Assembly (NCBI RefSeq): GCF_036172515.1
Contig: NZ_JAXKVW010000015.1
Span: 1 to 64,000, forward strand
Direction of reading: 5' to 3'
Origin: Flexistipes sp.
GTDB lineage: Bacteria > Chrysiogenota > Deferribacteres > Deferribacterales > Flexistipitaceae
DNA: 64,000 nucleotides
Shown here: one piece after another, positions 1-64,000 of the stretch
Position numbering within the stretch: position 1 is the stretch's first letter
Layout: every line of letters starts with the position of its first letter
Translations under genes and position numbers: made by a program
Notes under the pieces: generated by a model
Seen by the model: only the letters and a program-made list of their open reading frames with translations
What the model was told of the DNA's origin: nothing
Database searches by the model: none

Positions 1-296
1 CGTTTTAAATTCATCTGTGAGTACCTCTTTATTACAAGAGGATTCGCTACACTTACAAGATAACCACATTCCTTGCTCAAATGGGTTGCTAATCTTAAAT
101 GGTATACTCCCGTATTTTCCATCATAAAAAGAACTTTGGAAAAATCTATTTCCTTCTCCTTCTTAATAAAATCATTAAAAAATGATTTTACCGTATTTCT
201 TGTCTCATAACTGGTGTGGCTCTTACCGTCATATACGCTGATTGACAATGTTTCCTTGGATACATCAATTCCCACTACTTTTTCATAGCTCTTCAT
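1..296 (-). CDS. IS110-family transposase, N-terminal part (runs off the window)
   Basis: Reading leftwards from an ATG at 296-294, 98 codons stay open to the window edge, so only the N-terminal part is present. A GGGG-type ribosome binding site lies just upstream. The translation shows GIDVSKETLSISVYDG near residues 9-24, MMENTGVYH around residues 58-66, and VANPLVIKRYS near residues 83-93. These are the RuvC-like DEDD blocks of IS110 recombinases: the first catalytic Asp is in GIDVSK and the Glu is in the MENTGVYH block. IS110 enzymes excise and insert their element through a circular intermediate, guided by a bridge RNA in the group studied. The C-terminal Ser-containing domain and the right end of the element lie outside the window. 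Family assignment is firm; the exact group is inferred. Confidence 0.9.
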   Translation of the reverse strand, partial: MKSYEKVVGIDVSKETLSISVYDGKSHTSYETRNTVKSFFNDFIKKEKEIDFSKVLFMMENTGVYHLRLATHLSKECGYLVSVANPLVIKRYSQMNLK

Positions 297-534
297 CGTA
301 AAGCCCCTCATTTTTTTACTTGAGCTTTGCTTTCCTATACGCTATCATCGTAACACATGCAGGCTTTATGCCTAATGTTCCGTTCAGGTTTCGGAAAGCT
401 GAAGGTGGGGACAACATCTCGAACGGTTTCGTTGAACCAATGACAATCATGTCCTTTATCACCTTCAGTGCTCTGGAACCTTATACAACTTTTTAATAGC
501 CTGTTAAACAATTTTTCCTGCTTTCTTAATATAC
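297..534 (-). ncRNA. Candidate IS110 bridge-RNA leader
   Basis: This is the non-coding segment between the transposase start and the inferred element end at about 534/535. It folds into a nested hairpin by perfect short stems: 386-390 with 477-481, 399-407 with 460-468 (9 bp), 409-413 with 450-454, and 425-428 with 435-438. In IS110-group elements the bridge RNA is encoded in exactly this place, upstream of the recombinase in the same orientation. The internal loop contains ATGACA at 440-445, and the same six bases stand immediately outside the inferred element end at 536-541, as would be expected of a target-binding guide. RNA production and guide function are inference. Confidence 0.5.
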
Positions 535-665
535 GATGACATAAATTGTTGTCTAACATCCGCCTTGGGCGGATAAATAGAATGTAAACATATTTACTAG
601 TCTAAAAGACTGGTGCTAGCCGCAGTCATTCTTTCGAACAAAGTGAGAAATCTCTACCATATGAA
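535..665 (+). repeat. Variable-stem-loop repeat, copy 1, cut by the IS110 element
   Basis: The stretch starting at 535 matches the repeat at 37734-37860: GATGACATAAATTGTTG then a TCTAAC tract, a stem-loop, AAATAGAATGTAAACATATT, the hairpin around TCTAAAAGACTGG, and GCTAGC. Here the variable stem-loop (549-565) is ATCCGCC-TTG-GGCGGAT, whereas the 37.7 kb copy has a shorter one. Homology stops abruptly at 535, which defines the likely left end of the IS110 insertion. The region from about 666 to 807 holds nothing I can identify. Confidence 0.6.
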
Positions 666-807
666 ACGACATAGTGAATAAATATACAACTGTGCTTAAT
701 ATTGGGATATATTCATGCGTAAAAACCCCGATATTAAGATAAAGTATTGTCAAATAGCACAAGTACAAAAATTTTGGGAGGTTGTTAGAATAATTTCAAA
801 CATTAAC

Positions 808-836
808 CAAAAAAAAGCGGGGCATTAGCCCCGCTT
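808..836 (-). terminator. Rho-independent terminator of glnA
   Basis: Perfect 9-bp stem AAGCGGGGC/GCCCCGCTT with a 4-base loop. On the minus strand it is followed by a run of eight or nine T. It sits about 20 bases after the glnA stop codon. Confidence 0.9.
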
Positions 837-856
837 AGCTGTTAAACAAACATTAT

Positions 857-2269
857 TTAAAAATCGAAATACAACATGAACTCATACGGATGAGGTCTCA
901 TATTTACAGCATTTGCTTCACTTTCTCTCTTATATTCAATCCAGGTGCTGATAACATCCTCAGTAAATACATCTCCTTTTAAAAGGAACTCGTGGTCTTT
1001 TTCCAGTTCATCCAGCGCTTCATCAAGTGAAGCAGGCATCTGAGGAACATTCGATAGCTCAATCGGATCAAGATCGTAAAGGTTTTTATCCATAGGATCA
1101 CCCGGATCGATTTTGTTTTCAATCCCGTCAAGACCTGCCATAAGCATAGCAGTAAAAGCAATATAACTGTTGCACGAAGGATCGGGGAATCTGACTTCGA
1201 TTCGCTTGGCCTTCGGAGAAGAATCGTACATAGGTATTCTCAAAGAAGCACTTCTGTTCCTTGAAGAATAAGCCAGGTTAACAGGAGCCTCAAAACCGGG
1301 AACCAATCTTTTGTACGAATTGGTGGTTGGATTTGTAAAAGCCGCTAATGCCTTAGCATGCTTAATAATCCCTCCGGTATAATACAGAGCCATTTCACTC
1401 AGACCGCCATATTCATCACCGGCAAAAAGAGGTTTGCCGTCTTTCCACAATGACTGATGAACATGCATTCCGCTGCCATTATCCCCGAACATAGGTTTGG
1501 GCATAAATGTAGCGGTTTTATTATGTTTTCTGGCAACATTTTTCACAATATATTTATAGAGAAGTAGATTGTCACACTGCTCTAAAAGCGGAGCATATTT
1601 AATATCTAGTTCACACTGTCCTCCGGTGGCAACCTCGTGGTGATGTGCTTCAACAATGATCCCCATCTCTTCCATTAAGAGAGTCATTTCACTTCTTATA
1701 CCCATTAGAGTGTCATGCGGCGGACATGGAAAATAACCCTCTTTGTGCCTGATTTTGTAACCTAAATTAGGACCTCTGTCGGCACCGCTGTTCCAGTTTC
1801 CTTCCTCGGAGTCAAAATAGAAAAAACCGCTGTTTGCACTATAGCCGTATCTTATATCATCAAAGATAAAAAATTCAGCTTCAGGCCCGAAAAAAGCTGT
1901 GTCAGCCAAACCTGTGCCTTTCAGATAGTTTTCGGCTTTTTTGGCTATATACCGTGGATCCCTTGTGTAAGGTTCTTTCGTGATAGGATCAAAAACATTA
2001 CATATTAATATTAATGTGGGTATCTCGCTAAAAGGATCAACCTTAGCGCTGGCAGGGTCGGGAATCAGTATCATATCACTGTTATTGATAGCCTGCCACC
2101 CTCTGAGACTGGAACCGTCAAATCCCATTCCGTCCTCAAAGACATCTTCCGTAAGTTCATGAGCAGGATAGGAACAATGCTGCCACAACCCTATAAAGTC
2201 CATAAACCTCAAATCAACAATTTTAATATTGTTTTCTTCCACAAATTTCAAAACTTCTTTTGGAGACAT
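857..2269 (-). CDS. glnA: Glutamine synthetase, type I
   Basis: Catalyses ATP-dependent amidation of glutamate to glutamine, the main ammonium assimilation step, as a cytosolic dodecamer. The 470 residues match the usual GSI length. Visible blocks are DGSS near residue 51, [11 protein letters not shown] near 128, the [12 protein letters not shown] metal/ammonium loop, the [11 protein letters not shown] glutamate-binding block with its Arg, [10 protein letters not shown], and a C-terminal KNLYDLDP segment. That last segment is the adenylylation tyrosine context of the beta subgroup, so control by GlnE-type adenylylation is expected. It is the second gene after glnB, 34 bases downstream, with an AGGAGG ribosome binding site, and it ends at a strong terminator. 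Expression likely depends on the sigma54-like promoter before glnB. Confidence 0.96.
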
Positions 2270-2303
2270 AACTCCTCCTTTTCCTTTTTTAATTAGTATT
2301 TAT

Positions 2304-3249
<946 letters not shown>

Positions 3250-4908
3250 CTACCTCTCCTGCAGACTGTATTTTTCAATAGCCCTTTCCCGAAGCTTATA
3301 CTTCTGAATTTTACCACTTGCCGTCATTGGATATTCACTAACAAATTCCACATAACGGGGAATTTTATAATCCGCAATCTGTTCTTTACAATATTCCATT
3401 ATATCCTTTTGTTTAATTTTGTCTTCATATTCTTCATAAATTTTCACAAATGCCATAATCTCTTCACCATACTTCTTGTCAGGTACCCCCACAATCTGTA
3501 CATCTTCCACGGCTGGGTGTGTATAAAGAAATTCTTCGATTTCCCTGGGATAAATGTTTTCACCGCCTCTGATTATCATATCTTTTATACGTCCGGTAAT
3601 AACATAATTCCCCTCTTCCGTTTTAACCGCTAAATCGCCTGTATGGAGCCATCCTTCACTGTCAATGGCTTTTGCAGTTGCCACCGGCATTTTGTAGTAG
3701 CCTTTCATAACGTTATACCCCCGGGCACACATTTCACCCTGGACACCCGGAGCACATTCTCTGCCAGTTTCCGGATCCACAATTTTAGCCTCAATCCCCG
3801 GCAATTCCCTGCCAACAGTAGAAACACGTACATCAATGTCGTCATCCACCCGGGTTTGTGTAATACCGGGCGAAGATTCCGTCTGTCCATAAACAATGGT
3901 AATATCCGTCATATTCATTTTATCTATCACCTTGCGCATAACCTCAATAGGACAGGTTGAGCCTGCCATTATACCCGTTCTTAAATGTGAAAGATCAAAA
4001 TTTTCCTTTTCAAGCAGCTGAAGCTCCGAGATAAACATTGTAGGAACTCCGTGTAAAGCAGTACATTTCTCTCTCTCCACTGATTTGAGAACTTCCAGAG
4101 GGTTGAATGATTCAACGGGGATCATTGCTGCTCCGTGCGTCTGACACACCAGAATACTAAGAACCAGCCCAAAACAGTGAAAAAAAGGAACCGGAATACA
4201 TAATCTGTCTTTATCAGAAAATCTCATACATTGGCCTATTGCATACGCATTATTAAGGAGATTGTGGTGTGTAAGCATCACACCTTTTGGAAATCCCGTC
4301 GTACCTGAAGTATATTGCATATTGATAACATCTTGATATGAACATTCATCTTTTTTCGCCTTCAGTTGTGCATCGGATATATCCTCGCCTATTTTGTACA
4401 GATTGTAATAATCAAACATACCGGTATGCTTTCTGTCCCCGATGAAAACAACACGCTTCAAAAATGGGTATTCTTCAAAATTAAGCTCCTGGTCGCTGGT
4501 TTCTTTCAATTCAGGTAAAATATCGTAGACGGTTTCCACATAATTCTGCATTTTAAAACCTTCAACCAAAAACAGCATTTTCGCATCGGACTGCTTTAAA
4601 ATATAGCTTAACTCCCTCGATCTGTATAAAGTGTTCACAGTCACAAGAACTGCGCCGATTTTGGCCGTGGCATACAAAAGCAGAACCCACTCCGGAATGT
4701 TATGAGCCCATACCGCAATATGATCACCTTTCTTCACACCCAGCTTAACAAGACCTTTTGCTAACTTGTCTGTTTCCTTATCTAGTTCTTTATATGTAAG
4801 CCTCAAATTCCTGAAAGGATATACCAAGGCATCATTTTCCGGATAATTTTTTGCAACCCCTTCGAGCAGTCCGCCCATAGTTTGTTTAATTTCACTGAAA
4901 CCTTCCAC
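3250..4908 (-). CDS. AMP-forming acyl-CoA synthetase
   Basis: ANL-superfamily adenylate-forming enzyme that activates a carboxylic or fatty acid with ATP and CoA. The 552 residues carry the P-loop-like YTSGTTGFPKGVMLTH (A3 motif, about residue 199), YGQTESSPG (A5), GWLHTGDLAV (A7), GRIKDMIIRGGENIYPREIEE (A8 hinge) and the catalytic C-terminal Lys in MTASGKIQKYKL. This arrangement is typical of medium/long-chain or FadD3-like synthetases of about 550 residues; the substrate is not readable. The start is GTG at 4908, five bases after AGGAGG. It is transcribed alone; the 505-base gap on its 5' side separates it from divergent PFOR. Its products could feed beta-oxidation, but no fad genes lie nearby. 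Confidence 0.88.
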   Translation of the reverse strand: MEGFSEIKQTMGGLLEGVAKNYPENDALVYPFRNLRLTYKELDKETDKLAKGLVKLGVKKGDHIAVWAHNIPEWVLLLYATAKIGAVLVTVNTLYRSRELSYILKQSDAKMLFLVEGFKMQNYVETVYDILPELKETSDQELNFEEYPFLKRVVFIGDRKHTGMFDYYNLYKIGEDISDAQLKAKKDECSYQDVINMQYTSGTTGFPKGVMLTHHNLLNNAYAIGQCMRFSDKDRLCIPVPFFHCFGLVLSILVCQTHGAAMIPVESFNPLEVLKSVEREKCTALHGVPTMFISELQLLEKENFDLSHLRTGIMAGSTCPIEVMRKVIDKMNMTDITIVYGQTESSPGITQTRVDDDIDVRVSTVGRELPGIEAKIVDPETGRECAPGVQGEMCARGYNVMKGYYKMPVATAKAIDSEGWLHTGDLAVKTEEGNYVITGRIKDMIIRGGENIYPREIEEFLYTHPAVEDVQIVGVPDKKYGEEIMAFVKIYEEYEDKIKQKDIMEYCKEQIADYKIPRYVEFVSEYPMTASGKIQKYKLRERAIEKYSLQER

Positions 4909-5413
4909 AAAGTCCTCCTAACTTGTTTTGTCTCACCAAACAAAATACAATCTAATTGAAACTTTCTACCATTTATATGAATAATATTCAATAATTTTCA
5001 AAAATTCGTAACTGCCGAAACAAAAAGAATGACAACAGCAATAATATCAGGAAGTTAATATAATTCCGTTTTAGTTAAACCCCTTTATTGCACCTCCTCT
5101 CATTAGTCCGCCCCGAAAATATTACAAAATTTAAAATGAGCAAAACAGTTAACAATAAGTTTCACAAACCTGTATAAAAATAAGGCGATAACAAATTTTT
5201 CAAATATACTTAAAAGTGCATTCCAGAGGGCAAAAAACGTTGACGGCTGCTGTTTGCAATGTTATAAAACAGTTTAATATTATAGTTATGTCTGTTAAAA
5301 AATTAACAAAAGATTAACTATTATTAAAGTACCATTAAGGTAGTTAGCAATTACCCGAACGTACACAACTAATCAAAACAGATTTTGTTGAGATATCAAA
5401 TTAAGGAGGAACT
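4909..5413. other. Divergent intergenic region, acyl-CoA synthetase / PFOR
   Basis: No gene is visible in these 505 bases. The plus-strand half carries a good sigma70-type promoter for PFOR (5240-5268). A minus-strand AGGAGGTG near 5091-5099 looks like a ribosome binding site but leads to an immediate stop. Confidence 0.5.
5240..5268 (+). promoter_or_regulatory. Sigma70-type promoter of the PFOR gene
   Basis: TTGACG at 5240-5245, 17-base spacer, TATAAA at 5263-5268. The predicted start near 5275 leaves an untranslated leader of about 140 bases before the AAGGAGG site of the PFOR gene. No regulator site was recognised in the leader. Confidence 0.55.
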
Positions 5414-8400
5414 ATGTCAGAGCGAAATTTTGTAAACATTGACGGTAACACTGCAGCAGCCCATGTTGCACATGCTGTTAATGAAGTAATTGCCATTTAT
5501 CCTATAACCCCTTCTTCGGATATGGGAGAAAAGGCTGATGAAAAAAGTGCAAAAGGTGAAAAAAATATCTGGGGTTCTGTACCCAAGGTTGTGGAAATGC
5601 AGTCAGAAGCCGGTGCCGCCGGCGCATGCCACGGCTCACTCACAACAGGGGCACTAACAACCACTTTTACAGCCTCTCAGGGGCTGCTTCTTATGATACC
5701 GAATATGTATAAAATAGCCGGAGAACTTACACCGGCGGTGTTTCACGTTAGTGCCAGAGCTATAGCATCACATGCTCTTTCCATTTTCGGAGATCATTCC
5801 GATGTTATGGCATGCAGACAGACCGGATGGGCAATGCTGGCTTCAAATAATCCCCAGGAAGTTATGGATTCAGCACTGATAGCCCAGGCAGCTTCTCTTG
5901 AATCACGTGTACCATTTCTTCATTTCTTCGATGGTTTCAGAACTTCTCATGAAATCAGAACAACAGAAGAATTGACCAAAGACCAGATGAAAAGCATGAT
6001 CTCAGACGAGCTTATTGCTAATCACAGAAAAAATGCGCTTAATCCTGAAGACCCAACTATCAAAGGTACCTCACAGAACCCGGATGTTTTTTTTCAAAGC
6101 CGGGAAGCAGTAAACAAATATTATGATGAATGCCCACAAATTCTCCAGAAACAGATGGACAAATTTTTCGAACTTACAGGACGCAGGTATAACCTCGTTG
6201 ATTACGCAGGTCATCCTGAGGCAGAAAAAGTTATAATCATAATGGGATCCGGAGCCGATGTTGTGGAGGAAACCGTTGAGTATATGGTTTCCCAGGGCGA
6301 AAAAGTCGGTGTTATCAAAATAAGATTATTCAGACCGTTCCCTCTTGAAGCTTTTGTTGATGCTCTTCCCAAAACAGCTGACAAAATGGCAGTTTTGGAC
6401 AGAACAAAAGAACCGGGAGCTCTCGGTGAGCCGCTTTATCTTGATATAAGAACGGCTATCGGCGAAGCTATGCAGAAAAAGATGATTTCCTACGACGGAT
6501 ACCCAACAATAGTAGGCGGAAGATACGGACTTGGCTCAAAAGATTTTACCCCGGCCATGATAAAGGGAGTTTTTGATAATCTTGATAAAAAAGAACCTTT
6601 GAACAATTTTTCAGTGGGAATCAAAGACGATGTAACAGACAGAAGTATCGATTATAATCCAGAATGGCTTACACCCCAGGACGATGTTTTCAACGGAATG
6701 TTTTTCGGTCTGGGTTCGGACGGTACAGTAGGTGCCAACAAAAACTCGGCAAAAATCATCGGTGATTTGACCGACAACAAAGTTCAGGCTTATTTTGTGT
6801 ATGACTCAAAGAAAGCCGGATCAATGACCACATCTCACGTTAGATTTGGTCAAAGGGAGATAAAGAGTTCATACCTTGTTCAAAAGGCTGACTTTATCGG
6901 ATGTCATAATTTCGCATTTTTGGAGCATTACGATATAGTCAAGAAACTTAAAAAAGGCGGTACATTCCTTCTGAACAGCTTTCATTCAAAAGACGAAGTA
7001 TGGGACAAGCTTCCTGCAGAAGTTCAGAAAGACTTGATAGAAAAAGAGGCGAAATTTTACGTTATCAATGCCAATGATATCGCAGAAGAAATCGGTTTAG
7101 GTCCCAGAATTAACGTTATCCTGCAAACGGCATTCTTTAAAATTTCAGAAATTCTACCATTCGATGAAGCTGTCAAAGCAATCAAGGAAACCATTAAGAA
7201 AACTTACGGAAAATACGGCGACGAAATAGTTGAAATGAATAACAAAGCAGTTGACGCCGGAGCCAATCAGCTTCATCAGGTTAAAGTACCTTCTTCTGTA
7301 ACCAGTGATATTAAAATGAAAAAATATATTGACGACCCGAATGCACCTGAAATCGTGAAAAAAGCAATAAGCAAAATGGTGGCTTACGAAGGCGATGACG
7401 TACCCGTTTCCTGGCTGCCTGATGACGGAACATACCCGACCGGTACCTCTAAATATGAAAAGAGAAACATTGCATTACAGACACCGGTATGGGATCCCGA
7501 AATATGCATTCAGTGCGGCATATGCTCCTTTGTTTGTCCACACGCCACAATCAGAATGAAAGTTTACGATGAAAGTGAATTGAAAAACGCTCCTGAAACA
7601 TTCAAATACACGGACGCCAGAGGCAAAGAGTTCAAAGGGATGAAATTCAGTATTCAAGTTGCCGTGGAAGACTGCACCGGATGCGGAGCATGCGTTTATA
7701 ACTGCCCTGCAAAAAGCAAGACAGATCCCAAATATAAAGCGATCAATATGGAGCCTCAGCCTCCATTAAGAGCTCAGGAAAGAGAAAATTTCAAATTTTT
7801 CCAAACCATTCCGGAGCTGGATCCGTCCAAATTTAACAGAAACACACTGAAAGGAAGCCAGCTTACACCTCACCTGTTCGAATTTTCCGGGGCATGTGCA
7901 GGCTGCGGCGAAACCCCCTATGTAAGACTGATGGCCCACCTTTTCGGTGACAGAGCACTTATTGCAAATGCCACCGGATGTTCATCCATTTACGGCGGTA
8001 ATCTTCCCACAACACCCTATACAAAGAGACAGGACGGAAGAGGACCGGCATGGACAAACTCGCTTTTTGAAGATAACGCAGAAGTGGGTTATGGTATGAG
8101 TCTTGCAGTTGAAAAATCAAAGGAATTTGCTTTGGAACTTCTTGATGAACTCAAAGATGATTTAGGGAGCAAATTTGTTGATGAAATAGTAAATGCAGAC
8201 CAAAGCGAACAAACCGGCATTGAAGAACAGAGAGAGAGAATTGCAAAACTCAAAGAGAAACTGAGTGTGATAAATAATGAAAAATCTAAAAAACTTCTGG
8301 AAGTAGCAGATGCTCTTATCAAAAAATCCATATGGATTTTAGGTGGCGACGGCTGGGCTTATGATATAGGTTACGGCGGACTTGATCACGTGCTCGCTCA

Positions 8401-8995
8401 GGAAAATGATGTAAATGTACTCGTACTTGATACTGAAGTTTACTCAAACACAGGCGGTCAGGCTTCAAAAGCCACATCCATCGGTTCGTTTGCAAAATTC
8501 GCTTTCGCCGGCAAAGATCTGGAGAAAAAGGATCTCGGTATGATAGCAATGACTTACGGACATATTTATGTGGCCAAAGTTTCTCTGTCCAATCAGGCAC
8601 AATGTGTCAAAGCATTTAAAGAAGCCGAATCTTATGATGGGCCTTCCATGATAATAGCTGATTCACATTGTATCGCTCACGGAATCGATATGTCCAAAGG
8701 TGTTGAACAGCAAAGGACAGCTGTTAAGAGTGGATACTGGATGCTGTATAGGTTCGACCCAAGGTTGAAAGCTCAGGGCAAAAATCCTCTGCAAATAGAC
8801 AGTAAAGAGCCTTCTGTTTCAGTAGCTGAATATATGAAGTCCGAAAACAGGTTCAGAGCCGTGGCAAAAATGTTCCCCGAAAGAGCCAAAGAGCTGGCTG
8901 ACATTGCCGAGGAAAAGACGAGATTCAGGTTCAACCTGACCAAGCAGTTGGCAGAGAATATAGACTGCTCCAAACAAAACGATAATGAAGAATAG
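5414..8995 (+). CDS. nifJ: Pyruvate:ferredoxin (flavodoxin) oxidoreductase, single-chain
   Basis: Interconverts pyruvate plus CoA with acetyl-CoA, CO2 and reduced ferredoxin; reversible, so it serves lactate oxidation or pyruvate synthesis. The 1193-residue one-chain form is full length. The order is an N-terminal pyrimidine-binding domain (YPITPSSDMGE near residue 29), a GSGADVVEE CoA/III domain near 275, and a two-cluster ferredoxin insert (CIQCGICSFVCP near 697 and CTGCGACVYNCP near 753). The C-terminal thiamine-pyrophosphate domain has the proximal-cluster cysteines in CAGCGETPY, plus ATGCSSIYGGNLP and GGDGWAYDIGYGG. A clear AAGGAGG lies before the ATG. It is monocistronic, closed by the terminator at 9007-9032. 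Function follows directly from the family. Confidence 0.96.
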   Translation: MSERNFVNIDGNTAAAHVAHAVNEVIAIYPITPSSDMGEKADEKSAKGEKNIWGSVPKVVEMQSEAGAAGACHGSLTTGALTTTFTASQGLLLMIPNMYKIAGELTPAVFHVSARAIASHALSIFGDHSDVMACRQTGWAMLASNNPQEVMDSALIAQAASLESRVPFLHFFDGFRTSHEIRTTEELTKDQMKSMISDELIANHRKNALNPEDPTIKGTSQNPDVFFQSREAVNKYYDECPQILQKQMDKFFELTGRRYNLVDYAGHPEAEKVIIIMGSGADVVEETVEYMVSQGEKVGVIKIRLFRPFPLEAFVDALPKTADKMAVLDRTKEPGALGEPLYLDIRTAIGEAMQKKMISYDGYPTIVGGRYGLGSKDFTPAMIKGVFDNLDKKEPLNNFSVGIKDDVTDRSIDYNPEWLTPQDDVFNGMFFGLGSDGTVGANKNSAKIIGDLTDNKVQAYFVYDSKKAGSMTTSHVRFGQREIKSSYLVQKADFIGCHNFAFLEHYDIVKKLKKGGTFLLNSFHSKDEVWDKLPAEVQKDLIEKEAKFYVINANDIAEEIGLGPRINVILQTAFFKISEILPFDEAVKAIKETIKKTYGKYGDEIVEMNNKAVDAGANQLHQVKVPSSVTSDIKMKKYIDDPNAPEIVKKAISKMVAYEGDDVPVSWLPDDGTYPTGTSKYEKRNIALQTPVWDPEICIQCGICSFVCPHATIRMKVYDESELKNAPETFKYTDARGKEFKGMKFSIQVAVEDCTGCGACVYNCPAKSKTDPKYKAINMEPQPPLRAQERENFKFFQTIPELDPSKFNRNTLKGSQLTPHLFEFSGACAGCGETPYVRLMAHLFGDRALIANATGCSSIYGGNLPTTPYTKRQDGRGPAWTNSLFEDNAEVGYGMSLAVEKSKEFALELLDELKDDLGSKFVDEIVNADQSEQTGIEEQRERIAKLKEKLSVINNEKSKKLLEVADALIKKSIWILGGDGWAYDIGYGGLDHVLAQENDVNVLVLDTEVYSNTGGQASKATSIGSFAKFAFAGKDLEKKDLGMIAMTYGHIYVAKVSLSNQAQCVKAFKEAESYDGPSMIIADSHCIAHGIDMSKGVEQQRTAVKSGYWMLYRFDPRLKAQGKNPLQIDSKEPSVSVAEYMKSENRFRAVAKMFPERAKELADIAEEKTRFRFNLTKQLAENIDCSKQNDNEE

Positions 8996-9006
8996 TAACA
9001 ACACTA

Positions 9007-9032
9007 AGGAGGGGATTTCCCCTCCTTTTTTT
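9007..9032 (+). terminator. Terminator after PFOR
   Basis: Perfect AGGAGGGG/CCCCTCCT stem with a four-base ATTT loop followed by a T run. It lies about 12 bases after the PFOR stop codon. Confidence 0.92.
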
Positions 9033-9399
9033 TATTTTATGGGACATTATCTTTCGGGAGCTTTGCGCAATGTAAAAGCTTTGAAAACAGGTTAACACAT
9101 GTATGAACAAAAAAAGGATTCCTGACAGAAGGTAGTATAAAATGACCATGTATAATTTAAAAAAATTTAGCTGTACCGAGGAATTTTCAGCTGGTGATTT
9201 CGGGGGTTCTATTTCAGTGTTGACGAAGGTTTAATGTTGAATGCCAAATCAACCAATATACAAATACACCACTCAACGACTCAACCAATACACCACTTCT
9301 CTACCTCACTATTTCACCAGTTCACCAATAATAATACGCCTCTTTTAAAAGATTATTATGTTTTTGGGGGCTTTTTACTCTCTTGACTGCAACTTGTTA
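9033..9399. other. Gene-free spacer with degenerate short-period tract
   Basis: No gene is visible. Around 9240-9335 the sequence becomes a low-complexity run of short units such as CACCACTCAACGACTCAAC and TTCACCAGTTCACC. Similar runs occur at 19480-19565, 39270-39430 and 53160-53215. The convergent 3' end of the phosphatidyltransferase gene has only a weak AT-rich hairpin near 9330-9365. Confidence 0.5.
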
Positions 9400-9978
9400 T
9401 CATGAGTACTCTTCATTTTTTGTCATATAATCAATGCCGTCCAATGTGTAGGACACAATTGCAGCTGTAATAAATCCGATTGTTGCCATTGCAAGGTAGT
9501 TGACAAAATGAGCAAACATTCCGGTAAGATTGGAAACAAGCAAAATCAGAATGGTCAAAGATTCCATAAACGTGGCCATTTTACCGAATATATTGGGCTG
9601 AATATTGACTTTACCTTTAAATAAATAAATTACAGAAATTCCCAAAATTGTGTAAAATTCTTTAAGATAGACAAAAAACAGGAAAAAGGAACTGATCTGA
9701 ACAGGTAAATCTGAAAGATAGATGGCCACAAAACCGCCTATTATCATAATCTTATCAGCAAGCGGATCAAGAATTTGACCAAGAGGAGTTATCATTGAAA
9801 GTTTTCTGGCAATAAAACCATCCAGAAGATCAGTAAAGGCAGCTATAGAAAAAACAATAAATGCCTGCTCAATTTCCCCCCTGCTTAATTTCAGTATAAA
9901 CAAAGGCAAGAGGATGATTCTTAAAATAGTTAATGTATTAGGAATATTTAACATACCGTTTTTTAAATATAATTTCAT
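9400..9978 (-). CDS. pgsA: CDP-alcohol phosphatidyltransferase, probably phosphatidylglycerophosphate synthase
   Basis: Integral membrane enzyme that transfers a phosphatidyl group from CDP-diacylglycerol to an alcohol, most likely glycerol-3-phosphate to start phosphatidylglycerol synthesis. The family motif D-x2-DG-x2-AR-x8-G-x3-D-x3-D is complete in DLLDGFIARKL followed by GQILDPLADK (about residues 50-76). Several hydrophobic helices follow, and 192 residues is normal for PgsA. NIPNTLTILRIILLP at the N-terminus is typical of PgsA. No clear ribosome binding site is seen for the first ATG; an internal Met nine codons in is an alternative start. PgsA is favoured over other CDP-alcohol transferases because a separate PssA is encoded at 30329-31057. 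Monocistronic. Confidence 0.78.
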   Translation of the reverse strand: MKLYLKNGMLNIPNTLTILRIILLPLFILKLSRGEIEQAFIVFSIAAFTDLLDGFIARKLSMITPLGQILDPLADKIMIIGGFVAIYLSDLPVQISSFFLFFVYLKEFYTILGISVIYLFKGKVNIQPNIFGKMATFMESLTILILLVSNLTGMFAHFVNYLAMATIGFITAAIVSYTLDGIDYMTKNEEYS

Positions 9979-9989
9979 GAAAAGTAAAC

Positions 9990-10146
9990 GTAAAATTCGT
10001 TAAATGTTGTGAAAGGTAAGATGTGATACGTTAGACGTGAGACGTCGAAACGAGCATTAATTTTACAATAGTTTACTTATTCAAGTTTCGCACCCACTGT
10101 CACTGAAGTCAAACGTTGAGATTTGAACAATAGAATGAGCTTTATT
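9990..10146. repeat. Degenerate repeat tract and a solo MITE end
   Basis: The tract near 10020-10055 has units GTTAGACGTGAGACGTCG. TCAAGTTTCGCAC at 10081-10093 is identical to the terminal inverted repeat of the MITEs at 20765 and 45900. No matching right end is present, so this looks like a decayed single end. Confidence 0.45.
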
Positions 10147-10881
10147 TCAGGAATCTTCGAGACTTTCTTTTTGTTTACCTTTATTAAATATTCTTTCCAG
10201 TTCCTGCTCTATATAATTCATATGAACAAGCATTTTGCCATAGGCAAGGTCGGGATCTTTTGACTTTATAGCATTAAATATATCAGTATGATGTCTGAAA
10301 AGCAATTCGTGGCTGTCCGGCTTGTTATGCATTCTTGATCTAATTTCATAACTGACACGCTCAATCCACTGATAAATATTATTCATTACGTGAACAAGCA
10401 ACACGTTATGGGTTGCATGGGAAATGGCAAAATGAAAATTTGTATCGGAAATATAGCCGATTTGACCGTGCTCTTTGGCTATTCTCATCTCTTCCAGAAA
10501 TTCAAACATGTTATTAATTTCTTTTTCAGAAGCCCTTTCTGCAGCTGCATAAGCCGCCCATGTTTCCAGTATCTTACGTACTTCCATAAGATCAAAAATG
10601 GCATCATCACGTTTTACAAACTCTTCGATAGCATTATCGATTGATGTGGCTGTTATGGATTTAACATACGTTCCGCCGCCCTGAACCTGCTCCAGATATC
10701 CCTGTGCAACCAGCTTGTTCAGAGCCTCTCTCAGTGAAGGCCTGCTCACACTCATACTCTCGGCCAAATCCCTTTCAGGAGGAAGTTTCTGACCGGGTTT
10801 AAGCTCACCGTTTAAAATCAAATCCCTTATTTGAAAATATATTTCGTCGCTAATTCTCTTCGGTTTTATCTTCTGAAACAT
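10147..10881 (-). CDS. GntR/FadR-family regulator of lactate utilisation (LldR-like)
   Basis: Transcription factor with an N-terminal winged helix (residues about 10-75, including LKPGQKLPPERDLAESMSVSRPSLREAL, shown here as two parts: LKPGQKLPPERDLAE and SRPSLREALNKL) and a helical FCD effector domain with the metal-binding His/Asp pattern (residues about 90-230). 244 residues is the LldR/PdhR/FadR size. It is the last gene of the dctPQM-glcD-glcF operon and overlaps glcF by 32 bases. The palindromes TGGTATGACCA (16509-16519) and TTGGTATTACCAA (16712-16724) at the two divergent promoters match the operator type of LldR/PdhR regulators. I therefore infer local repression relieved by lactate or a related 2-hydroxyacid. 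Confidence 0.85.
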   Translation of the reverse strand: MFQKIKPKRISDEIYFQIRDLILNGELKPGQKLPPERDLAESMSVSRPSLREALNKLVAQGYLEQVQGGGTYVKSITATSIDNAIEEFVKRDDAIFDLMEVRKILETWAAYAAAERASEKEINNMFEFLEEMRIAKEHGQIGYISDTNFHFAISHATHNVLLVHVMNNIYQWIERVSYEIRSRMHNKPDSHELLFRHHTDIFNAIKSKDPDLAYGKMLVHMNYIEQELERIFNKGKQKESLEDS

Positions 10882-12103
10882 CTGAATCGATCAGCCCCCT
10901 GTAAATAAGCTCAACAGGATGTAAAACATCCGCCTCACCGCCCTCACGAATTATACCATCGGTTAATTGCATAGCACAGCCGGGACAAGGTGTAAACAAC
11001 TTTTTGACCTTCTCTTCACGAACTTCTGCAGTCTTATTCTTAACAATATTTTTTGACGAATCATAATTCTTTAAATTAAAAGTACCGCCGAAACCACAGC
11101 AGGACTGATCTTTCAGTTCGTAATAATTTTCAGAAATATCAGTTATAAAGTTTTTCAGAAGTGCATCTTTGGAGTGATTGTAGTGACATGGTATATGCAG
11201 TGAAGTCTTCTCCAAAGTCAATTGCTTCGGTGATAAGCCTATCACTTCTTTTAAAAATACCAGGATATCCATCTCTTTTTTGTCAAACGTTTCATGTGCA
11301 ACCGTTTCCCCCATGTCAAACAGGCCATATGAACATGTGGGACAGCATGTTATAACATACCCTGCATCAAGACTTTTAAAAAGCCGCCTGTTTTCATCAA
11401 CCATTTTGGCGTAAAGTTCCATATCACCTAAAGTTGCAGCAGGAATACCACAGCACTTATTCACATCAGGAACATATACCGATACATTCAGTTTTTTCAG
11501 CAACTTTACAATAGTCTCTCCCCAATGTTTGTACATATAATTTACTGCACAACCGGGATAAAAGATAACGCAGAATTTTTCATTTTCCGCTTGATGGAAA
11601 CCGGCATAATCGTCACAGAAGCTCTTTTTAGCAAAGGAAGCAACATTACGTGAATATAAACCAAATAACGGTTTAAACACATCATCTTTCACCTGCTTAC
11701 TGCCGAATTTTAAGCCAATATGCATAAGCGGAGATATTCTGGACAGCAGTTCAGGTTTCTCCATGACTATTTTTAAAACAAATTTGCCCCAGGAAGGCAG
11801 CTTTTCAACTTTTCGCAAAGCGCTTTTTGCTCTGAGAAAAATTTCATCAGTTTTTACACCGCTGGGACAGTTATTTTTACATCTGCCGCACATCAAACAG
11901 TAATCAATGTATTTTAAAATACGGGAAGCGTCTTTTAAATTACCTTCATATACCGACTCTATCATCGATATTTTGCCGCGGGCTACGGACTGCTCAAAGA
12001 AATCCTTTTTGTACAGCGGACAGTGAGCCTGACATGTACCGCATTTCATACACTTTATAACAAGCTCTTCCAGCTCTTTGAGTTCCTTTACAAGATCTTC
12101 CAT
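10850..12103 (-). CDS. glcF: Fe-S subunit of D-lactate/glycolate oxidase (GlcF/HdrD-like)
   Basis: Electron-transfer subunit that accepts electrons from the FAD subunit encoded just upstream and passes them on, probably to the membrane quinone pool. Two N-terminal 4Fe-4S motifs are CMKCGTCQAHCP (about residue 18) and CLMCGRCKNNCP (about 69). Two CCG (cysteine-rich, HdrD-type) domains follow, with YPGCAVNY...CCGIP and IPCHYNHS...CCGFGGTF. The 417 residues fit GlcF. It overlaps or abuts glcD by two bases and overlaps the regulator gene at its 3' end, so all three are co-transcribed. Glycolate versus D-lactate cannot be read from sequence; the lutBC neighbours favour lactate. Confidence 0.88.
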   Translation of the reverse strand: MEDLVKELKELEELVIKCMKCGTCQAHCPLYKKDFFEQSVARGKISMIESVYEGNLKDASRILKYIDYCLMCGRCKNNCPSGVKTDEIFLRAKSALRKVEKLPSWGKFVLKIVMEKPELLSRISPLMHIGLKFGSKQVKDDVFKPLFGLYSRNVASFAKKSFCDDYAGFHQAENEKFCVIFYPGCAVNYMYKHWGETIVKLLKKLNVSVYVPDVNKCCGIPAATLGDMELYAKMVDENRRLFKSLDAGYVITCCPTCSYGLFDMGETVAHETFDKKEMDILVFLKEVIGLSPKQLTLEKTSLHIPCHYNHSKDALLKNFITDISENYYELKDQSCCGFGGTFNLKNYDSSKNIVKNKTAEVREEKVKKLFTPCPGCAMQLTDGIIREGGEADVLHPVELIYRGLIDSDVSEDKTEEN

Positions 12104-12104
12104 G

Positions 12105-13478
12105 TTATAAACCCATTTTTCCGGGATTCAGAACATTTCCTGCATCTACACCTTTTTTAAGATTCTTCATAAATTTCACTGTACCGCTGCCGTATTCCAT
12201 TTCCAGATATTTGGCTTTTGCAGTGCCTACCCCATGTTCTCCGCTGAGTGTACCTCCGAGGTTCAGTGCAACGGAGAAAATTTCATCCACAGCTTTCTCA
12301 ACACGCAGCATCTCTTCCTTATCTCTTTTATCGGTAAGAATTGTCGGGTGAAGGTTGCCGTCACCGGCGTGGCCGAAAGTACCTATAGTAATTTCATATT
12401 TTCTGGAAATATCCATAATAGAAGACATCATGGAGGAAATTTTGCTTCTTGGAACGGTTGCATCCTCAAGGATAAGCGTCGGTTTTAATCTCGCAAGGCT
12501 GCTCAAAGCCTTGCGCCTGGCTTCCCATATTTTATTTCTGGATTCCTCATCTTCCGCTGTTTTCAGATGTCCGCCGTTTTTCTCACAAATATATTTCACC
12601 TTCTCAAATTCATCAGCCACTTGTGCATGATGTCCGTCAATCTCCAGCAGCAACAGCGCACCCGCATCAACCGGCAGCCCTATTGCAGTGGCTTCCTCCA
12701 CTGTTTTGATGGTAAAATTATCCATTAGTTCCATTGTGGCCGGAAGTATATTCTCAGCAATTATTTCTGAAACAGTGTCACATGCTTTTAAAATATTATC
12801 ATATATGACGAGCATTGACCGGGAACTCTCCGGCGGTGGAATAAGTTTCAACACAAATTCTGTCATAATTCCCAAAAGGCCTTCCGAGCCTGCAAAAAGT
12901 CCCGGCAGATTAAATCCCGTAACCTGTTTTACAGTTCTGCCTCCGCCTATAACCTTATTAGCTTCAGCATCAAAAAGTGTAAGCCCCATCAGATAGTCTT
13001 TTGTAACACCGTACTTTAAGCCTCTGAGTCCACCGGCATTCTCCGCCACATTTCCTCCAATAGTGGAAATATTCATGCTGCCGGGATCCGGCGGATAGAA
13101 AAGACCTGCTTTTACTGCTGCATTTGCAATATCAGTTGTTACAACACCGGCATCAACTACGGCGTAATGATCAGCCTTATTTATCTCTTTTATTTTGTTA
13201 AGCTTCGTTGTAAGCAGGACGCAGCTGCCTTCAAAAGGTAGCGTTCCTCCGCTTAGATTTGTCCCTGCCCCTCGTGTGACAACAGCCAGATTTTCTTCAT
13301 TACACAACCTGATAATTTCAGGGATACACTCCGCATTTTCAGGGGCAACTACAACCTCAGGGAAAACATTACTTTTAGCAAAAGCATCAAAGCAATAACC
13401 TGATGTTTCCTCAGGGGAGATAAAGCAGTTTTCTTTGCCAACAATCTTCTGAAACTTTTTCAGCACACTTTTTTTCAA
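12105..13478 (-). CDS. glcD: FAD-linked 2-hydroxyacid oxidase (GlcD/D-lactate dehydrogenase)
   Basis: Oxidises D-lactate or glycolate to the 2-oxoacid using FAD. The N-terminal PCMH FAD-binding fold (residues about 35-215) shows VVTRGAGTNLSGGT, YPPDPGSMNISTIGGNVAEN and YGVTKDYLMGL. The C-terminal cap contains TIGTFGHAGDGNLHPTI with the metal-ligand His residues, and SGEHGVGTAK. 457 residues is typical. The start is TTG at 13478, following a GGGGGT ribosome binding site. It lies directly between dctM (11 bases) and glcF. Pairing with a GlcF/HdrD-type subunit is the known NAD-independent D-lactate dehydrogenase arrangement of anaerobes; substrate choice is inferred from context. Confidence 0.9.
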   Translation of the reverse strand: MKKSVLKKFQKIVGKENCFISPEETSGYCFDAFAKSNVFPEVVVAPENAECIPEIIRLCNEENLAVVTRGAGTNLSGGTLPFEGSCVLLTTKLNKIKEINKADHYAVVDAGVVTTDIANAAVKAGLFYPPDPGSMNISTIGGNVAENAGGLRGLKYGVTKDYLMGLTLFDAEANKVIGGGRTVKQVTGFNLPGLFAGSEGLLGIMTEFVLKLIPPPESSRSMLVIYDNILKACDTVSEIIAENILPATMELMDNFTIKTVEEATAIGLPVDAGALLLLEIDGHHAQVADEFEKVKYICEKNGGHLKTAEDEESRNKIWEARRKALSSLARLKPTLILEDATVPRSKISSMMSSIMDISRKYEITIGTFGHAGDGNLHPTILTDKRDKEEMLRVEKAVDEIFSVALNLGGTLSGEHGVGTAKAKYLEMEYGSGTVKFMKNLKKGVDAGNVLNPGKMGL

Positions 13479-13489
13479 TTCAACCCCCG

Positions 13490-14812
13490 TTAATTCATTA
13501 TCAGGTCAGGCAGCCAGGTAACAATTTCGGGAAATATTACGATCAGAACCAAACCAATAAGCTGCAGAATCACAAAAGGAATAATCCCTCTGTAAATATG
13601 ACTCAAATGCATCCCTTCCGGTGCCACCCCCTTGAGATAAAATAAGGCATAGCCGAACGGAGGAGTCAAAAATGACATTTGCAGATTTACACAGACAATC
13701 ATTGCAAACCATAAAGGATCGAAACCGAGCTGATTTACCGCAATGGGAGTAAAAATAGGCACACAAAGCAACAGTATCCCGAGCCAGTCCACAAACATTC
13801 CAAGTAAAAACATGATAAACATCATAATTGCCAGGACAACCCACTTGTTAGAACTAATGGAAAACAGCAGCTTTTCAAACATGTCACCGCCGCCAAGTCC
13901 CATAAAAATTGATGTATAAAAGTTTGCACCCACAAATATCAGCATAACCATACATGTGATTTTAAGTGTGGAGTACGCCGAGTCTTTAAAAAACTTCAGG
14001 TTGGCTCTTCTGTTCAATATTGCAAGTATAAGTGCACCAACTGAGCCCAAACCGGCCGCTTCGGTAGGTGTTGCAATACCTCCGGCTATACTGCCCAGCA
14101 CTGCAAAAATAAGAAACAGCGGTGGAAGCATTGATTTCAGTGTCATACCAATTTTTCTTTTTAATGTATGGGTTCTTTCTTCCTTTGGCAAAGGAGGGCC
14201 GTATTCCGGTTTAAAATAACATAGTATACCGACGTAAATAATGTAAAGGATAGACAGAGTAATGCCGGGGATAAAGGCCGCAAGGAAAAGTTTTCCCACA
14301 GACATGCCTATAAGACCGCCGTAAACAACAAGCATAATGGAAGGCGGGATAAGTATACCCAGAGTCCCTCCTGCTGTAATAACCCCTGCGGTAAGTTCCT
14401 TCTTGTAACCTTTGGAAAGCATTGTGGGAGCAGCAAGAAGACCCATGGCAACCACCGAAGCACCTATTATCCCTGTGGTAGCTGCAAAAACAGTACTGAC
14501 GACAATAGTTGCCATAGCCAGACCGCCTCTCACCGGCCCGAAAACGATATACATGGATTCGTATAGATCCTCAGCAACCCCGGATTTATCCAGAAACTGG
14601 GCCATTAAGATAAACAAAGGTATAGCCACCAGAACATAATTTGTCATAAGACCATAAGTTTTACTGGTCAGTATAAAAAAAGCTCCGGGGCCGTAACCGA
14701 TTAAACCGAAAATAATCCCCAGTCCGCCCAATGTTATACCAAGAGGATGACCAAGGAACACTGCAATTAAAAGTACGACAAACATCGCTATAGAAAGAAA
14801 ATCAGGCCCCAT
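13490..14812 (-). CDS. dctM: TRAP transporter large membrane subunit DctM
   Basis: Forms the sodium-driven transport channel of a tripartite TRAP importer in the inner membrane. 440 residues with about twelve hydrophobic helices; the DctM family pattern includes GHPLGITLGGLG near residue 22, PLFILMAQFLDKSG near 81, the ATTGIIGASVVAMG hairpin and GTLGILIPPSIMLVVYGG. It overlaps dctQ by 11 bases, suggesting translational coupling. Its location between dctQ and glcD points to uptake of lactate or a related 2-hydroxyacid. Confidence 0.93.
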   Translation of the reverse strand: MGPDFLSIAMFVVLLIAVFLGHPLGITLGGLGIIFGLIGYGPGAFFILTSKTYGLMTNYVLVAIPLFILMAQFLDKSGVAEDLYESMYIVFGPVRGGLAMATIVVSTVFAATTGIIGASVVAMGLLAAPTMLSKGYKKELTAGVITAGGTLGILIPPSIMLVVYGGLIGMSVGKLFLAAFIPGITLSILYIIYVGILCYFKPEYGPPLPKEERTHTLKRKIGMTLKSMLPPLFLIFAVLGSIAGGIATPTEAAGLGSVGALILAILNRRANLKFFKDSAYSTLKITCMVMLIFVGANFYTSIFMGLGGGDMFEKLLFSISSNKWVVLAIMMFIMFLLGMFVDWLGILLLCVPIFTPIAVNQLGFDPLWFAMIVCVNLQMSFLTPPFGYALFYLKGVAPEGMHLSHIYRGIIPFVILQLIGLVLIVIFPEIVTWLPDLIMN

Positions 14813-15311
14813 ACTTTTCTCCTGTTTTTATTTTATAAATCGCCTTAAGAAACTCTGCTATTCCCTGAAATCCCAATAACAAAAAAGCTACAGGCATAAC
14901 TGTCTTAAAGGGATAAATAGGTGGCGCCCACGGCGATTGGCTGTGCTCAAGCATCTGCCACGATTGAGAGGTAAAAGTTATGGAAGATACAACTGCAAAA
15001 TAGATAAAAGGGAAAAAGAAAATTATATATGTAAACAAATCCAAAAAACCCTGTTTTCTGGGTGACATATTTGAGTAGAAAATATCTATGCCTATATGCA
15101 TCTTATGCTTCAGCGTAAACCCGAATCCAAGCAAAAACATTACGGCATATAACATGAAACTGAACTCAAACCCCCATATAGTTGGGCTTCCGAAAACTTT
15201 CCGGCTTATAACCTCAAATACGACAACAATCAGCAGCACATAAACCAGATAGCTGATTATTTTCCCTAAAAACTCACTTATTGAGTCTATCAATTTAATT
15301 AAAGCTGACAT
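14802..15311 (-). CDS. dctQ: TRAP transporter small membrane subunit DctQ
   Basis: Four-helix membrane subunit that couples with DctM. 169 residues with hydrophobic segments near 17-35, 50-70, 88-110 and 134-155. The short loop FKHKM-like sequence LKHKMHIGIDIFY is the usual DctQ mid-region. It follows dctP after a 76-base gap containing a hairpin and overlaps dctM. Confidence 0.87.
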   Translation of the reverse strand: MSALIKLIDSISEFLGKIISYLVYVLLIVVVFEVISRKVFGSPTIWGFEFSFMLYAVMFLLGFGFTLKHKMHIGIDIFYSNMSPRKQGFLDLFTYIIFFFPFIYFAVVSSITFTSQSWQMLEHSQSPWAPPIYPFKTVMPVAFLLLGFQGIAEFLKAIYKIKTGEKYGA

Positions 15312-15350
15312 TATAATCCCCTGAGAATTATTTGAAAATACAATAAATTA

Positions 15351-15372
15351 AAGGAGGGCATAAACCCTCCTT
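15351..15372 (-). terminator. Intercistronic hairpin between dctP and dctQ
   Basis: Perfect 8-bp stem AAGGAGGG/CCCTCCTT with a six-base loop, followed on the minus strand by the AT-rich TAATTTATTG. The weak T tract suggests partial termination or mRNA stabilisation, which would yield more binding protein than membrane subunits. That is common between binding-protein and permease genes. Confidence 0.6.
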
Positions 15373-15387
15373 CAACCTTCTTTTCAA

Positions 15388-16473
15388 TTATTCGTAATGT
15401 TGACCAGCCATATAGTCTTCATACGGATATGCGGAAACACCGCTCTTAAGTTCCTTCCAGTTCGCATACAAGTCTATAAAATCTTCCTGAGATGCAAGAA
15501 CTTTATCAAGGAAATCACTCTTTTTCCTCAAGCCGTCAAGATATTCCTTAGTTGTCTTTCTAAGTTTGTTAAGGGATTCTTCACTGAGTTTATTAAATTT
15601 CACGCCTTCCTTTTTGTATTTAAGGATAGACTCGGCATTCCCCTTCTCAGATCTTGCTATATCCCACATCTGTGTTTCAAGGGATGCAATTTTCAGAGCC
15701 TGCTGCAGGTTTTCAGGGAGGTCGTCCCATACTTTCTTGTTTACTGTGAACATATTCTGAACAAAAGTCTGGTGCCAGCCGGGAACCATGACATTCTTAG
15801 CTATATCCTGAAAACCCATTGGATATGTTACAAAAGGAGTACTGAATTCTGCAGAGTCAAGAACGCCCCTTTCAAAAGCAAGGTAAATTTCTCCGCCGGG
15901 CAGTGGAGTAACAGAAACACCCATATCTTTCAGAATATCAGCGCCCCAGCCGACTGTCCTTACTTTCTTTCCTTTAAGGTCGCCAACTTCCTGCAGAGGT
16001 TTAGCTGTGAAAAAGCCCATCTCCTGACCGGAGTTTCCACCCAAAAGAGGAACCAAACCGTATTTACCGTACAATTCTTTTGCCAGCTTCATACCTTCTC
16101 CGGCAATCATCCATGTGGAAAACTCAAGATTATTCATCCCGAAAGGAACAGAAGCAAAAGCTACAAAAGCCTGATCTTTGCCTTTCCAGTATCCTGGCCA
16201 TGCAAAACCCATTTCAGCAACCCGGTTTCTTACTGCATCGAATACCTGAAAAGCAGGTACAATAGCCCCCGCAGGGTAAACCTTAATTTTGATCTGGCCG
16301 TCTGTAATCTTTTCCACGGTATCTGCAAAATGCAGAGCCGTATCGTGCCATGGTATCCCTGTAGGATAAGTCTCAACCAGTTTCCAGTTATAAGTCTTCT
16401 TTTCTGCAGCGGAAACTGTTAAAGCAAAAATCATCAGAACCATTGTTAAAACAAGTAACAATTTCTTAAACAT
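15388..16473 (-). CDS. dctP: TRAP transporter periplasmic binding protein DctP
   Basis: Captures the substrate in the periplasm for the DctQM channel. The N-terminus MFKKLLLVLTMVLMIFALT ends in VSAAEKK, a Sec signal peptide with probable cleavage after residue 22. The mature part has the DctP fold, including GKKVRTVGWGADILKDMGVS near residue 168 and LPGGEIYLAFERGVLDSAEF. The latter carries the family's substrate-contacting segment, and the conserved Arg is in KVRT. 361 residues resemble the 2-oxoacid/lactate (TakP-like) subfamily more than the C4-dicarboxylate one. First gene of the operon, repressed most likely at the palindrome 16509-16519. Confidence 0.9.
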   Translation of the reverse strand: MFKKLLLVLTMVLMIFALTVSAAEKKTYNWKLVETYPTGIPWHDTALHFADTVEKITDGQIKIKVYPAGAIVPAFQVFDAVRNRVAEMGFAWPGYWKGKDQAFVAFASVPFGMNNLEFSTWMIAGEGMKLAKELYGKYGLVPLLGGNSGQEMGFFTAKPLQEVGDLKGKKVRTVGWGADILKDMGVSVTPLPGGEIYLAFERGVLDSAEFSTPFVTYPMGFQDIAKNVMVPGWHQTFVQNMFTVNKKVWDDLPENLQQALKIASLETQMWDIARSEKGNAESILKYKKEGVKFNKLSEESLNKLRKTTKEYLDGLRKKSDFLDKVLASQEDFIDLYANWKELKSGVSAYPYEDYMAGQHYE

Positions 16474-16508
16474 ACAAACCTCCCAGTTTTTAAAGTTTTA
16501 CCATTATT

Positions 16509-16547
16509 TGGTATGACCATTTTTAACAGACAAAATATCTTTGTCAA
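16509..16547 (-). promoter_or_regulatory. dctP promoter with LldR-type operator
   Basis: On the minus strand TTGACA (plus positions 16542-16547) is followed by 16 bases and TAAAAA. Just downstream lies the palindrome TGGTCATACCA (16509-16519 on the plus strand as TGGTATGACCA). An operator at the transcription start fits repression by the GntR protein encoded at the end of the operon. Confidence 0.65.
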
Positions 16548-16683
16548 TACTTTTAATTCAAATTTCATAAATTTGTTTTAATTTTTCCAATCAAAATAGT
16601 TTAACACCATTAATCTATTAAGCAAATATTAACCATTTTAACAAATAAATAAAAACTATATTGTCTCTGTTTAAAAAAATAGG

Positions 16684-16724
16684 TTGACTTAGCCAACCAT
16701 TATTATTAAAATTGGTATTACCAA
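16684..16724 (+). promoter_or_regulatory. lutC promoter with LldR-type operator
   Basis: TTGACT at 16684-16689, 17-base spacer, TAAAAT at 16707-16712. The perfect palindrome TTGGTATTACCAA occupies 16712-16724, covering the start site. A second, imperfect dyad (GGTTG...CAACC, 16682-16698) overlaps the -35 box. Confidence 0.7.
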
Positions 16725-16739
16725 ATAAAGGAGTTTTTT

Positions 16740-17213
16740 ATGCCCGACTCAAAACTCGAACAATTTATCAAAAACTCACAAGCGGTGGAAAACGAAAATT
16801 TTTGTTTATCAAAGAATGATTTATTAAAAAGCCTGGATGAAGTGCCCTTTGTTCATTTGCCATCATTTGAGCAGTATAAAAGATGTGAAATAGATAAAAA
16901 CGGCATTTCCACAGCCTGCATTGAAGCTGACTGGGGAGTGGCAAATAGTGGAACCGTAATAATTGACAGCAGCAAAGAAGAAATCAGACTCGCCTCTTCT
17001 TTGGCTGAGCATTTGCAGGTGGTTCTTTTAAAAAGCAAATTAGTAAATACAATTTTTGACATAAAAGACTACATGAAAAATCAAACGGAAAAGGACAATG
17101 CTTATATTGCCTTTATCACAGGCGCAAGCAGAACAGCGGATATAGAACGCATATTGACAATAGGTGTCCATGGCCCGGTTAAAATGACCGTTTTTATAAT
17201 CAAAGAATTATAG
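16740..17213 (+). CDS. lutC: LUD-domain protein LutC, L-lactate oxidation
   Basis: Component of the LutABC iron-sulfur L-lactate oxidation complex. The single LUD domain ends in ITGASRTADIERILTIGVHG (residues about 128-147), the hallmark of LutC. The mid-region has EADWGVANSGTVII. 157 residues is shorter than the usual 190-240, with the missing part at the N-terminus. The AAAGGAG site lies seven bases before the ATG. It heads a two-gene operon; the next gene starts eight bases after its stop. Confidence 0.9.
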   Translation: MPDSKLEQFIKNSQAVENENFCLSKNDLLKSLDEVPFVHLPSFEQYKRCEIDKNGISTACIEADWGVANSGTVIIDSSKEEIRLASSLAEHLQVVLLKSKLVNTIFDIKDYMKNQTEKDNAYIAFITGASRTADIERILTIGVHGPVKMTVFIIKEL

Positions 17214-17221
17214 GTGGCGTT

Positions 17222-19354
17222 ATGAACTCATTCAAAAATAAGATTAACAGTAAACTCAGCGATGAAATCCTTTATAACAATCTGAAAAATTTTGCCGCTT
17301 CTTATAAAAAATCACGCTCAGCGGCTTTAAACGGACTGGATTTTGAAAATCTCAGAATGGAAATAAACAACAAACGGACTTACTCCCCTGAATATCTGGA
17401 GACTCTGTTTCAGCGTTTTAAAGATAATGCTGAAAAAAGTGGTGCCAGGGTTTTCAGAGCAAGAACCGGTACCGATGCATGCAGATACATTACAGAGGTA
17501 TGCAAAACTCACGAAACAGAATATATCGTAAAATCAAAATCCATGACATCTGAGGAAATAAGGCTCAATGACTATTTGGAAAAAGAAAATTTAAAACCTG
17601 TGGAAACAGATTTGGGAGAATGGATACTTCAGATTGCAGGAGAACACCCCTCCCATATGGTAATGCCTGCAATACATAAATCCAGAAAGCAGGTAGCTGA
17701 AATATTCAGCAGGTTTACCGGAAAAGAGATAGACAAGGATAATATCGATGAAATGGTAAAAACGGCAAGAGAATTTCTCAGAGACTACTACTTTAAAGCC
17801 CGTGTTGGTATCACCGGAGCTAACGTTGCCGTTGCCCAAACAGGCGCTATTGCCACAGTAACCAATGAAGGAAATGCCAGGCTGACATCAACTGTACCAC
17901 CTGTCCATATTGTTTTACTTGGATATGAAAAACTTGTTGAAGATTTCGATACTGCTTTTGATATAATTAATTTACTCCCCAAAAGCGCTACGGGTCAGAA
18001 TATCAGCACCTACGTCACCTGGATGAAGGGTTGTTACCCTTCTGCCAATAACCAGACAGATATCAAGGAAGTGCATTATGTTTTTCTGGATAACGGTCGT
18101 CTTGCGTTTTTTCAGCACCCTGAATTCAGAGAAGCCCTGAAATGCATTCGCTGCGGCAGTTGTGCAAACATATGTCCGCCTTACGAAATGGTCGGGGGTC
18201 ATGTTTTCGGACATATTTATATCGGAGCTATAGGGCTTATTCTTACAGCCCTTTACGACGGGGAAGCAAAGGCAAAAGATATACTGAAACTGTGTATTGG
18301 CTGCAAGGCCTGTTCTTCAATATGTCCGGCCGGTATAGATCTTCAAAGCATTATTTCAAAACTCAAAGTGATTATTGGCGAAGAGTACGGCATCAACCCA
18401 GTGAAAAAAACCATCTATTCCTCTGTAATTCCAAATTCCGGAGTTTTTTCAACAGCCCTTAAAACCGCTTCCTATTTTCAAAAGCCGCTTATAGCAAAAG
18501 ACGGCAGACACCTGAAATCCATCCCATTTATGCCTAAGAGTAAAGATTTCAGAACTCTCCCTGCAGTGGCCTCATCTTTCTTTACTGAAAAATTCAAAAA
18601 AAATTACAAAAGGCAGCAGGACTTCAAAAAGAAGGTACTGTTTTATCCGGGATGTGCTGTGGAATATTTTTATCCGGAAATGGGCGAATCACTAGTAAAA
18701 ATCTTAAACAAAGCCGGTGTAAAGGTTGATATACCAGGCAAACCTGTCTGCTGCGGTCTGCCTGCAATAGCTTCCGGGGATGGAAAAGACGGAAGAAAAA
18801 CTATTCACAGAAACCTGAAACAAATGGGCAACCCGGCAGATTATGATTCTTATCTTGTGCTCTGCCCGAGCTGCGGAATGGCTGTAAAAGAAGAATTTCC
18901 CGAATATACAGCAGACAACCCCGATTTATATAAGCTTTCTACAGAAATCGCACAAAAAACATTGTCGCTTGGAATGTTTTTGAAAAAAGAAAATATCAGC
19001 CTCAAGGTTAAAAACGGGGTGAAAGTTACATATCATACACCCTGCCATCAGGCCAGAGGACTCGGTTCTTCTGCCAGCGAGATGCTGAAGGAAATCCTCG
19101 GGAACAATTTTGTCGAGCTTGAAGACAGTGATGTATGCTGCGGTTTCGGCGGCACCTATTCCATTGACTTTGCAGGGATTTCATCCGGGATACTGAATAA
19201 AAAAATAGAAAATATCAGAAAAACCGAAGCAGAAATTGTGGTTACAGATTGTCCCGGATGTATTATGCAAATCGAAGGCGGACTTATGAAAACAGGAATC
19301 GACATCAAAGTAATGCATCTGTCACAGTTTATTGATGAATATATAGAAATATAA
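17222..19354 (+). CDS. lutB: LutB-LutA fusion, iron-sulfur L-lactate dehydrogenase
   Basis: One polypeptide of 710 residues joins the LutB and LutA functions. The N-terminal LUD domain spans about 60-290 (GITGANVAVAQTGAIATVTN, and VHIVLLGYEKLVEDF). Then come two 4Fe-4S motifs, CIRCGSCANICPPYE (about 306) and CIGCKACSSICPAGID (about 359). The C-terminal third carries two CCG domains: YPGCAVEYFYP...CCGLPA and YHTPCHQARG...CCGFGGTYS. Together with LutC it should oxidise L-lactate to pyruvate. A LutA-LutB fusion is known from sulfate reducers, whereas Bacillus keeps three genes. It follows lutC by eight bases. Confidence 0.92.
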   Translation: MNSFKNKINSKLSDEILYNNLKNFAASYKKSRSAALNGLDFENLRMEINNKRTYSPEYLETLFQRFKDNAEKSGARVFRARTGTDACRYITEVCKTHETEYIVKSKSMTSEEIRLNDYLEKENLKPVETDLGEWILQIAGEHPSHMVMPAIHKSRKQVAEIFSRFTGKEIDKDNIDEMVKTAREFLRDYYFKARVGITGANVAVAQTGAIATVTNEGNARLTSTVPPVHIVLLGYEKLVEDFDTAFDIINLLPKSATGQNISTYVTWMKGCYPSANNQTDIKEVHYVFLDNGRLAFFQHPEFREALKCIRCGSCANICPPYEMVGGHVFGHIYIGAIGLILTALYDGEAKAKDILKLCIGCKACSSICPAGIDLQSIISKLKVIIGEEYGINPVKKTIYSSVIPNSGVFSTALKTASYFQKPLIAKDGRHLKSIPFMPKSKDFRTLPAVASSFFTEKFKKNYKRQQDFKKKVLFYPGCAVEYFYPEMGESLVKILNKAGVKVDIPGKPVCCGLPAIASGDGKDGRKTIHRNLKQMGNPADYDSYLVLCPSCGMAVKEEFPEYTADNPDLYKLSTEIAQKTLSLGMFLKKENISLKVKNGVKVTYHTPCHQARGLGSSASEMLKEILGNNFVELEDSDVCCGFGGTYSIDFAGISSGILNKKIENIRKTEAEIVVTDCPGCIMQIEGGLMKTGIDIKVMHLSQFIDEYIEI

Positions 19355-19576
19355 GAGCAGAGTGAGTGAGGAATTTGAATTTTTTACCTCCGAGCTCTGC
19401 CTTGCGCAGAACAATATTGGCAAAATAGTTAGGTAGCAACTTAGTGAAGTGGGGAATTAGTGAGATAGGTTAAATTCCTCCCAATGTTCTCCTCACCACT
19501 CACCACTCACCACTCACCACTCATTACGCATAACACGTCACGCTTCACGCATAACGGTATTACGCCTCACGTCATT
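19355..19576. repeat. Spacer with short-period tandem tract
   Basis: Between convergent lutB and leuB. At 19490-19520 the 7-bp unit CACTCAC repeats almost perfectly four to five times. It then grades into CACGTCACGCTTCACGCATA and similar units to 19570. A GAGCAGAG/CTCTGC pair near 19355-19403 may act as a weak terminator for lutB. Confidence 0.55.
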
Positions 19577-20653
19577 TCAAAGCTTTTCAAGTATAGCATC
19601 GGCAAATTCTGTAGTTGGTACCCTTTTTTCAGAATTCTTGCCGTAAAAAATATCCCCCGTTCTATAACCTTCGGCAAGCGTTTTCTCTATTGCGCATTCA
19701 ATATCCGTAGCTGCCTCATCCATTCCGAACGAATATCTGAGCATCAAAGCAGCGGAGAGAATTTGCGCTGTGGGATTGGCAATATTCTGCCCTGCAATAT
19801 CCGGAGCAGTCCCGCCAATAGGCTCATAAAGTCCGAAGCCCTCCTCATTAAGGGATGCAGAAGGAAGCATGCCCAAGGAACCGGTTAGCATCGCTGCCTC
19901 ATCACTTAAAATATCACCAAACATATTTCCGGTAAGGATTACATCAAACTGAGAAGGATTTCTGACAAGCTGCATTGCTGCATTATCAACATACATATGG
20001 CTGAGCTCTATATCAGGATACTGTTCATCCCTCAGTTTGGTAACGACTTTTCTCCACAAAACACTGCTCATGAGGACATTAGCTTTATCAACACTCATAA
20101 CCTTTTTCCCTCTTATTCTTGCAGCTTCGAAAGCAAGCTTTGCTATACGTATTACTTCATCTTTCGAATATTTCATTGTATCCACAGCATAGGTACCGTC
20201 TTCCGATACATACTTAGGCTCGCCGAAATATATGCCGCCTGTCAATTCTCTGAAAATTGCGATATCAATACCCTCTTCAAAAAATTCCTCTTTAAGGGAG
20301 CATGCCTGGCTCAGGGGTTTAAACACTTTAATCGGCCTGAGATTGGCAAAAAGCTTAAAATGCTTTCTCAAAGGCAGAAGCGCTCCCCTTTCCGGCTGCT
20401 TTTCAGGAGGAAGGTTTTCCCATTTCGGCCCCCCCACAGACCCGAAAAGTATAGCATCGGAATCCTCACAAATCTTTAATGTCTGCTCAGGTAATGGGGT
20501 GGAAAATTTGTCTATTGCAATACCGCCGACATCAGAAAAGCTGTACTCAAATGTTTGTGAATATTTTTCTGCTATACTGTCCAAAACTCTAACTGCCTGC
20601 TCCATAACTTCCGGTCCTATACCGTCTCCAGGCAATACTGCTATTTTATACAT
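19577..20653 (-). CDS. leuB: 3-isopropylmalate dehydrogenase
   Basis: NAD-dependent oxidative decarboxylation of 3-isopropylmalate in leucine synthesis. The 358 residues start [20 protein letters not shown]. They include FGSVGGPKW (about 71) and the substrate region [19 protein letters not shown] (about 88), whose Arg-x3-Leu-Arg pattern and Leu context select isopropylmalate. [13 protein letters not shown] (catalytic Lys, about 184), the metal-binding [14 protein letters not shown] (about 242) and [13 protein letters not shown] also appear. It is transcribed alone here, away from leuA (31148) and from the ilv genes. leuC and leuD are not in the window. Confidence 0.96.
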
Positions 20654-20764
20654 AAACTACCTCCGGATATTTAATTTTTAGAATATTACCAAAGTTTTCT
20701 TAGCGGATAAAATATGGTATTTTTTTAGTAAAGTCAAATCAGATTTTTTTCAATAATACTTAAT

Positions 20765-21035
20765 TCAAGTTTCGCACTTACACTGTTTTCACGTCTTTGT
20801 TCACCCTGTTAAATATCAGCTTCGCTGATTGCCTGTGGCATTTAACAGGGCAGGGAGTGAAAACGACGAAGCAATCTCACTATTTTTCTTGTTTTGAGAT
20901 TGCCACAACCCTGTTTACACAGGGTTTCGCAAGGATGACTATGGCTAGCACCAGTCTTTTAGACTGGTAAATATGTTTAACATTCTATATATTCGATAGA
21001 AGCGAATGCTATACAAAACGAAGTGCGAAACTTGA
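20765..21035. mobile_element. MITE-like element with nested hairpin modules
   Basis: Ends are 15-bp terminal inverted repeats: TCAAGTTTCGCACTT at 20765-20779 and AAGTGCGAAACTTGA at 21021-21035. The flanks carry an 8-bp direct repeat TACTTAAT (20757-20764 and 21037-21044), a target-site duplication. No coding capacity. Internal stems include GCAATCTC/GAGATTGC and ACCCTGT/ACAGGGT. Compared with the 142-bp copy at 45900 it contains two extra pieces. One is a hairpin module at about 20800-20851 with perfect stems CCCTGTTAAAT/ATTTAACAGGG and ATCAGC/GCTGAT. The other is an 82-base module at about 20933-21014 related to the repeat at 37734. Confidence 0.8.
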
Positions 21036-21039
21036 TTAC

Positions 21040-22125
21040 TTAATTATTCCCATGCTCTTTTTTATAAAGCATGAAAACAATAGGCAGGGAAAAGATAATA
21101 TGAGGGATAAAATTCGCCAAAAAGGGTGTTATAATACCTGCTCTGCCCATGGACTCACAGGAGGCCACCGCAAGCCAGAACCCGAAACCTGCGAACATTG
21201 CCCTTGCGGCCAGTGTAATATAAGAATGTTGTCTGGAAAAACTTATCGTAAGCGGAACAATTAAAAGAATAAGGACAATGATACTTAATGGATGAGCAAA
21301 TTTATTATAGAAAAGAAGTTTATATTTATCAGCATTCAGCCCTTTTGACCGATAAAGACCGATGAGCCTGTTCAACTCATCCAATGTAAGAAGTTTGGGA
21401 TTCGTATTAATAATAGAGACGATATTATTATAAGCCTCGCTTTTAACAACCTTTGAGGAAACATTATCCATCATTTTTGGAATATTTGTTGTATCGTAAA
21501 CCTTATAATCCTTTAAAATCCATTCTGAACCGCTATAAACACCACGATCAAAATCTACAATTTTAACAATTTTCCCCTCAGAGTTATAGAAGTATTCCAC
21601 AACATTCACCAGTATTTTATCAACTGGATCCACAACAGAAACGTTGATAAAGCGATTATCCGACTCCTTTACCCACAAATCGGAAAGCTCTCCTCTTGGG
21701 TTGTACTCTTTGCCTTCAATAACTTCTTTTTCGTATTTATCCCTGGCAAATTCGATTTCTGGATTTACATATTCACCGATAAAAAATAAAAAAATCCCCA
21801 CAACCAAACCTGCCCCGAAAAAAACAGCCGCTATATTCCTAATTCTGCCGCCCAGACTCACATAAGCCAAAATCTCATGATTTTTTATCATGGCAAGGAC
21901 AGTAAATATAGTCGCAGCAATAACGGCAACCGGCATGGTCTGATATAGGGAGTAAGGCATTTTCATAAGATCGAAAATGAGTATTTCGAGAACGCTGCTA
22001 TTATATTCACTGATATATTCTGTATGCTGCAATACTAAAAAAGATGTGTAAATTACAAGAATAAATGCCTGAACAAAAATAAGTTTTCTGAAAAACATTT
22101 TTATAAGATATCTGTTGAATATCAT
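21040..22125 (-). CDS. lptG: LPS export permease LptG (YjgP/YjgQ family)
   Basis: Inner membrane half of the LptB2FG ABC exporter that extracts lipopolysaccharide and feeds it to LptC. 361 residues: hydrophobic helices near 10-30, 52-80 and 95-118, a periplasmic beta-jellyroll (about 130-265), then three helices at the C-terminus. The two adjacent paralogues identify the pair as LptF and LptG. I call this one LptG because it is the second gene and follows lptF with a 4-base overlap; assignment between F and G is tentative. The stop codon lies at the edge of the MITE target duplication. Confidence 0.8.
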   Translation of the reverse strand: MIFNRYLIKMFFRKLIFVQAFILVIYTSFLVLQHTEYISEYNSSVLEILIFDLMKMPYSLYQTMPVAVIAATIFTVLAMIKNHEILAYVSLGGRIRNIAAVFFGAGLVVGIFLFFIGEYVNPEIEFARDKYEKEVIEGKEYNPRGELSDLWVKESDNRFINVSVVDPVDKILVNVVEYFYNSEGKIVKIVDFDRGVYSGSEWILKDYKVYDTTNIPKMMDNVSSKVVKSEAYNNIVSIINTNPKLLTLDELNRLIGLYRSKGLNADKYKLLFYNKFAHPLSIIVLILLIVPLTISFSRQHSYITLAARAMFAGFGFWLAVASCESMGRAGIITPFLANFIPHIIFSLPIVFMLYKKEHGNN

Positions 22126-23159
22126 TTAAAAACCTTTTTAATCATTATTACAGCAATTATCGAAAAAATAATGTTTGCAATCCATGCAGCAAGAAAAGGA
22201 TTAATCACATCTATCATATTTTCAGAAAAAATCAGAATAAGGTTATACAAAAATACTACCACCAGCGAGAAAAAAACTCCCAAGGACTTGCCAGCCCTCT
22301 GAAAGAATGAGCCGAATGTCAGACCAAGTGCGGCCATAATAAAAGCAGCAAAGGGAATGGCAAAACGTTTTGAAAACTCAAATTTATATATTTTTTCACC
22401 AAAGTTTTTTACTAACTGGGATAAAAACATGAAACGCTCACCCTGTATTTCAAAATCTTCCATCACGGGTATAGGTATCCTTACCTTAAAAGCATTGAAC
22501 CCTATTTTTGAATAGGCCTCACCCGATTTTTTCATCAAAGTTCCTTCACGGAAGTCAAAAACAATCTCACTTTGGTCAGTTGTAATAATATTCCCTTTAT
22601 TGGCAGTAATCACATAGCCCTGCCTTTTATCAACCACTATCAACTGCCCAAACGAATTCTTATCAAAAATTTTCTTCACATAAATCAGTACGCCGGGAAT
22701 ATCTTTATAAAGCTGTTTCTCTTTGAGATCATTTATGGACACTGATTTGGCAATCTGTTTCAGATTCCCGACCGCTGCTTTATTTCCCAGTGGCATTAAA
22801 TAACCCGTCATAAGTAGTGTTAAAAAGGCTGCAAAAACACCAAAAATGAAAACAGGCTTAAAAATTTGTCTGAACCCTGCACCGCTTGCCCTGATCACAA
22901 TCAGTTCCGAATCAACAGACATTCTGGAGAAAATGATAAGAATGCTCAAAAGTGTAGCAGTGGGTATCGTTATGGCAAGAAAAGATGGAAGATAATAAAT
23001 CACAGTCTGAACAATAAGGTAAGCGGGAACACTCTTTGCAAAAAAAAGCTCGGCAAGCTGAACCAGTTTATCAAGAAGCAGCAGGAAGATAAAAAAGATA
23101 TTCCCCAGTATAAAAACCGGCAGCACCTGCTTTAATACGTATTTATCAAAAAGATTCAT
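22122..23159 (-). CDS. lptF: LPS export permease LptF (YjgP/YjgQ family)
   Basis: Partner permease of the gene above. 345 residues, opening MNLFDKYVLKQVLPVFILG, with helices near 10-35, 53-78 and 98-120, a periplasmic domain rich in beta strands (about 130-265), and three C-terminal helices. The RMSVDSELIVIRASGAG coupling segment (about 85-100) is characteristic of LptF/LptG. It overlaps the gene before it and the one after it by 4 bases each (ATGA junctions), so translation is coupled. Confidence 0.83.
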   Translation of the reverse strand: MNLFDKYVLKQVLPVFILGNIFFIFLLLLDKLVQLAELFFAKSVPAYLIVQTVIYYLPSFLAITIPTATLLSILIIFSRMSVDSELIVIRASGAGFRQIFKPVFIFGVFAAFLTLLMTGYLMPLGNKAAVGNLKQIAKSVSINDLKEKQLYKDIPGVLIYVKKIFDKNSFGQLIVVDKRQGYVITANKGNIITTDQSEIVFDFREGTLMKKSGEAYSKIGFNAFKVRIPIPVMEDFEIQGERFMFLSQLVKNFGEKIYKFEFSKRFAIPFAAFIMAALGLTFGSFFQRAGKSLGVFFSLVVVFLYNLILIFSENMIDVINPFLAAWIANIIFSIIAVIMIKKVFK

Positions 23160-23437
23160 TTATTTTTATCGTGCAGTTTTATTACAGGTGTCTCTTTTTC
23201 CAGATTCACATAATCAATTCTGACAATGGAATTAACCGGCAGATAAGTGCTCTCTACATTCTTAAACTCATTTCTTATTTTATCTTCATTGGGCGTCACA
23301 AGAATATCCGATTCCCCCATAAACATAATGCCGCTCACTTCTATAAGTCCTAAAAAAGATGAAGGATTCACAGTGCCGGCATACAGCGTAAGAATTTCCT
23401 TGTCCTGATAAAACTGCAATTTGTATATTTTTCTCAT
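23156..23437 (-). CDS. DUF1820-family protein
   Basis: 93 residues, soluble, beginning MRKIYKLQFYQDKEILTLYA. The pattern GLIEVSGIMF, NEDKIRNEFKNVESTYLP and IVRIDYV resembles DUF1820, a small family of unknown function found in proteobacteria. It overlaps its upstream neighbour and lptF by 4 bases each. Family name is from recognition of the pattern; function unknown, though genetic coupling to lptFG suggests an envelope-related role. Confidence 0.65.
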   Translation of the reverse strand: MRKIYKLQFYQDKEILTLYAGTVNPSSFLGLIEVSGIMFMGESDILVTPNEDKIRNEFKNVESTYLPVNSIVRIDYVNLEKETPVIKLHDKNK

Positions 23438-23916
23438 GATTTAGGCCTTATTTTTAACTTCACTTTCCCATTTTTCATATCGATGTTGACATCAACATTA
23501 TCGTACCCTTTACTTTTCAGTTTATCAATTTTGGATTCAATGGCATCCACAACTTTTGATTTGTCGTATTTTTCCGGAATTTTATCGAGTTCTTTCTGAT
23601 AAAACGGCCTGGTGCTGCCTTTAACAGTCTTTTTGTCGGTTATTGGTTTTCTTGCACCCTCATACTCCATCATTTTTCGCGACCACTTTTCTCTGAAAGT
23701 GATATATCTTGCCACGAGATTGTTAAACCTGAATCTCAGAGTGGTATTTGTGAGCTGAGTAATATTGTATTTTTTTATCAGTTTGTTTATCTCTCTTTCG
23801 TACACAATGGGAGGGTGTTGTTTATTTCCGGCAAAAAACTGCGTATACTCAAAGTTGATCATCTTAATAAGATTTTCAAATCTGTCCAGATCTTCCCTTA
23901 CTTCCTTCGGGTCCAA
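23434..23916 (-). CDS. Small conserved basic protein, resembling the MXAN_5187 C-terminal domain
   Basis: 160 residues, soluble and charged. The first half has YEREINKLIKKYNITQLTNT and LRFRFNNLVARYITFREKW, similar to the C-terminal domain named after Myxococcus MXAN_5187. The C-terminus (DNVDVNIDMKNGKVKLKIRP) looks like a small beta hairpin. The start is TTG at 23916 preceded by GAGG at eight bases. It overlaps its upstream neighbour by 19 bases and the DUF1820 gene by four. Function unknown; the domain recognition is from memory and should be treated as tentative. Confidence 0.55.
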   Translation of the reverse strand: MDPKEVREDLDRFENLIKMINFEYTQFFAGNKQHPPIVYEREINKLIKKYNITQLTNTTLRFRFNNLVARYITFREKWSRKMMEYEGARKPITDKKTVKGSTRPFYQKELDKIPEKYDKSKVVDAIESKIDKLKSKGYDNVDVNIDMKNGKVKLKIRPKS

Positions 23917-24284
23917 TATATATACCTCATATCCGAATTTGTGGAAAAAACGTCAAATAAGACGTTAACAATAGAAATTATCAGACTTCCACCTATTGCG
24001 GTCCAGAAGCCGTCCACAACAAAGCCGCTGATAAAAAACGAAGTAAGCTCCAGAACAATAGCATTAACAACTAAATAAAACAGTCCAAACGTTACAAGCT
24101 GTAGCGGCAAAGTCATAAGCAGGAGCGCAGGCTTTACAAACGCATTAAGAGCCGTCAGCAAAAGAGCACTTATCATCAGCGTAAGAAAGGTGTCTATCTG
24201 TATATGCTTGAAAAGTACAGCAGCCAGCCCCACCCCTATTACATTAACAAAAATTCTGTAAACAATAAAATGCACCTTGTTCAT
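23898..24284 (-). CDS. Phage-holin-4 family (YvlD-like) membrane protein
   Basis: About 128 residues with four hydrophobic helices. The signature stretch is LNAFVKPALLLMTLPLQLVT followed by GLFYLVVNAIVLELTSFFI and a C-terminal SLIISIVNVLFDVFST. This is the PF04020 pattern (phage holin superfamily IV), common in bacterial chromosomes and not itself evidence of a prophage. I prefer the ATG at 24284, since family members begin close to the first helix; a GTG at 24338 would add 18 residues. Neither has a convincing ribosome binding site. First gene of the five-gene operon ending in lptG. Confidence 0.7.
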   Translation of the reverse strand: MNKVHFIVYRIFVNVIGVGLAAVLFKHIQIDTFLTLMISALLLTALNAFVKPALLLMTLPLQLVTFGLFYLVVNAIVLELTSFFISGFVVDGFWTAIGGSLIISIVNVLFDVFSTNSDMRYIYWTRRK

Positions 24285-24410
24285 AATTAATAGTCTAATG
24301 AATTGATACAAAAATGTAAAGTTAAAACGTTTTACCACTCAACTACGCAAACAACACACCAACTTCAACCCGGACGTTTAAAAAATAATCCACCGAAAAG
24401 CGATAATATC

Positions 24411-24439
24411 TTGAAAAAAAGATAATCATGTGTTATTTT
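24411..24439 (+). promoter_or_regulatory. Probable sigma70-type promoter of the ilv operon
   Basis: TTGAAA at 24411-24416, 17-base spacer, TATTTT at 24434-24439, 38 bases before the ilvD ATG. No leader peptide rich in branched-chain residues or terminator was found, so classical attenuation is unlikely here. Confidence 0.4.
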
Positions 24440-24477
24440 TCTAAACAATTTTAAGTTTAGTTAAACAGGAGTTTTTT

Positions 24478-26133
24478 ATGCGAAGTGATGAAATCAAAAA
24501 AGAACCTTCCAGAGCGCCACATAGATCGCTGCTTTATGGTACCGGTGTACCCAAATCAAGCATGGACAGGCCTTTTATCGGGATATGTTCAAGTTTTACA
24601 GACCTCATCCCCGGTCATTCGGGAATGAGAGATCTCGAACGATGGATAGAAAAAGGGGTTCATACAGGAGGCGGACACGGATTCATTTTTTCCGTACCGG
24701 GAATTTGCGACGGAATAGCAATGGGTCACATGGGGATGCACTACTCACTTCCCAGCAGAGATGCCATTGCCGATATAATAGAGTGTGTAATTGAGGCTCA
24801 CAGACTGGACGGTGTTGTGTTTCTCACCAATTGCGACAAAATAACTCCCGGAATGCTTATGGCAGCAGCCCGGGTAGACGTCCCTTCCGTATTTGTAACT
24901 GCCGGACCTATGTTAAGCGGAAACTGGCGCATGCAGAGAAGATCTTTTGTTCGCGATACATTTGAAGCCATTGCAAAATACAGAAGCGGGGAAATAGACG
25001 GTGAAGAACTTGAACATCTTGAAATGTGCTCCTGTCCCTCTCAGGGCTCTTGTCAGGGACTTTATACGGCCAACACAATGGCATGTTTAACGGAAGCAAT
25101 GGGTATGAGTCTTCCCGGCTGTGGTAGCGCACTGGCGGGACAGGCCAAAAAGAAAAGAATCGCTTTTGACTCAGGAGTCCAGGTTTGCAATTTAGTTAAA
25201 GACGATATCAAACCAAAGGATATACTGACAGAAAACGCTTTCCACAATGCCGTAACTGTTGATCTTGCCCTCGGCGGCTCAACAAACACAGCTCTTCATC
25301 TGCCGGCAATTGCCAATGAAACCGGTTTCAAACTGGATCTGAATCTTTTTGACAAATTGTCAAAAAGCACTCCCCACATAACCAATCTCAGACCCGGCGG
25401 AGAATATTTCATGGAAGACCTTGAATATGCAGGCGGCATACCTGCCGTTTTAAAAAGTCTGAAAACACTGCTAAAAGATAACATTACAGTAACGGGCGGG
25501 AAAATATATGAATCAGCAGATAGTGCTGTATGTTTTGATGAAAATATTATAAGAAATATTGACAACCCTTATCATAAAGAAGGAGGTATAGCCGTCTTAA
25601 GGGGGAACATTGCCCCGGACGGTTCCGTGGTAAAACAGTCCGCAGTCGATAATGAGATGCTGAATTTTACCGGCACTGCCAAAGTCTATGATTCCGAGGA
25701 AGATGCACTTTCAGCAATTATGGAAGGTGACGTTAAAGACGGTAACATTGTTGTCATCCGTTATGAAGGCCCAAAAGGCGGACCCGGCATGAGGGAAATG
25801 CTCGCTCCGACTGCTGCTATTACAGGCATGGGGCTGAAAAAAGTGGCGCTGATAACCGACGGACGTTTTTCCGGAGGTACACGGGGGCCATGTATTGGGC
25901 ATATTTCACCGGAAGCGGCTGAGGGCGGAATTATATCACTTGTCCAAAACGGAGATAAGATCAGCATTAATATTCCCGAAGGAAAAATAAATCTGGATGT
26001 TGATAAAAGTCAGCTGGAAGAAAGAAAAAAAGAATGGGTAAAACCCGCCCCGAAAATTGAAAAAGGATATTTGGCAAAATATTCGATGTATGTTAGCAGT
26101 GCAGCAGAAGGGGCAATATTCAAAAAAAGTTAA
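24478..26133 (+). CDS. ilvD: Dihydroxyacid dehydratase
   Basis: Fe-S dehydratase of valine, isoleucine and leucine synthesis, acting after ketol-acid reductoisomerase. 551 residues, normal length. Cluster cysteines occur in [15 protein letters not shown] (about 123) and [19 protein letters not shown] (about 190). The C-terminal active-site Ser is in [20 protein letters not shown] (about 465). A GGAG site precedes the ATG. First gene of ilvD-ilvB-ilvN-ilvC; 22 bases separate it from ilvB. Confidence 0.97.
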
Positions 26134-26155
26134 TATTAATATAAAGAGGTAAATT

Positions 26156-27856
26156 ATGACAAAAACTGGAGCAGAAATACTCGTTGACTGCCTTAAAGCT
26201 GAAAAAGTCGACGTTATTTTCGGTTACCCCGGCGGCGTATTGCTGGGAATATATGATACACTTTTTGACGCAGATCTGCGGCATATTCTTCCGCGTCACG
26301 AACAGGGCGGCATTCATGCAGCTGATGCTTATGCAAGAGCAAGCGGCAAAGTCGGAGTCTGTTTTGCAACCAGCGGTCCCGGAGCGACAAACCTTGTAAC
26401 AGGTATAACCAATGCTCATATGGACTCTGTACCTGTGGTGGCTTTTACAGGTCAGGTCCCCACAGCTCTTATAGGCGGAGATGCTTTTCAGGAAGCTGAC
26501 ATCATAGGAATTACCAGGCCTATAGTTAAACATTCATACCTTGTCCAGGATGTAAATGATTTAGCCAGAACCATAAAGGAAGCCTTTTACATTGCCCGCA
26601 CCGGCCGGCCGGGTCCTGTTGTGGTGGATTTGCCGAAAGACGTTATGGCGGACAAAACCAAAGCCGAGAAATCTCCAAAAATGGATTTGCCCGGTTATAG
26701 TCCGACATATGAAGGTCATCCTTTGCAAATAAAAAAATTACTGAGAATGCTGGAGTCTTCCAAAAGGCCGGTGATTTATGCAGGCGGCGGAGTAATCATC
26801 AGTGAAGCTTCCAAAGAATTGAAAGCTTTTTCCGAAAAATTCAACATTCCGGTAATCTCATCTTTTATGGGACTTGGTGCCATGCCAACCGAACACCCTA
26901 ATTACATAGGCTGGCTGGGGATGCACGGCAATTATGCTTCAAACAAGGCTGTGACAGATTCCGATTATATAATAGCAATCGGGACACGATTTTCTGACAG
27001 ATCAACAGGAAGAATCAATGGCTTTGCTCCAAAAGCAAAAATCGCGCATATTGACATAGATCCTTCCTCAATTAGTAAGAATGTGAGCATAGACATCCCT
27101 ATAGTGGGTGATAACAGAACTGTGTTAAAGCAACTCACAAAATACTACGAGAAATACAAATGGGAAAAAAACGAAGCAGCCCGCAATGAATGGATGGAAC
27201 AGGTACGCAGCTGGAATCGGGAAAAGCCTTTTTCTTATAAACATTCTGATAAAGTCATAAAGCCCCAGTATGTTGTTGAAAAAATAAGTGAACTCACCAA
27301 AGGTGAAGCCATAATAACTACCGAAGTAGGACAAAACCAGATGTGGGCAGGACAGTTTTACAATTTTAAATACCCCAGACAGTTTATAACATCAGGAGGT
27401 CTCGGAACCATGGGATTCGGTTTTCCGGCCGCCATAGGTGCAAAGATAGCGATGCCGGATAAAGAGGTTTTCGATATTGCCGGCGACGGCAGTTTTCTTA
27501 TGAATATGCAGGAATTATGCACAGCCATACAGCACCGCCTGAATGTTAAAATAGCAATACTTAACAACAAATTTCTGGGTATGGTAAGACAGTGGCAGCA
27601 CTTATTCTTCAACAACAGATACTCCTACACATGTCTTGAATGTCAGCCTGATTTTGTAAAACTGGCTGAATCATACGGCTGCGTTGGATTACGGGCTGAA
27701 ACACCGGCGGATGTTGAAAAAGTTTTGAAGGAATCTTTAAAGGTCAAAGACAAACCTGTTGTAATGGATTTTGTTGTAGACAGAGAAGAAAACGTTTTCC
27801 CCATGATCCCGGCAGGTGCTGCTCTGAATGAAATGATTTTCGGTAACGAGAGGTAA
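26156..27856 (+). CDS. ilvB: Acetolactate synthase, large subunit
   Basis: Thiamine-diphosphate and FAD dependent synthesis of acetolactate or acetohydroxybutyrate. 566 residues. The catalytic Glu is in ILPRHEQGGIHAADAYARA (about 43-61). ATSGPGATNLVTGI, the FAD-domain segment near 200-330, and the ThDP/Mg motif GDGSFLMNMQELCT followed by NNKFLGMVRQWQ (about 440-480) are present. This organisation marks anabolic AHAS rather than the FAD-independent catabolic enzyme. The regulatory subunit gene follows after three bases. Confidence 0.97.
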   Translation: MTKTGAEILVDCLKAEKVDVIFGYPGGVLLGIYDTLFDADLRHILPRHEQGGIHAADAYARASGKVGVCFATSGPGATNLVTGITNAHMDSVPVVAFTGQVPTALIGGDAFQEADIIGITRPIVKHSYLVQDVNDLARTIKEAFYIARTGRPGPVVVDLPKDVMADKTKAEKSPKMDLPGYSPTYEGHPLQIKKLLRMLESSKRPVIYAGGGVIISEASKELKAFSEKFNIPVISSFMGLGAMPTEHPNYIGWLGMHGNYASNKAVTDSDYIIAIGTRFSDRSTGRINGFAPKAKIAHIDIDPSSISKNVSIDIPIVGDNRTVLKQLTKYYEKYKWEKNEAARNEWMEQVRSWNREKPFSYKHSDKVIKPQYVVEKISELTKGEAIITTEVGQNQMWAGQFYNFKYPRQFITSGGLGTMGFGFPAAIGAKIAMPDKEVFDIAGDGSFLMNMQELCTAIQHRLNVKIAILNNKFLGMVRQWQHLFFNNRYSYTCLECQPDFVKLAESYGCVGLRAETPADVEKVLKESLKVKDKPVVMDFVVDREENVFPMIPAGAALNEMIFGNER

Positions 27857-27859
27857 ATT

Positions 27860-28372
27860 ATGAGACACATTATATCAATCTTAGTTGAAAATAAACCGGG
27901 CGCACTCTCCAGAATCGGAGGGCTTTTCAGCGGCCGGGGTTACAATATTGAAAGCCTGTCCGTAGGGGTCACAGGTGATCCAAAAATATCCATCATGACT
28001 ATTGTCACAAAAGGTGATGACAGGGTTGTTGAGCAGATTATCAAACAATTGAGAAAGCTTATCAACACTATTAAAGTCAGAGACGTAACCCAGGTGGAGC
28101 ATATAGAAAGGGAAATGATACTGGTCAAGGTTCAGGCTCTGCCGAAGAATCGAACAGATATATTTAGCATTGTAAATACTTTCAGAGCAAAAGTTATAGA
28201 CTTGACTGGTGATTCTATGGTAATAGAAATCACAGGTACAAAAGACAAAAATAAGGCCTTTCTGCACGTGTTGGAACCTTTCGGGATAATTGAACAGGTC
28301 AGGACAGGCAGTGTTGCCATAGGCAGAGGAAACAAAGCAACCACAGAATTTACAAAACAAGATATAAAATAG
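27860..28372 (+). CDS. ilvN: Acetolactate synthase, small regulatory subunit
   Basis: 170 residues with an N-terminal ACT domain beginning MRHIISILVENKPGALSRIG and continuing RGYNIESLSVG, followed by the ALS_ss_C domain (about 80-160). It activates the large subunit and confers valine feedback inhibition. Sits between ilvB and ilvC with spacings of three and nine bases. Length matches the common short IlvN/IlvH form. Confidence 0.95.
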   Translation: MRHIISILVENKPGALSRIGGLFSGRGYNIESLSVGVTGDPKISIMTIVTKGDDRVVEQIIKQLRKLINTIKVRDVTQVEHIEREMILVKVQALPKNRTDIFSIVNTFRAKVIDLTGDSMVIEITGTKDKNKAFLHVLEPFGIIEQVRTGSVAIGRGNKATTEFTKQDIK

Positions 28373-28381
28373 GAGGATTAA

Positions 28382-29398
<1,017 letters not shown>

Positions 29399-29424
29399 TA
29401 ATTCAAAAAACTGCTGATATAAAG

Positions 29425-29451
29425 TACAGGCAGACTGCAGGTCTGCCTGTA
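29425..29451 (+). terminator. Hairpin after ilvC
   Basis: Perfect 11-bp stem TACAGGCAGAC/GTCTGCCTGTA with a five-base loop. Only two T follow, so it may be a weak terminator or a 3' stabiliser. Confidence 0.55.
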
Positions 29452-29710
29452 TTACACCAGCAAATTAAAACTTAACAATAAGTTAGCCGTGATGCGGAAT
29501 GCGTGGTGAGAAGTAAAAAGGTAGTTAATTGTTTTCCCAATAACAAATATACCAAAATGCAAATAACAATTTCTTTATTTCACCATTTTACTTTCATAAC
29601 GTCCTGCTATTCCCATATCTATAAAAAATTGGGAAGGTGGCAGTAACTTTTCATTGATATTTAGTATAAACAATATATAATTTTGTAATTATATATTTAT
29701 GAGGTAAAGA
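29452..29710. other. Spacer between ilvC and psd
   Basis: The ilvC-psd gap is 312 bases including the hairpin at 29425. It is AT-rich and contains a short degenerate tract (GTGATGCGGAATGCGTGGTG near 29490) but no gene. The very AT-rich 29640-29700 probably holds the psd promoter, but I could not fix its boxes. Confidence 0.4.
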
Positions 29711-30328
29711 TTGATAGCAAAAGAAGGATATCCTTTTATATTGTCTGCAGCTGCAGCAGTTTTAATACTGGCAATAATCCCTGAGGGATTTTTAATATTC
29801 CTTTTAATAGTTTTACTCGCATTTTTCATAATTTTTTTCAGGGATCCCGAAAGACGAATCCCCCCTTTTGATGACATTGCATTATCAGGAGCTGACGGGA
29901 AAATAGTTGACATTACCCGGGAAGAATTTAACGGGGAGGATTTCACCAAAATCAGTGTATTTATGAATATATTTAATGTTCATGTAAACCGTATGCCTTT
30001 ATCAGGCAAGGTAACAGATATTACACATAAAGCCGGAAAATTTATTCCGGCGGATAAAAAGGAAAGCTCTTTTGAAAACGAGCAGAATATAATTACTGTG
30101 GAAACAAAGTACGGAAAAGCTGTCTTTAAGCAGGTGGCAGGTCTTGTTGCAAGACGCACTGTCTGCTATGCTGAAAAAGCAATGGACGTCCCGATGGGGG
30201 ATAGATTGGGTGTAATCAAGTTCTCATCCCGTTTCGATCACTACCTTCCGACGGGGTTTCATCCGGCCGTTGCAGAAGGTGAAAAGGTTAAAGCCGGGGA
30301 GACGATTATCGCGAGGTATAACGGATAA
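29711..30328 (+). CDS. psd: Phosphatidylserine decarboxylase, short (archaeal-type) form
   Basis: Pyruvoyl enzyme making phosphatidylethanolamine from phosphatidylserine. 205 residues, the short PSD-A length, with one or two N-terminal membrane helices (about 8-45), FFRDPERRIP, FMNIFNVHVNRMPLSGKV and the C-terminal FDHYLPTG. Chain cleavage normally occurs at a Gly-Ser pair in a VIKFGSRVD-like segment; here the segment reads VIKFSSRFD (residues about 174-182), so Gly is replaced by Ser. Start is TTG after GAGG. The pssA ATG follows the stop codon directly, making a two-gene phosphatidylethanolamine operon. Confidence 0.9.
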   Translation: MIAKEGYPFILSAAAAVLILAIIPEGFLIFLLIVLLAFFIIFFRDPERRIPPFDDIALSGADGKIVDITREEFNGEDFTKISVFMNIFNVHVNRMPLSGKVTDITHKAGKFIPADKKESSFENEQNIITVETKYGKAVFKQVAGLVARRTVCYAEKAMDVPMGDRLGVIKFSSRFDHYLPTGFHPAVAEGEKVKAGETIIARYNG

Positions 30329-31057
30329 ATGAAAAAAGAACATGTAATCCCCAATTTTATTACAATAATGGCTATGTTCAGCGGATTTTATTCCATAATT
30401 GCCACCGAAAGGGGCAATTTTGAGTTTGCCGCCTATGCAATACTTGTCGCTTTTCTTTTTGACGGTATCGATGGTAAAATAGCAAGACTTATGAACGCCA
30501 CAAGTGATTTCGGTATTCAGCTGGATTCATTAAGTGATCTTGTTTCTTTTGGAATAGCCCCCGCCCTTTTACTTTATAAATGGCTTTTAATGCCTTACGG
30601 AAGACTGGGATGGATGGCCGCTTTTTTATTCATTGCATGCGGAGCTCTGAGACTTGCACGTTTTAATGTTCAGACAAAGAAAATTTCATCAAAATTTTTT
30701 GTGGGACTCCCTATTCCTGCAGCTGCAGGTTTGATAGCTTCAACACTGCTTTTTATAAACCAGTTAATCGGTAATGCGGCAAATTTTTCCATATCCATTG
30801 GCTTTGTATTTTTAATATATGTTCTGGCTTTTCTTATGGTTAGTAATTTCCCCTACTTCAGCTTTAAAAAGTTTGACTATCACGGTATCAAAACGTTTAA
30901 CTTAATGGTGATTTTTGTTCTTGTGATATTTATAATAGGTCTTTATCCCGAAATGTTTCTTTTTCTCTTTTTTATACTTTATGTCCTATCCGGTCTGCTA
31001 CTATCTCTGCTAAAATTAGGTAAGGTGGGAAAAACCCTGGAGGAAAGGCGCATTTAG
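30329..31057 (+). CDS. pssA: CDP-diacylglycerol-serine O-phosphatidyltransferase
   Basis: Membrane enzyme that makes phosphatidylserine, the substrate of the adjacent decarboxylase. 242 residues. The CDP-alcohol motif appears as LFDGIDGKIARLM followed by GIQLDSLSDLVSFG (about 44-72), and the PssA-specific SDLVSFGIAPALLLY is clear. It is followed by GALRLARFNV and about six hydrophobic helices. No gap from psd. A terminator follows at 31082-31118. Confidence 0.94.
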   Translation: MKKEHVIPNFITIMAMFSGFYSIIATERGNFEFAAYAILVAFLFDGIDGKIARLMNATSDFGIQLDSLSDLVSFGIAPALLLYKWLLMPYGRLGWMAAFLFIACGALRLARFNVQTKKISSKFFVGLPIPAAAGLIASTLLFINQLIGNAANFSISIGFVFLIYVLAFLMVSNFPYFSFKKFDYHGIKTFNLMVIFVLVIFIIGLYPEMFLFLFFILYVLSGLLLSLLKLGKVGKTLEERRI

Positions 31058-31081
31058 CTAAACAAAGTCAGCTAAATATAT

Positions 31082-31118
31082 AAAGCCTCAGCCCTCTTCC
31101 GGGGTTGGGGCTTTTTTT
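31082..31118 (+). terminator. Terminator between pssA and leuA
   Basis: AAGCC...GGCTT stem extended inward through CAGCCC/GGGTTG, with a run of seven T. leuA begins 30 bases later. I looked for a leucine-rich leader peptide that could make this an attenuator and did not find one, so it is called as a plain terminator. Confidence 0.7.
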
Positions 31119-31147
31119 ATATATGAAAACAAAAAAGGAGGATCAAA

Positions 31148-32701
31148 ATGAGTGAAAAATTGGTGATTTTCGACACAACATTGAGAGACGGTGAACAGGC
31201 ACCGGGATTCAGCATGAATGTTGATGAAAAGGTGAGATTGGCATTGCAGATGGAAAAACTCGGAGTTGACGTTATTGAGGCTGGATTTCCCATCTCATCT
31301 GTGGGTGACTTTGAAGCTGTAAAAAAGGTGGCTGAATCGGTAAAAGAGATTGGAGTTGCCGGACTTTGCAGAGCGAACAAAAAAGACATAGAAGTCGGCT
31401 GGGAAGCTTTACAAAGTGCTCCAAAGGCAAGAATTCACACTTTTATAGCAACCTCGGATATCCATATGAAGCATAAGCTCAAGAAAGAAAAAGACGAAGT
31501 GCTGACTATCGCTGAAGATTCAGTAAAATTTGCGAGAAATCTGTGTGATGATGTGGAATTCAGCGCAGAAGATGCCACAAGAACAGACCTGGACTTTTTG
31601 TGCAGGGTTGTGGAAACCGTTATAAACGCAGGAGCAAAAACCGTAAACATACCGGATACCGTAGGATATACGGTCCCAATCGAATTTGAACAGATAATCA
31701 GCACAATTATGAATAAAGTGCCCAATGTAGATAAGGCCAATATCAGTGTTCACTGTCATAATGATCTCGGACTTGCCGTAGCAAACTCACTTGCTGCAAT
31801 CAAGGCAGGTGCAAGACAAATCGAATGCACCATAAACGGTATCGGAGAACGAGCCGGCAATGCTTCTCTCGAAGAAGTTATAATGTCTCTTTATGTAAGG
31901 AAAGACCTCTATGACTATATAAATTGTACTGTTAATACTCCGGAACTTTACAGAGCAAGCAGACTCCTTACCTCCATCACCGGTGTGGAAGTTCAGCCGA
32001 ATAAAGCAATTGTGGGTAAAAATGCCTTTGCTCATGAAGCAGGAATTCACCAGGACGGAGTAATGAAAGAAAGAACCACATATGAAATCATGACTCCGGA
32101 AAGTGTGGGTTTTCCATCAAATAAGCTCGTTCTCGGAAAGCATTCCGGAAGACACGCTTTTGTTCAGAGACTTCAGGATCTTGGGTTTGAACTTCAGTCA
32201 TATGATCTGGAAAAAGCCTTTGCAAAATTTAAAGAACTGGCCGACAAAAAGAAAGAAGTATACGACGAGGATCTTGAAACAATTATTGAAAACCAGATTT
32301 CCGAAGCAAAAGAATTTTACTCCCTGGAATATCTCAATATTGTCAGCGGAAACACATCTATTCCAACTTCTACAGTTCAGATTGTGGACGAAAAAGGAAA
32401 TATCACCACCGATGCTTCAACTGGTGACGGTCCTGTTGATGCCTCATTTAAGGCAATAGAAAGAATTACAGGTATCCCCGGCAGATTGAAAAAGTACCGT
32501 ATTAATGCTGTAACAGCAGGTAAAGATGCTCAGGGTGAAGTTGTAGTAAGTGTGGATTTTGAAAAATCCGGAAACGAAATAACCGGAAGAGGATATTCCA
32601 CAGACGTTGTTGAAGCCAGTGCCAAAGCTTACCTTAATGCTCTCAACCGATATCTTCTCAGAAAAAACAGTAAGATTAAAAAGACTTCCGAAGGCATCTA
32701 A
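31148..32701 (+). CDS. leuA: 2-isopropylmalate synthase
   Basis: Condenses acetyl-CoA with 2-oxoisovalerate, the first committed step of leucine synthesis. 517 residues, the long LeuA form. The TIM barrel begins [18 protein letters not shown] (about 5-22), with the metal His pair in [17 protein letters not shown] (about 200) and the [14 protein letters not shown] motif. The C-terminal LeuA dimer domain, the leucine-binding regulatory part, covers about 390-510 ([14 protein letters not shown]). An AGGAGG site is present. GxGERxG motif and length favour isopropylmalate over homocitrate or citramalate synthase, though related synthases share it. Confidence 0.94.
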
Positions 32702-32704
32702 ATA

Positions 32705-32729
32705 AATGCCCCGTTTTCGGGGCATTTTT
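32705..32729. terminator. Bidirectional terminator, leuA / glutamate synthase-like
   Basis: ATGCCCCG-TTTT-CGGGGCAT with T runs on both strands. It lies between two convergent genes only 35 bases apart. Confidence 0.88.
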
Positions 32730-32736
32730 ACTTAAT

Positions 32737-34374
32737 TTATTTCTTTAAAATCTCTTTTGCAGCTTCATCATTGATTTCTGTCATAAAAGGGATTTTCGTT
32801 ACTTCGGCAGTTTCCGTGTTTCCGGACATAATATCATCCCTGGAAATCTCGGAAAGAGCAAACTTTCGGGCTCCTGACATAAACTGCTGTATGCCTCCCT
32901 TCAACTTATCACACAATGTCCACACTCCTATCGCTCCGAAAGGAATATTACGCATCTCATCTTTACCAACTTTTTCCTCGACTTCATAGTAATTTGCAAA
33001 TATTTCTTCAGGATATGCGCCGAATTGGGTTATTGAAGAGGGAAGTTTGTCCCAATGACCAAAGACCCTGTTTTTTCTTGTTTTATGAATAGCCCCTTCA
33101 ATATTTGATCCCAAAAAAGCTGGAATCATCATGGAGCGCCCCATGCATGCAAGTTTTGCAAAAGGAGCTCCAAGAGCCAGAGATTTAAAAATCTGATCTT
33201 CGTTTGCAAAACCACCGCCGAAAGACAAATCCACAACCCTGCCTGTTTTCTCCTTCACAATTTTTGCATACTCATAAGCCTTTGAGTGTAGATGTATGGA
33301 AGGAACACCCCAGCTTTCCATCATATTCCAAGGGCTCATACCTGTCCCACCGCCGGAACCGTCAATTGTAAGCAAATCCAAACCTGCTTCAGAAGCAAGT
33401 TTAACAGCCATCGCCAACTCTCTCATCCCGTATGCACCCGTCTTCAGTGTTATACGTTCAAAACCCAGTTTTCTCAACCTGGCTACTTCCTCCACAAAAA
33501 AATCATGAACAGCATCAGGCGAATCCAGGTCAGTAAAACCGAGTCTGCTGTGCCTTGCAAAGCTGGTGATAGCATGCTTATAAAAGGCTTCCTGGTTTTC
33601 TTTCTTAGTTGGATCAGGATCAACTATATAACCCCTGTTTTTAAGAAAAATGGCATAATCCAGATCATTCACCTGGATTTCGCCCCCTATGCATTTGGCT
33701 CCCTGTCCCCATTTTAATTCAAGTATTACTTTGTCTCCGAATTTTTCTATCAGATATTCGGCAACGCCGTTACGGGTATCTTCTACATTCATCTGAACAA
33801 TTACGGCTCCATAACCGTCATAATATCTGAGAAAAGAGTTTATCCTTCTATCTAATTCCGGTGCTTTTACAATTTTGCCGTTTTTAATCTCTGATTCCTG
33901 ATCAACACCAACGACATTTTCACCTATAACTATCGGAAACCCAACCAAAGCAGCTCCTATAGCCATTGAATCCCAGTATTTTTCTGCAATAAATGTGGAC
34001 CCCAGAGCCCCGGTAATAAAAGGAACTTTTACTTTTGTCTTAACCTCTGCTCCAAATTCCGTTTCAGTGGAAGCGTTAGGAAATATGCAGTCATCAGGAT
34101 CGTTCGTAAGTCCTGCAGGTATCCCCTCTGATCCGTAAAGGTATCCCTGTATTCTGAGATTTGAATATGAAACACCCACATGATTGGTATTTAAACTTCC
34201 GGAGGTACTTTCTCCAAAATCTCTGGGGTAAAGCATTTTACGTCCGCGTATACTGGACAGCCATGTTTCACATTTACCTTTGCAGTCCGCAAGACATAAA
34301 GTACAAAGTCCTGACTCCGCAGGATTGCCTCTGTTCACAGTTCCCAAGGCATCGTTTGATTTAAGATAATTCAT
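32737..34374 (-). CDS. FMN-binding glutamate synthase-family protein (archaeal-type GltB core)
   Basis: 545 residues corresponding to the FMN/Fe-S central domain of glutamate synthase without the glutaminase domain. The N-terminus is cysteine-rich (CTLCLADCKGKCETW, about 23-37), a cluster motif of the archaeal-type family. The barrel shows ELKWGQGAKCIGGEI (about 223), DLLTIDGSGGGTGMSPW (about 335) and SFGGGFANEDQIFKSLALGA (about 385). It is predicted to make glutamate from 2-oxoglutarate and ammonia or glutamine with help from separate subunits. No gltD or glutaminase subunit is adjacent. Related proteins include methylamine-glutamate synthase subunits, so the exact reaction is uncertain. Confidence 0.72.
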   Translation of the reverse strand: MNYLKSNDALGTVNRGNPAESGLCTLCLADCKGKCETWLSSIRGRKMLYPRDFGESTSGSLNTNHVGVSYSNLRIQGYLYGSEGIPAGLTNDPDDCIFPNASTETEFGAEVKTKVKVPFITGALGSTFIAEKYWDSMAIGAALVGFPIVIGENVVGVDQESEIKNGKIVKAPELDRRINSFLRYYDGYGAVIVQMNVEDTRNGVAEYLIEKFGDKVILELKWGQGAKCIGGEIQVNDLDYAIFLKNRGYIVDPDPTKKENQEAFYKHAITSFARHSRLGFTDLDSPDAVHDFFVEEVARLRKLGFERITLKTGAYGMRELAMAVKLASEAGLDLLTIDGSGGGTGMSPWNMMESWGVPSIHLHSKAYEYAKIVKEKTGRVVDLSFGGGFANEDQIFKSLALGAPFAKLACMGRSMMIPAFLGSNIEGAIHKTRKNRVFGHWDKLPSSITQFGAYPEEIFANYYEVEEKVGKDEMRNIPFGAIGVWTLCDKLKGGIQQFMSGARKFALSEISRDDIMSGNTETAEVTKIPFMTEINDEAAKEILKK

Positions 34375-34631
34375 TATTTCCTCCTCTGATTTTTTCCAGA
34401 AAAATCATTACATTATAATATGATTTATATTATTTTCAATACAAAATAAGGCAATTGGTCTAAAAAGCCTTTTTTAATTATAGGCAAACTTGTTAAAATA
34501 TAATTCATTATCCATCTGGAGGCTTTTGAGAAACTCTGTTTGGTCATGCTATAACATCTGCCAAGTGGCGGATAAATTTGCTCAGATGCTACAGTGTGAC
34601 GATATCTCAAAGTCTCATCTCTAAAATATTA
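34375..34631. other. Spacer with a small palindromic element
   Basis: No gene. At 34519-34616 a 98-bp element has imperfect terminal inverted repeats (GAGGCTTTTGAGA, and TCTCAAAGTCTC at the right end). It contains TCATGCTATAAC followed by a stem-loop ATCTGCC-AAGT-GGCGGAT at 34556-34573 and AAAT. The same TAAC-stem-AAAT frame occurs in the repeats at 535 and 37734. Confidence 0.5.
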
Positions 34632-34660
34632 TTGACATATCCATTTTATAAAGATATTCT
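34632..34660 (+). promoter_or_regulatory. pyr operon promoter
   Basis: TTGACA at 34632-34637, 17-base spacer, TATTCT at 34655-34660. The predicted start near 34667 lies just ahead of the GAGG of the leader peptide. Confidence 0.7.
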
Positions 34661-34678
34661 TGAAAAGTGAGGTTAAAA

Positions 34679-34735
34679 ATGATTATCCGCATAAAAATTA
34701 TGAATATAAAATCTAAAGAGCTTTTCAGCAGTTAG
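34679..34735 (+). CDS. Putative pyr leader peptide (18 residues)
   Basis: GAGG lies seven bases before an ATG that opens the frame MIIRIKIMNIKSKELFSS and stops at TAG 34733-34735. The last codons run through the whole 5' arm of the terminator hairpin (34716-34729), and the stop codon closes its loop. A ribosome translating to the end would prevent the hairpin from forming. This is the architecture of the E. coli pyrBI attenuator, where UTP level sets coupling of ribosome and polymerase. Five of eleven early residues are Ile, which may only reflect AT richness. Translation is inferred. Confidence 0.55.
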   Translation: MIIRIKIMNIKSKELFSS

Positions 34736-34754
34736 CTGGGAAGCTCTTTTTTTT
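34716..34754 (+). terminator. Attenuator terminator ahead of pyrR
   Basis: AAGAGCTTTTCAGC pairs with GCTGGGAAGCTCTT (14 bp including two G-T pairs) around a five-base loop, followed by T to 34754. It stands in the leader, 27 bases before pyrR, so it must be conditional. Confidence 0.85.
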
Positions 34755-34781
34755 ATATATGAGTATCTATCAGGAGGTATC

Positions 34782-35360
34782 ATGAATAACAACAATGAAA
34801 AGTCAGAAACCGGGAAGATAGAAAAGGAAATTTTGAATAAACATGAATTGGACAGCATTATCACTCGGATTACTTTTCAGATTCTTGAAAAATGCAGCAA
34901 TTTTGAGAATATTGCTCTGATCGGGATAAAAAGAAGAGGGGCTATTCTTGCAGATAGAATTAATGACAAAATAAAGGATCACAGCGGCAAAAAAGTGCCC
35001 GTGGGATATCTGGATATCACTCTTTACAGAGACGACTTAACAGAGATAGCGGATTATCCTTTGTTATCAGGTACTGAAATTGATTTCAGGGTAAAGGGGA
35101 AAAACATTATTCTTATTGACGATGTAATCTTCACCGGAAGAACAGTCAGATCAGCTCTGGATGCAATTATCGACTTTGGCAGGCCGGAGAAAATTATACT
35201 CACCTGTCTCATAGACAGAGGGCACAGAGAGCTGCCCATTCAAGCCGACTTTACAGGCAAATATGTTCCCACAAGCCTTGATGAAAAGATCAATGTGAAA
35301 CTCAGAGAACTGGACGAAGTGGATTCTGTCAGTATTGAAAAAAATGAAGACGGAGTGTAA
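34782..35360 (+). CDS. pyrR: Bifunctional PyrR regulator / uracil phosphoribosyltransferase-like
   Basis: 192 residues of type I PRTase fold. The PRPP loop is NIILIDDVIFTGRTVRSALD (about 108-127). IALIGIKRRGAILADRI and the C-terminal DRGHRELPIQADFTGKYVPT with the KINVKL strand are typical PyrR. In Gram-positive bacteria PyrR binds pyr mRNA in the presence of UMP and promotes termination; no canonical PyrR-binding loop is evident in this leader. An AGGAGG site precedes the ATG. Leads pyrR-pyrB-pyrC; pyrB starts two bases after its stop. Confidence 0.93.
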   Translation: MNNNNEKSETGKIEKEILNKHELDSIITRITFQILEKCSNFENIALIGIKRRGAILADRINDKIKDHSGKKVPVGYLDITLYRDDLTEIADYPLLSGTEIDFRVKGKNIILIDDVIFTGRTVRSALDAIIDFGRPEKIILTCLIDRGHRELPIQADFTGKYVPTSLDEKINVKLRELDEVDSVSIEKNEDGV

Positions 35361-35362
35361 GT

Positions 35363-36292
35363 ATGAGTTTTAAGAGGAAAGATCTGGTTGGATTAAAAGA
35401 TTTAAGCGCTGAAGAAATCTTATTTATTCTTGGGACTGCAGAAAAGTTTAAAGAGATAGGCAAGCGTGATGTCAAAAAAGTTCCCACTTTGAAAGGCAGA
35501 ACAGTAGTGAATCTTTTTTTTGAGCCGTCAACGAGGACCCGCACATCTTTCGAAATAGCCGGTAAAAGGCTTTCTGCTGACACAATTAATTTTTCCTCTT
35601 CCTCCAGCAGCACTTCCAAAGGAGAAACGCTGATTGACACAGTAAAAAATATTGAATCAATGAACACAGATGTTTTTGTTGTACGACATGCTTTTTCAGG
35701 CTCAGTCAAATTCATTGCGGAAAACACGTGTGCCAGAGTGGTTAACGCAGGTGATGGAACAAACGAACACCCCACCCAGGCTCTCCTTGATTTATTAACA
35801 ATAAAAGAGCATAAAAAAGATTTTGCAAATCTTAATGTTGCAATAATCGGAGATATAACGCACAGCAGAGTGGCCAGATCAAACATTTGGGCAATGCAAA
35901 AACTTGGTATGAATATAAAACTTTTCGGCCCTAAAACGATGATGCCCGCACATCCGGAACCCTTTGGATGCAAAATATGCAGCAGCATTGAAGAAGCTCT
36001 TGAAAACACTGATGTGGTAATGATGCTGAGAATACAGATGGAACGGCAGTCAAAAACACTCCTTCCTTCTGTAAAGGAATATTCAAGGCTATACGGCCTT
36101 AACGCTGAAAAAATGAAACTTGCTAAAAAAGATGCACTGATAATGCACCCAGGTCCTATAAACAGAGGTGTGGAGCTTGCCAGCAATGCTGCGGATTCTG
36201 CGCAGTCGGTAATACTTGAACAGGTTGAAAACGGTGTTGCAGTGAGAATGGCTGTTTTATATCTTCTTGGAATCAAAACGGAGGTTAAATAA
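35363..36292 (+). CDS. pyrB: Aspartate carbamoyltransferase, catalytic chain
   Basis: Forms carbamoyl aspartate from carbamoyl phosphate and aspartate. 309 residues. The carbamoyl-phosphate motif is FFEPSTRTRTSFEIAGKRL (about 53-71), followed by SSSSSTSKGET with the Ser/Lys mobile loop. HPTQALLDLLTIKE (about 139), MMLRIQMERQ and the closing MHPGPINRGVEL are present. No pyrI gene follows, so this is a non-PyrI, probably PyrC-associated type. Its stop overlaps the pyrC start by one base (TAATG). Confidence 0.97.
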   Translation: MSFKRKDLVGLKDLSAEEILFILGTAEKFKEIGKRDVKKVPTLKGRTVVNLFFEPSTRTRTSFEIAGKRLSADTINFSSSSSSTSKGETLIDTVKNIESMNTDVFVVRHAFSGSVKFIAENTCARVVNAGDGTNEHPTQALLDLLTIKEHKKDFANLNVAIIGDITHSRVARSNIWAMQKLGMNIKLFGPKTMMPAHPEPFGCKICSSIEEALENTDVVMMLRIQMERQSKTLLPSVKEYSRLYGLNAEKMKLAKKDALIMHPGPINRGVELASNAADSAQSVILEQVENGVAVRMAVLYLLGIKTEVK

Positions 36293-37563
36293 TGGATTTA
36301 TTATTAAAAAACGGAAAAGTGATAAATCACGATAGTGAAAAAGATACCGATATCTTAATTAAAAATGGTAAGATTTCCGGTGTTTCTTCCAATATAAAAG
36401 CCGATAATGATATAGAAGTAATTGACTGCAAAGGTAATTATATTCTCCCCGGCCTTATCGACATGCACGTACATTTCAGGGATCCGGGACTTGAATATAA
36501 AGAAGACATCATATCAGGAAGTGATGCAGCTGCAGCAGGGGGAATTACCACCTGTTTTCCCATGGCAAATACAAAACCTGTAAACGACAACGATTCCGTC
36601 ACATCTTACATGGTTGAAAAAGCCCGGGAATACGGCAAAATAGACCTTTTCCCTGTCGGTTCAATAACAAAGAAAATGAAGGGTGAAGAGCTGGCTGAAA
36701 TGGGAGAAATGAAAAAAGCCGGAGCCCTGGCCTTTTCAGATGACGGATTGCCCGTTCTTTCAAGCGAAATTATGCGGAGAGCTTTAGAATATGCTTCGGG
36801 CATAGGAGCTTTCATCATAAGTCATTCTGAAGATATATCACTGGCTGGAAGCGGCGTAATAAATGAAGGGAAAGTTTCAACAATAACCGGCTTAAAAGGG
36901 ATACCTGCAGAAGCAGAAGAAATAATGATATCCAGAGATATTCTCCTTTCAAAACTTACCGGCGCTCATATTCATATTGCCCATGTCAGCACAAAAGGCT
37001 CAGTGGATTTAATACGCAGAGCAAAAGACCAGGGATTAAATGTAACATGTGAAGCCGCCCCCCATCATTTTACTTTTACCGAAGAGGAGCTGCTCAATTA
37101 TGATACAAATTACAAAATGAACCCGCCCTTAAGGACAAAAGAGGATGTAATATGCATAAAAGAAGCGTTGAAAGACGGGACAATTGATATCATTGCGACA
37201 GATCACGCCCCTCATCATCCGGATGAAAAATTTGTGGAATTCGACAATGCTCCGAACGGTGTTATCGGCCTCCAAACATTAATACCACTCACACTTAAAC
37301 TGGTCAACGAGGGCATAATAGATATAAAACAGTTTGTAAAACTTACATCCTATATGCCATCGGTTATTTCTGGTTTAGATGACAGAGGGGAGATAAAGGA
37401 GGGAAAGATCGCTGATATTACGGTAATCGATCCTGAGAAAACTTATTTATACGATAAAAATATAAACAAATCCAAAGCCGAAAACTCACCTCTTTTGGGC
37501 TCCGGGTTGCAGGGGATGGCCTTGTACACTATTAAAAACGGCAGAATTGTATATGAAAGTTAG
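36292..37563 (+). CDS. pyrC: Dihydroorotase, type I
   Basis: Cyclises carbamoyl aspartate to dihydroorotate. 423 residues, the long bacterial form that often pairs with PyrB. The zinc site is in PGLIDMHVHFRDPGLEYKED (about 57-76). Further ligands are in IISHSED, HIHIAHVSTKGS and ATDHAPHHPDEK (Asp of the mechanism). Both PyrB and PyrC lie in one operon with coupled translation. No clear terminator follows; the downstream 37564-37939 region is repetitive. Confidence 0.96.
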   Translation: MDLLLKNGKVINHDSEKDTDILIKNGKISGVSSNIKADNDIEVIDCKGNYILPGLIDMHVHFRDPGLEYKEDIISGSDAAAAGGITTCFPMANTKPVNDNDSVTSYMVEKAREYGKIDLFPVGSITKKMKGEELAEMGEMKKAGALAFSDDGLPVLSSEIMRRALEYASGIGAFIISHSEDISLAGSGVINEGKVSTITGLKGIPAEAEEIMISRDILLSKLTGAHIHIAHVSTKGSVDLIRRAKDQGLNVTCEAAPHHFTFTEEELLNYDTNYKMNPPLRTKEDVICIKEALKDGTIDIIATDHAPHHPDEKFVEFDNAPNGVIGLQTLIPLTLKLVNEGIIDIKQFVKLTSYMPSVISGLDDRGEIKEGKIADITVIDPEKTYLYDKNINKSKAENSPLLGSGLQGMALYTIKNGRIVYES

Positions 37564-37939
37564 TTTTAAGTGCTAAGGATTATGTTTTAAGACTTTTGAA
37601 TTACATAAGTACGTCATGTTATAACATATGTCAAAAGCCAGATTGACTTGCCTTTGATCCTTTCCTTAGTACTTAGTAAGTAGATACGCAGATACTATTA
37701 GTACATAGATAGAGATCCCTCGGCTTCGCTCGGGATGACATAAATTGTTGTCTAACAGCGATAGCTAAATAGAATGTAAACATATTTACCAGTCTAAAAG
37801 ACTGGTGCTAGCAGCAGGCATTCTTCCGAGTAAAACGAAGTGAAACCGAGGAATCTCTATCTTTATATAACACATATATCTGGGTAACTGCTTAATACTC
37901 AGCCCTTAGCCCTTAACACTTAGCACTTAATGCTTAACA
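37564..37939. repeat. Repeat-rich spacer after pyrC, including variable-stem-loop repeat copy 2
   Basis: At 37711-37860 a repeat unit begins AGAGATCCCTCGGCTTCGCT and ends GAAACCGAGGAATCTCTAT, ends that are imperfect inverted repeats. Inside are GATGACATAAATTGTTG, a short stem-loop AGC-GAT-AGCT, and CCAGTC-TAAAA-GACTGG at 37789-37805. At 37615-37635 TCATGTTATAACATATGTCA echoes the element at 34544. From 37895 to 37945 runs a degenerate tract of CTTAACACTTAGCACTTAAT-type units. No gene. Confidence 0.6.
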
Positions 37940-39256
37940 CTAAATAGATAAATATTTTTTATGCTCAATATTGGTAATTGTTGTTCTGTGGTCTTCCCAG
38001 TCAGCCAGCTTAAGTATTATATAGTTATTAAAAAGATCTTCACCGAGTACTTCCTTTAAAAACTTGCTCTTTTCCGATTCCATCAACGCTTCATAAAAGT
38101 CTCTCGGCAAAAAACGCCTGTCAAGAACTTTAGGTGTGTAGTTTTTTTTGTATGTGTTGCCCATATCCGGCTTGCCGGGATCGAGTCTTTCATCGATACC
38201 ACGTAATCCCATAGCAATCAGCGTTGCAAATTTCAGATAAACGTTACCTGTGGCATCGGCACATCTAAGCTCAAACCTGGTAGCCTCAGGTTCTGCGGTA
38301 TAAGGAATTCTCACCATGGAACTTCTGTTGCGCAGCCCCCAGCCTCTTACTATAGGAGCTTCACGGTTCATTACATAAGCTTTGTAAGAATTCAGAGTTG
38401 ATGCAAATATTATAGAAGATTCCCTGGCATATTTGATAATTCCGCCTATAAAGTTTTTCATTTTATCACTTAAACCGTATTCATCAGCAGCATCATAGCA
38501 TAGATTATTATTTTCCGTATCCGAAAAGGATGCATGTATATGAAAAGCATTTCTGTTAAATCCTGTAAAAGGTTTGGACATAAATGTTGCGTACATACCG
38601 CACTCAGCAGCAATTTCCTTGGTAACATATTCAAACAGGACAGTTCTGTCGGCAATACTCAAAGGTTCTCCGGGCTCAAGATTGATTTCGTGCTGAGAGG
38701 ATGTAACTTCATGATGGGTTTTTTCAAACTTGATTCCGCATTTCTCAAGAACATTGACAATTTCATGCCTGACAATTTCACCCGAATCACTGGGCCCTGA
38801 ACCAAAATAATCAAGTTTATCCGTGTGTATGTCATTGCTGAACTCATCTCTTTTTAGAAGAAAAAACTCATGCTCTGGCCCGAAAGTAAACTTCATTCCG
38901 TAATTTTTAGCGGCTGTTTCAATCATTTTTTCCAGAACAGCCCTGGGATCAACACTGGAGCGAGAACCGTCCTGATCAAAAAGTTTACCGGTGAAAAAAG
39001 CCACCTTTTTATCTGTAAACGGCACTATTTTAAAGCTTTCAGCAACAGGCTTAAGTATTCTGTCACTGTTGTCCACTGTAGCAATACCGGCAATTGAACT
39101 GCCGTCAATCCCCACCCCGTTTTCAAGAATTTTATCCATGTCGGAAGGATTTACGGAAAGGCTTTTTGTCCTACCATTTAAATCCTTGAAAAAAATCTTT
39201 GTTATATCAGCTTTTTTGAGATATCTGTCTATATCCGATTTGCTCGAAGATAGCAT
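37940..39256 (-). CDS. Divergent glutamine-synthetase-like ligase, substrate unknown
   Basis: ATP-dependent ligase of the GS superfamily, 438 residues. The ATG at 39256 is preferred: it has AAGGGGGAAAGG just upstream, whereas the longer TTG-started frame begins inside a TTCAATG repeat. The metal-binding GPEHEFFLL (about residue 120) and a DGSS block are kept. Residues contacting glutamate differ: the NGSGMHxH loop reads NRNAFHIH, and [11 protein letters not shown] reads YKAYVMNREAP, losing the carboxylate-binding Arg. RNRSSMVRIP is kept. There is no NLYDLP-like adenylylation site. A standard GlnA is encoded at 857, so this is probably a ligase for another amino acid or amine. It lies 180 bases after the kamA-like gene, same strand. 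Confidence 0.8.
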   Translation of the reverse strand: MLSSSKSDIDRYLKKADITKIFFKDLNGRTKSLSVNPSDMDKILENGVGIDGSSIAGIATVDNSDRILKPVAESFKIVPFTDKKVAFFTGKLFDQDGSRSSVDPRAVLEKMIETAAKNYGMKFTFGPEHEFFLLKRDEFSNDIHTDKLDYFGSGPSDSGEIVRHEIVNVLEKCGIKFEKTHHEVTSSQHEINLEPGEPLSIADRTVLFEYVTKEIAAECGMYATFMSKPFTGFNRNAFHIHASFSDTENNNLCYDAADEYGLSDKMKNFIGGIIKYARESSIIFASTLNSYKAYVMNREAPIVRGWGLRNRSSMVRIPYTAEPEATRFELRCADATGNVYLKFATLIAMGLRGIDERLDPGKPDMGNTYKKNYTPKVLDRRFLPRDFYEALMESEKSKFLKEVLGEDLFNNYIILKLADWEDHRTTITNIEHKKYLSI

Positions 39257-39269
39257 CCTTTCCCCCTTT

Positions 39270-39436
39270 TTTTGTTCAACGTTCAATGTTCAATGTTCAA
39301 GACGTAAAACGTGAGACGTAAGACGCACTATCACCCATCAACCACATCAACTTCCTCAACCATTTCAACATCAACCTTTACCTCTCCCTCACTCACTTAC
39401 TTACTTAGCACTTAACGCTTATCACTTAACACTAAA
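39270..39436. repeat. Degenerate short-period tract
   Basis: GTTCAACGTTCAATGTTCAA repeats about three times at 39275-39300, then ACGTAAAACGTGAGACGTAA, then CATCAACC-type units and finally CACTTAACGCTTATCACTTA before 39436. It lies within the presumed transcript between the kamA-like gene and the ligase gene. Confidence 0.6.
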
Positions 39437-40513
39437 TTATTCCGGCATATTGGGTATCTTAGTTTCCTCCCCTTTATAGTTCCTGAGATAAAAATACTCT
39501 TCATCACTGCCTTGAATATAATAATCAGGCATCAGCGGAATCTTGCCGATATTGGTTGCAATCACATACATAGGCTGTGCAAGACCTGTGGTATGGCCTC
39601 TTATGGCATCCCTGATCAACTCAGCACCTTTGAGAACCGGGGTTCTGAAATGATCGATACCAGGAGCCGGTTCGCAGTAAAAAACATAATAGGGGCGAAT
39701 TCTCCATCTGAGCAGTTTCTGATGAAGCTCTCTGAATGTCTCCACATCATCATTGATTCCTTTTAGGAGCACTGCCTGATTTCCAACATTCACGCCGCAT
39801 TTCAGCAGTTCAAATACAGCTTTTCTCACTTCCTCTGTAAGCTCCTTAGGATGATTAACCTGGGTATTTATCCATATCGGGACTCTGTGATAACCGCTTA
39901 AAACCTTTTTCAGACCTTCTGTAATTCTGTGAGGAAGTACAACGGGGAGCCTTGTACCGAATCTTATCATTTCCACATGCTCAATATCCTGAAGACTTTT
40001 AATAATATAGTCCAATTTTTCATCACTAAGTAAGAAAGGATCGCCACCAGTAATAAGAATATCCCTTACTTCTTCATGCTGCCTTATCCATTCAATCCCC
40101 TCATCCACATCAAATCTCAGCTTCAGATTCTGGCTGACAACCACTTCTTTACGAAAGCAATGCCTGCAATAAATCCCGCAGACTTCAATTACAGTAAAAG
40201 CCACTCTGTCTTTATATTGTCTGGCTATACTGTCCGGCCTTTTCTCACCGACTGCTCTGTTTTCTTTCCACACAAGATATTCATCCATTCCGTAAACATT
40301 CTTTGTTTCTTCCATAGAGGGAATAATCTGCCTTCTGACAGGACAGTTAGGATCATCTTTGTCCATTAAGGAAGCATAATAAGGTGTTGCGCCCCATCTC
40401 GTTTTAAGAGAGGTTAAAGCCTTCCTCTCATCATCCGTTAAATTGACAATTTTCTCCAAATCTTCCACAGTGTTCACACTGTTTTTAAGCTGCTCTTTCC
40501 ATTCTTCGGCCAC
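39437..40513 (-). CDS. KamA-family radical SAM aminomutase
   Basis: 358 residues. The radical SAM cluster is EVCGIYCRHCFRKE (CxxxCxxC, about 111-124), with the following Arg that binds the substrate carboxylate in lysine 2,3-aminomutase. ILITGGDPFLLSD and the PLP Lys in NIGKIPLMPDY (about 320) are present. Of the two Asp residues that hold the lysine side-chain amine in Clostridium KamA, the first is Glu here (YCEPAPGIDHFRTP) and the second is not kept (YVIATN). The C-terminal CxCxxC zinc motif of KamA is also absent. It probably makes a beta-amino acid, not necessarily beta-lysine. GntR gene 20 bases upstream, GS-like gene downstream. Confidence 0.85.
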   Translation of the reverse strand: MAEEWKEQLKNSVNTVEDLEKIVNLTDDERKALTSLKTRWGATPYYASLMDKDDPNCPVRRQIIPSMEETKNVYGMDEYLVWKENRAVGEKRPDSIARQYKDRVAFTVIEVCGIYCRHCFRKEVVVSQNLKLRFDVDEGIEWIRQHEEVRDILITGGDPFLLSDEKLDYIIKSLQDIEHVEMIRFGTRLPVVLPHRITEGLKKVLSGYHRVPIWINTQVNHPKELTEEVRKAVFELLKCGVNVGNQAVLLKGINDDVETFRELHQKLLRWRIRPYYVFYCEPAPGIDHFRTPVLKGAELIRDAIRGHTTGLAQPMYVIATNIGKIPLMPDYYIQGSDEEYFYLRNYKGEETKIPNMPE

Positions 40514-40533
40514 TGAGTCCTCCTGTTTATTTT

Positions 40534-41178
40534 TTATATCAATTCAGATATTTTTGCTGCAGTTGACATATAATGGTCCCTAATCACAGATTCCAGCATT
40601 CCGCCGTCTTTTTTGCTTATGGTATCAATAATACACTCATGGCGTTTTCTAATATTTTCAGGACTGTAAATCTTCATCCAGTATTTATTAAAAAATATAT
40701 GAGATTTATGTGATAATTTCTTGGTAAATTCAACCAGCTCAAAATTCGGTGATTTACAGAACATATATTCATGAAATTTACCACCCGCTTCTATAAATTT
40801 TAAATGCTCCCCTTCAAAAGCAAAAAATTCCATATCATCTATATACATTTTCAAATTGTCAATATCATCCCTGCTGAATAAATCAAGAGCCGTTCTTATC
40901 GCATATCCTTCCAGGAGACCTCTTGTTTCATAGGTATCCAGGATCTGTTCTTTTGTAATTTCCGTGACATAATAGCCAACCTGTGGTTTATACTTGAGTA
41001 TACCTTCAGTAATCAGCTCTCTGAGAGCCTCTCTGACCGGTGCCCTGCTTATGCCGAAATTTTTAGACAAACTGCTTTCAATTACCCGGTCTCCGCTGTT
41101 CATTTCGCCGTTGAGTATCATATGATAAATCTGTTTTACCACAAGATCCTTATACGTATTTTTTTCAAGAACTTCCAC
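40534..41178 (-). CDS. GntR/FCD-family regulator
   Basis: About 214 residues: winged helix (MILNGEMNSGDRVIESSLSK and ISRAPVREALRELITEGIL, about residues 18-55), then a helical FCD domain (about 75-210). I choose the GTG at 41178 because GGGGTG lies about five bases upstream. A promoter (TTGACA/TATATC) and a palindrome lie upstream, inside the longer frame that starts at 41235, so that frame cannot be the translated one. The palindrome TTGTCGACAA at 41191-41200 covers the predicted transcription start, consistent with autoregulation. It heads gntR-kamA-like-GS-like and likely senses their substrate or product. Confidence 0.82.
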   Translation of the reverse strand: MEVLEKNTYKDLVVKQIYHMILNGEMNSGDRVIESSLSKNFGISRAPVREALRELITEGILKYKPQVGYYVTEITKEQILDTYETRGLLEGYAIRTALDLFSRDDIDNLKMYIDDMEFFAFEGEHLKFIEAGGKFHEYMFCKSPNFELVEFTKKLSHKSHIFFNKYWMKIYSPENIRKRHECIIDTISKKDGGMLESVIRDHYMSTAAKISELI

Positions 41179-41190
41179 TGTTTCACCCCG

Positions 41191-41232
41191 TTGTCGACAA
41201 TCGACGATATAAAAATCATTTCCGTTTGTCAA
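41191..41232 (-). promoter_or_regulatory. Promoter and operator of the gntR-kamA-like operon
   Basis: On the minus strand TTGACA (41227-41232 on plus as TGTCAA), 15-base spacer, TATATC (41206-41211). The perfect palindrome TTGTCGACAA at 41191-41200 overlaps the expected start. It has the TTGTNNACAA form typical of GntR-family sites. Confidence 0.6.
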
Positions 41233-41305
41233 CATTTTTTAATAGTTTTTTCTTGAATATTACCTGCCGATTTTTATAATATTTAAAAAGTCGCAGGATA
41301 AAGCT

Positions 41306-41677
41306 ATGGATGCAGTTACAGCAATGGCCGAGAATAAAATAAAAGAAGCAGTTGAAAATGGTGAGCTGGATGATATCAAAGGTAAAGGCAAGCCTTTACA
41401 CCTGGAGGATCTGAGCAGAATTCCCGAAGAACTGCGTGCAGGATATATATTATTAAAAAATTCAGGGATTTTACCGGAAGAGATAAACCTGAAAAATGAA
41501 ATAAAGAAGCTGGAAGATCTGCTGGATTATTGTTATGATGATAAGGAATACAGAAAGATAAAATTTAAACTCAATGAAAAAATACTTCATTACAATATTT
41601 TAATGGATAAGAAGGGAAAAACAGCTGCCCACCTGGAGTATGAAAGCAAGATCCTGGGCAGGCTGCAAAAAGGTTAA
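41306..41677 (+). CDS. DUF1992 (DnaJC28-like conserved domain) protein
   Basis: 123 residues, mostly helical. AENKIKEAVENGELDDIKGK followed by GKPLHLEDLSRIPEELRAGY is the DUF1992 signature, also found in eukaryotic DNAJC28. Function is unknown in bacteria. The MBL-fold gene begins three bases after its stop. Confidence 0.82.
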   Translation: MDAVTAMAENKIKEAVENGELDDIKGKGKPLHLEDLSRIPEELRAGYILLKNSGILPEEINLKNEIKKLEDLLDYCYDDKEYRKIKFKLNEKILHYNILMDKKGKTAAHLEYESKILGRLQKG

Positions 41678-41680
41678 ATC

Positions 41681-42496
41681 ATGAAAGTGACTTTCCTGAC
41701 AGATAACTATACTGATTCGCGAAATCTGCTTGCCGAACACGGCTTTTCATGTCTGATAAATTTTGAAAAATATAATTTTCTCTTCGATACAGGGCAGACA
41801 ATTTCAATGGCACATAATGCCGATATTCTCGGAAAATCTTTGGATACACTGGATGCTGTATTCCTAAGCCACGGTCATTATGACCATACAGGCGGACTTG
41901 GATATATCAGTAACAAAAAAAATAAAACGGTAGTGTACTGCAGCAGTAAAATAGCTGATAATCACAGAAAGAAAAATGCTGAAGACGAGTATAAATACAT
42001 AGGTATAGAAAACCAAATACTTAAAGAGCAAAACCTATACTTTTCCTATATAGATGATTCAATAAATTTGAAACCGGAAATCATTTTTACCCATATAAAA
42101 CGCTACGATGACTTTGATTCGGATAAAAATTTATATATCAAAGAGGGTGAAAAATATTTAAAAGATCCTTTCAGAGATGAAATGTTTTTGATTTTACTGG
42201 AATCCGACGGATTAACAATAATTACAGGCTGCTCCCACAGGGGAATATTAAATATTGTAAGAACAGCCATTAATATAACAGGAGCAAATACAATAAAAAA
42301 TCTCATAGGGGGATTTCATCTTTTCAGAAGCAGCGATAATGAAATAATTGAAATTGCTGAAAAGTTAAACGGATACAACATAGGACATATTATAACCGGT
42401 CACTGTACCGGCTTAAACGGATTGTTTGTTTTAAAAAATATCTGCAGAAATAAAATCACTCCCATAAAGTCCGGATTGACATTAACTTTAAACTAA
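41681..42496 (+). CDS. Metallo-beta-lactamase-fold hydrolase
   Basis: 271 residues. Metal-binding motifs are FLSHGHYDHTGGLGYI (about 61-76), ITGCSHRGILNIVR (about 181), GGFHLF (about 209) and ITGHCTGLNG (about 234). The order and the GCSH motif are those of the group annotated as 7,8-dihydropterin-6-yl-methyl-4-(beta-D-ribofuranosyl)aminobenzene 5'-phosphate synthase-like. That specific activity belongs to methanogens and should not be assumed. Co-directional with DUF1992 and the genes below. Confidence 0.8.
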   Translation: MKVTFLTDNYTDSRNLLAEHGFSCLINFEKYNFLFDTGQTISMAHNADILGKSLDTLDAVFLSHGHYDHTGGLGYISNKKNKTVVYCSSKIADNHRKKNAEDEYKYIGIENQILKEQNLYFSYIDDSINLKPEIIFTHIKRYDDFDSDKNLYIKEGEKYLKDPFRDEMFLILLESDGLTIITGCSHRGILNIVRTAINITGANTIKNLIGGFHLFRSSDNEIIEIAEKLNGYNIGHIITGHCTGLNGLFVLKNICRNKITPIKSGLTLTLN

Positions 42497-42520
42497 CCAA
42501 AACTAAATAGTGGAGGAAAA

Positions 42521-42886
42521 ATGAATCAGAAAGTATTTTATACGGAAAACAGACCGTGGGGCAGTTTCACGGTAATCGACAGCGGAGAAAAATATAAATT
42601 AAAACGTATAGAAGTCTTGCCTCACAAACGTCTGAGCCTGCAAAAGCATATGTTTAGGGATGAATACTGGACAATAATCCAGGGAAAGGGTGAGGTGCAG
42701 ATTGAAGATGCTTTCATAGAGACGGGTCCGGGTGAAATGTATCATATTCCCAGAGAATCAAGACACAGAATCAGCAACAAGTCAAATATAAAACTTATTT
42801 TTTTCGAGGTGCAGATGGGTGATAAATTAGAGGAGAATGATATAATAAGATATGAAGATGATTACGGAAGAATAAAAAATGGATAA
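42521..42886 (+). CDS. Stand-alone mannose-6-phosphate-isomerase-type cupin
   Basis: 121 residues forming a single cupin domain like the C-terminal part of type II phosphomannose isomerase/GDP-mannose pyrophosphorylase. RPWGSFTVIDSGEKYKLKRI, LPHKRLSLQKHMFRDEYWTI (metal His pair), GKGEV, GPGEMYHIPRESRHRI and LIFFEVQMGD are the expected blocks. It likely interconverts fructose-6-phosphate and mannose-6-phosphate or a related sugar. It overlaps the first glycosyltransferase gene by eight bases, so their roles are probably linked. Confidence 0.85.
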   Translation: MNQKVFYTENRPWGSFTVIDSGEKYKLKRIEVLPHKRLSLQKHMFRDEYWTIIQGKGEVQIEDAFIETGPGEMYHIPRESRHRISNKSNIKLIFFEVQMGDKLEENDIIRYEDDYGRIKNG

Positions 42887-44150
42887 TATAAAAAACATAG
42901 GTTTTATTTCCACCAGAATTGAAGGAACCGACGGCGTGTCCCTGGAAATAGAAAAGTGGGCACAGGTATTGGGAAAAAATAACTTCAACTGCTTTTATTT
43001 TGCAGGCAAATGTGACAGAGAACCTGATAAATCAATGATTGTGCCGGAAGCCTTTTTCGATCAGCCGGAAATTAAAGAAATTCAGAATAAATGTATAGGC
43101 TCAACTCACAGAAGTACTGAAACATCAGATAAAATCCACAAAATAAGTGATTTCCTAAAATCAAATATTTATAAATTTATAAAAAAATTTGATATCCATT
43201 TACTTATTGTGGAAAATGCCCTGGCCATTCCGATGAATATTCCTCTGGGGCTGGCTATAACCGAATTCACTGTTGAAACATGTTTTCCGGTAATAGCTCA
43301 CCACCACGATTTCTACTGGGAAAGGGACAGATTTATAATAAACGCAGCCAAAGACTATCTGGACAGAGCGTTCCCTCCAAAACTCCCTTCTATAAAGCAT
43401 GTGACTATAAACTCACTGGCAAGTGAGCAGCTCAGCCTGAGAAAAGGGATTTCAAACATTGTAATCCCAAACGTATACGACTTTTCAAAAGAACCTGATA
43501 AAACATCCTCTAAAACTTGCAGTGAAATCAGAAAAGTTGCCGGACTTGAAAAGGATGATATTATGGTTTTACAGCCAACACGCGTTGTACCAAGAAAATG
43601 GATTGAGCGGGCCGTTGAAACAGTATATCTTATGAATCTGAAAGAACCGAAGCTCTTCATTTCACACGCCGCATCAGATGAAGGGGAAAATTACTTCAAA
43701 CGAATAAAAAATTATTCCGATATACTCGGAGTGGAAATTGTCACCCTTGATAAATACGTCGGTTCAGAAAGAAATGTAAAAAAGAATAACAATAAAAAAT
43801 ATACAATAGGTAATATGTACGATTGTGCAGATATAATAACTTATCCTTCAGGATATGAAGGGTTTGGTAATGCATTTCTTGAAACGATTTATCATAAAAA
43901 ACCGATAATTGTTAACCGATATTCGATATTTATAGCTGACATTGAGCCTAAAGGCTTTGACGTAATAACGTTTGACGGTTTTATTACTGAAGAAACCGTC
44001 CAAAATGCTCTGGATTTATTGAAAGATAAAGAAAAACTTAAACATATGGTTGAAAAAAACTACAAACTTGGAATGCGTTTTTTCTCATACGAGGTTCTGG
44101 AATTTCATCTGCTTGGCCTCATAAAATCTCTATCATTGAGGGGATGTTAG
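42879..44150 (+). CDS. GT4-like glycosyltransferase (first of a pair)
   Basis: 423 residues, GT-B fold. The N-terminal domain starts IGFISTRIEGTDGVSLEIEK, a nucleotide-sugar transferase opening, and contains IAHHHDFYWERDRF (about 145). The C-terminal donor domain has LQPTRVVPRKWIERAVE (about 231) and PSGYEGFGNAFLETIYHKKP (about 325), the E-x7-E motif of GT4. The HHHDFYWERDRF type resembles transferases linked to mannosylglycerate-like solute synthesis, but I cannot assign a product. No signal or membrane segment. One base separates it from the second transferase gene. Confidence 0.8.
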   Translation: MDNIKNIGFISTRIEGTDGVSLEIEKWAQVLGKNNFNCFYFAGKCDREPDKSMIVPEAFFDQPEIKEIQNKCIGSTHRSTETSDKIHKISDFLKSNIYKFIKKFDIHLLIVENALAIPMNIPLGLAITEFTVETCFPVIAHHHDFYWERDRFIINAAKDYLDRAFPPKLPSIKHVTINSLASEQLSLRKGISNIVIPNVYDFSKEPDKTSSKTCSEIRKVAGLEKDDIMVLQPTRVVPRKWIERAVETVYLMNLKEPKLFISHAASDEGENYFKRIKNYSDILGVEIVTLDKYVGSERNVKKNNNKKYTIGNMYDCADIITYPSGYEGFGNAFLETIYHKKPIIVNRYSIFIADIEPKGFDVITFDGFITEETVQNALDLLKDKEKLKHMVEKNYKLGMRFFSYEVLEFHLLGLIKSLSLRGC

Positions 44151-44151
44151 A

Positions 44152-45420
44152 ATGCACAGAATGAACATTGCTCTTCTGCACTATTCATGCCCTCCTGTTG
44201 TTGGGGGTGTAGAGGAAATACTAAGACAGCAGGCTCTGCTTTTCAGCCGTAATTTTAATAACGTAAAGATATTTGCAGGAACCGGAAGCCAGTTTGCCAA
44301 AAATATTCCTGTGGAAATTAATCCACTTTTGGGTTCACAGGAAAAAACAGTTGAAATGTCGGTAAGAATGTATCTACAGGGGCAAAAAGAGTTATTTTAC
44401 AATCTGAAGGAAAAAATTAAGAATTATTTACTAAAGAGTCTGGAGCCCTTTGATATCTTAATAGCTCACAACGTTCTTACAATGCGCTACAACCTGCCTT
44501 TGACATACGCAATACACGAAATTGCCGAAAAGAATGACACAGAAGTTGTAAGCTGGAATCACGACTGTTTGTTCTTTTATAAAGATTCGGATAGAAAGTT
44601 CAGCCATGAGATATACAAGATACTCCGGCAGTTTAACAAAAAACTTACATATGTTGCAGTTTCAGAAAGCAGAAAAGAGGATTTTGAAAAGCTTTACGGC
44701 AAAGAGGATTGTGTAACAACAATACCCAACGGGATTGATCCAAAAAGCTTTTACGCGCTTGATGATTCTTCTGTTAAGATTATTGATGAGCGAAACCTGC
44801 TGAAGGCGGACTTCATTATGGTGCAACCATCAAGGCTTCATCCGAGAAAAAACATCGAGCTTTCTATAAAAGTCACATCAGAGTTAACAAAAAAAGGGCT
44901 TGATGCAATTTTAATTGTTACAGGAGCTTTTGATCCGCACGAAGAAGGGACAAGAAGATATTATAACAATTTAAAGCAGATGATAAATGATTATAACATT
45001 GAAAATAATGTAATAATTCTTGCCGAATACCGGCTTAAGTCCGGAGAAGTTATAAATTCAAACAGACTCAATATAAGGGACCTCTATTTGATTTCAGATA
45101 TACTTTTTCTACCCAGTTTCCACGAAGGTTTTGGTATTCCACTGCTTGAAGCGGGCATGATAAAACTGCCGGTAGTTTGCTCAGATATACCCCCTTTCAG
45201 GACAATAGGCGAAGACAGTGTTACCTATTTTAAACTGGATGAAACGCCGGGAAATATTGCTGATAGAATTATTGAATTTTTAAAAACTTCTTCCACCGGG
45301 AACTTTTTTCGAAAAGTTATAAAAAAATACAGCTGGGATAATATTTATGAGAAAAACCTGCAGCCTTTTCTTTCTCATCTTTATAATAAAAGAAACAAAA
45401 AAACTCTTGATAATTATTAA
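44152..45420 (+). CDS. GT4 glycosyltransferase (second of a pair)
   Basis: 422 residues. HYSCPPVVGGVEEILRQQA (about 11-29) is the acceptor-domain glycine loop of GT4 enzymes. WNHDCLFFY, IPNGIDPKSF (about 185), QPSRLHPRKNIELSIK (about 224) and the donor motif PSFHEGFGIPLLEAGMIKLP (about 320) follow. The translated start may be the second Met (MNIALL). It closes the cupin-GT-GT group and ends at the terminator 45462-45522. Cytosolic; the donor sugar is not readable. Confidence 0.85.
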   Translation: MHRMNIALLHYSCPPVVGGVEEILRQQALLFSRNFNNVKIFAGTGSQFAKNIPVEINPLLGSQEKTVEMSVRMYLQGQKELFYNLKEKIKNYLLKSLEPFDILIAHNVLTMRYNLPLTYAIHEIAEKNDTEVVSWNHDCLFFYKDSDRKFSHEIYKILRQFNKKLTYVAVSESRKEDFEKLYGKEDCVTTIPNGIDPKSFYALDDSSVKIIDERNLLKADFIMVQPSRLHPRKNIELSIKVTSELTKKGLDAILIVTGAFDPHEEGTRRYYNNLKQMINDYNIENNVIILAEYRLKSGEVINSNRLNIRDLYLISDILFLPSFHEGFGIPLLEAGMIKLPVVCSDIPPFRTIGEDSVTYFKLDETPGNIADRIIEFLKTSSTGNFFRKVIKKYSWDNIYEKNLQPFLSHLYNKRNKKTLDNY

Positions 45421-45461
45421 CGATTTATTATATTAATTTTTGTAAAGAAAATAATAAGTTG

Positions 45462-45522
45462 CCCGGCTATTCAAACGCTTCTTCCCTCCTCCCCTCTTGA
45501 AGCAATTAGCCGGGATTTTTTT
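45462..45522 (+). terminator. Terminator of the glycosyltransferase operon
   Basis: CCCGGCTA (45462-45469) pairs with TAGCCGGG (45507-45514), with an inner CTTC/GAAG, followed by a run of seven T. Confidence 0.82.
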
Positions 45523-45899
45523 ATGTCCCGATTAAACCGGCTTCAAATTCAGTCCAAATCAAGCTAATACAAAATATCCGCAAAAACTGAGGAAATTTTT
45601 ACAAAACAATGTTATTTTTCACAATAATTTAAGAAAATTTTATTTTTATTTGTTTTGTCAGCTAATAATAAACACTATAAAGCCGTACATTTTAATGAAA
45701 AGTCAAATTTTAACGGCAATATATTAATTTACAGTTAAAGATTTCCTATTGATTTGCTATGTTTTTTATACATAATTAACAATGTATCTGAATAACTGGT
45801 ATCTCAAAATAGGAAGAGATACTTCTTTAACGCTTTAACATCGGGGATAATAAAAAGGGAGGTTAAAGCAAAATTTAAACTCAGTTATTCAGGTATAAT
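45523..45899. other. AT-rich spacer upstream of the MITE
   Basis: No gene is visible. A promoter-like TTGATTTGCTATG with TACATAAT lies around 45752-45778, and GGGAGG occurs at 45858-45863 without a following start in a useful frame. The stretch may be the original promoter and leader of the small membrane peptide gene at 46080, now separated from it by the MITE. Confidence 0.35.
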
Positions 45900-46041
45900 T
45901 CAAGTTTCGCATTTACACTGTTTTCACGTCTTTGCGAGGAGTGAAAACGACGAAGCAATCTCTCTGTTTTTCTTGTTTTGAGATTGCCACAACCCTGTTT
46001 TCACAGGGTTTCGCAATAACAAAACGAAGTGCGAAACTTGA
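45900..46041. mobile_element. MITE-like element, short copy (about 142 bp)
   Basis: Left end TCAAGTTTCGCATTT, right end AAGTGCGAAACTTGA, matching the element at 20765 with one mismatch. Flanks are GTATAAT on the left and GTATAAAT on the right, an approximate target duplication. It keeps the internal stems GCAATCTC/GAGATTGC and ACCCTGT/ACAGGGT but lacks the two hairpin modules of the longer copy. It lies 38 bases upstream of the peptide gene at 46080. Confidence 0.75.
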
Positions 46042-46079
46042 TGTATAAATTTAAATTTTATTCACGGAGGTTTTAGAAA

Positions 46080-46181
46080 ATGGAAAAAAGATTCAGAGAT
46101 GGTCTGGAAACAGTCAGCTATTTTTCCCTGTTAGCGCTCCTCTGCGGAGTTGTTGCAGTAGGCGCTGTACTTATTCTGTAA
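46080..46181 (+). CDS. Putative 33-residue single-span membrane peptide
   Basis: An ATG at 46080 follows ACGGAGG by nine bases and opens 33 codons ending TAA at 46179-46181. The peptide starts MEKRFRDGLETVSYFS, a charged, amphipathic N-terminus, followed by about 17 hydrophobic residues (LLALLCGVVAVGAVLIL). A strong terminator follows seven bases later. The ribosome binding site, topology and terminator argue for a real small gene. Function unknown; its size and topology resemble accessory peptides of membrane complexes such as cytochrome oxidases, but no such complex is adjacent. Confidence 0.6.
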   Translation: MEKRFRDGLETVSYFSLLALLCGVVAVGAVLIL

Positions 46182-46187
46182 AATTGA

Positions 46188-46218
46188 AAAAAGGGGGGCT
46201 CAACCCCCCCCTTTTTTT
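46188..46218. terminator. Bidirectional terminator
   Basis: AAAAAAGGGGGG-CTCAA-CCCCCCCCTTTTTTT with A and T runs on both sides. It serves the small peptide gene on the plus strand and the thioesterase gene on the minus strand, whose stop codon abuts it. Confidence 0.9.
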
Positions 46219-46940
46219 CATACCCTAACAAACCCTTTTGAACAAATGTTTTTGGCATCATTTATAGAATAAAGGACATTGGTGTCTTGCCTTGAAAATT
46301 TAACGGTGAGTTTTTCCACATCAAAACCCACTTCTTTCTGAAAATTTATAAAAAACTCATTAACCTCAACATTTTTCCCGATATATCTTTTCAATGCAGT
46401 GTCAAGAATATTTACATATGCCGTATTATTCATATGCATATTCGTATCAAAATCTGAAAAACGGACAGTTTGCAGCAAACCTTCCTCATCGCCGGGATTT
46501 TTGTCAACCTTGTATGAGGCAATCGGAAATGATGTGGCCTGAGAGCTTTCAGTCTCATAAGCTTCACTCAGATAAGAAGGAATACGTTTTATACGTTTGG
46601 TGGTTATATCCAAAAGTGTCCACATCGAAACAGCTCTCACAGCCTCAGTGCCGCCGCTGCGAATAATAAACTCCCTGAAAGCCTTTACACCGGATATCCC
46701 TGATGACCAGGTTATCACAGTGATACTATCTCCTAATACAGGATATTCTGAAATATCTACGTACAGCTTATTTAATACCCAGGCCACACCCATATCTTTA
46801 AGTGTTTCGGCATCATAGCCAACCATATCAGAATGATGTATTGCAATTTCCTGAAAAAAAGAGACAAGACTGTCCGGTCTCAGCTTGAAGTCAAACCCTA
46901 TATCTTTATAATTTACAACCTTTTCCAGCTTTACAATCAT
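46218..46940 (-). CDS. Acyl-ACP thioesterase (FatA/FatB-like)
   Basis: 240 residues with two hot-dog folds. The N-terminal one has MVGYDAETLKDMGVAWVLNK (about 38-57) and VSMWTLLDITTKRIKRIPSY. The C-terminal one has RFSDFDTNMHMNNTAYVNI (about 155-173), whose Asn and His are the catalytic site in plant and bacterial acyl-ACP thioesterases. It releases free fatty acids from acyl-ACP. Two bases separate it from the carbonic anhydrase gene, so it lies in a three-gene minus operon headed by the helicase. Confidence 0.82.
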   Translation of the reverse strand: MIVKLEKVVNYKDIGFDFKLRPDSLVSFFQEIAIHHSDMVGYDAETLKDMGVAWVLNKLYVDISEYPVLGDSITVITWSSGISGVKAFREFIIRSGGTEAVRAVSMWTLLDITTKRIKRIPSYLSEAYETESSQATSFPIASYKVDKNPGDEEGLLQTVRFSDFDTNMHMNNTAYVNILDTALKRYIGKNVEVNEFFINFQKEVGFDVEKLTVKFSRQDTNVLYSINDAKNICSKGFVRV

Positions 46941-46942
46941 AT

Positions 46943-47560
46943 TCAGATTACCGGTTCAAAATATTTTACGGCAGGATTGTAGTCAAAAATTTCACCCTTA
47001 TCGATCAAATAGTACCATCCGTAGATATTAAGGGACTTTTGCTTTATCCGTTCCTCAATAAACGGATATGTCATAAGATTTTCTAACTGCATAACGACAT
47101 TAATCATTTCAATATGATAAGGCATTCTTATATCTTCATCCAGATTTTGGTAATATTTTACCCTGGTGTTTTCCGATAAAGATAGCCATCTTTTTACATT
47201 AGGCAGCAAACTTAACTCGTCATCATTTTTTAAAAGCGATGAGCACCCGCCGCAATTGGAATGTCCGCAAACCACTATATTTTGTACTTTCAAAACGAGC
47301 ACGGCATATTCGATGGCTGCAATTGTAGATGAATATTCCCCTTTTGTGGAGTATGGGGGGACAATATTGGCTATATTTCTGACTATAAATAATTCTCCGG
47401 GCAGTGAGTTTGTAATAAATGATGGGAGAACCCTTGAATCACAACAACTTATAAACAAAGTGTGCGGAGCCTGTCCTGAGGCAAGCTCCGAAAACAAATT
47501 CTTATGTCTCTCATACGAGTACTGCTTAAAATCTTTTATCTTCTTATGCAATAAACTCAT
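46943..47560 (-). CDS. Beta-class carbonic anhydrase
   Basis: Zinc enzyme interconverting CO2 and bicarbonate. 205 residues. Zinc ligands and the Asp-Arg dyad are in SCCDSRVLPS (about 38-47) and VVCGHSNCGGC (about 96-106). IRNIANIVPPY and AIEYAVLVLKVQNIVV complete the pattern. It is 12 bases after the helicase gene. Bicarbonate supply would suit the carboxylating direction of PFOR, 2-oxoglutarate oxidoreductase and isocitrate dehydrogenase also encoded here. Confidence 0.95.
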   Translation of the reverse strand: MSLLHKKIKDFKQYSYERHKNLFSELASGQAPHTLFISCCDSRVLPSFITNSLPGELFIVRNIANIVPPYSTKGEYSSTIAAIEYAVLVLKVQNIVVCGHSNCGGCSSLLKNDDELSLLPNVKRWLSLSENTRVKYYQNLDEDIRMPYHIEMINVVMQLENLMTYPFIEERIKQKSLNIYGWYYLIDKGEIFDYNPAVKYFEPVI

Positions 47561-47572
47561 ATGTAATCTTTA

Positions 47573-49156
47573 TCACCTTTTCTTTTCTTTTGCAATCTCC
47601 ACGATAGGTCTCCGGCCGCGTTTTTCCCGCTTAAAAATTTCCAGAATAATCTCGGATTCCTCAAAAGGTACAGTGATAAAGGAAAATTTTTCAAAAACTT
47701 TTACATCTTTAATCTTTTTATTTTCCACACCGGCCTTATCTATTATAAAGTCAACCAGTGATTTAGGACTCATGCCGTCCATCTTGCCAAGCGCGACAAA
47801 TAATCGTGTCCTTCCCTTTTTATTAACGTAAACATCACTTATTTCACGATAACTATCCTCACTCAAATCATCTTCGTAGGCTATATTTAACAGTGCAGAA
47901 ACCAGTTTGGCAGGTTCGGCTTTTTCAAGCAGGTCTTCCGCGATATCTTTATAGTTTTCCGATTCATCCGAACTGAGAGCTTCTAAAATTTCTTCTTTTA
48001 TGTTTTCCTTTTTAGCCTCGATAATTTCTCCAACACCAGGAAGGCTTTCTTTTCTTATGTCTGTCTTGGCTTTTCTCATGATAAAAAGTAATTTTCTGTA
48101 CTCTTCTGGTGTGACAAAGGTAATAGCGGTGCCTTCTTTTCCGGCTCTACCCGTCCTTCCGATTCGATGTATATAAGCTTCGGGATCCTGAGGAAGTGCA
48201 TAATTTATTACATGAGTCAAGTCCTGAATATCGATACCTCTTGCTGCCACATCCGTTGCAACAAGCATATTGACCTGTTTGTTCCTGAATTTTTTCAGAA
48301 TTCTTTCCCGCTGGTGCTGAGATATGTCCCCATGCAGGGCTTCAGCATTATATCCTCTGTCAATCAGCTTATTTGCAAGTCTATCTACATCAACTTTCGT
48401 ACGACAGAAAATAATACCGTAAAATTCCTTTTCCATATCTCTGATTCTGCACAATGCTTCAAATTTATCCGGTTCCCTCACCTCAAAATATATCTGCTCC
48501 GTCAGTCCGGCGGCGAGCTCTTCGCTTTTTGTCCTGAAAATTTCAAACTCACCCATGAATCTTTTGGCAATATTTAAAATTTCTCTCGGCATAGTGGCTG
48601 AAAAAAGAAGCATCCGCTTATCAGGATTAGCTCTTTTTAAAATAGACTCAATATCTTCGATAAACCCCATATTGAGCATTTCATCCGCCTCATCCAGAAC
48701 CAGATAATCCAATTTTGAAATATCCAGAGTTCTTCTGTTAAGGTGATCAATGACCCTTCCCGGCGTTCCAACTACAATATCTGCTCCGCTGCTCAACCGC
48801 TTGAGCTGAAGTTCAATTGACTGTCCTCCGTATATAGGAACAATTTTCAGTTTCTTTTTACCTTTCAGGGAATTTAATTCTTCAGAGACCTGGATGGCCA
48901 ATTCCCTGGTAGGTGCCAATATCAATGTTTTAACCCTTTTCTCATCGGATACAATCCTGTCCATGATTGGCAAACCGAAAGCGGCGGTTTTTCCTGTCCC
49001 GGTCTGTGCTTGACCGACAACATCTTTCTCACTTTTCATTAACGTTGGAATAACCTGTGCCTGTATAGGTGTCGGCTCTTCAAAGCCCTTCTTTTTTACA
49101 GATTTTAACAAATTTTCCGATAGTCCTAACTCATCAAACGAATGATTTTGCTGCAT
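47573..49156 (-). CDS. deaD: DEAD-box RNA helicase (DeaD/CsdA-like)
   Basis: ATP-dependent RNA remodelling in ribosome assembly, cold adaptation or mRNA decay. 527 residues. Q motif FEEPTPIQAQVIP, motif I AQTGTGKTAAFG (about 53-64), Ia PTRELAIQV, II VLDEADEMLNMGF (about 153), III FSATMP, V ATDVAARGIDI and VI YIHRIGRTGRAG are complete. The C-terminus (about 440-515) resembles the DbpA RNA-binding domain (RLFVALGKMDGMSPKSLVDF), then a basic tail. First gene of the minus operon with carbonic anhydrase and thioesterase. Confidence 0.93.
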   Translation of the reverse strand: MQQNHSFDELGLSENLLKSVKKKGFEEPTPIQAQVIPTLMKSEKDVVGQAQTGTGKTAAFGLPIMDRIVSDEKRVKTLILAPTRELAIQVSEELNSLKGKKKLKIVPIYGGQSIELQLKRLSSGADIVVGTPGRVIDHLNRRTLDISKLDYLVLDEADEMLNMGFIEDIESILKRANPDKRMLLFSATMPREILNIAKRFMGEFEIFRTKSEELAAGLTEQIYFEVREPDKFEALCRIRDMEKEFYGIIFCRTKVDVDRLANKLIDRGYNAEALHGDISQHQRERILKKFRNKQVNMLVATDVAARGIDIQDLTHVINYALPQDPEAYIHRIGRTGRAGKEGTAITFVTPEEYRKLLFIMRKAKTDIRKESLPGVGEIIEAKKENIKEEILEALSSDESENYKDIAEDLLEKAEPAKLVSALLNIAYEDDLSEDSYREISDVYVNKKGRTRLFVALGKMDGMSPKSLVDFIIDKAGVENKKIKDVKVFEKFSFITVPFEESEIILEIFKREKRGRRPIVEIAKEKKR

Positions 49157-49492
49157 ACTTTTCTACCTCTACTTTATTTAATATTAATAAGAAATTGAAC
49201 ATTTTTTAAATGTGCAATCTTACCTACCGTTTAATAGTCACAAATATATTTGCAACTCAAGAAATCAACCTCAACTGGTGATTCCGGCAATCGGCATGGA
49301 ATTTTTGATTAATTTTGTTTGAAAAACTGAACAATGATAACCCCGAATTCCTTACGCGAAGTAACAACAAAGAAAATATATCAAAGCTGAGATTAATTGC
49401 AATGCTTTTATTAAGTGAGTAATAATTTTTTATTATAAACATTTATTGAGAAATTTTCGTAACAAAAGTTTTGAATAAGTACCCTATCCTAT
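49157..49492. other. Spacer between helicase and hairpin cluster
   Basis: The whole helicase-sdhC gap is 718 bases. This first half is AT-rich and holds nothing recognisable. Confidence 0.4.
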
Positions 49493-49626
49493 CTGAGCAC
49501 CGAGCACATAAATTCTTATGTGCTCGGTGCTCAGGACTTTCTTCTCCCGCCGGATTAGGAGAAGATGCAGTGGGGATACATTTTGTTTCAAACAAAGTCA
49601 CCTACATCTACAGGGCTGAAGTCCTG
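49493..49626. repeat. Unexplained hairpin cluster upstream of sdhC
   Basis: A perfect 19-bp inverted repeat, CTGAGCACCGAGCACATAA (49493-49511) with its complement at 49516-49534, has only a four-base loop. It is followed by an outer pair CAGGACTT (49532-49539)/AAGTCCTG (49619-49626). That pair encloses TCTTCTCC/GGAGAAGA (49540-49547/49558-49565) and TTTGTTT/AAACAAA (49582-49596). No T tract follows, so it is not a simple terminator. A 62-codon frame through it is not convincing. Confidence 0.6.
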
Positions 49627-49750
49627 CTTTCAGATTTATTCAAAATATGCAAAATATAACTTAAATCTCATTTACCTGCTAAATAAAACAGCGTTTACCT
49701 GAACGAGAATGTTTGTACATCCAATGACCATTATAGATTAAAGCAATAAA

Positions 49751-49822
49751 TTGCACCGGACTCCGCTTAAGTTTGTATATTGTATACAACAACATTGACA
49801 CACTTTATAATTTGTGTTAAAA
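49751..49822 (+). promoter_or_regulatory. sdh promoter region with TCA-type operator
   Basis: The dyad TTGTATA-TTG-TATACAA occupies 49773-49789, and its right part contains the perfect palindrome TTGTATACAA. TGTATATTGTATACAA (49774-49789) matches 14 of 16 positions at 61980-61995 ahead of icd. A TTGCAC box at 49751 lies 17 bases before TGTATA inside the dyad. A second -35-like TTGACA sits at 49795-49800, with TTAAAA 16 bases on. The operator would overlap the first promoter, or lie just upstream of the second. Confidence 0.5.
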
Positions 49823-49874
49823 AGCATATTGATAAATTAACGTTGTTTGTAAAATAAAATATAAGGGGTGTAAA

Positions 49875-50228
49875 ATGCCAAGACGAGACTTAGTCACCTA
49901 CCCAAAAAAAGTTTCCTATCGGAAACACACCGGAATGGTGGCATGGCTGCTTCACAGAATCACCGGTGTTATCATTGGTCTATACCTGATTTTCCATATT
50001 CTTGCAAAATCAGGCGTTGCCGGCTGGTTTACAAGCCTTACGGCTAACCCGGTAGCGAGAATATTAGTTTTAATATTTTTCGCTTATCATGCTTTTAACG
50101 GATTCAGGATAGTTCTGATCGATTTTTCTTCCGGTGCCGAGGAAGGAATGTTCAGCAAACAGTTCATGGTTGTAATTTTCTTAACGGTAGTCGTGTCTAT
50201 TTTAGGCGCTATTCCAATATTTTCATAA
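49875..50228 (+). CDS. sdhC: Succinate dehydrogenase cytochrome b556 subunit
   Basis: Membrane anchor of complex II, binding heme b and quinone. 117 residues, three hydrophobic helices (about 29-48, 58-77, 95-115). HRITGVIIGLYLIFHI (about 27) and the heme-ligand motif YHAFNGFRIVLIDF (about 75) are the SdhC signature. An AGGGG site precedes the ATG. Leads sdhCDAB. Confidence 0.88.
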   Translation: MPRRDLVTYPKKVSYRKHTGMVAWLLHRITGVIIGLYLIFHILAKSGVAGWFTSLTANPVARILVLIFFAYHAFNGFRIVLIDFSSGAEEGMFSKQFMVVIFLTVVVSILGAIPIFS

Positions 50229-50239
50229 GGAGGGATTAG

Positions 50240-50557
50240 ATGAAACCTTATAAATTTGTAGGCTCCAGTGACAGCGGTGTTTTTGAATGGCTGTTGCAGA
50301 GAATTTCCGGAGTTATAATGATAGTTGTTATTTTCATACATTTTTTCTCTATGCTTAGTACAGGAGCCTGGGGGCTTCAAAAAATAGTACTGGGTCCGCT
50401 GTTTATTTTCGGAGTTTTCCACACAATGAACGGCTTTAAAATGATAACCGATGATTATGTGTCAAACAGTACGTGGCGTGCAATTCTGTTTGGGATTTAC
50501 TGGATTGTAGGTTTAACGGTCGGATTTCTAGCATTATCTGTGGCATCAATGATGTAA
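50240..50557 (+). CDS. sdhD: Succinate dehydrogenase hydrophobic membrane anchor subunit
   Basis: 105 residues with three hydrophobic helices. It has WLLQRISGVIMIVVIFIHFF (about 16-35) and a second heme-type motif FHTMNGFKMITDDYV (about 66), paralogous in layout to sdhC. An AGGAGG site precedes the ATG; 11 bases follow sdhC. In complex II both anchors contribute to the quinone site. Confidence 0.85.
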   Translation: MKPYKFVGSSDSGVFEWLLQRISGVIMIVVIFIHFFSMLSTGAWGLQKIVLGPLFIFGVFHTMNGFKMITDDYVSNSTWRAILFGIYWIVGLTVGFLALSVASMM

Positions 50558-50582
50558 AAATCTTTTGAGAGGGGTAATAAAT

Positions 50583-52352
50583 ATGTCTGCAAAAATAGAG
50601 TACCACAAGTTTGATGTAATTGTTTTGGGAGCTGGCGGTGCAGGTCTTAACGCTGCTCAGGTAGCTTCCCAGTATGTCAGCACTGCTGTAATTTCTGAGG
50701 TCTATCCCACAAGAAGCCATACAATTTCTGCACAGGGCGGCATTTCAGCTTCTCTTGGTAATATGGAAGAGGACCACTGGCTCTGGCATATGTATGATAC
50801 TATAAAAGGAAGTGATTACCTGGCTGATCAGGATTCATGCGAATATATGACAAAACTTGCTCCACAGAGAATTATTGAACTGGAGCATATAGGTCTGCCA
50901 TTCAGCAGAACAGAAGAAGGAAAAATCGCCCAAAGACCGTTTGGCGGTCACACTTCGAATTTCGGGAAAAAGGCTGTTAAAAGAGCCTGCTACGCTGCTG
51001 ACAGGACAGGCCATGCAATGCTGCAGACGCTTTACGAAAAATCTGTTGAACAGGGAACTCAGTTTTTCAGTGAATTCTACGCACTAGAACTTATTACAAA
51101 TGATGGGGCTGTGAACGGTGTTATCTGCTGGGATATGAAAGACGGTGGATATCATGTATTTCATGCAAAATCTGTAGTTTTTGCCTCAGGTGGAATGTGC
51201 AGAATTTATCAAACAAACTCAAACGCACATATCAATACAGGTGACGGTCTTGCACTGGCAATGAGAGCAGGGTTTTCCTGGAGTGATGCAGAATTTACCC
51301 AGTTTCACCCAACGGGTCTTTATGGCGCAGGAAACCTTATAACCGAAGGTGTTAGAGGTGAAGGTGGTATTCTTCTTAATGCAAACGGCGAAAGATTTAT
51401 GGAGAAATACGCACCTACCATTAAAGATCTCGCTCCGAGAGATATTGTCTCAAGATCGATGGCAAAAGAAATTCTGGAAGGAAGAGGTGTTGGCCCCAAT
51501 AAAGATCATATACTCCTGAAAATAGATCATATTGGCGCAGATGTTATTATGGAAAAACTTCCGGGTATTCACGAATTGGCACTTGTTTTTGCAGGTGTTG
51601 ACTGCACAAAAGAACCGATTCCGGTTGTTCCCACAGCTCACTACCAAAACGGTGGAATTCCAACGAACTATAAAACGCAGGTGGTAAAAGCAAGAGGCTC
51701 AGACCCTGAAGACACTGTTCCCGGATTTTTTGCTGCGGGTGAGATTGCTTCTGCTTCAGTACACGGAGCTAACAGACTGGGCACAAACTCTCTACTTGAC
51801 CTTGTCGTATTCGGAAGGACGGCCGGAGAAGAAGCAGCAAAATGGGCTAAGGAAAACCAGTATGTGGCTCTTCCGGAAAATGCAGGTAAATTCGGTATAG
51901 ATACAATGGAAAAATATGCCAATGCAAACGGCAAGCATACATTCAACGAGATTTATCAGGACCTTGTTGAAACAATGCAAACCAATGTCTCCGTTTTCAG
52001 AACCGAAGAAGGCATGACAAATGCACTGGATAAAATATTAGAACTTAAAGAAAAAATGAAAGATTATAAAGTTGATGATAAATCTACAGTGTTTAACCTT
52101 GAGCTCATTGAGGCCTTGGAACTCAACAACATGCTCATGGTCGCAGAGGCACATACACGTGCAGCCCTCCAGAGGGAAGAATCCAGAGGTGGACACTATA
52201 GAGATGACTATCCTGACAGGGATGATGATAAATACTTGAAGCATACGGAAGTATTTTACAACGAGGATGGCACATTCTCTGTGGAATACCGGGATGTCAG
52301 GTTGAAACCTCTGACTGTCGAAATGTTTAAACCAAAACCAAGAGTATATTAA
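50583..52352 (+). CDS. sdhA: Succinate dehydrogenase flavoprotein subunit
   Basis: Oxidises succinate to fumarate with covalent FAD. 589 residues from the ATG at 50583, chosen because GAGAGGGG lies eight bases upstream; an upstream TTG would include that site. The dinucleotide fold is DVIVLGAGGAGLNAAQVA. The FAD-linked His is in TRSHTISAQGGISASLGN (about 40). Active-site blocks are QFHPTGLYGAGNLITEGVRG, DLAPRDIVSRSMAKEI and VHGANRLGTNSLLDLVVFGR. The E. coli-like architecture favours succinate oxidation, though reversal is possible. The flavinylation factor gene lies just beyond sdhB. Confidence 0.96.
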   Translation: MSAKIEYHKFDVIVLGAGGAGLNAAQVASQYVSTAVISEVYPTRSHTISAQGGISASLGNMEEDHWLWHMYDTIKGSDYLADQDSCEYMTKLAPQRIIELEHIGLPFSRTEEGKIAQRPFGGHTSNFGKKAVKRACYAADRTGHAMLQTLYEKSVEQGTQFFSEFYALELITNDGAVNGVICWDMKDGGYHVFHAKSVVFASGGMCRIYQTNSNAHINTGDGLALAMRAGFSWSDAEFTQFHPTGLYGAGNLITEGVRGEGGILLNANGERFMEKYAPTIKDLAPRDIVSRSMAKEILEGRGVGPNKDHILLKIDHIGADVIMEKLPGIHELALVFAGVDCTKEPIPVVPTAHYQNGGIPTNYKTQVVKARGSDPEDTVPGFFAAGEIASASVHGANRLGTNSLLDLVVFGRTAGEEAAKWAKENQYVALPENAGKFGIDTMEKYANANGKHTFNEIYQDLVETMQTNVSVFRTEEGMTNALDKILELKEKMKDYKVDDKSTVFNLELIEALELNNMLMVAEAHTRAALQREESRGGHYRDDYPDRDDDKYLKHTEVFYNEDGTFSVEYRDVRLKPLTVEMFKPKPRVY

Positions 52353-52369
52353 GCAGGGAGGGTGAGAAA

Positions 52370-53080
52370 ATGAGTAAATATGTCAATATAGAAGTTTTCA
52401 GATACGATCCGGAAAAGGATAAAGAGCCTTATTACGAAACATATAATGTTGAAATAAGGAAGGAAGGTATGCTCATGCTTGAAGCACTTAACCAGATTAA
52501 GTGGGAGCACGATACAACTTTCTCCTTCAGAAGGTCATGCCGGGAAGGCGTTTGTGGTTCCGACGGTTTAAACATCAACGGCGTAAATATGCTTTCCTGT
52601 ATCACAAAAATTGAAGAGCTGGGAACCGATCACATCACTGTTCAGCCGCTTCCGGGTATGAAAGTGATAAGAGACTTGGTTACAGACGTTGAGGACTTTT
52701 TCAATAAGTTCATTACCGTTAAACCTTATCTTATCAGAAGAAGTGCAATTCCTGACAAAGAAATGTATCAGTCACCGGAAGACAGAAGGAAATTAGATGG
52801 ACTTTACGAATGTATCGCATGCGGATGCTGTTCATCTTCATGCCCTTCCTACTGGGCTGATAAGGACTATTTGGGTCCGAACGCTTTTCTGAGAGCTTAC
52901 AGATATCTTGTTGACTCAAGGGATGAAGGCTCTGATGTAAGACTGCCTATTTTAAATGATAAACACGGTGTATGGAGATGTCATACCATTTACAACTGTG
53001 TTGAGGCATGCCCTAAAGAATTAAACCCTACCAAATCAATTGTGGGAATCAGAAAGATGCTAATGGAGAGACAATATTAA
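52370..53080 (+). CDS. sdhB: Succinate dehydrogenase iron-sulfur subunit
   Basis: Passes electrons from FAD to quinone. 236 residues. The 2Fe-2S domain has SCREGVCGSDGLNINGVN then MLSC (about 57-81). The 4Fe-4S and 3Fe-4S ligands are in CIACGCCSSSCPSYW (about 146) and CHTIYNCVEACPKELNP (about 204). Starts 17 bases after sdhA with a GGGAGG site. Closed by the terminator at 53086-53113. Confidence 0.96.
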   Translation: MSKYVNIEVFRYDPEKDKEPYYETYNVEIRKEGMLMLEALNQIKWEHDTTFSFRRSCREGVCGSDGLNINGVNMLSCITKIEELGTDHITVQPLPGMKVIRDLVTDVEDFFNKFITVKPYLIRRSAIPDKEMYQSPEDRRKLDGLYECIACGCCSSSCPSYWADKDYLGPNAFLRAYRYLVDSRDEGSDVRLPILNDKHGVWRCHTIYNCVEACPKELNPTKSIVGIRKMLMERQY

Positions 53081-53085
53081 ATAAA

Positions 53086-53113
53086 GAAGGCGGGCATTTA
53101 GCCCGCTTTTTTT
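53086..53113 (+). terminator. Terminator of sdhCDAB
   Basis: GCGGGC-ATTTA-GCCCGC with A residues before and seven T after, six bases past the sdhB stop. Confidence 0.9.
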
Positions 53114-53329
53114 ATTAGTGAGGGAGTCAGATTGTAAAATAGTGAGATGGTAATTTGTTGAGTGTATTAGTGTTATGTATTAAGTGCTAAGTTTTAAGCA
53201 CCTTATTTCACATGCAGGCAGGGCTGTTTCTCCCAGTTAATAACCACGAATAACAAAGAATAACAATAAATAACTGCTTACTTTTAATAACATTGAACGT
53301 TAAATATATCCTATTACGCGTTTCGCATC
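53114..53329. other. Spacer between convergent sdhB and sdhE
   Basis: No gene. Low-complexity units such as GTATTAAGTGCTAAG and AATAACAAAGAATAACAATA, plus AACATTGAACGTTAAAT near 53290, belong to the degenerate tracts seen elsewhere. Confidence 0.45.
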
Positions 53330-53623
53330 TTACTTAGAATAATATTCATTATAAGCGAATTTCTCAATATCATGGAGAAACCTTTCGTTGTATTGGTCTT
53401 TAAACTCTGAAGCCTTTTTTCTGCCCATAATCACATCAAAAAGGTCATTATCGAAAATATCGTTGAGAAATAAGTTTAACTCACTTACTTCATCGATGGT
53501 GTAATGCTCAGGAACGTATTCCAAAGCGAATTTCCTTAAAAGTAGTTCATTTTCAAGCATAGCCCTGCGGGAACAGAGAAAAACGCATCTTTTGTATTCC
53601 TTGCTTTGAAGAAAATCATTCAT
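53330..53623 (-). CDS. sdhE: SdhE-like succinate dehydrogenase flavinylation factor
   Basis: 97 residues, helical. CSRRAMLENELLLRKFALEY (about 17-36) followed by LNLFLNDIFDNDLFDVIMGR matches the SdhE/DUF339 family, which promotes covalent FAD attachment to SdhA. The conserved RGxxE motif reads RAMLE, with Ala for Gly. Its position beside sdhCDAB strongly supports the call. It is read on the opposite strand, downstream of the korC terminator, so it may be partly co-transcribed with the kor operon or have its own promoter. Confidence 0.75.
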   Translation of the reverse strand: MNDFLQSKEYKRCVFLCSRRAMLENELLLRKFALEYVPEHYTIDEVSELNLFLNDIFDNDLFDVIMGRKKASEFKDQYNERFLHDIEKFAYNEYYSK

Positions 53624-53636
53624 CCGTTATTACTCC

Positions 53637-53665
53637 AAAAAAAGCCCGCTTTTTCAGCGGGCTTT
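53637..53665 (-). terminator. Terminator after korC
   Basis: AAAGCCCGCT/AGCGGGCTTT stem with five-base loop, followed on the minus strand by T residues. Confidence 0.88.
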
Positions 53666-53668
53666 GTA

Positions 53669-54211
53669 TCAATTGTTTTTAACAAGTTCTTTACCGACTT
53701 GAAGGGCCTTTTTGTTCAATTCTTCGGTTCCTTTGGGTACTTTAGCAAGAATCGCTTTTTCCAGCGAGTCAAAGTCCACAATTTGTGCAATTTCATTAAG
53801 CACACCGAGGGTTACAATATTGGCAACCATCGATTTACCCACATCTTCAGCAGCTGCTTTTACAATAGGGAAAGAGTAAAGTTTAAAATTTCCTGAAGGC
53901 TTTTTCTTCACAAGCATGTCATCCACAATTACGATACCGTCATCCACGACTTCACTTGAAAACTTGTCGGCCGCTTCCTGTGTAAGTGCAACCAGGATAT
54001 TCGCCTTTAACACTTTAACAAAATTAATTTCTTCATCGCTGATTACAACCTCGGCTCTTGCAGCACCACCCCGCGCTTCGGGGCCGTATGATTTTGTTTG
54101 TACAGCGTTTTTATTGTCATACACTGCAGCACCGCCCAATATGGCTCCGGATGTAATCATCCCCTGGCCGCCTGAACCACTTAACCTAACATCTATTCTT
54201 CCCATATTCAC
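53669..54211 (-). CDS. korC: 2-oxoglutarate:ferredoxin oxidoreductase, gamma subunit
   Basis: 180 residues, the gamma (catalytic-domain III) subunit. MGRIDVRLSGSGGQGMITSG (1-20) and KSYGPEARGGAARAEVVIS (about 40) are family marks. Overlaps korB by four bases. It completes the korDABC set that converts 2-oxoglutarate plus CoA to succinyl-CoA, CO2 and reduced ferredoxin, or the reverse. Confidence 0.9.
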   Translation of the reverse strand: MNMGRIDVRLSGSGGQGMITSGAILGGAAVYDNKNAVQTKSYGPEARGGAARAEVVISDEEINFVKVLKANILVALTQEAADKFSSEVVDDGIVIVDDMLVKKKPSGNFKLYSFPIVKAAAEDVGKSMVANIVTLGVLNEIAQIVDFDSLEKAILAKVPKGTEELNKKALQVGKELVKNN

Positions 54212-55023
54212 ACCCCTTTTTGAAATCCGACTACAGAATCATATGTTTCGACATGTTCCGGTCTTTCTTCTTTATGCAGTACACCGATTTTATATTTTCC
54301 TTCCATTTCCTCATCGGACATTTTCGCAGCTTTCTGTATATTTACTGCTCTTTCTTTCATGTCCACAAGCATTGAAGTCGGTGTTTTAAATTTATTTTTT
54401 CTTCCGAAACCAGTAGGACAAGCACTAATAATTTCAACCACACTAAGTCCTTTGTGCTGAAGAGCTTCTTTAACCATTTTTTCACAATGCGGCGTATGAT
54501 ACGAAGTTGTCCTGGCAACAAAACTTGCACCTGAACCAATAGCCAGCTCTGTAATGTCAAAATTACTTTCGGGCATTCCGTAAGGTGCCGTTGCAGCCCA
54601 TGATCCACGAGGTGTGGTTGGAGAGTATTGAGCTCCTGTCATACCGTAGATATTGTTATTAAAAACAAAAACGGTCATATCAATATTTCTTCTGCATACA
54701 TGTATAAAGTGATTACCGCCAATAGCAGTCATGTCACCGTCACCGCCTAAAGCAATAACTTTAAGCTCAGGGTTTGCAAGTTTCACACCTGTTGCAAAAG
54801 CTATCGACCTGCCGTGCGTTGTGTGAAGAGTGTTAAAATCCATATAGCCGGGCATACGGCTCACACAACCTATACCGGAGGTTACAACTATATCATCTTT
54901 TTCCCAGCCTAATCCATCAATTGCTCTTATCATTGACTTTAAAGCTATCCCATATGTGCAGCCCGGGCACCAGATATGAGGGAGTTTTTCATTTCTTAAA
55001 TATTTACTATAATTATAAGCCAT
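54208..55023 (-). CDS. korB: 2-oxoglutarate:ferredoxin oxidoreductase, beta subunit
   Basis: 271 residues; binds thiamine diphosphate and one 4Fe-4S cluster. WCPGCTYGIALKSMIRAI (about 18-35) carries the cluster cysteines. GIGCVSRMPGYMDFNTLHTT and GGDGDMTAIGGNHFIHVCRR (ThDP-Mg motif, about 92) are characteristic of the 2-oxoglutarate rather than the pyruvate class. One base separates it from korA. Confidence 0.92.
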   Translation of the reverse strand: MAYNYSKYLRNEKLPHIWCPGCTYGIALKSMIRAIDGLGWEKDDIVVTSGIGCVSRMPGYMDFNTLHTTHGRSIAFATGVKLANPELKVIALGGDGDMTAIGGNHFIHVCRRNIDMTVFVFNNNIYGMTGAQYSPTTPRGSWAATAPYGMPESNFDITELAIGSGASFVARTTSYHTPHCEKMVKEALQHKGLSVVEIISACPTGFGRKNKFKTPTSMLVDMKERAVNIQKAAKMSDEEMEGKYKIGVLHKEERPEHVETYDSVVGFQKGV

Positions 55024-56160
55024 TTAAGCAAACCTCCTAATTTTCTCAAGAATATCAGCAGGAAGGATTGGATCAACCATAAGGCTGTAGAGACCTTCCA
55101 CTTTACAGCGACCCCTGGCTACTTTATCAACTTCCAGAGTCATCTGTCCCAGATTCATTTCCGGAACCACAATACCTTTTATATTATTCTTAGAAAGAAT
55201 CTTTTCCAGATGTTTTTCCGGGAACGGCCAAATTGTCAGCGGTCTCATGAGACCAGCCTTTATTCCATTATTTCTGGCTTCCAGAACAGCGTGTTTAGCA
55301 GATCTGGCACTAACGCCAATTGCAAAAACAAGAACTTCAGCATCATCTGTCATAAATTCATCTACTTGGACTATATCATCATAATTTTTTTCCAGCTTTT
55401 CTATAATTCTTTTGGTGTTTTTAGTATGAAGAACAGGGTCATTAGTGGGGAAGCCGGTTTCATCATAGTGAAGACCGGTAACATGAAATCTGTATCCTTT
55501 ACCAAAAGGCGGTAATGGATTAACATCTTTGCTCATATCATAAGGTAAAAATTCTTCCGGTTTACATGTCGGCATTTCTCTGTCAACTATTTCCATACCA
55601 CCTTTTTCAGGTATAGTCAGAGATTCCATCATCTGACCGATAATCGCATCAGTCAGAACTACTACGGGACACCTGTACTTTTCAGAAAGGTTAAATGCCC
55701 TTACTGTTTCATCAAACTGCTCCTGAACGGAAGCAGGAGTTACTGCAATTATTGGGTGATCGCCATGTGTACCCCATTTTGCCTGCATAATATCAGACTG
55801 GCTGGGTCCTGTGGGCATACCTGTTGAAGGTCCGCCCCTCATAACATCCACTACTACTACAGGTATCTCAGTCAAACAGGCATATCCAAGATTTTCCTGT
55901 TTCAGAGAAAAACCGGGACCGCTTGTAGCGGTAAGACTTTTGGAACCAGCTAGCGAAGCACCTACAACAGATGCCATTGCTGCAATTTCATCTTCCATCT
56001 GTATAAATCTGCCTCCCACCTTAGGCAGTCTTTCCGCCATGCGTTCGGCAACTTCAGTTGAAGGGGTTATGGGGTACCCTCCAAAAAACTTGCATCCGGC
56101 ATATAAAGCACCTTCAGCAACTGCATGGTTACCCATCATAAAATCTACTTTTTTAGCCAC
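55024..56160 (-). CDS. korA: 2-oxoglutarate:ferredoxin oxidoreductase, alpha subunit
   Basis: 378 residues. GNHAVAEGALYAGCKFFGGY then PITPSTEVAE (about 11-40) binds the ThDP pyrimidine. SGPGFSLKQENLGYACLTEI, RGGPSTGMPTGPSQSDIMQA (about 109-128) and the C-terminal VVPEMNLGQMTLEV domain follow. These blocks match KorA of anaerobes. It lies 12 bases after korD. Confidence 0.93.
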   Translation of the reverse strand: MAKKVDFMMGNHAVAEGALYAGCKFFGGYPITPSTEVAERMAERLPKVGGRFIQMEDEIAAMASVVGASLAGSKSLTATSGPGFSLKQENLGYACLTEIPVVVVDVMRGGPSTGMPTGPSQSDIMQAKWGTHGDHPIIAVTPASVQEQFDETVRAFNLSEKYRCPVVVLTDAIIGQMMESLTIPEKGGMEIVDREMPTCKPEEFLPYDMSKDVNPLPPFGKGYRFHVTGLHYDETGFPTNDPVLHTKNTKRIIEKLEKNYDDIVQVDEFMTDDAEVLVFAIGVSARSAKHAVLEARNNGIKAGLMRPLTIWPFPEKHLEKILSKNNIKGIVVPEMNLGQMTLEVDKVARGRCKVEGLYSLMVDPILPADILEKIRRFA

Positions 56161-56172
56161 GTAAATCCTCCT

Positions 56173-56373
56173 TTATGATTCTTTCTTATAAACTTCAATT
56201 GCAAAATCAGGACATCTCAGCTCACACTGCATACAGGCAATGCATTTTTCAAGATCTTTAACAACAGCTTTAAAATCCTGCATTTCCAAAGCATTGGTCG
56301 GGCATAACTCGACACAAATTTCACAGCCTTTACACCAGTCTGTGTGAATTACAATTTTCTCTGCTTTTGCCAT
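56173..56373 (-). CDS. korD: 2-oxoglutarate:ferredoxin oxidoreductase, delta (ferredoxin) subunit
   Basis: 66 residues with two 4Fe-4S motifs: CKGCEICVELCPTNAL (about 14-29) and CIACMQCELRCPDFAI (about 43-58). First gene of korDABC, preceded by sucD at 11 bases. It wires the oxidoreductase to free ferredoxin. Confidence 0.92.
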   Translation of the reverse strand: MAKAEKIVIHTDWCKGCEICVELCPTNALEMQDFKAVVKDLEKCIACMQCELRCPDFAIEVYKKES

Positions 56374-56384
56374 TTACATCTCCT

Positions 56385-57257
56385 TTATTTACCAATAATT
56401 TTTGCAACTGTATTTCCTATATCCGCCGGACTGTGCACTACATGTACACCTGCGGAACTCAGTGCATCCATTTTCTCTTTTGCAGTACCCTTGCTGCCGG
56501 AAATTATCGCACCGGCATGTCCCATTCTTTTACCTTTGGGAGCAGTCTGGCCTGCAATGAAAGCAATAACAGGCTTTGATATATTTTCTCTTATATATTC
56601 AGCAGCATCTATCTCCAAGGTACCGCCGATTTCACCTATCATCACTATGCATTCGGTTTCACTGTCCTGTTCAAATTCCCATAAAAGTTCCTTGTAGCTC
56701 ATACCTATTATAGGATCACCGCCTATGCCAACAGCAGTTGAAATACCAAGTCCCTCTTTTACAATCTGATTACTTGCTTCATACGTCAGTGTTCCGGATT
56801 TAGAAATAAGCCCTACCTTACCTTTTTTAAATATAAAGCCGGGCATAATTCCAATTTTGCATTCCTCCGATGTTATAACACCGGGACAATTGGGTCCTAT
56901 CATTTTTACCTTTCTATGCTTCAGATATTCTTTTGTGTCAAGCATATCAGTAACAGGTGTTCCTTCAGTTATTGCAACTACCAACTCAATACCGGAATCA
57001 GCTGCCTCCATTATTGCATCAGCAAGAAAAGCAGGCGGAACAAAAACCATGGAGACTGTAGCACCGGTTGCTGAAACAGCTTCAGTTACCGTATTAAAAA
57101 CAGGCAGGTCCATATGTTCACTGCCGCCTTTTCCCGGTGTCACACCACCCACAATATTTGTACCATACTCAATACACTGCTGAGCGTGGAATGTTCCTTC
57201 TTTGCCTGTAAATCCCTGAACTATAACTTTTGTATTTTTATCTACCAGTATACTCAT
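56385..57257 (-). CDS. sucD: Succinyl-CoA ligase, alpha subunit
   Basis: 290 residues. The CoA domain holds [20 protein letters not shown] (about 12-31). The phosphohistidine is in [19 protein letters not shown] (about 246-264), and [20 protein letters not shown] is the ligase signature. Substrate-level phosphorylation, or succinyl-CoA formation in the reductive direction. Two bases after sucC. Confidence 0.96.
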
Positions 57258-57259
57258 GA

Positions 57260-58435
57260 TTAATTCCCCCTGACAGCGCTGATAGCTTTTCTTGCACCAT
57301 CGGCAATCGAATCAGCAGCAATAATATTCTTTATACCGGAATTTGCAAGTATTTCCTGAGCCTCTTCAGCATTTGTTCCGTCCAGCCTGACAACAACAGG
57401 AACATTAACATTGGTAATCTTAGCTGCTTCAAGAATACCCTGAGCAACTCTGTCACATCGTACAATCCCACCGAAAATATTAACAAAAATAGATTTCACA
57501 TTAGGGTCACTGAGAATGATTTCAAAACCTTTTGCTACTGTTTCAGCATTGGCTCCGCCGCCGACATCCAAAAAGTTGGCAGGGGTGCCGCCTTCATGCT
57601 TAATTATATCCATAGTGGACATAGCAAGACCGGCTCCATTCACCATGCACCCTACATTACCATCAAGTTTAACATAGCTTAATCCGTGCTTGTTTGCCTC
57701 AACCTCAACAGGCTCTTCTTCTGTCAAATCCCTCATTGTCAAAATTTCCGGCTGTCTGTAGAGAGAGTTATCATCAAAACTCATCTTGGCATCTAATGCA
57801 ATGAACGTTTTATCTTTTGTCAGGACAAGGGGGTTAATCTCTATTAAACTGGCATCATAGTCCATATATACATTGTATATGGATTCAGCAAACTTTATAA
57901 ACTTATTTACCTGATCTCTGGGCAGACCTAATCCAAAAGCAAGTTTCCTACCGTAAAAACCTCTGAATCCAATGGTAGGGTTAATAGCCACTTTGACTAT
58001 TTTTTCAGGAGATTTATCAGCAACTTCTTCGATATCTATTCCGCCTTCGGAAGAAGCCATCATAACCGGCATTTCTTTAGATCTGTCAAGAACCATACCC
58101 AGATAAAATTCCTTTTCAATGTTTACGCCTTCTTCTATATAAATCCTGTTAACTTTCTTTCCGTTCGCACCTGTCTGATGCGTAACAAGTGTGCTTCCGA
58201 GCATCTCTTTTGCAAGCAGCCCAACCTCTTCCGTGGATTTGGCTAACTTAACTCCTCCGGCTTTCCCTCTGCCGCCGGCATGAATCTGGGCTTTCACAAC
58301 CCATACATCAAGGTCCCCTCCCAGCTGCTGGGCTACCTTTACGGCATTGTCCGGCTTGTAAACAACGTACCCGTTAGGTGTGGGTACACCGTATTTCCTG
58401 AAAATTTCCTTTGCCTGATGTTCATGAATGTCCAT
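57260..58435 (-). CDS. sucC: Succinyl-CoA ligase, beta subunit
   Basis: 391 residues. ATP-grasp nucleotide domain with [20 protein letters not shown] (1-20), [17 protein letters not shown] (about 49), [10 protein letters not shown] and the CoA-ligase domain with [20 protein letters not shown] and [10 protein letters not shown]. Nucleotide specificity cannot be judged. Heads a run sucC-sucD-korDABC with gaps of 12 bases or less, so product and enzyme of successive TCA steps share one transcript. Confidence 0.96.
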
Positions 58436-58527
58436 AGCTACCTACCTCTTGTTTTATTTTGGTACAACTTTTGTAGGTAGCACTTATCACCAGGCAAATC
58501 AAGAAATAATTCTTACATATAAGCAAC

Positions 58528-58557
58528 TTAGTTAACTATTTGTGCATTAGTTAACTA
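58528..58557 (-). promoter_or_regulatory. Tandem palindromes upstream of sucC
   Basis: TTAGTTAACTA occurs twice, at 58528-58538 and 58547-58557, 19 bases centre to centre; each contains the perfect palindrome TAGTTAACTA. This looks like a two-site operator for sucCD-korDABC. The regulator is unknown. Confidence 0.45.
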
Positions 58558-58558
58558 A

Positions 58559-58589
58559 AAATTTACAGGGCTGTATGCCCTGTAAATTT
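58559..58589 (-). terminator. Terminator of mdh
   Basis: Perfect 13-bp stem AAATTTACAGGGC/GCCCTGTAAATTT with five-base loop, overlapping the mdh stop codon. On the minus strand it is followed by TTTTAG. It separates mdh from sucC. Confidence 0.8.
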
Positions 58590-59562
58590 ATAAGAAACCG
58601 AGTCTCTTCATGTCCTCAAGCAGTTTTTTAACAGCATCTACTGAGTTATCCAGCATTTTGCCTTCTTCTTCATTAAGGCTTAACTCGACAACCTTTTCAA
58701 CACCGTCGCCGCCGATTATAGCAGGAACTCCCAGATACATGTCATTTACGTTGTACTCACCCTGAAGAAATGCACAAACAGGGAGAACTCTCTTCTGATC
58801 TCTGAGAAGTGCTTCTGTCATAGCAATAGCAGCAGAGGCAGGAGAGTAAAAAGCGGAACCTGTTTTCAGGAGACCAACGACTTCGCCGCCGGCTTTTCTC
58901 GTTCTGTCAACTATTGCGTCCATAACTTCTTTCGCCTTATTGGCATCTCCATACTTTCTTTCAAGCAGCTCCATAACAGGTGCACCGTTTACATTAGCAT
59001 ATCTTATTAACGGCACCATAGTATCACCGTGACCGCCCATTACAAGAGCATTAACATCTTTCACGGAAACTCCAAGCTCCCACGCAATAAAAGAGGAAAA
59101 TCTTGAAGAATCGAGCACTCCGGCCTGACCGAAAACCCTGTTTGTGGGAAAACCTGTAACTTCTTTCATAAGGGTAACCATAGCATCCAAAGGATTGGAG
59201 ATAACAATCACATATGAATCAGGAGCATGCTCTCTTATGCCCTCTGCCACCTGTTTCATAATGCCGGCATTTTTTGTAAGAAGATCATCTCTGCTCATAC
59301 CCGGTTTTCTCGGCAAACCAGCTGTAACTATAACAACATCTGAGCCTTCAATACCTTTGTACTCATTGGTACCTTTTAACTCAACATCAAAGCCGTCAAC
59401 CCTGGAAGCTTCTGCGATATCCAGAGTCTTGCCCTGTGGCATGTCTTCAACGATATCAAACATCACTACATCGCCTAACTCTCTAAGAGCTGACAGTTGC
59501 GCAAGTACCCCGCCTATCTGACCGCCACCGATCAGTGCTATTTTAGGTCTCTTAAAAGCCAT
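58588..59562 (-). CDS. mdh: Malate dehydrogenase (LDH-like type)
   Basis: 324 residues. [20 protein letters not shown] (about 7-26) is the NAD fold. [20 protein letters not shown] (about 81) contains the substrate Arg residues that mark malate over lactate dehydrogenase. The catalytic His is in [15 protein letters not shown] (about 174). It interconverts malate and oxaloacetate with NAD. It follows icd by 68 bases and is closed by the terminator at 58559. Confidence 0.95.
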
Positions 59563-59630
59563 AATTCTGCCCCCTTTATTTTTGTTTTATCGGAACCGGA
59601 TAAAACCGGCTCCGATAACAAATTACACCG

Positions 59631-61883
<2,253 letters not shown>

Positions 61884-61978
61884 TTATTTTTCATGTTTTA
61901 TGACTAATTTAAATAACTTCTAAAATAATGTTACAAAATGCCTTTATCCCTGAAAAAAGGAACAGCATACACACAACT

Positions 61979-62022
61979 CTGTATACTGTATACCATATAC
62001 AGAACATACCGGTTTTTGTCAA
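61979..62022 (-). promoter_or_regulatory. icd promoter with TCA-type operator
   Basis: On the minus strand TTGACA (62017-62022 on plus as TGTCAA), 17-base spacer, TATATG (61994-61999). The operator spans 61979-62002 and contains TGTATACTGTATACCA (61980-61995), nearly identical to the sdh operator. It covers the -10 box and the start site, the position of a repressor. Confidence 0.65.
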
Positions 62023-62330
62023 GGAATATTGAGAAGATTAATAACAAAACAGTATTTATTTTTTAAAGTATAAAAATTTAGCATGCAAAGCACACTTTCT
62101 TTTGTTTAACATTTCATTGACACATATTTTTCTCTCCCAGCCTTTCTATAAAAGAATCATCACAAAATGACACATACGTGTTTTTTAACGAATAATATAC
62201 TTTCAAATTAATATCATAGTTTGTAATAGCGATATCTTGTCTAAGAGCTCTTTATCACCAACGCATTTCATATCCGGGTCTTTGGTGAAATAACCTTTTA
62301 TAATAGTATTCGCTTTAACGGCAGGACTAC
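62023..62330. other. Spacer between acnB and icd
   Basis: The acnB-icd gap is 487 bases. This part is AT-rich without a gene. A TCACCAA/TTGGTGA inverted repeat (about 62251-62289) and ACACATACGTGT near 62170 were noted but not assigned. Confidence 0.4.
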
Positions 62331-62362
62331 AAAAAAAGCCGCCTTTTGGCGGCTTTTTTTTT
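62331..62362 (-). terminator. Terminator of acnB
   Basis: AAAGCCGCC-TTTT-GGCGGCTTT with A and T runs on both sides; the stop codon of acnB abuts it. Confidence 0.92.
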
Positions 62363-64000
62363 TACGAATAAGTGAGTTTTACTTTCCCCATTTTGTCAAA
62401 CTCAAGATATTTGTAAATTTCCTCTTTATTAGGAGTTACCTTTTTATTGATAATGTCCATATAATCATCAACTGAAGGCAATTTACCCAAAAGTCCGGTT
62501 ATTGCAGTAAGCTCAGCAGAACCGAGATAAACCTGTGCCCCGTCCCCGATTCTGTTATCAAAATTTCTGGTAGATGTTGACAGCACATTTGTCTCAGGTC
62601 TCACTCTGGCCTGATTACCCATACAAAGTGAACAACCGGGTATTTCAACCCTGGCTCCTATTTGAGAATAAATTGAATAGTAACCTTCCTCTTTGAGCTT
62701 TGCTTCATCCATTTTAGTAGGGGGAGTCACCCAGATTCTCGTCTGAGGATATTTCTCACCTTCCCATATTTTTCCAGCGGCTCTGAAGTGTCCGATATTG
62801 GTCATGCAGGATCCCACAAAAACCTCATCTATATTGGTCCCGGCAACTTCGGAAAGCAGCTTGACATCATCCGGATCATTGGGACAGGCAAGAATCGGTT
62901 CTTTTATATCATTCAGATCTATTTCAAGGACTGCGGCATATTCCGCATCCTTATCCCTCTCAAGCAGTTCAGGCTTCTCAAGCCATTTTTCACAGTCTTC
63001 AATCCTCTTTTTCAATGTATCTGCGTACTGATAGCCGTCTTCAATCATTTTCTTCATGAGGGCAATATTACTCTTAAGATACTCTGCAACACTGTCTTCG
63101 GAAAGTTTCATAGTAGCCCCTGCAGCCGATCTTTCCGCTGAAGCATCGGTCAATTCAAAAGCCTGCTCAACAGTCAAATCAGGCAGTCCTTCCATTTCAA
63201 CGATGCGACCGTTAAAAATATTCTTTTTACCGGCCTTTTCTACAGTAAGAAGACCTTCCTGTATTGCAAAATAGGGAATGGCATTCACTACATCCCTTAA
63301 TGTTATACCAGGATTTAATTCTCCTTTAAATTTCACAAGAACTGACTCTGGCATATCAAGAGGCATAAAGCCAAGTGCACCGGCAAAAGCAACCAATCCG
63401 GAACCTGCAGGAAAAGAAATGCCTATGGGAAATCTGGTATGGGAATCACCGCCTGTACCAACCGTATCCGGAAGAAGCAGTCTGTTTAGCCAGGAGTGGA
63501 TAACACCGTCACCCGGCTTCAGAGCAACACCTTCCCTTTCGGTAATAAAATCCGGAAGGCTCTTGTGCATTTTCACATCGGCTGACTTGGGATATGCAGC
63601 AGTATGGCAGAAAGACTGCATAAACAAATCAGTCTGAAATTTCAAACATGCAAGTTCTTTCAATTCATCCGCAGTCATCGGCCCCGTTGTATCCTGCGAA
63701 CCTACAGTTGTCATTTTGGGCTCACAGGAAGTTCCCGGAAGAACACCGGCTTCGCCGCAGGCTTTACCAACAATCTTTTGAGCAAGGGAATAGGCCTGTC
63801 CCGGCTTTGGTTTCGGATTGTCCGGTTTGATAAACAGTTCGGACTCATTCATACCAAGAGCTGCCCTGGCCTTGTTGGTAAGAGAACGGCCGATAATCAG
63901 ATTCAGTCTGCCTCCGGCCTTATATTCATCTCTTAAAGTTTTCGGTTTAAGTTCAAAATTTGTTAAGACGGTGCCGTCATCTTTGCGGACTTCCCCCTTT
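62362..64000 (-). CDS. acnB: Aconitate hydratase B, C-terminal part (runs off the window)
   Basis: The frame is open through the right edge; an internal Met at 63852 is not the start, since 49 further codons (including [20 protein letters not shown]) continue upstream. About 545 of the usual 850-865 residues are present. The cluster cysteines appear in [17 protein letters not shown] and [36 protein letters not shown] and [12 protein letters not shown] are AcnB blocks. It interconverts citrate and isocitrate. Terminator at 62331. Confidence 0.95.

What the first reader, a model, noticed from the sequence alone, without database searches (positions are those of the whole stretch)
297..534. Candidate bridge RNA in the leader of an IS110-family element
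The 238-base leader upstream of the transposase forms four nested perfect stems (386-390/477-481, 399-407/460-468, 409-413/450-454, 425-428/435-438). This is where IS110-group elements encode the RNA that directs target and donor recognition. The loop carries ATGACA (440-445), identical to the six bases just outside the inferred element end (536-541), as a target guide should. A six-base match alone can arise by chance.
Basis: partly seen in the sequence, partly recalled or inferred. Interest (0 to 1): 0.65.

Follow-up and report, generated by a model that had tools for sequence, protein, structure and literature searches.

The report
Bridge RNA of an IS110 element
The stretch in front of this broken-off transposase gene encodes an IS110 "bridge RNA", a two-loop guide that tells the mobile element which short repeats in the genome to jump into; near-identical copies in the same genus differ in just two guide letters and tend to sit in correspondingly different repeats.

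Summary
Window 535-318 (minus strand) is the left end of an IS110-group element whose transposase runs off the contig at base 1. All four guides are present. LTG TGATTGTCAT matches the left flank, RTG GTTCGAGATG predicts a right flank of CATCTCGA, LDG ACGGAACAT equals the right end of the element in relatives and own-genome contigs, and RDG GTTACGATG pairs with the left end. A covariance model from five sequences finds the RNA in all 46 related loci searched. Across 46 distinct sequences, all 31 pairs show compensatory changes (93.8% paired; at most 47% when slid). In 36 elements the five RTG bases after the AT core match the right flank at 163/180 positions (shuffled mean 65). The targets are REP-like palindromes GTCAT-NN-CGA. 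Within the genus, otherwise near-identical RNAs carry three RTG versions reading the CT, TT and TG palindrome classes. The circle junction creates a promoter. New member of a known kind (bridge RNA / seekRNA); the extra interest is a two-base natural retargeting series. Expression and activity were not tested.

The parts
3..311 (-). 5' part of the IS110-family transposase (103 aa; cut by the contig end). The start at 296 (MKSYEKVVGID, preceded by GAGGGG) is more likely than 311.
   Evidence: PF01548 E 7.8e-11; the full-length homologue L074 matches NF033542 'IS110 family RNA-guided transposase' and, by profile, IS621 8wt6 E 2.7e-50
318..473 (-). Structured bridge RNA (outer stem, target-binding loop, donor-binding loop)
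   Evidence: Covariance model R1 and 46 loci
470..473 (-). Outer stem, 5' arm GAGC (pairs with 322-325)
   Evidence: Helix 1 of A5: 4/4 pairs with double changes, 95.1% paired
322..325 (-). Outer stem, 3' arm GCTC
460..468 (-). Target-loop stem, 5' arm CTGAAGGTG (pairs with 399-407)
   Evidence: Helices 2-3: 9/9 pairs with double changes, 92.9-96.2% paired
399..407 (-). Target-loop stem, 3' arm CACCTTCAG
440..449 (-). Left target guide (LTG) TGATTGTCAT, core AT at 440-441
   Evidence: Matches left flank TGTCAT (541-536)
415..424 (-). Right target guide (RTG) GTTCGAGATG, core AT at 416-417; predicts a right flank of CAT-CTCGA
   Evidence: 163/180 RTG-flank matches over 36 elements; own-genome right ends include CATCTCGACC x3
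375..383 (-). Left donor guide (LDG) ACGGAACAT
   Evidence: Identical to the right end ...TTAACACGGAACAT of sister-genome copies and of 7 own-genome right ends
346..354 (-). Right donor guide (RDG) GTTACGATG, reverse complement CATCGTAAC
   Evidence: Pairs with left end CATCGTA (538-532)
393..398 (-). Donor-loop stem, 5' arm CTTTCC (pairs with 330-335)
   Evidence: Helix 6: 6/6 pairs with double changes, 95.4% paired
330..335 (-). Donor-loop stem, 3' arm GGAAAG
361..373 (-). Donor-loop apical hairpin AGGC(ATAAA)GCCT
   Evidence: Helix 7: 92.1% paired
528..533 (-). -10 element TATATT inside the left end; on the excised circle it lies 17 bases after TTGACT of the right end
536..537 (.). Presumed core dinucleotide AT at the left junction
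   Evidence: Shared by left end, right end and target
536..541 (-). Target half-site TGTCAT left of the insertion (part of a REP-like palindrome TGTCAT-NN-CGA)
   Evidence: Intact copies of this repeat read TGTCATCCCGAGCGAAGCCGAGGGATCTC
538..790 (.). About 250-base intergenic repeat family into which this copy inserted (uninterrupted relatives in L028-L034)
   Evidence: 88-95% identity over 160-264 bases

Best explanation
Window 535-318 (minus) is the left end of an IS110-group insertion sequence of about 1.27 kb and encodes its bridge RNA (also called seekRNA). Inferred mechanism, as shown for IS621: the element excises as a circle; the right and left ends then abut and form a promoter; an RNA of about 200 bases is made. 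Its target loop pairs with the two strands of a REP-like palindrome GTC-AT-NNCGA and its donor loop pairs with the circle junction ACGGAAC-AT-CGTAT. The DEDD/Ser recombinase exchanges strands at the AT core and inserts the element at the foot of the palindrome. Shown here: anatomy, covariation, guide-target and guide-donor matches, junctions, promoter consensus. Inferred: transcription, RNA-protein complex, recombination. The two RTG bases next to the core vary between otherwise near-identical copies (AG, AA, CA) and correspond to the CT, TT and TG classes of the palindrome, which suggests recent natural retargeting by point changes.
For: Left-end and right-end junctions in two genomes of the genus. 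Model R1, built from five Deferribacterales-type sequences, finds the RNA in front of the transposase in 46/46 searched loci, in Cloacimonadota and Bacteroidota too. 31/31 pairs with double changes, 93.8% of cells paired against at most 47.3% when slid. RTG positions 1-5 match right flanks 163/180 against 64.7 +/- 7.1 shuffled; positions 6-7 show no signal; LTG positions -4 to -6 also exceed shuffles. LDG matches the right end at 8-9 of 9 bases in most loci. Different guides go with different targets: G009 family 1 CATTTTTCTCAT|TCTCA, G112 CGTCAT|TGCGAGG. Handshake positions fit for the window: GT after the core in the target loop complements AC before the donor core; GA after the core in the donor loop complements TC before the target core (sequence). 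Split promoter at the circle junction: sigma-70 TTGAC[AT]-17-TATATT in G001/G009 and TTTG-20-TANGTTTG in 13 further loci, nearly all Bacteroidota. Catalytic D16, E65, D108, D111 and S252-G253 of L074 are invariant and align with IS621 D11, E60, D102, D105, S241-G242 (PMC11208158).
Against: No RNA data. The right end of this particular copy is not in the assembly, so its own right flank and RTG match are a prediction. Two of eight sister copies with a right end (L080, L076; RTG for TG) sit at CT/CC sites, and L081 (RTG for CT) sits at CC: explicable by guides acting in trans, recombination between copies or mismatch tolerance, but not shown. No Rfam family matches, which only shows that none has been curated for this group.
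Confidence: 0.95

Rival explanations
1. The leader is a cis-acting 5' UTR that regulates transposase translation (attenuator or sequestering hairpin) and has no guide role; loop matches to flanks are incidental.
For: It lies directly upstream of the transposase; for ISPpu9, another REP-targeting element, the transposase is reported to be regulated by two small RNAs and the secondary structure of its 5' UTR (PMC8450116, abstract).
Against: Guide bases track DNA outside the element over 36 loci and equal the element's own two ends. A regulator would not need this. A dual role is not excluded.
Confidence: 0.03
2. The loop/flank identity arises because GTCAT is simply abundant in this repeat-rich genome (chance or repeat-driven coincidence).
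For: The genome holds about 100 GTCAT-NN-CGA palindromes, so a short GTCAT match alone is weak.
Against: Matches persist in elements with unrelated targets (L082 TTTTTCTCAT, L173 GTATTTTCAT, L168 TAGA, L127 CAACA) and exceed shuffled pairings of the same guides and flanks. Even in the 20-locus REP subset, positions 1-2 match 34/40 against 16.1 +/- 3.1.
Confidence: 0.01
3. A relic: this copy is dead (truncated by rearrangement, not only by assembly) and the RNA is a fossil.
For: The transposase frame stops at the contig start, and contig C3 ends at the same base of the element.
Against: Eight left ends and seven right ends in the same genome all stop at contig ends inside the element, as expected of collapsed near-identical repeats. 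The sister genome has intact 342-352 aa copies.
Confidence: 0.05

Closest known systems
IS621 bridge RNA, IS110 group (PMC11208160, PMC11208158)
   Same: RNA in the left end upstream of a DEDD/Ser recombinase; target loop then donor loop; LTG/RTG and LDG/RDG sharing the core; handshake bases; REP targets; sigma-70 promoter across the RE-LE junction.
   Different: Core AT instead of CT; RTG pairs over five bases after the core; targets are GTCAT-NN-CGA palindromes; transposase distant (profile match to 8wt6, E 2.7e-50).
seekRNA of ISEc21 / IS110 type (PMC11187229)
   Same: Non-coding region upstream of tnp yields a guide RNA with matches to each target strand; natural redirection between relatives is reported there (transposases 72% identical).
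   Different: Here redirection is between copies of one element whose RNAs differ at only two adjacent guide bases.
ISs that target REPs (PMC1525189); ISPpu9 (PMC8450116)
   Same: Insertion at repetitive extragenic palindromes.
   Different: Different palindrome family; here the guide RNA that explains the specificity is identified.

Membership tests
IS110-group bridge RNA system | DEDD RuvC plus Transposase_20 recombinase with catalytic Ser | tested here: met
   PF01548 and PF02371 in L074, NF033542 above cut-off, catalytic residues invariant. In the window itself only the RuvC part is present.
IS110-group bridge RNA system | Structured RNA encoded in the left end, upstream of tnp (IS110 rather than IS1111 layout) | tested here: met
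   Model hits upstream of tnp in all 46 loci; covariation
IS110-group bridge RNA system | Two internal loops, target then donor | tested here: met
   Helices 3-5 and 6-7; window 415-449 and 346-383
IS110-group bridge RNA system | LTG/RTG complementary to target strands and covarying with flanks | tested here: met
   (family level). For this copy LTG met; RTG is a prediction, as the right flank is missing.
IS110-group bridge RNA system | LDG/RDG complementary to the RE-LE junction | tested here: met
   ACGGAACAT and CATCGTA
IS110-group bridge RNA system | Shared core dinucleotide, no long target duplication | tested here: met
   AT present once at each junction and in intact sites of the same repeats. 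An empty orthologous site of the same locus was not obtained.
IS110-group bridge RNA system | RNA is transcribed and bound by the recombinase | not testable with these tools
   Only promoter consensus at the circle junction
IS110-group bridge RNA system | RNA-guided recombination | not testable with these tools
   Needs an assay
IS1111 group | RNA in the right end, 7-17 bp subterminal inverted repeats | tested here: not met
   RNA is upstream of tnp; only about 17 bases lie between the tnp stop and the right end in L074
Any Rfam family | Score above gathering threshold | tested here: not met

The most novel reading that the evidence does not exclude
The two RTG bases beside the core are a fast-evolving switch: one element lineage moves among classes of a REP palindrome family by one- or two-base changes in its guide while the rest of the RNA stays fixed, and copies are guided in trans by each other's RNAs, so a genome carries a small swarm of guide variants.
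Probability: 0.5. Interest if true: 0.55.

Novelty: new member of a known kind. Interest (0 to 1): 0.42.

Why it matters
It adds a bridge RNA with an AT core from a lineage far from IS621 and gives a natural series of guide variants (CT, TT, TG) on one scaffold. That lets guide specificity and retargeting be studied in genomes rather than only by design. It also explains how the element stays in intergenic palindromes. The lineage-matched split promoter (sigma-70 type or Bacteroidota type) suggests that switching the RNA on after excision is a conserved part of the cycle.

Tried and rejected
Single-protein scan of genome contigs with the 103-aa fragment found nothing; an alignment query worked. 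MAFFT + RNAalifold on 40 leaders recovered only the donor apical hairpin, because stems were shifted by a column; a covariance model fixed this. A search for empty orthologous sites of sister copies gave mainly repeat matches and no clean empty site. The window's glnA region maps to G001 only from query base 314 on, with the flanking repeat not co-linear, so it gave no usable empty site. Linking RTG variant to right flank inside the own genome failed because contigs break at RTG (window 419-423) and again near the right end. RTG class versus target class within the eight sister copies alone is too few to be significant. Loci whose right end was not found (L114, L120, L123, L146, L164, L171, L172, L174, L183) were left out of the flank test.

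Full report
Observation. The transposase is on the minus strand (311->3, PF01548), so the RNA is read from 473 to 318. The window begins at base 1 of contig C15 of a 2.47 Mb, 31-contig genome. The transposase is cut by the assembly: contig C3 ends at the same base of the element, and other contigs end inside the element.

Ends of the element. Eight left ends in the own genome share ...CTTTCTTAATATACG-AT-GACA (plus strand; one reads AT-GTCA) and diverge outside. The sister genome G001 (closed, 2,526,590 bases) holds ten copies, eight of them with a right end. In transposase orientation the left junction reads GTC-AT|CGTATATTAAG and the right junction TTAACACGGAAC-AT|NNCGA. Element length is about 1,275 bases. 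Seven own-genome right ends read CACGGAACAT followed by CTCGA (3), TTCGA (3) or CCCGA (1). L075 has a damaged left end.

Targets. Intact copies of the repeat around the window insertion read TGTCATCCCGAGCGAAGCCGAGGGATCTC without a break. A pattern search finds 100 matches of GTCAT-NN-CGA...TCTC against 7 for the reversed control. In 92 of 98 the NN pairs with the N'N' before ATCTC, so these are REP-like palindromes in classes TG (38), CC (16), TA (15), CT (9), TT (7), CG (7), TC (5).

Structure. A model from five sequences (A3, R1) hits upstream of the transposase in all 46 searched loci, with E from about 1e-14 to 3e-5 outside the training order. The broader search gave hits, some weak, in most of 58 loci. 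On the 46 distinct sequences, 93.8% of cells pair, 470 cells carry double changes and all 31 pairs have at least one; slid versions reach at most 47.3% and 85 cells. The alignment was fitted to the structure, so it leans that way. But stems were also found sequence by sequence without a model: CTGAAGGTG/CACCTTCAG in the window, CCTAATGTGGAGA/TCCCCACATTAGG in L091, GAAAGGAAGG/CCTTCCTTTC in L111. No Rfam family covers these RNAs.

Guides. In 36 elements with a right end located through the donor guide, RTG positions 1-5 after the core match the right flank at 163/180 positions against 64.7 +/- 7.1 for shuffled pairings (0 of 20,000 as high). Positions 6-7 show nothing, so the guide is about five bases long beyond the core. 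LTG positions -4 to -6 also exceed shuffles; the positions nearest the core are nearly invariant and uninformative. Examples with unrelated targets: L082 TTTTTCTCAT|TCTCA, L168 TCGGTCAT|TAGA, L127 |CAACAA, L161 |AGAAC. The donor guide LDG equals the right end at 8-9 of 9 positions in most loci. Two-base handshake complementarity, described for IS621 (PMC11208158), is met for the window on both loops (sequence).

Natural guide variants. The 156-base RNAs of the window and of sister copy L080 are identical except for the two RTG bases after the core (AG against CA). Own-genome copy L021 has AA there and one further change at the outer edge of LTG. These read CT, TG and TT targets. At species level the flanks follow: own genome RTG AG and AA, right ends CT 3, TT 3, CC 1, none TG although TG is the commonest palindrome; sister genome RTG AG and CA, right ends TG 4, CT 2, CC 2, none TT (palindromes of the sister genome). 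Six of seven own-genome insertions lie in CT/TT, which are 16 of 98 intact palindromes: about 1e-4 by a binomial (my arithmetic; it assumes that intact sites represent those available, and the RTG of most of those seven copies is unknown). Copy by copy in the sister genome the link is incomplete: L077, L078, L079, L075 and L074 match, L081 has one mismatch, L080 and L076 do not match. Guides acting in trans or recombination between copies are the likely reasons (inference). Several own-genome contigs break at window 419-423, exactly at this variable site, which suggests guide polymorphism independently.

Promoter. Joining right end to left end gives TTGACT-17-TATATT (G001) or TTGACA-17-TATATT (G009) and, in 13 further loci, nearly all Bacteroidota, a perfect TTTG-20-TANGTTTG. 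The upstream box lies in the right end and the downstream box in the left end, so it is complete only on the circle. IS621 has a sigma-70 promoter there (PMC11208160). That TTTG/TANNTTTG is the Bacteroidota consensus is from my own knowledge. Some integrated copies, L074 among them, reach a similar score from the flank.

Verdict. It is an IS110-group bridge RNA: a new member of a known kind. Natural redirection is already reported between related elements (PMC11187229). What is added is the fine scale (two bases, one scaffold, one genus), the AT core, the palindrome classes, and the lineage-matched junction promoter. Transcription and activity are inferred. The identity of G001 and of the window's genome as Flexistipes (Deferribacterota) is my guess from genome size and gene content and was not tested.

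Noticed in passing
window 536-790; L028-L034, L036-L039: A roughly 250-base intergenic repeat family, many copies, ending in the GTCAT-NN-CGA palindrome; the window copy is split by the IS110 element.
   Followed up: partly
own genome, 98 places; window 37712-37739: REP-like palindromes GTCAT-NN-CGA...N'N'-ATCTC in at least seven NN classes, often in pairs or clusters.
   Followed up: yes
L114:2250-2400 (Pontibacter pamirensis): The left part of the element is repeated in tandem: one copy appears inserted exactly at the LTG/core of another copy's bridge RNA gene, as if it had targeted its own guide (or an assembly artefact).
   Followed up: no
L120:2148-2479 (Polaribacter marinus): Two bridge RNA copies in tandem; the second element's left end sits inside the donor loop of the first.
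   Followed up: no
L041/L057 (own genome C16 about 1.9-3.1 kb): A second, distant IS110-family transposase (about 410 aa), single copy, only weakly similar to the window's.
   Followed up: no
L082-L089 (G009): IS110 copies sit inside a longer palindromic element with ends CTGGAGTCACCCCATTTTTT...AAAAAATGGGGTGACGCCAG, which looks like a non-autonomous element used as target.
   Followed up: partly
L181, L163, L170, L127 (gut and rumen Bacteroidales): The core appears to be GT rather than AT in this branch (right end ATAGTTCGT).
   Followed up: no
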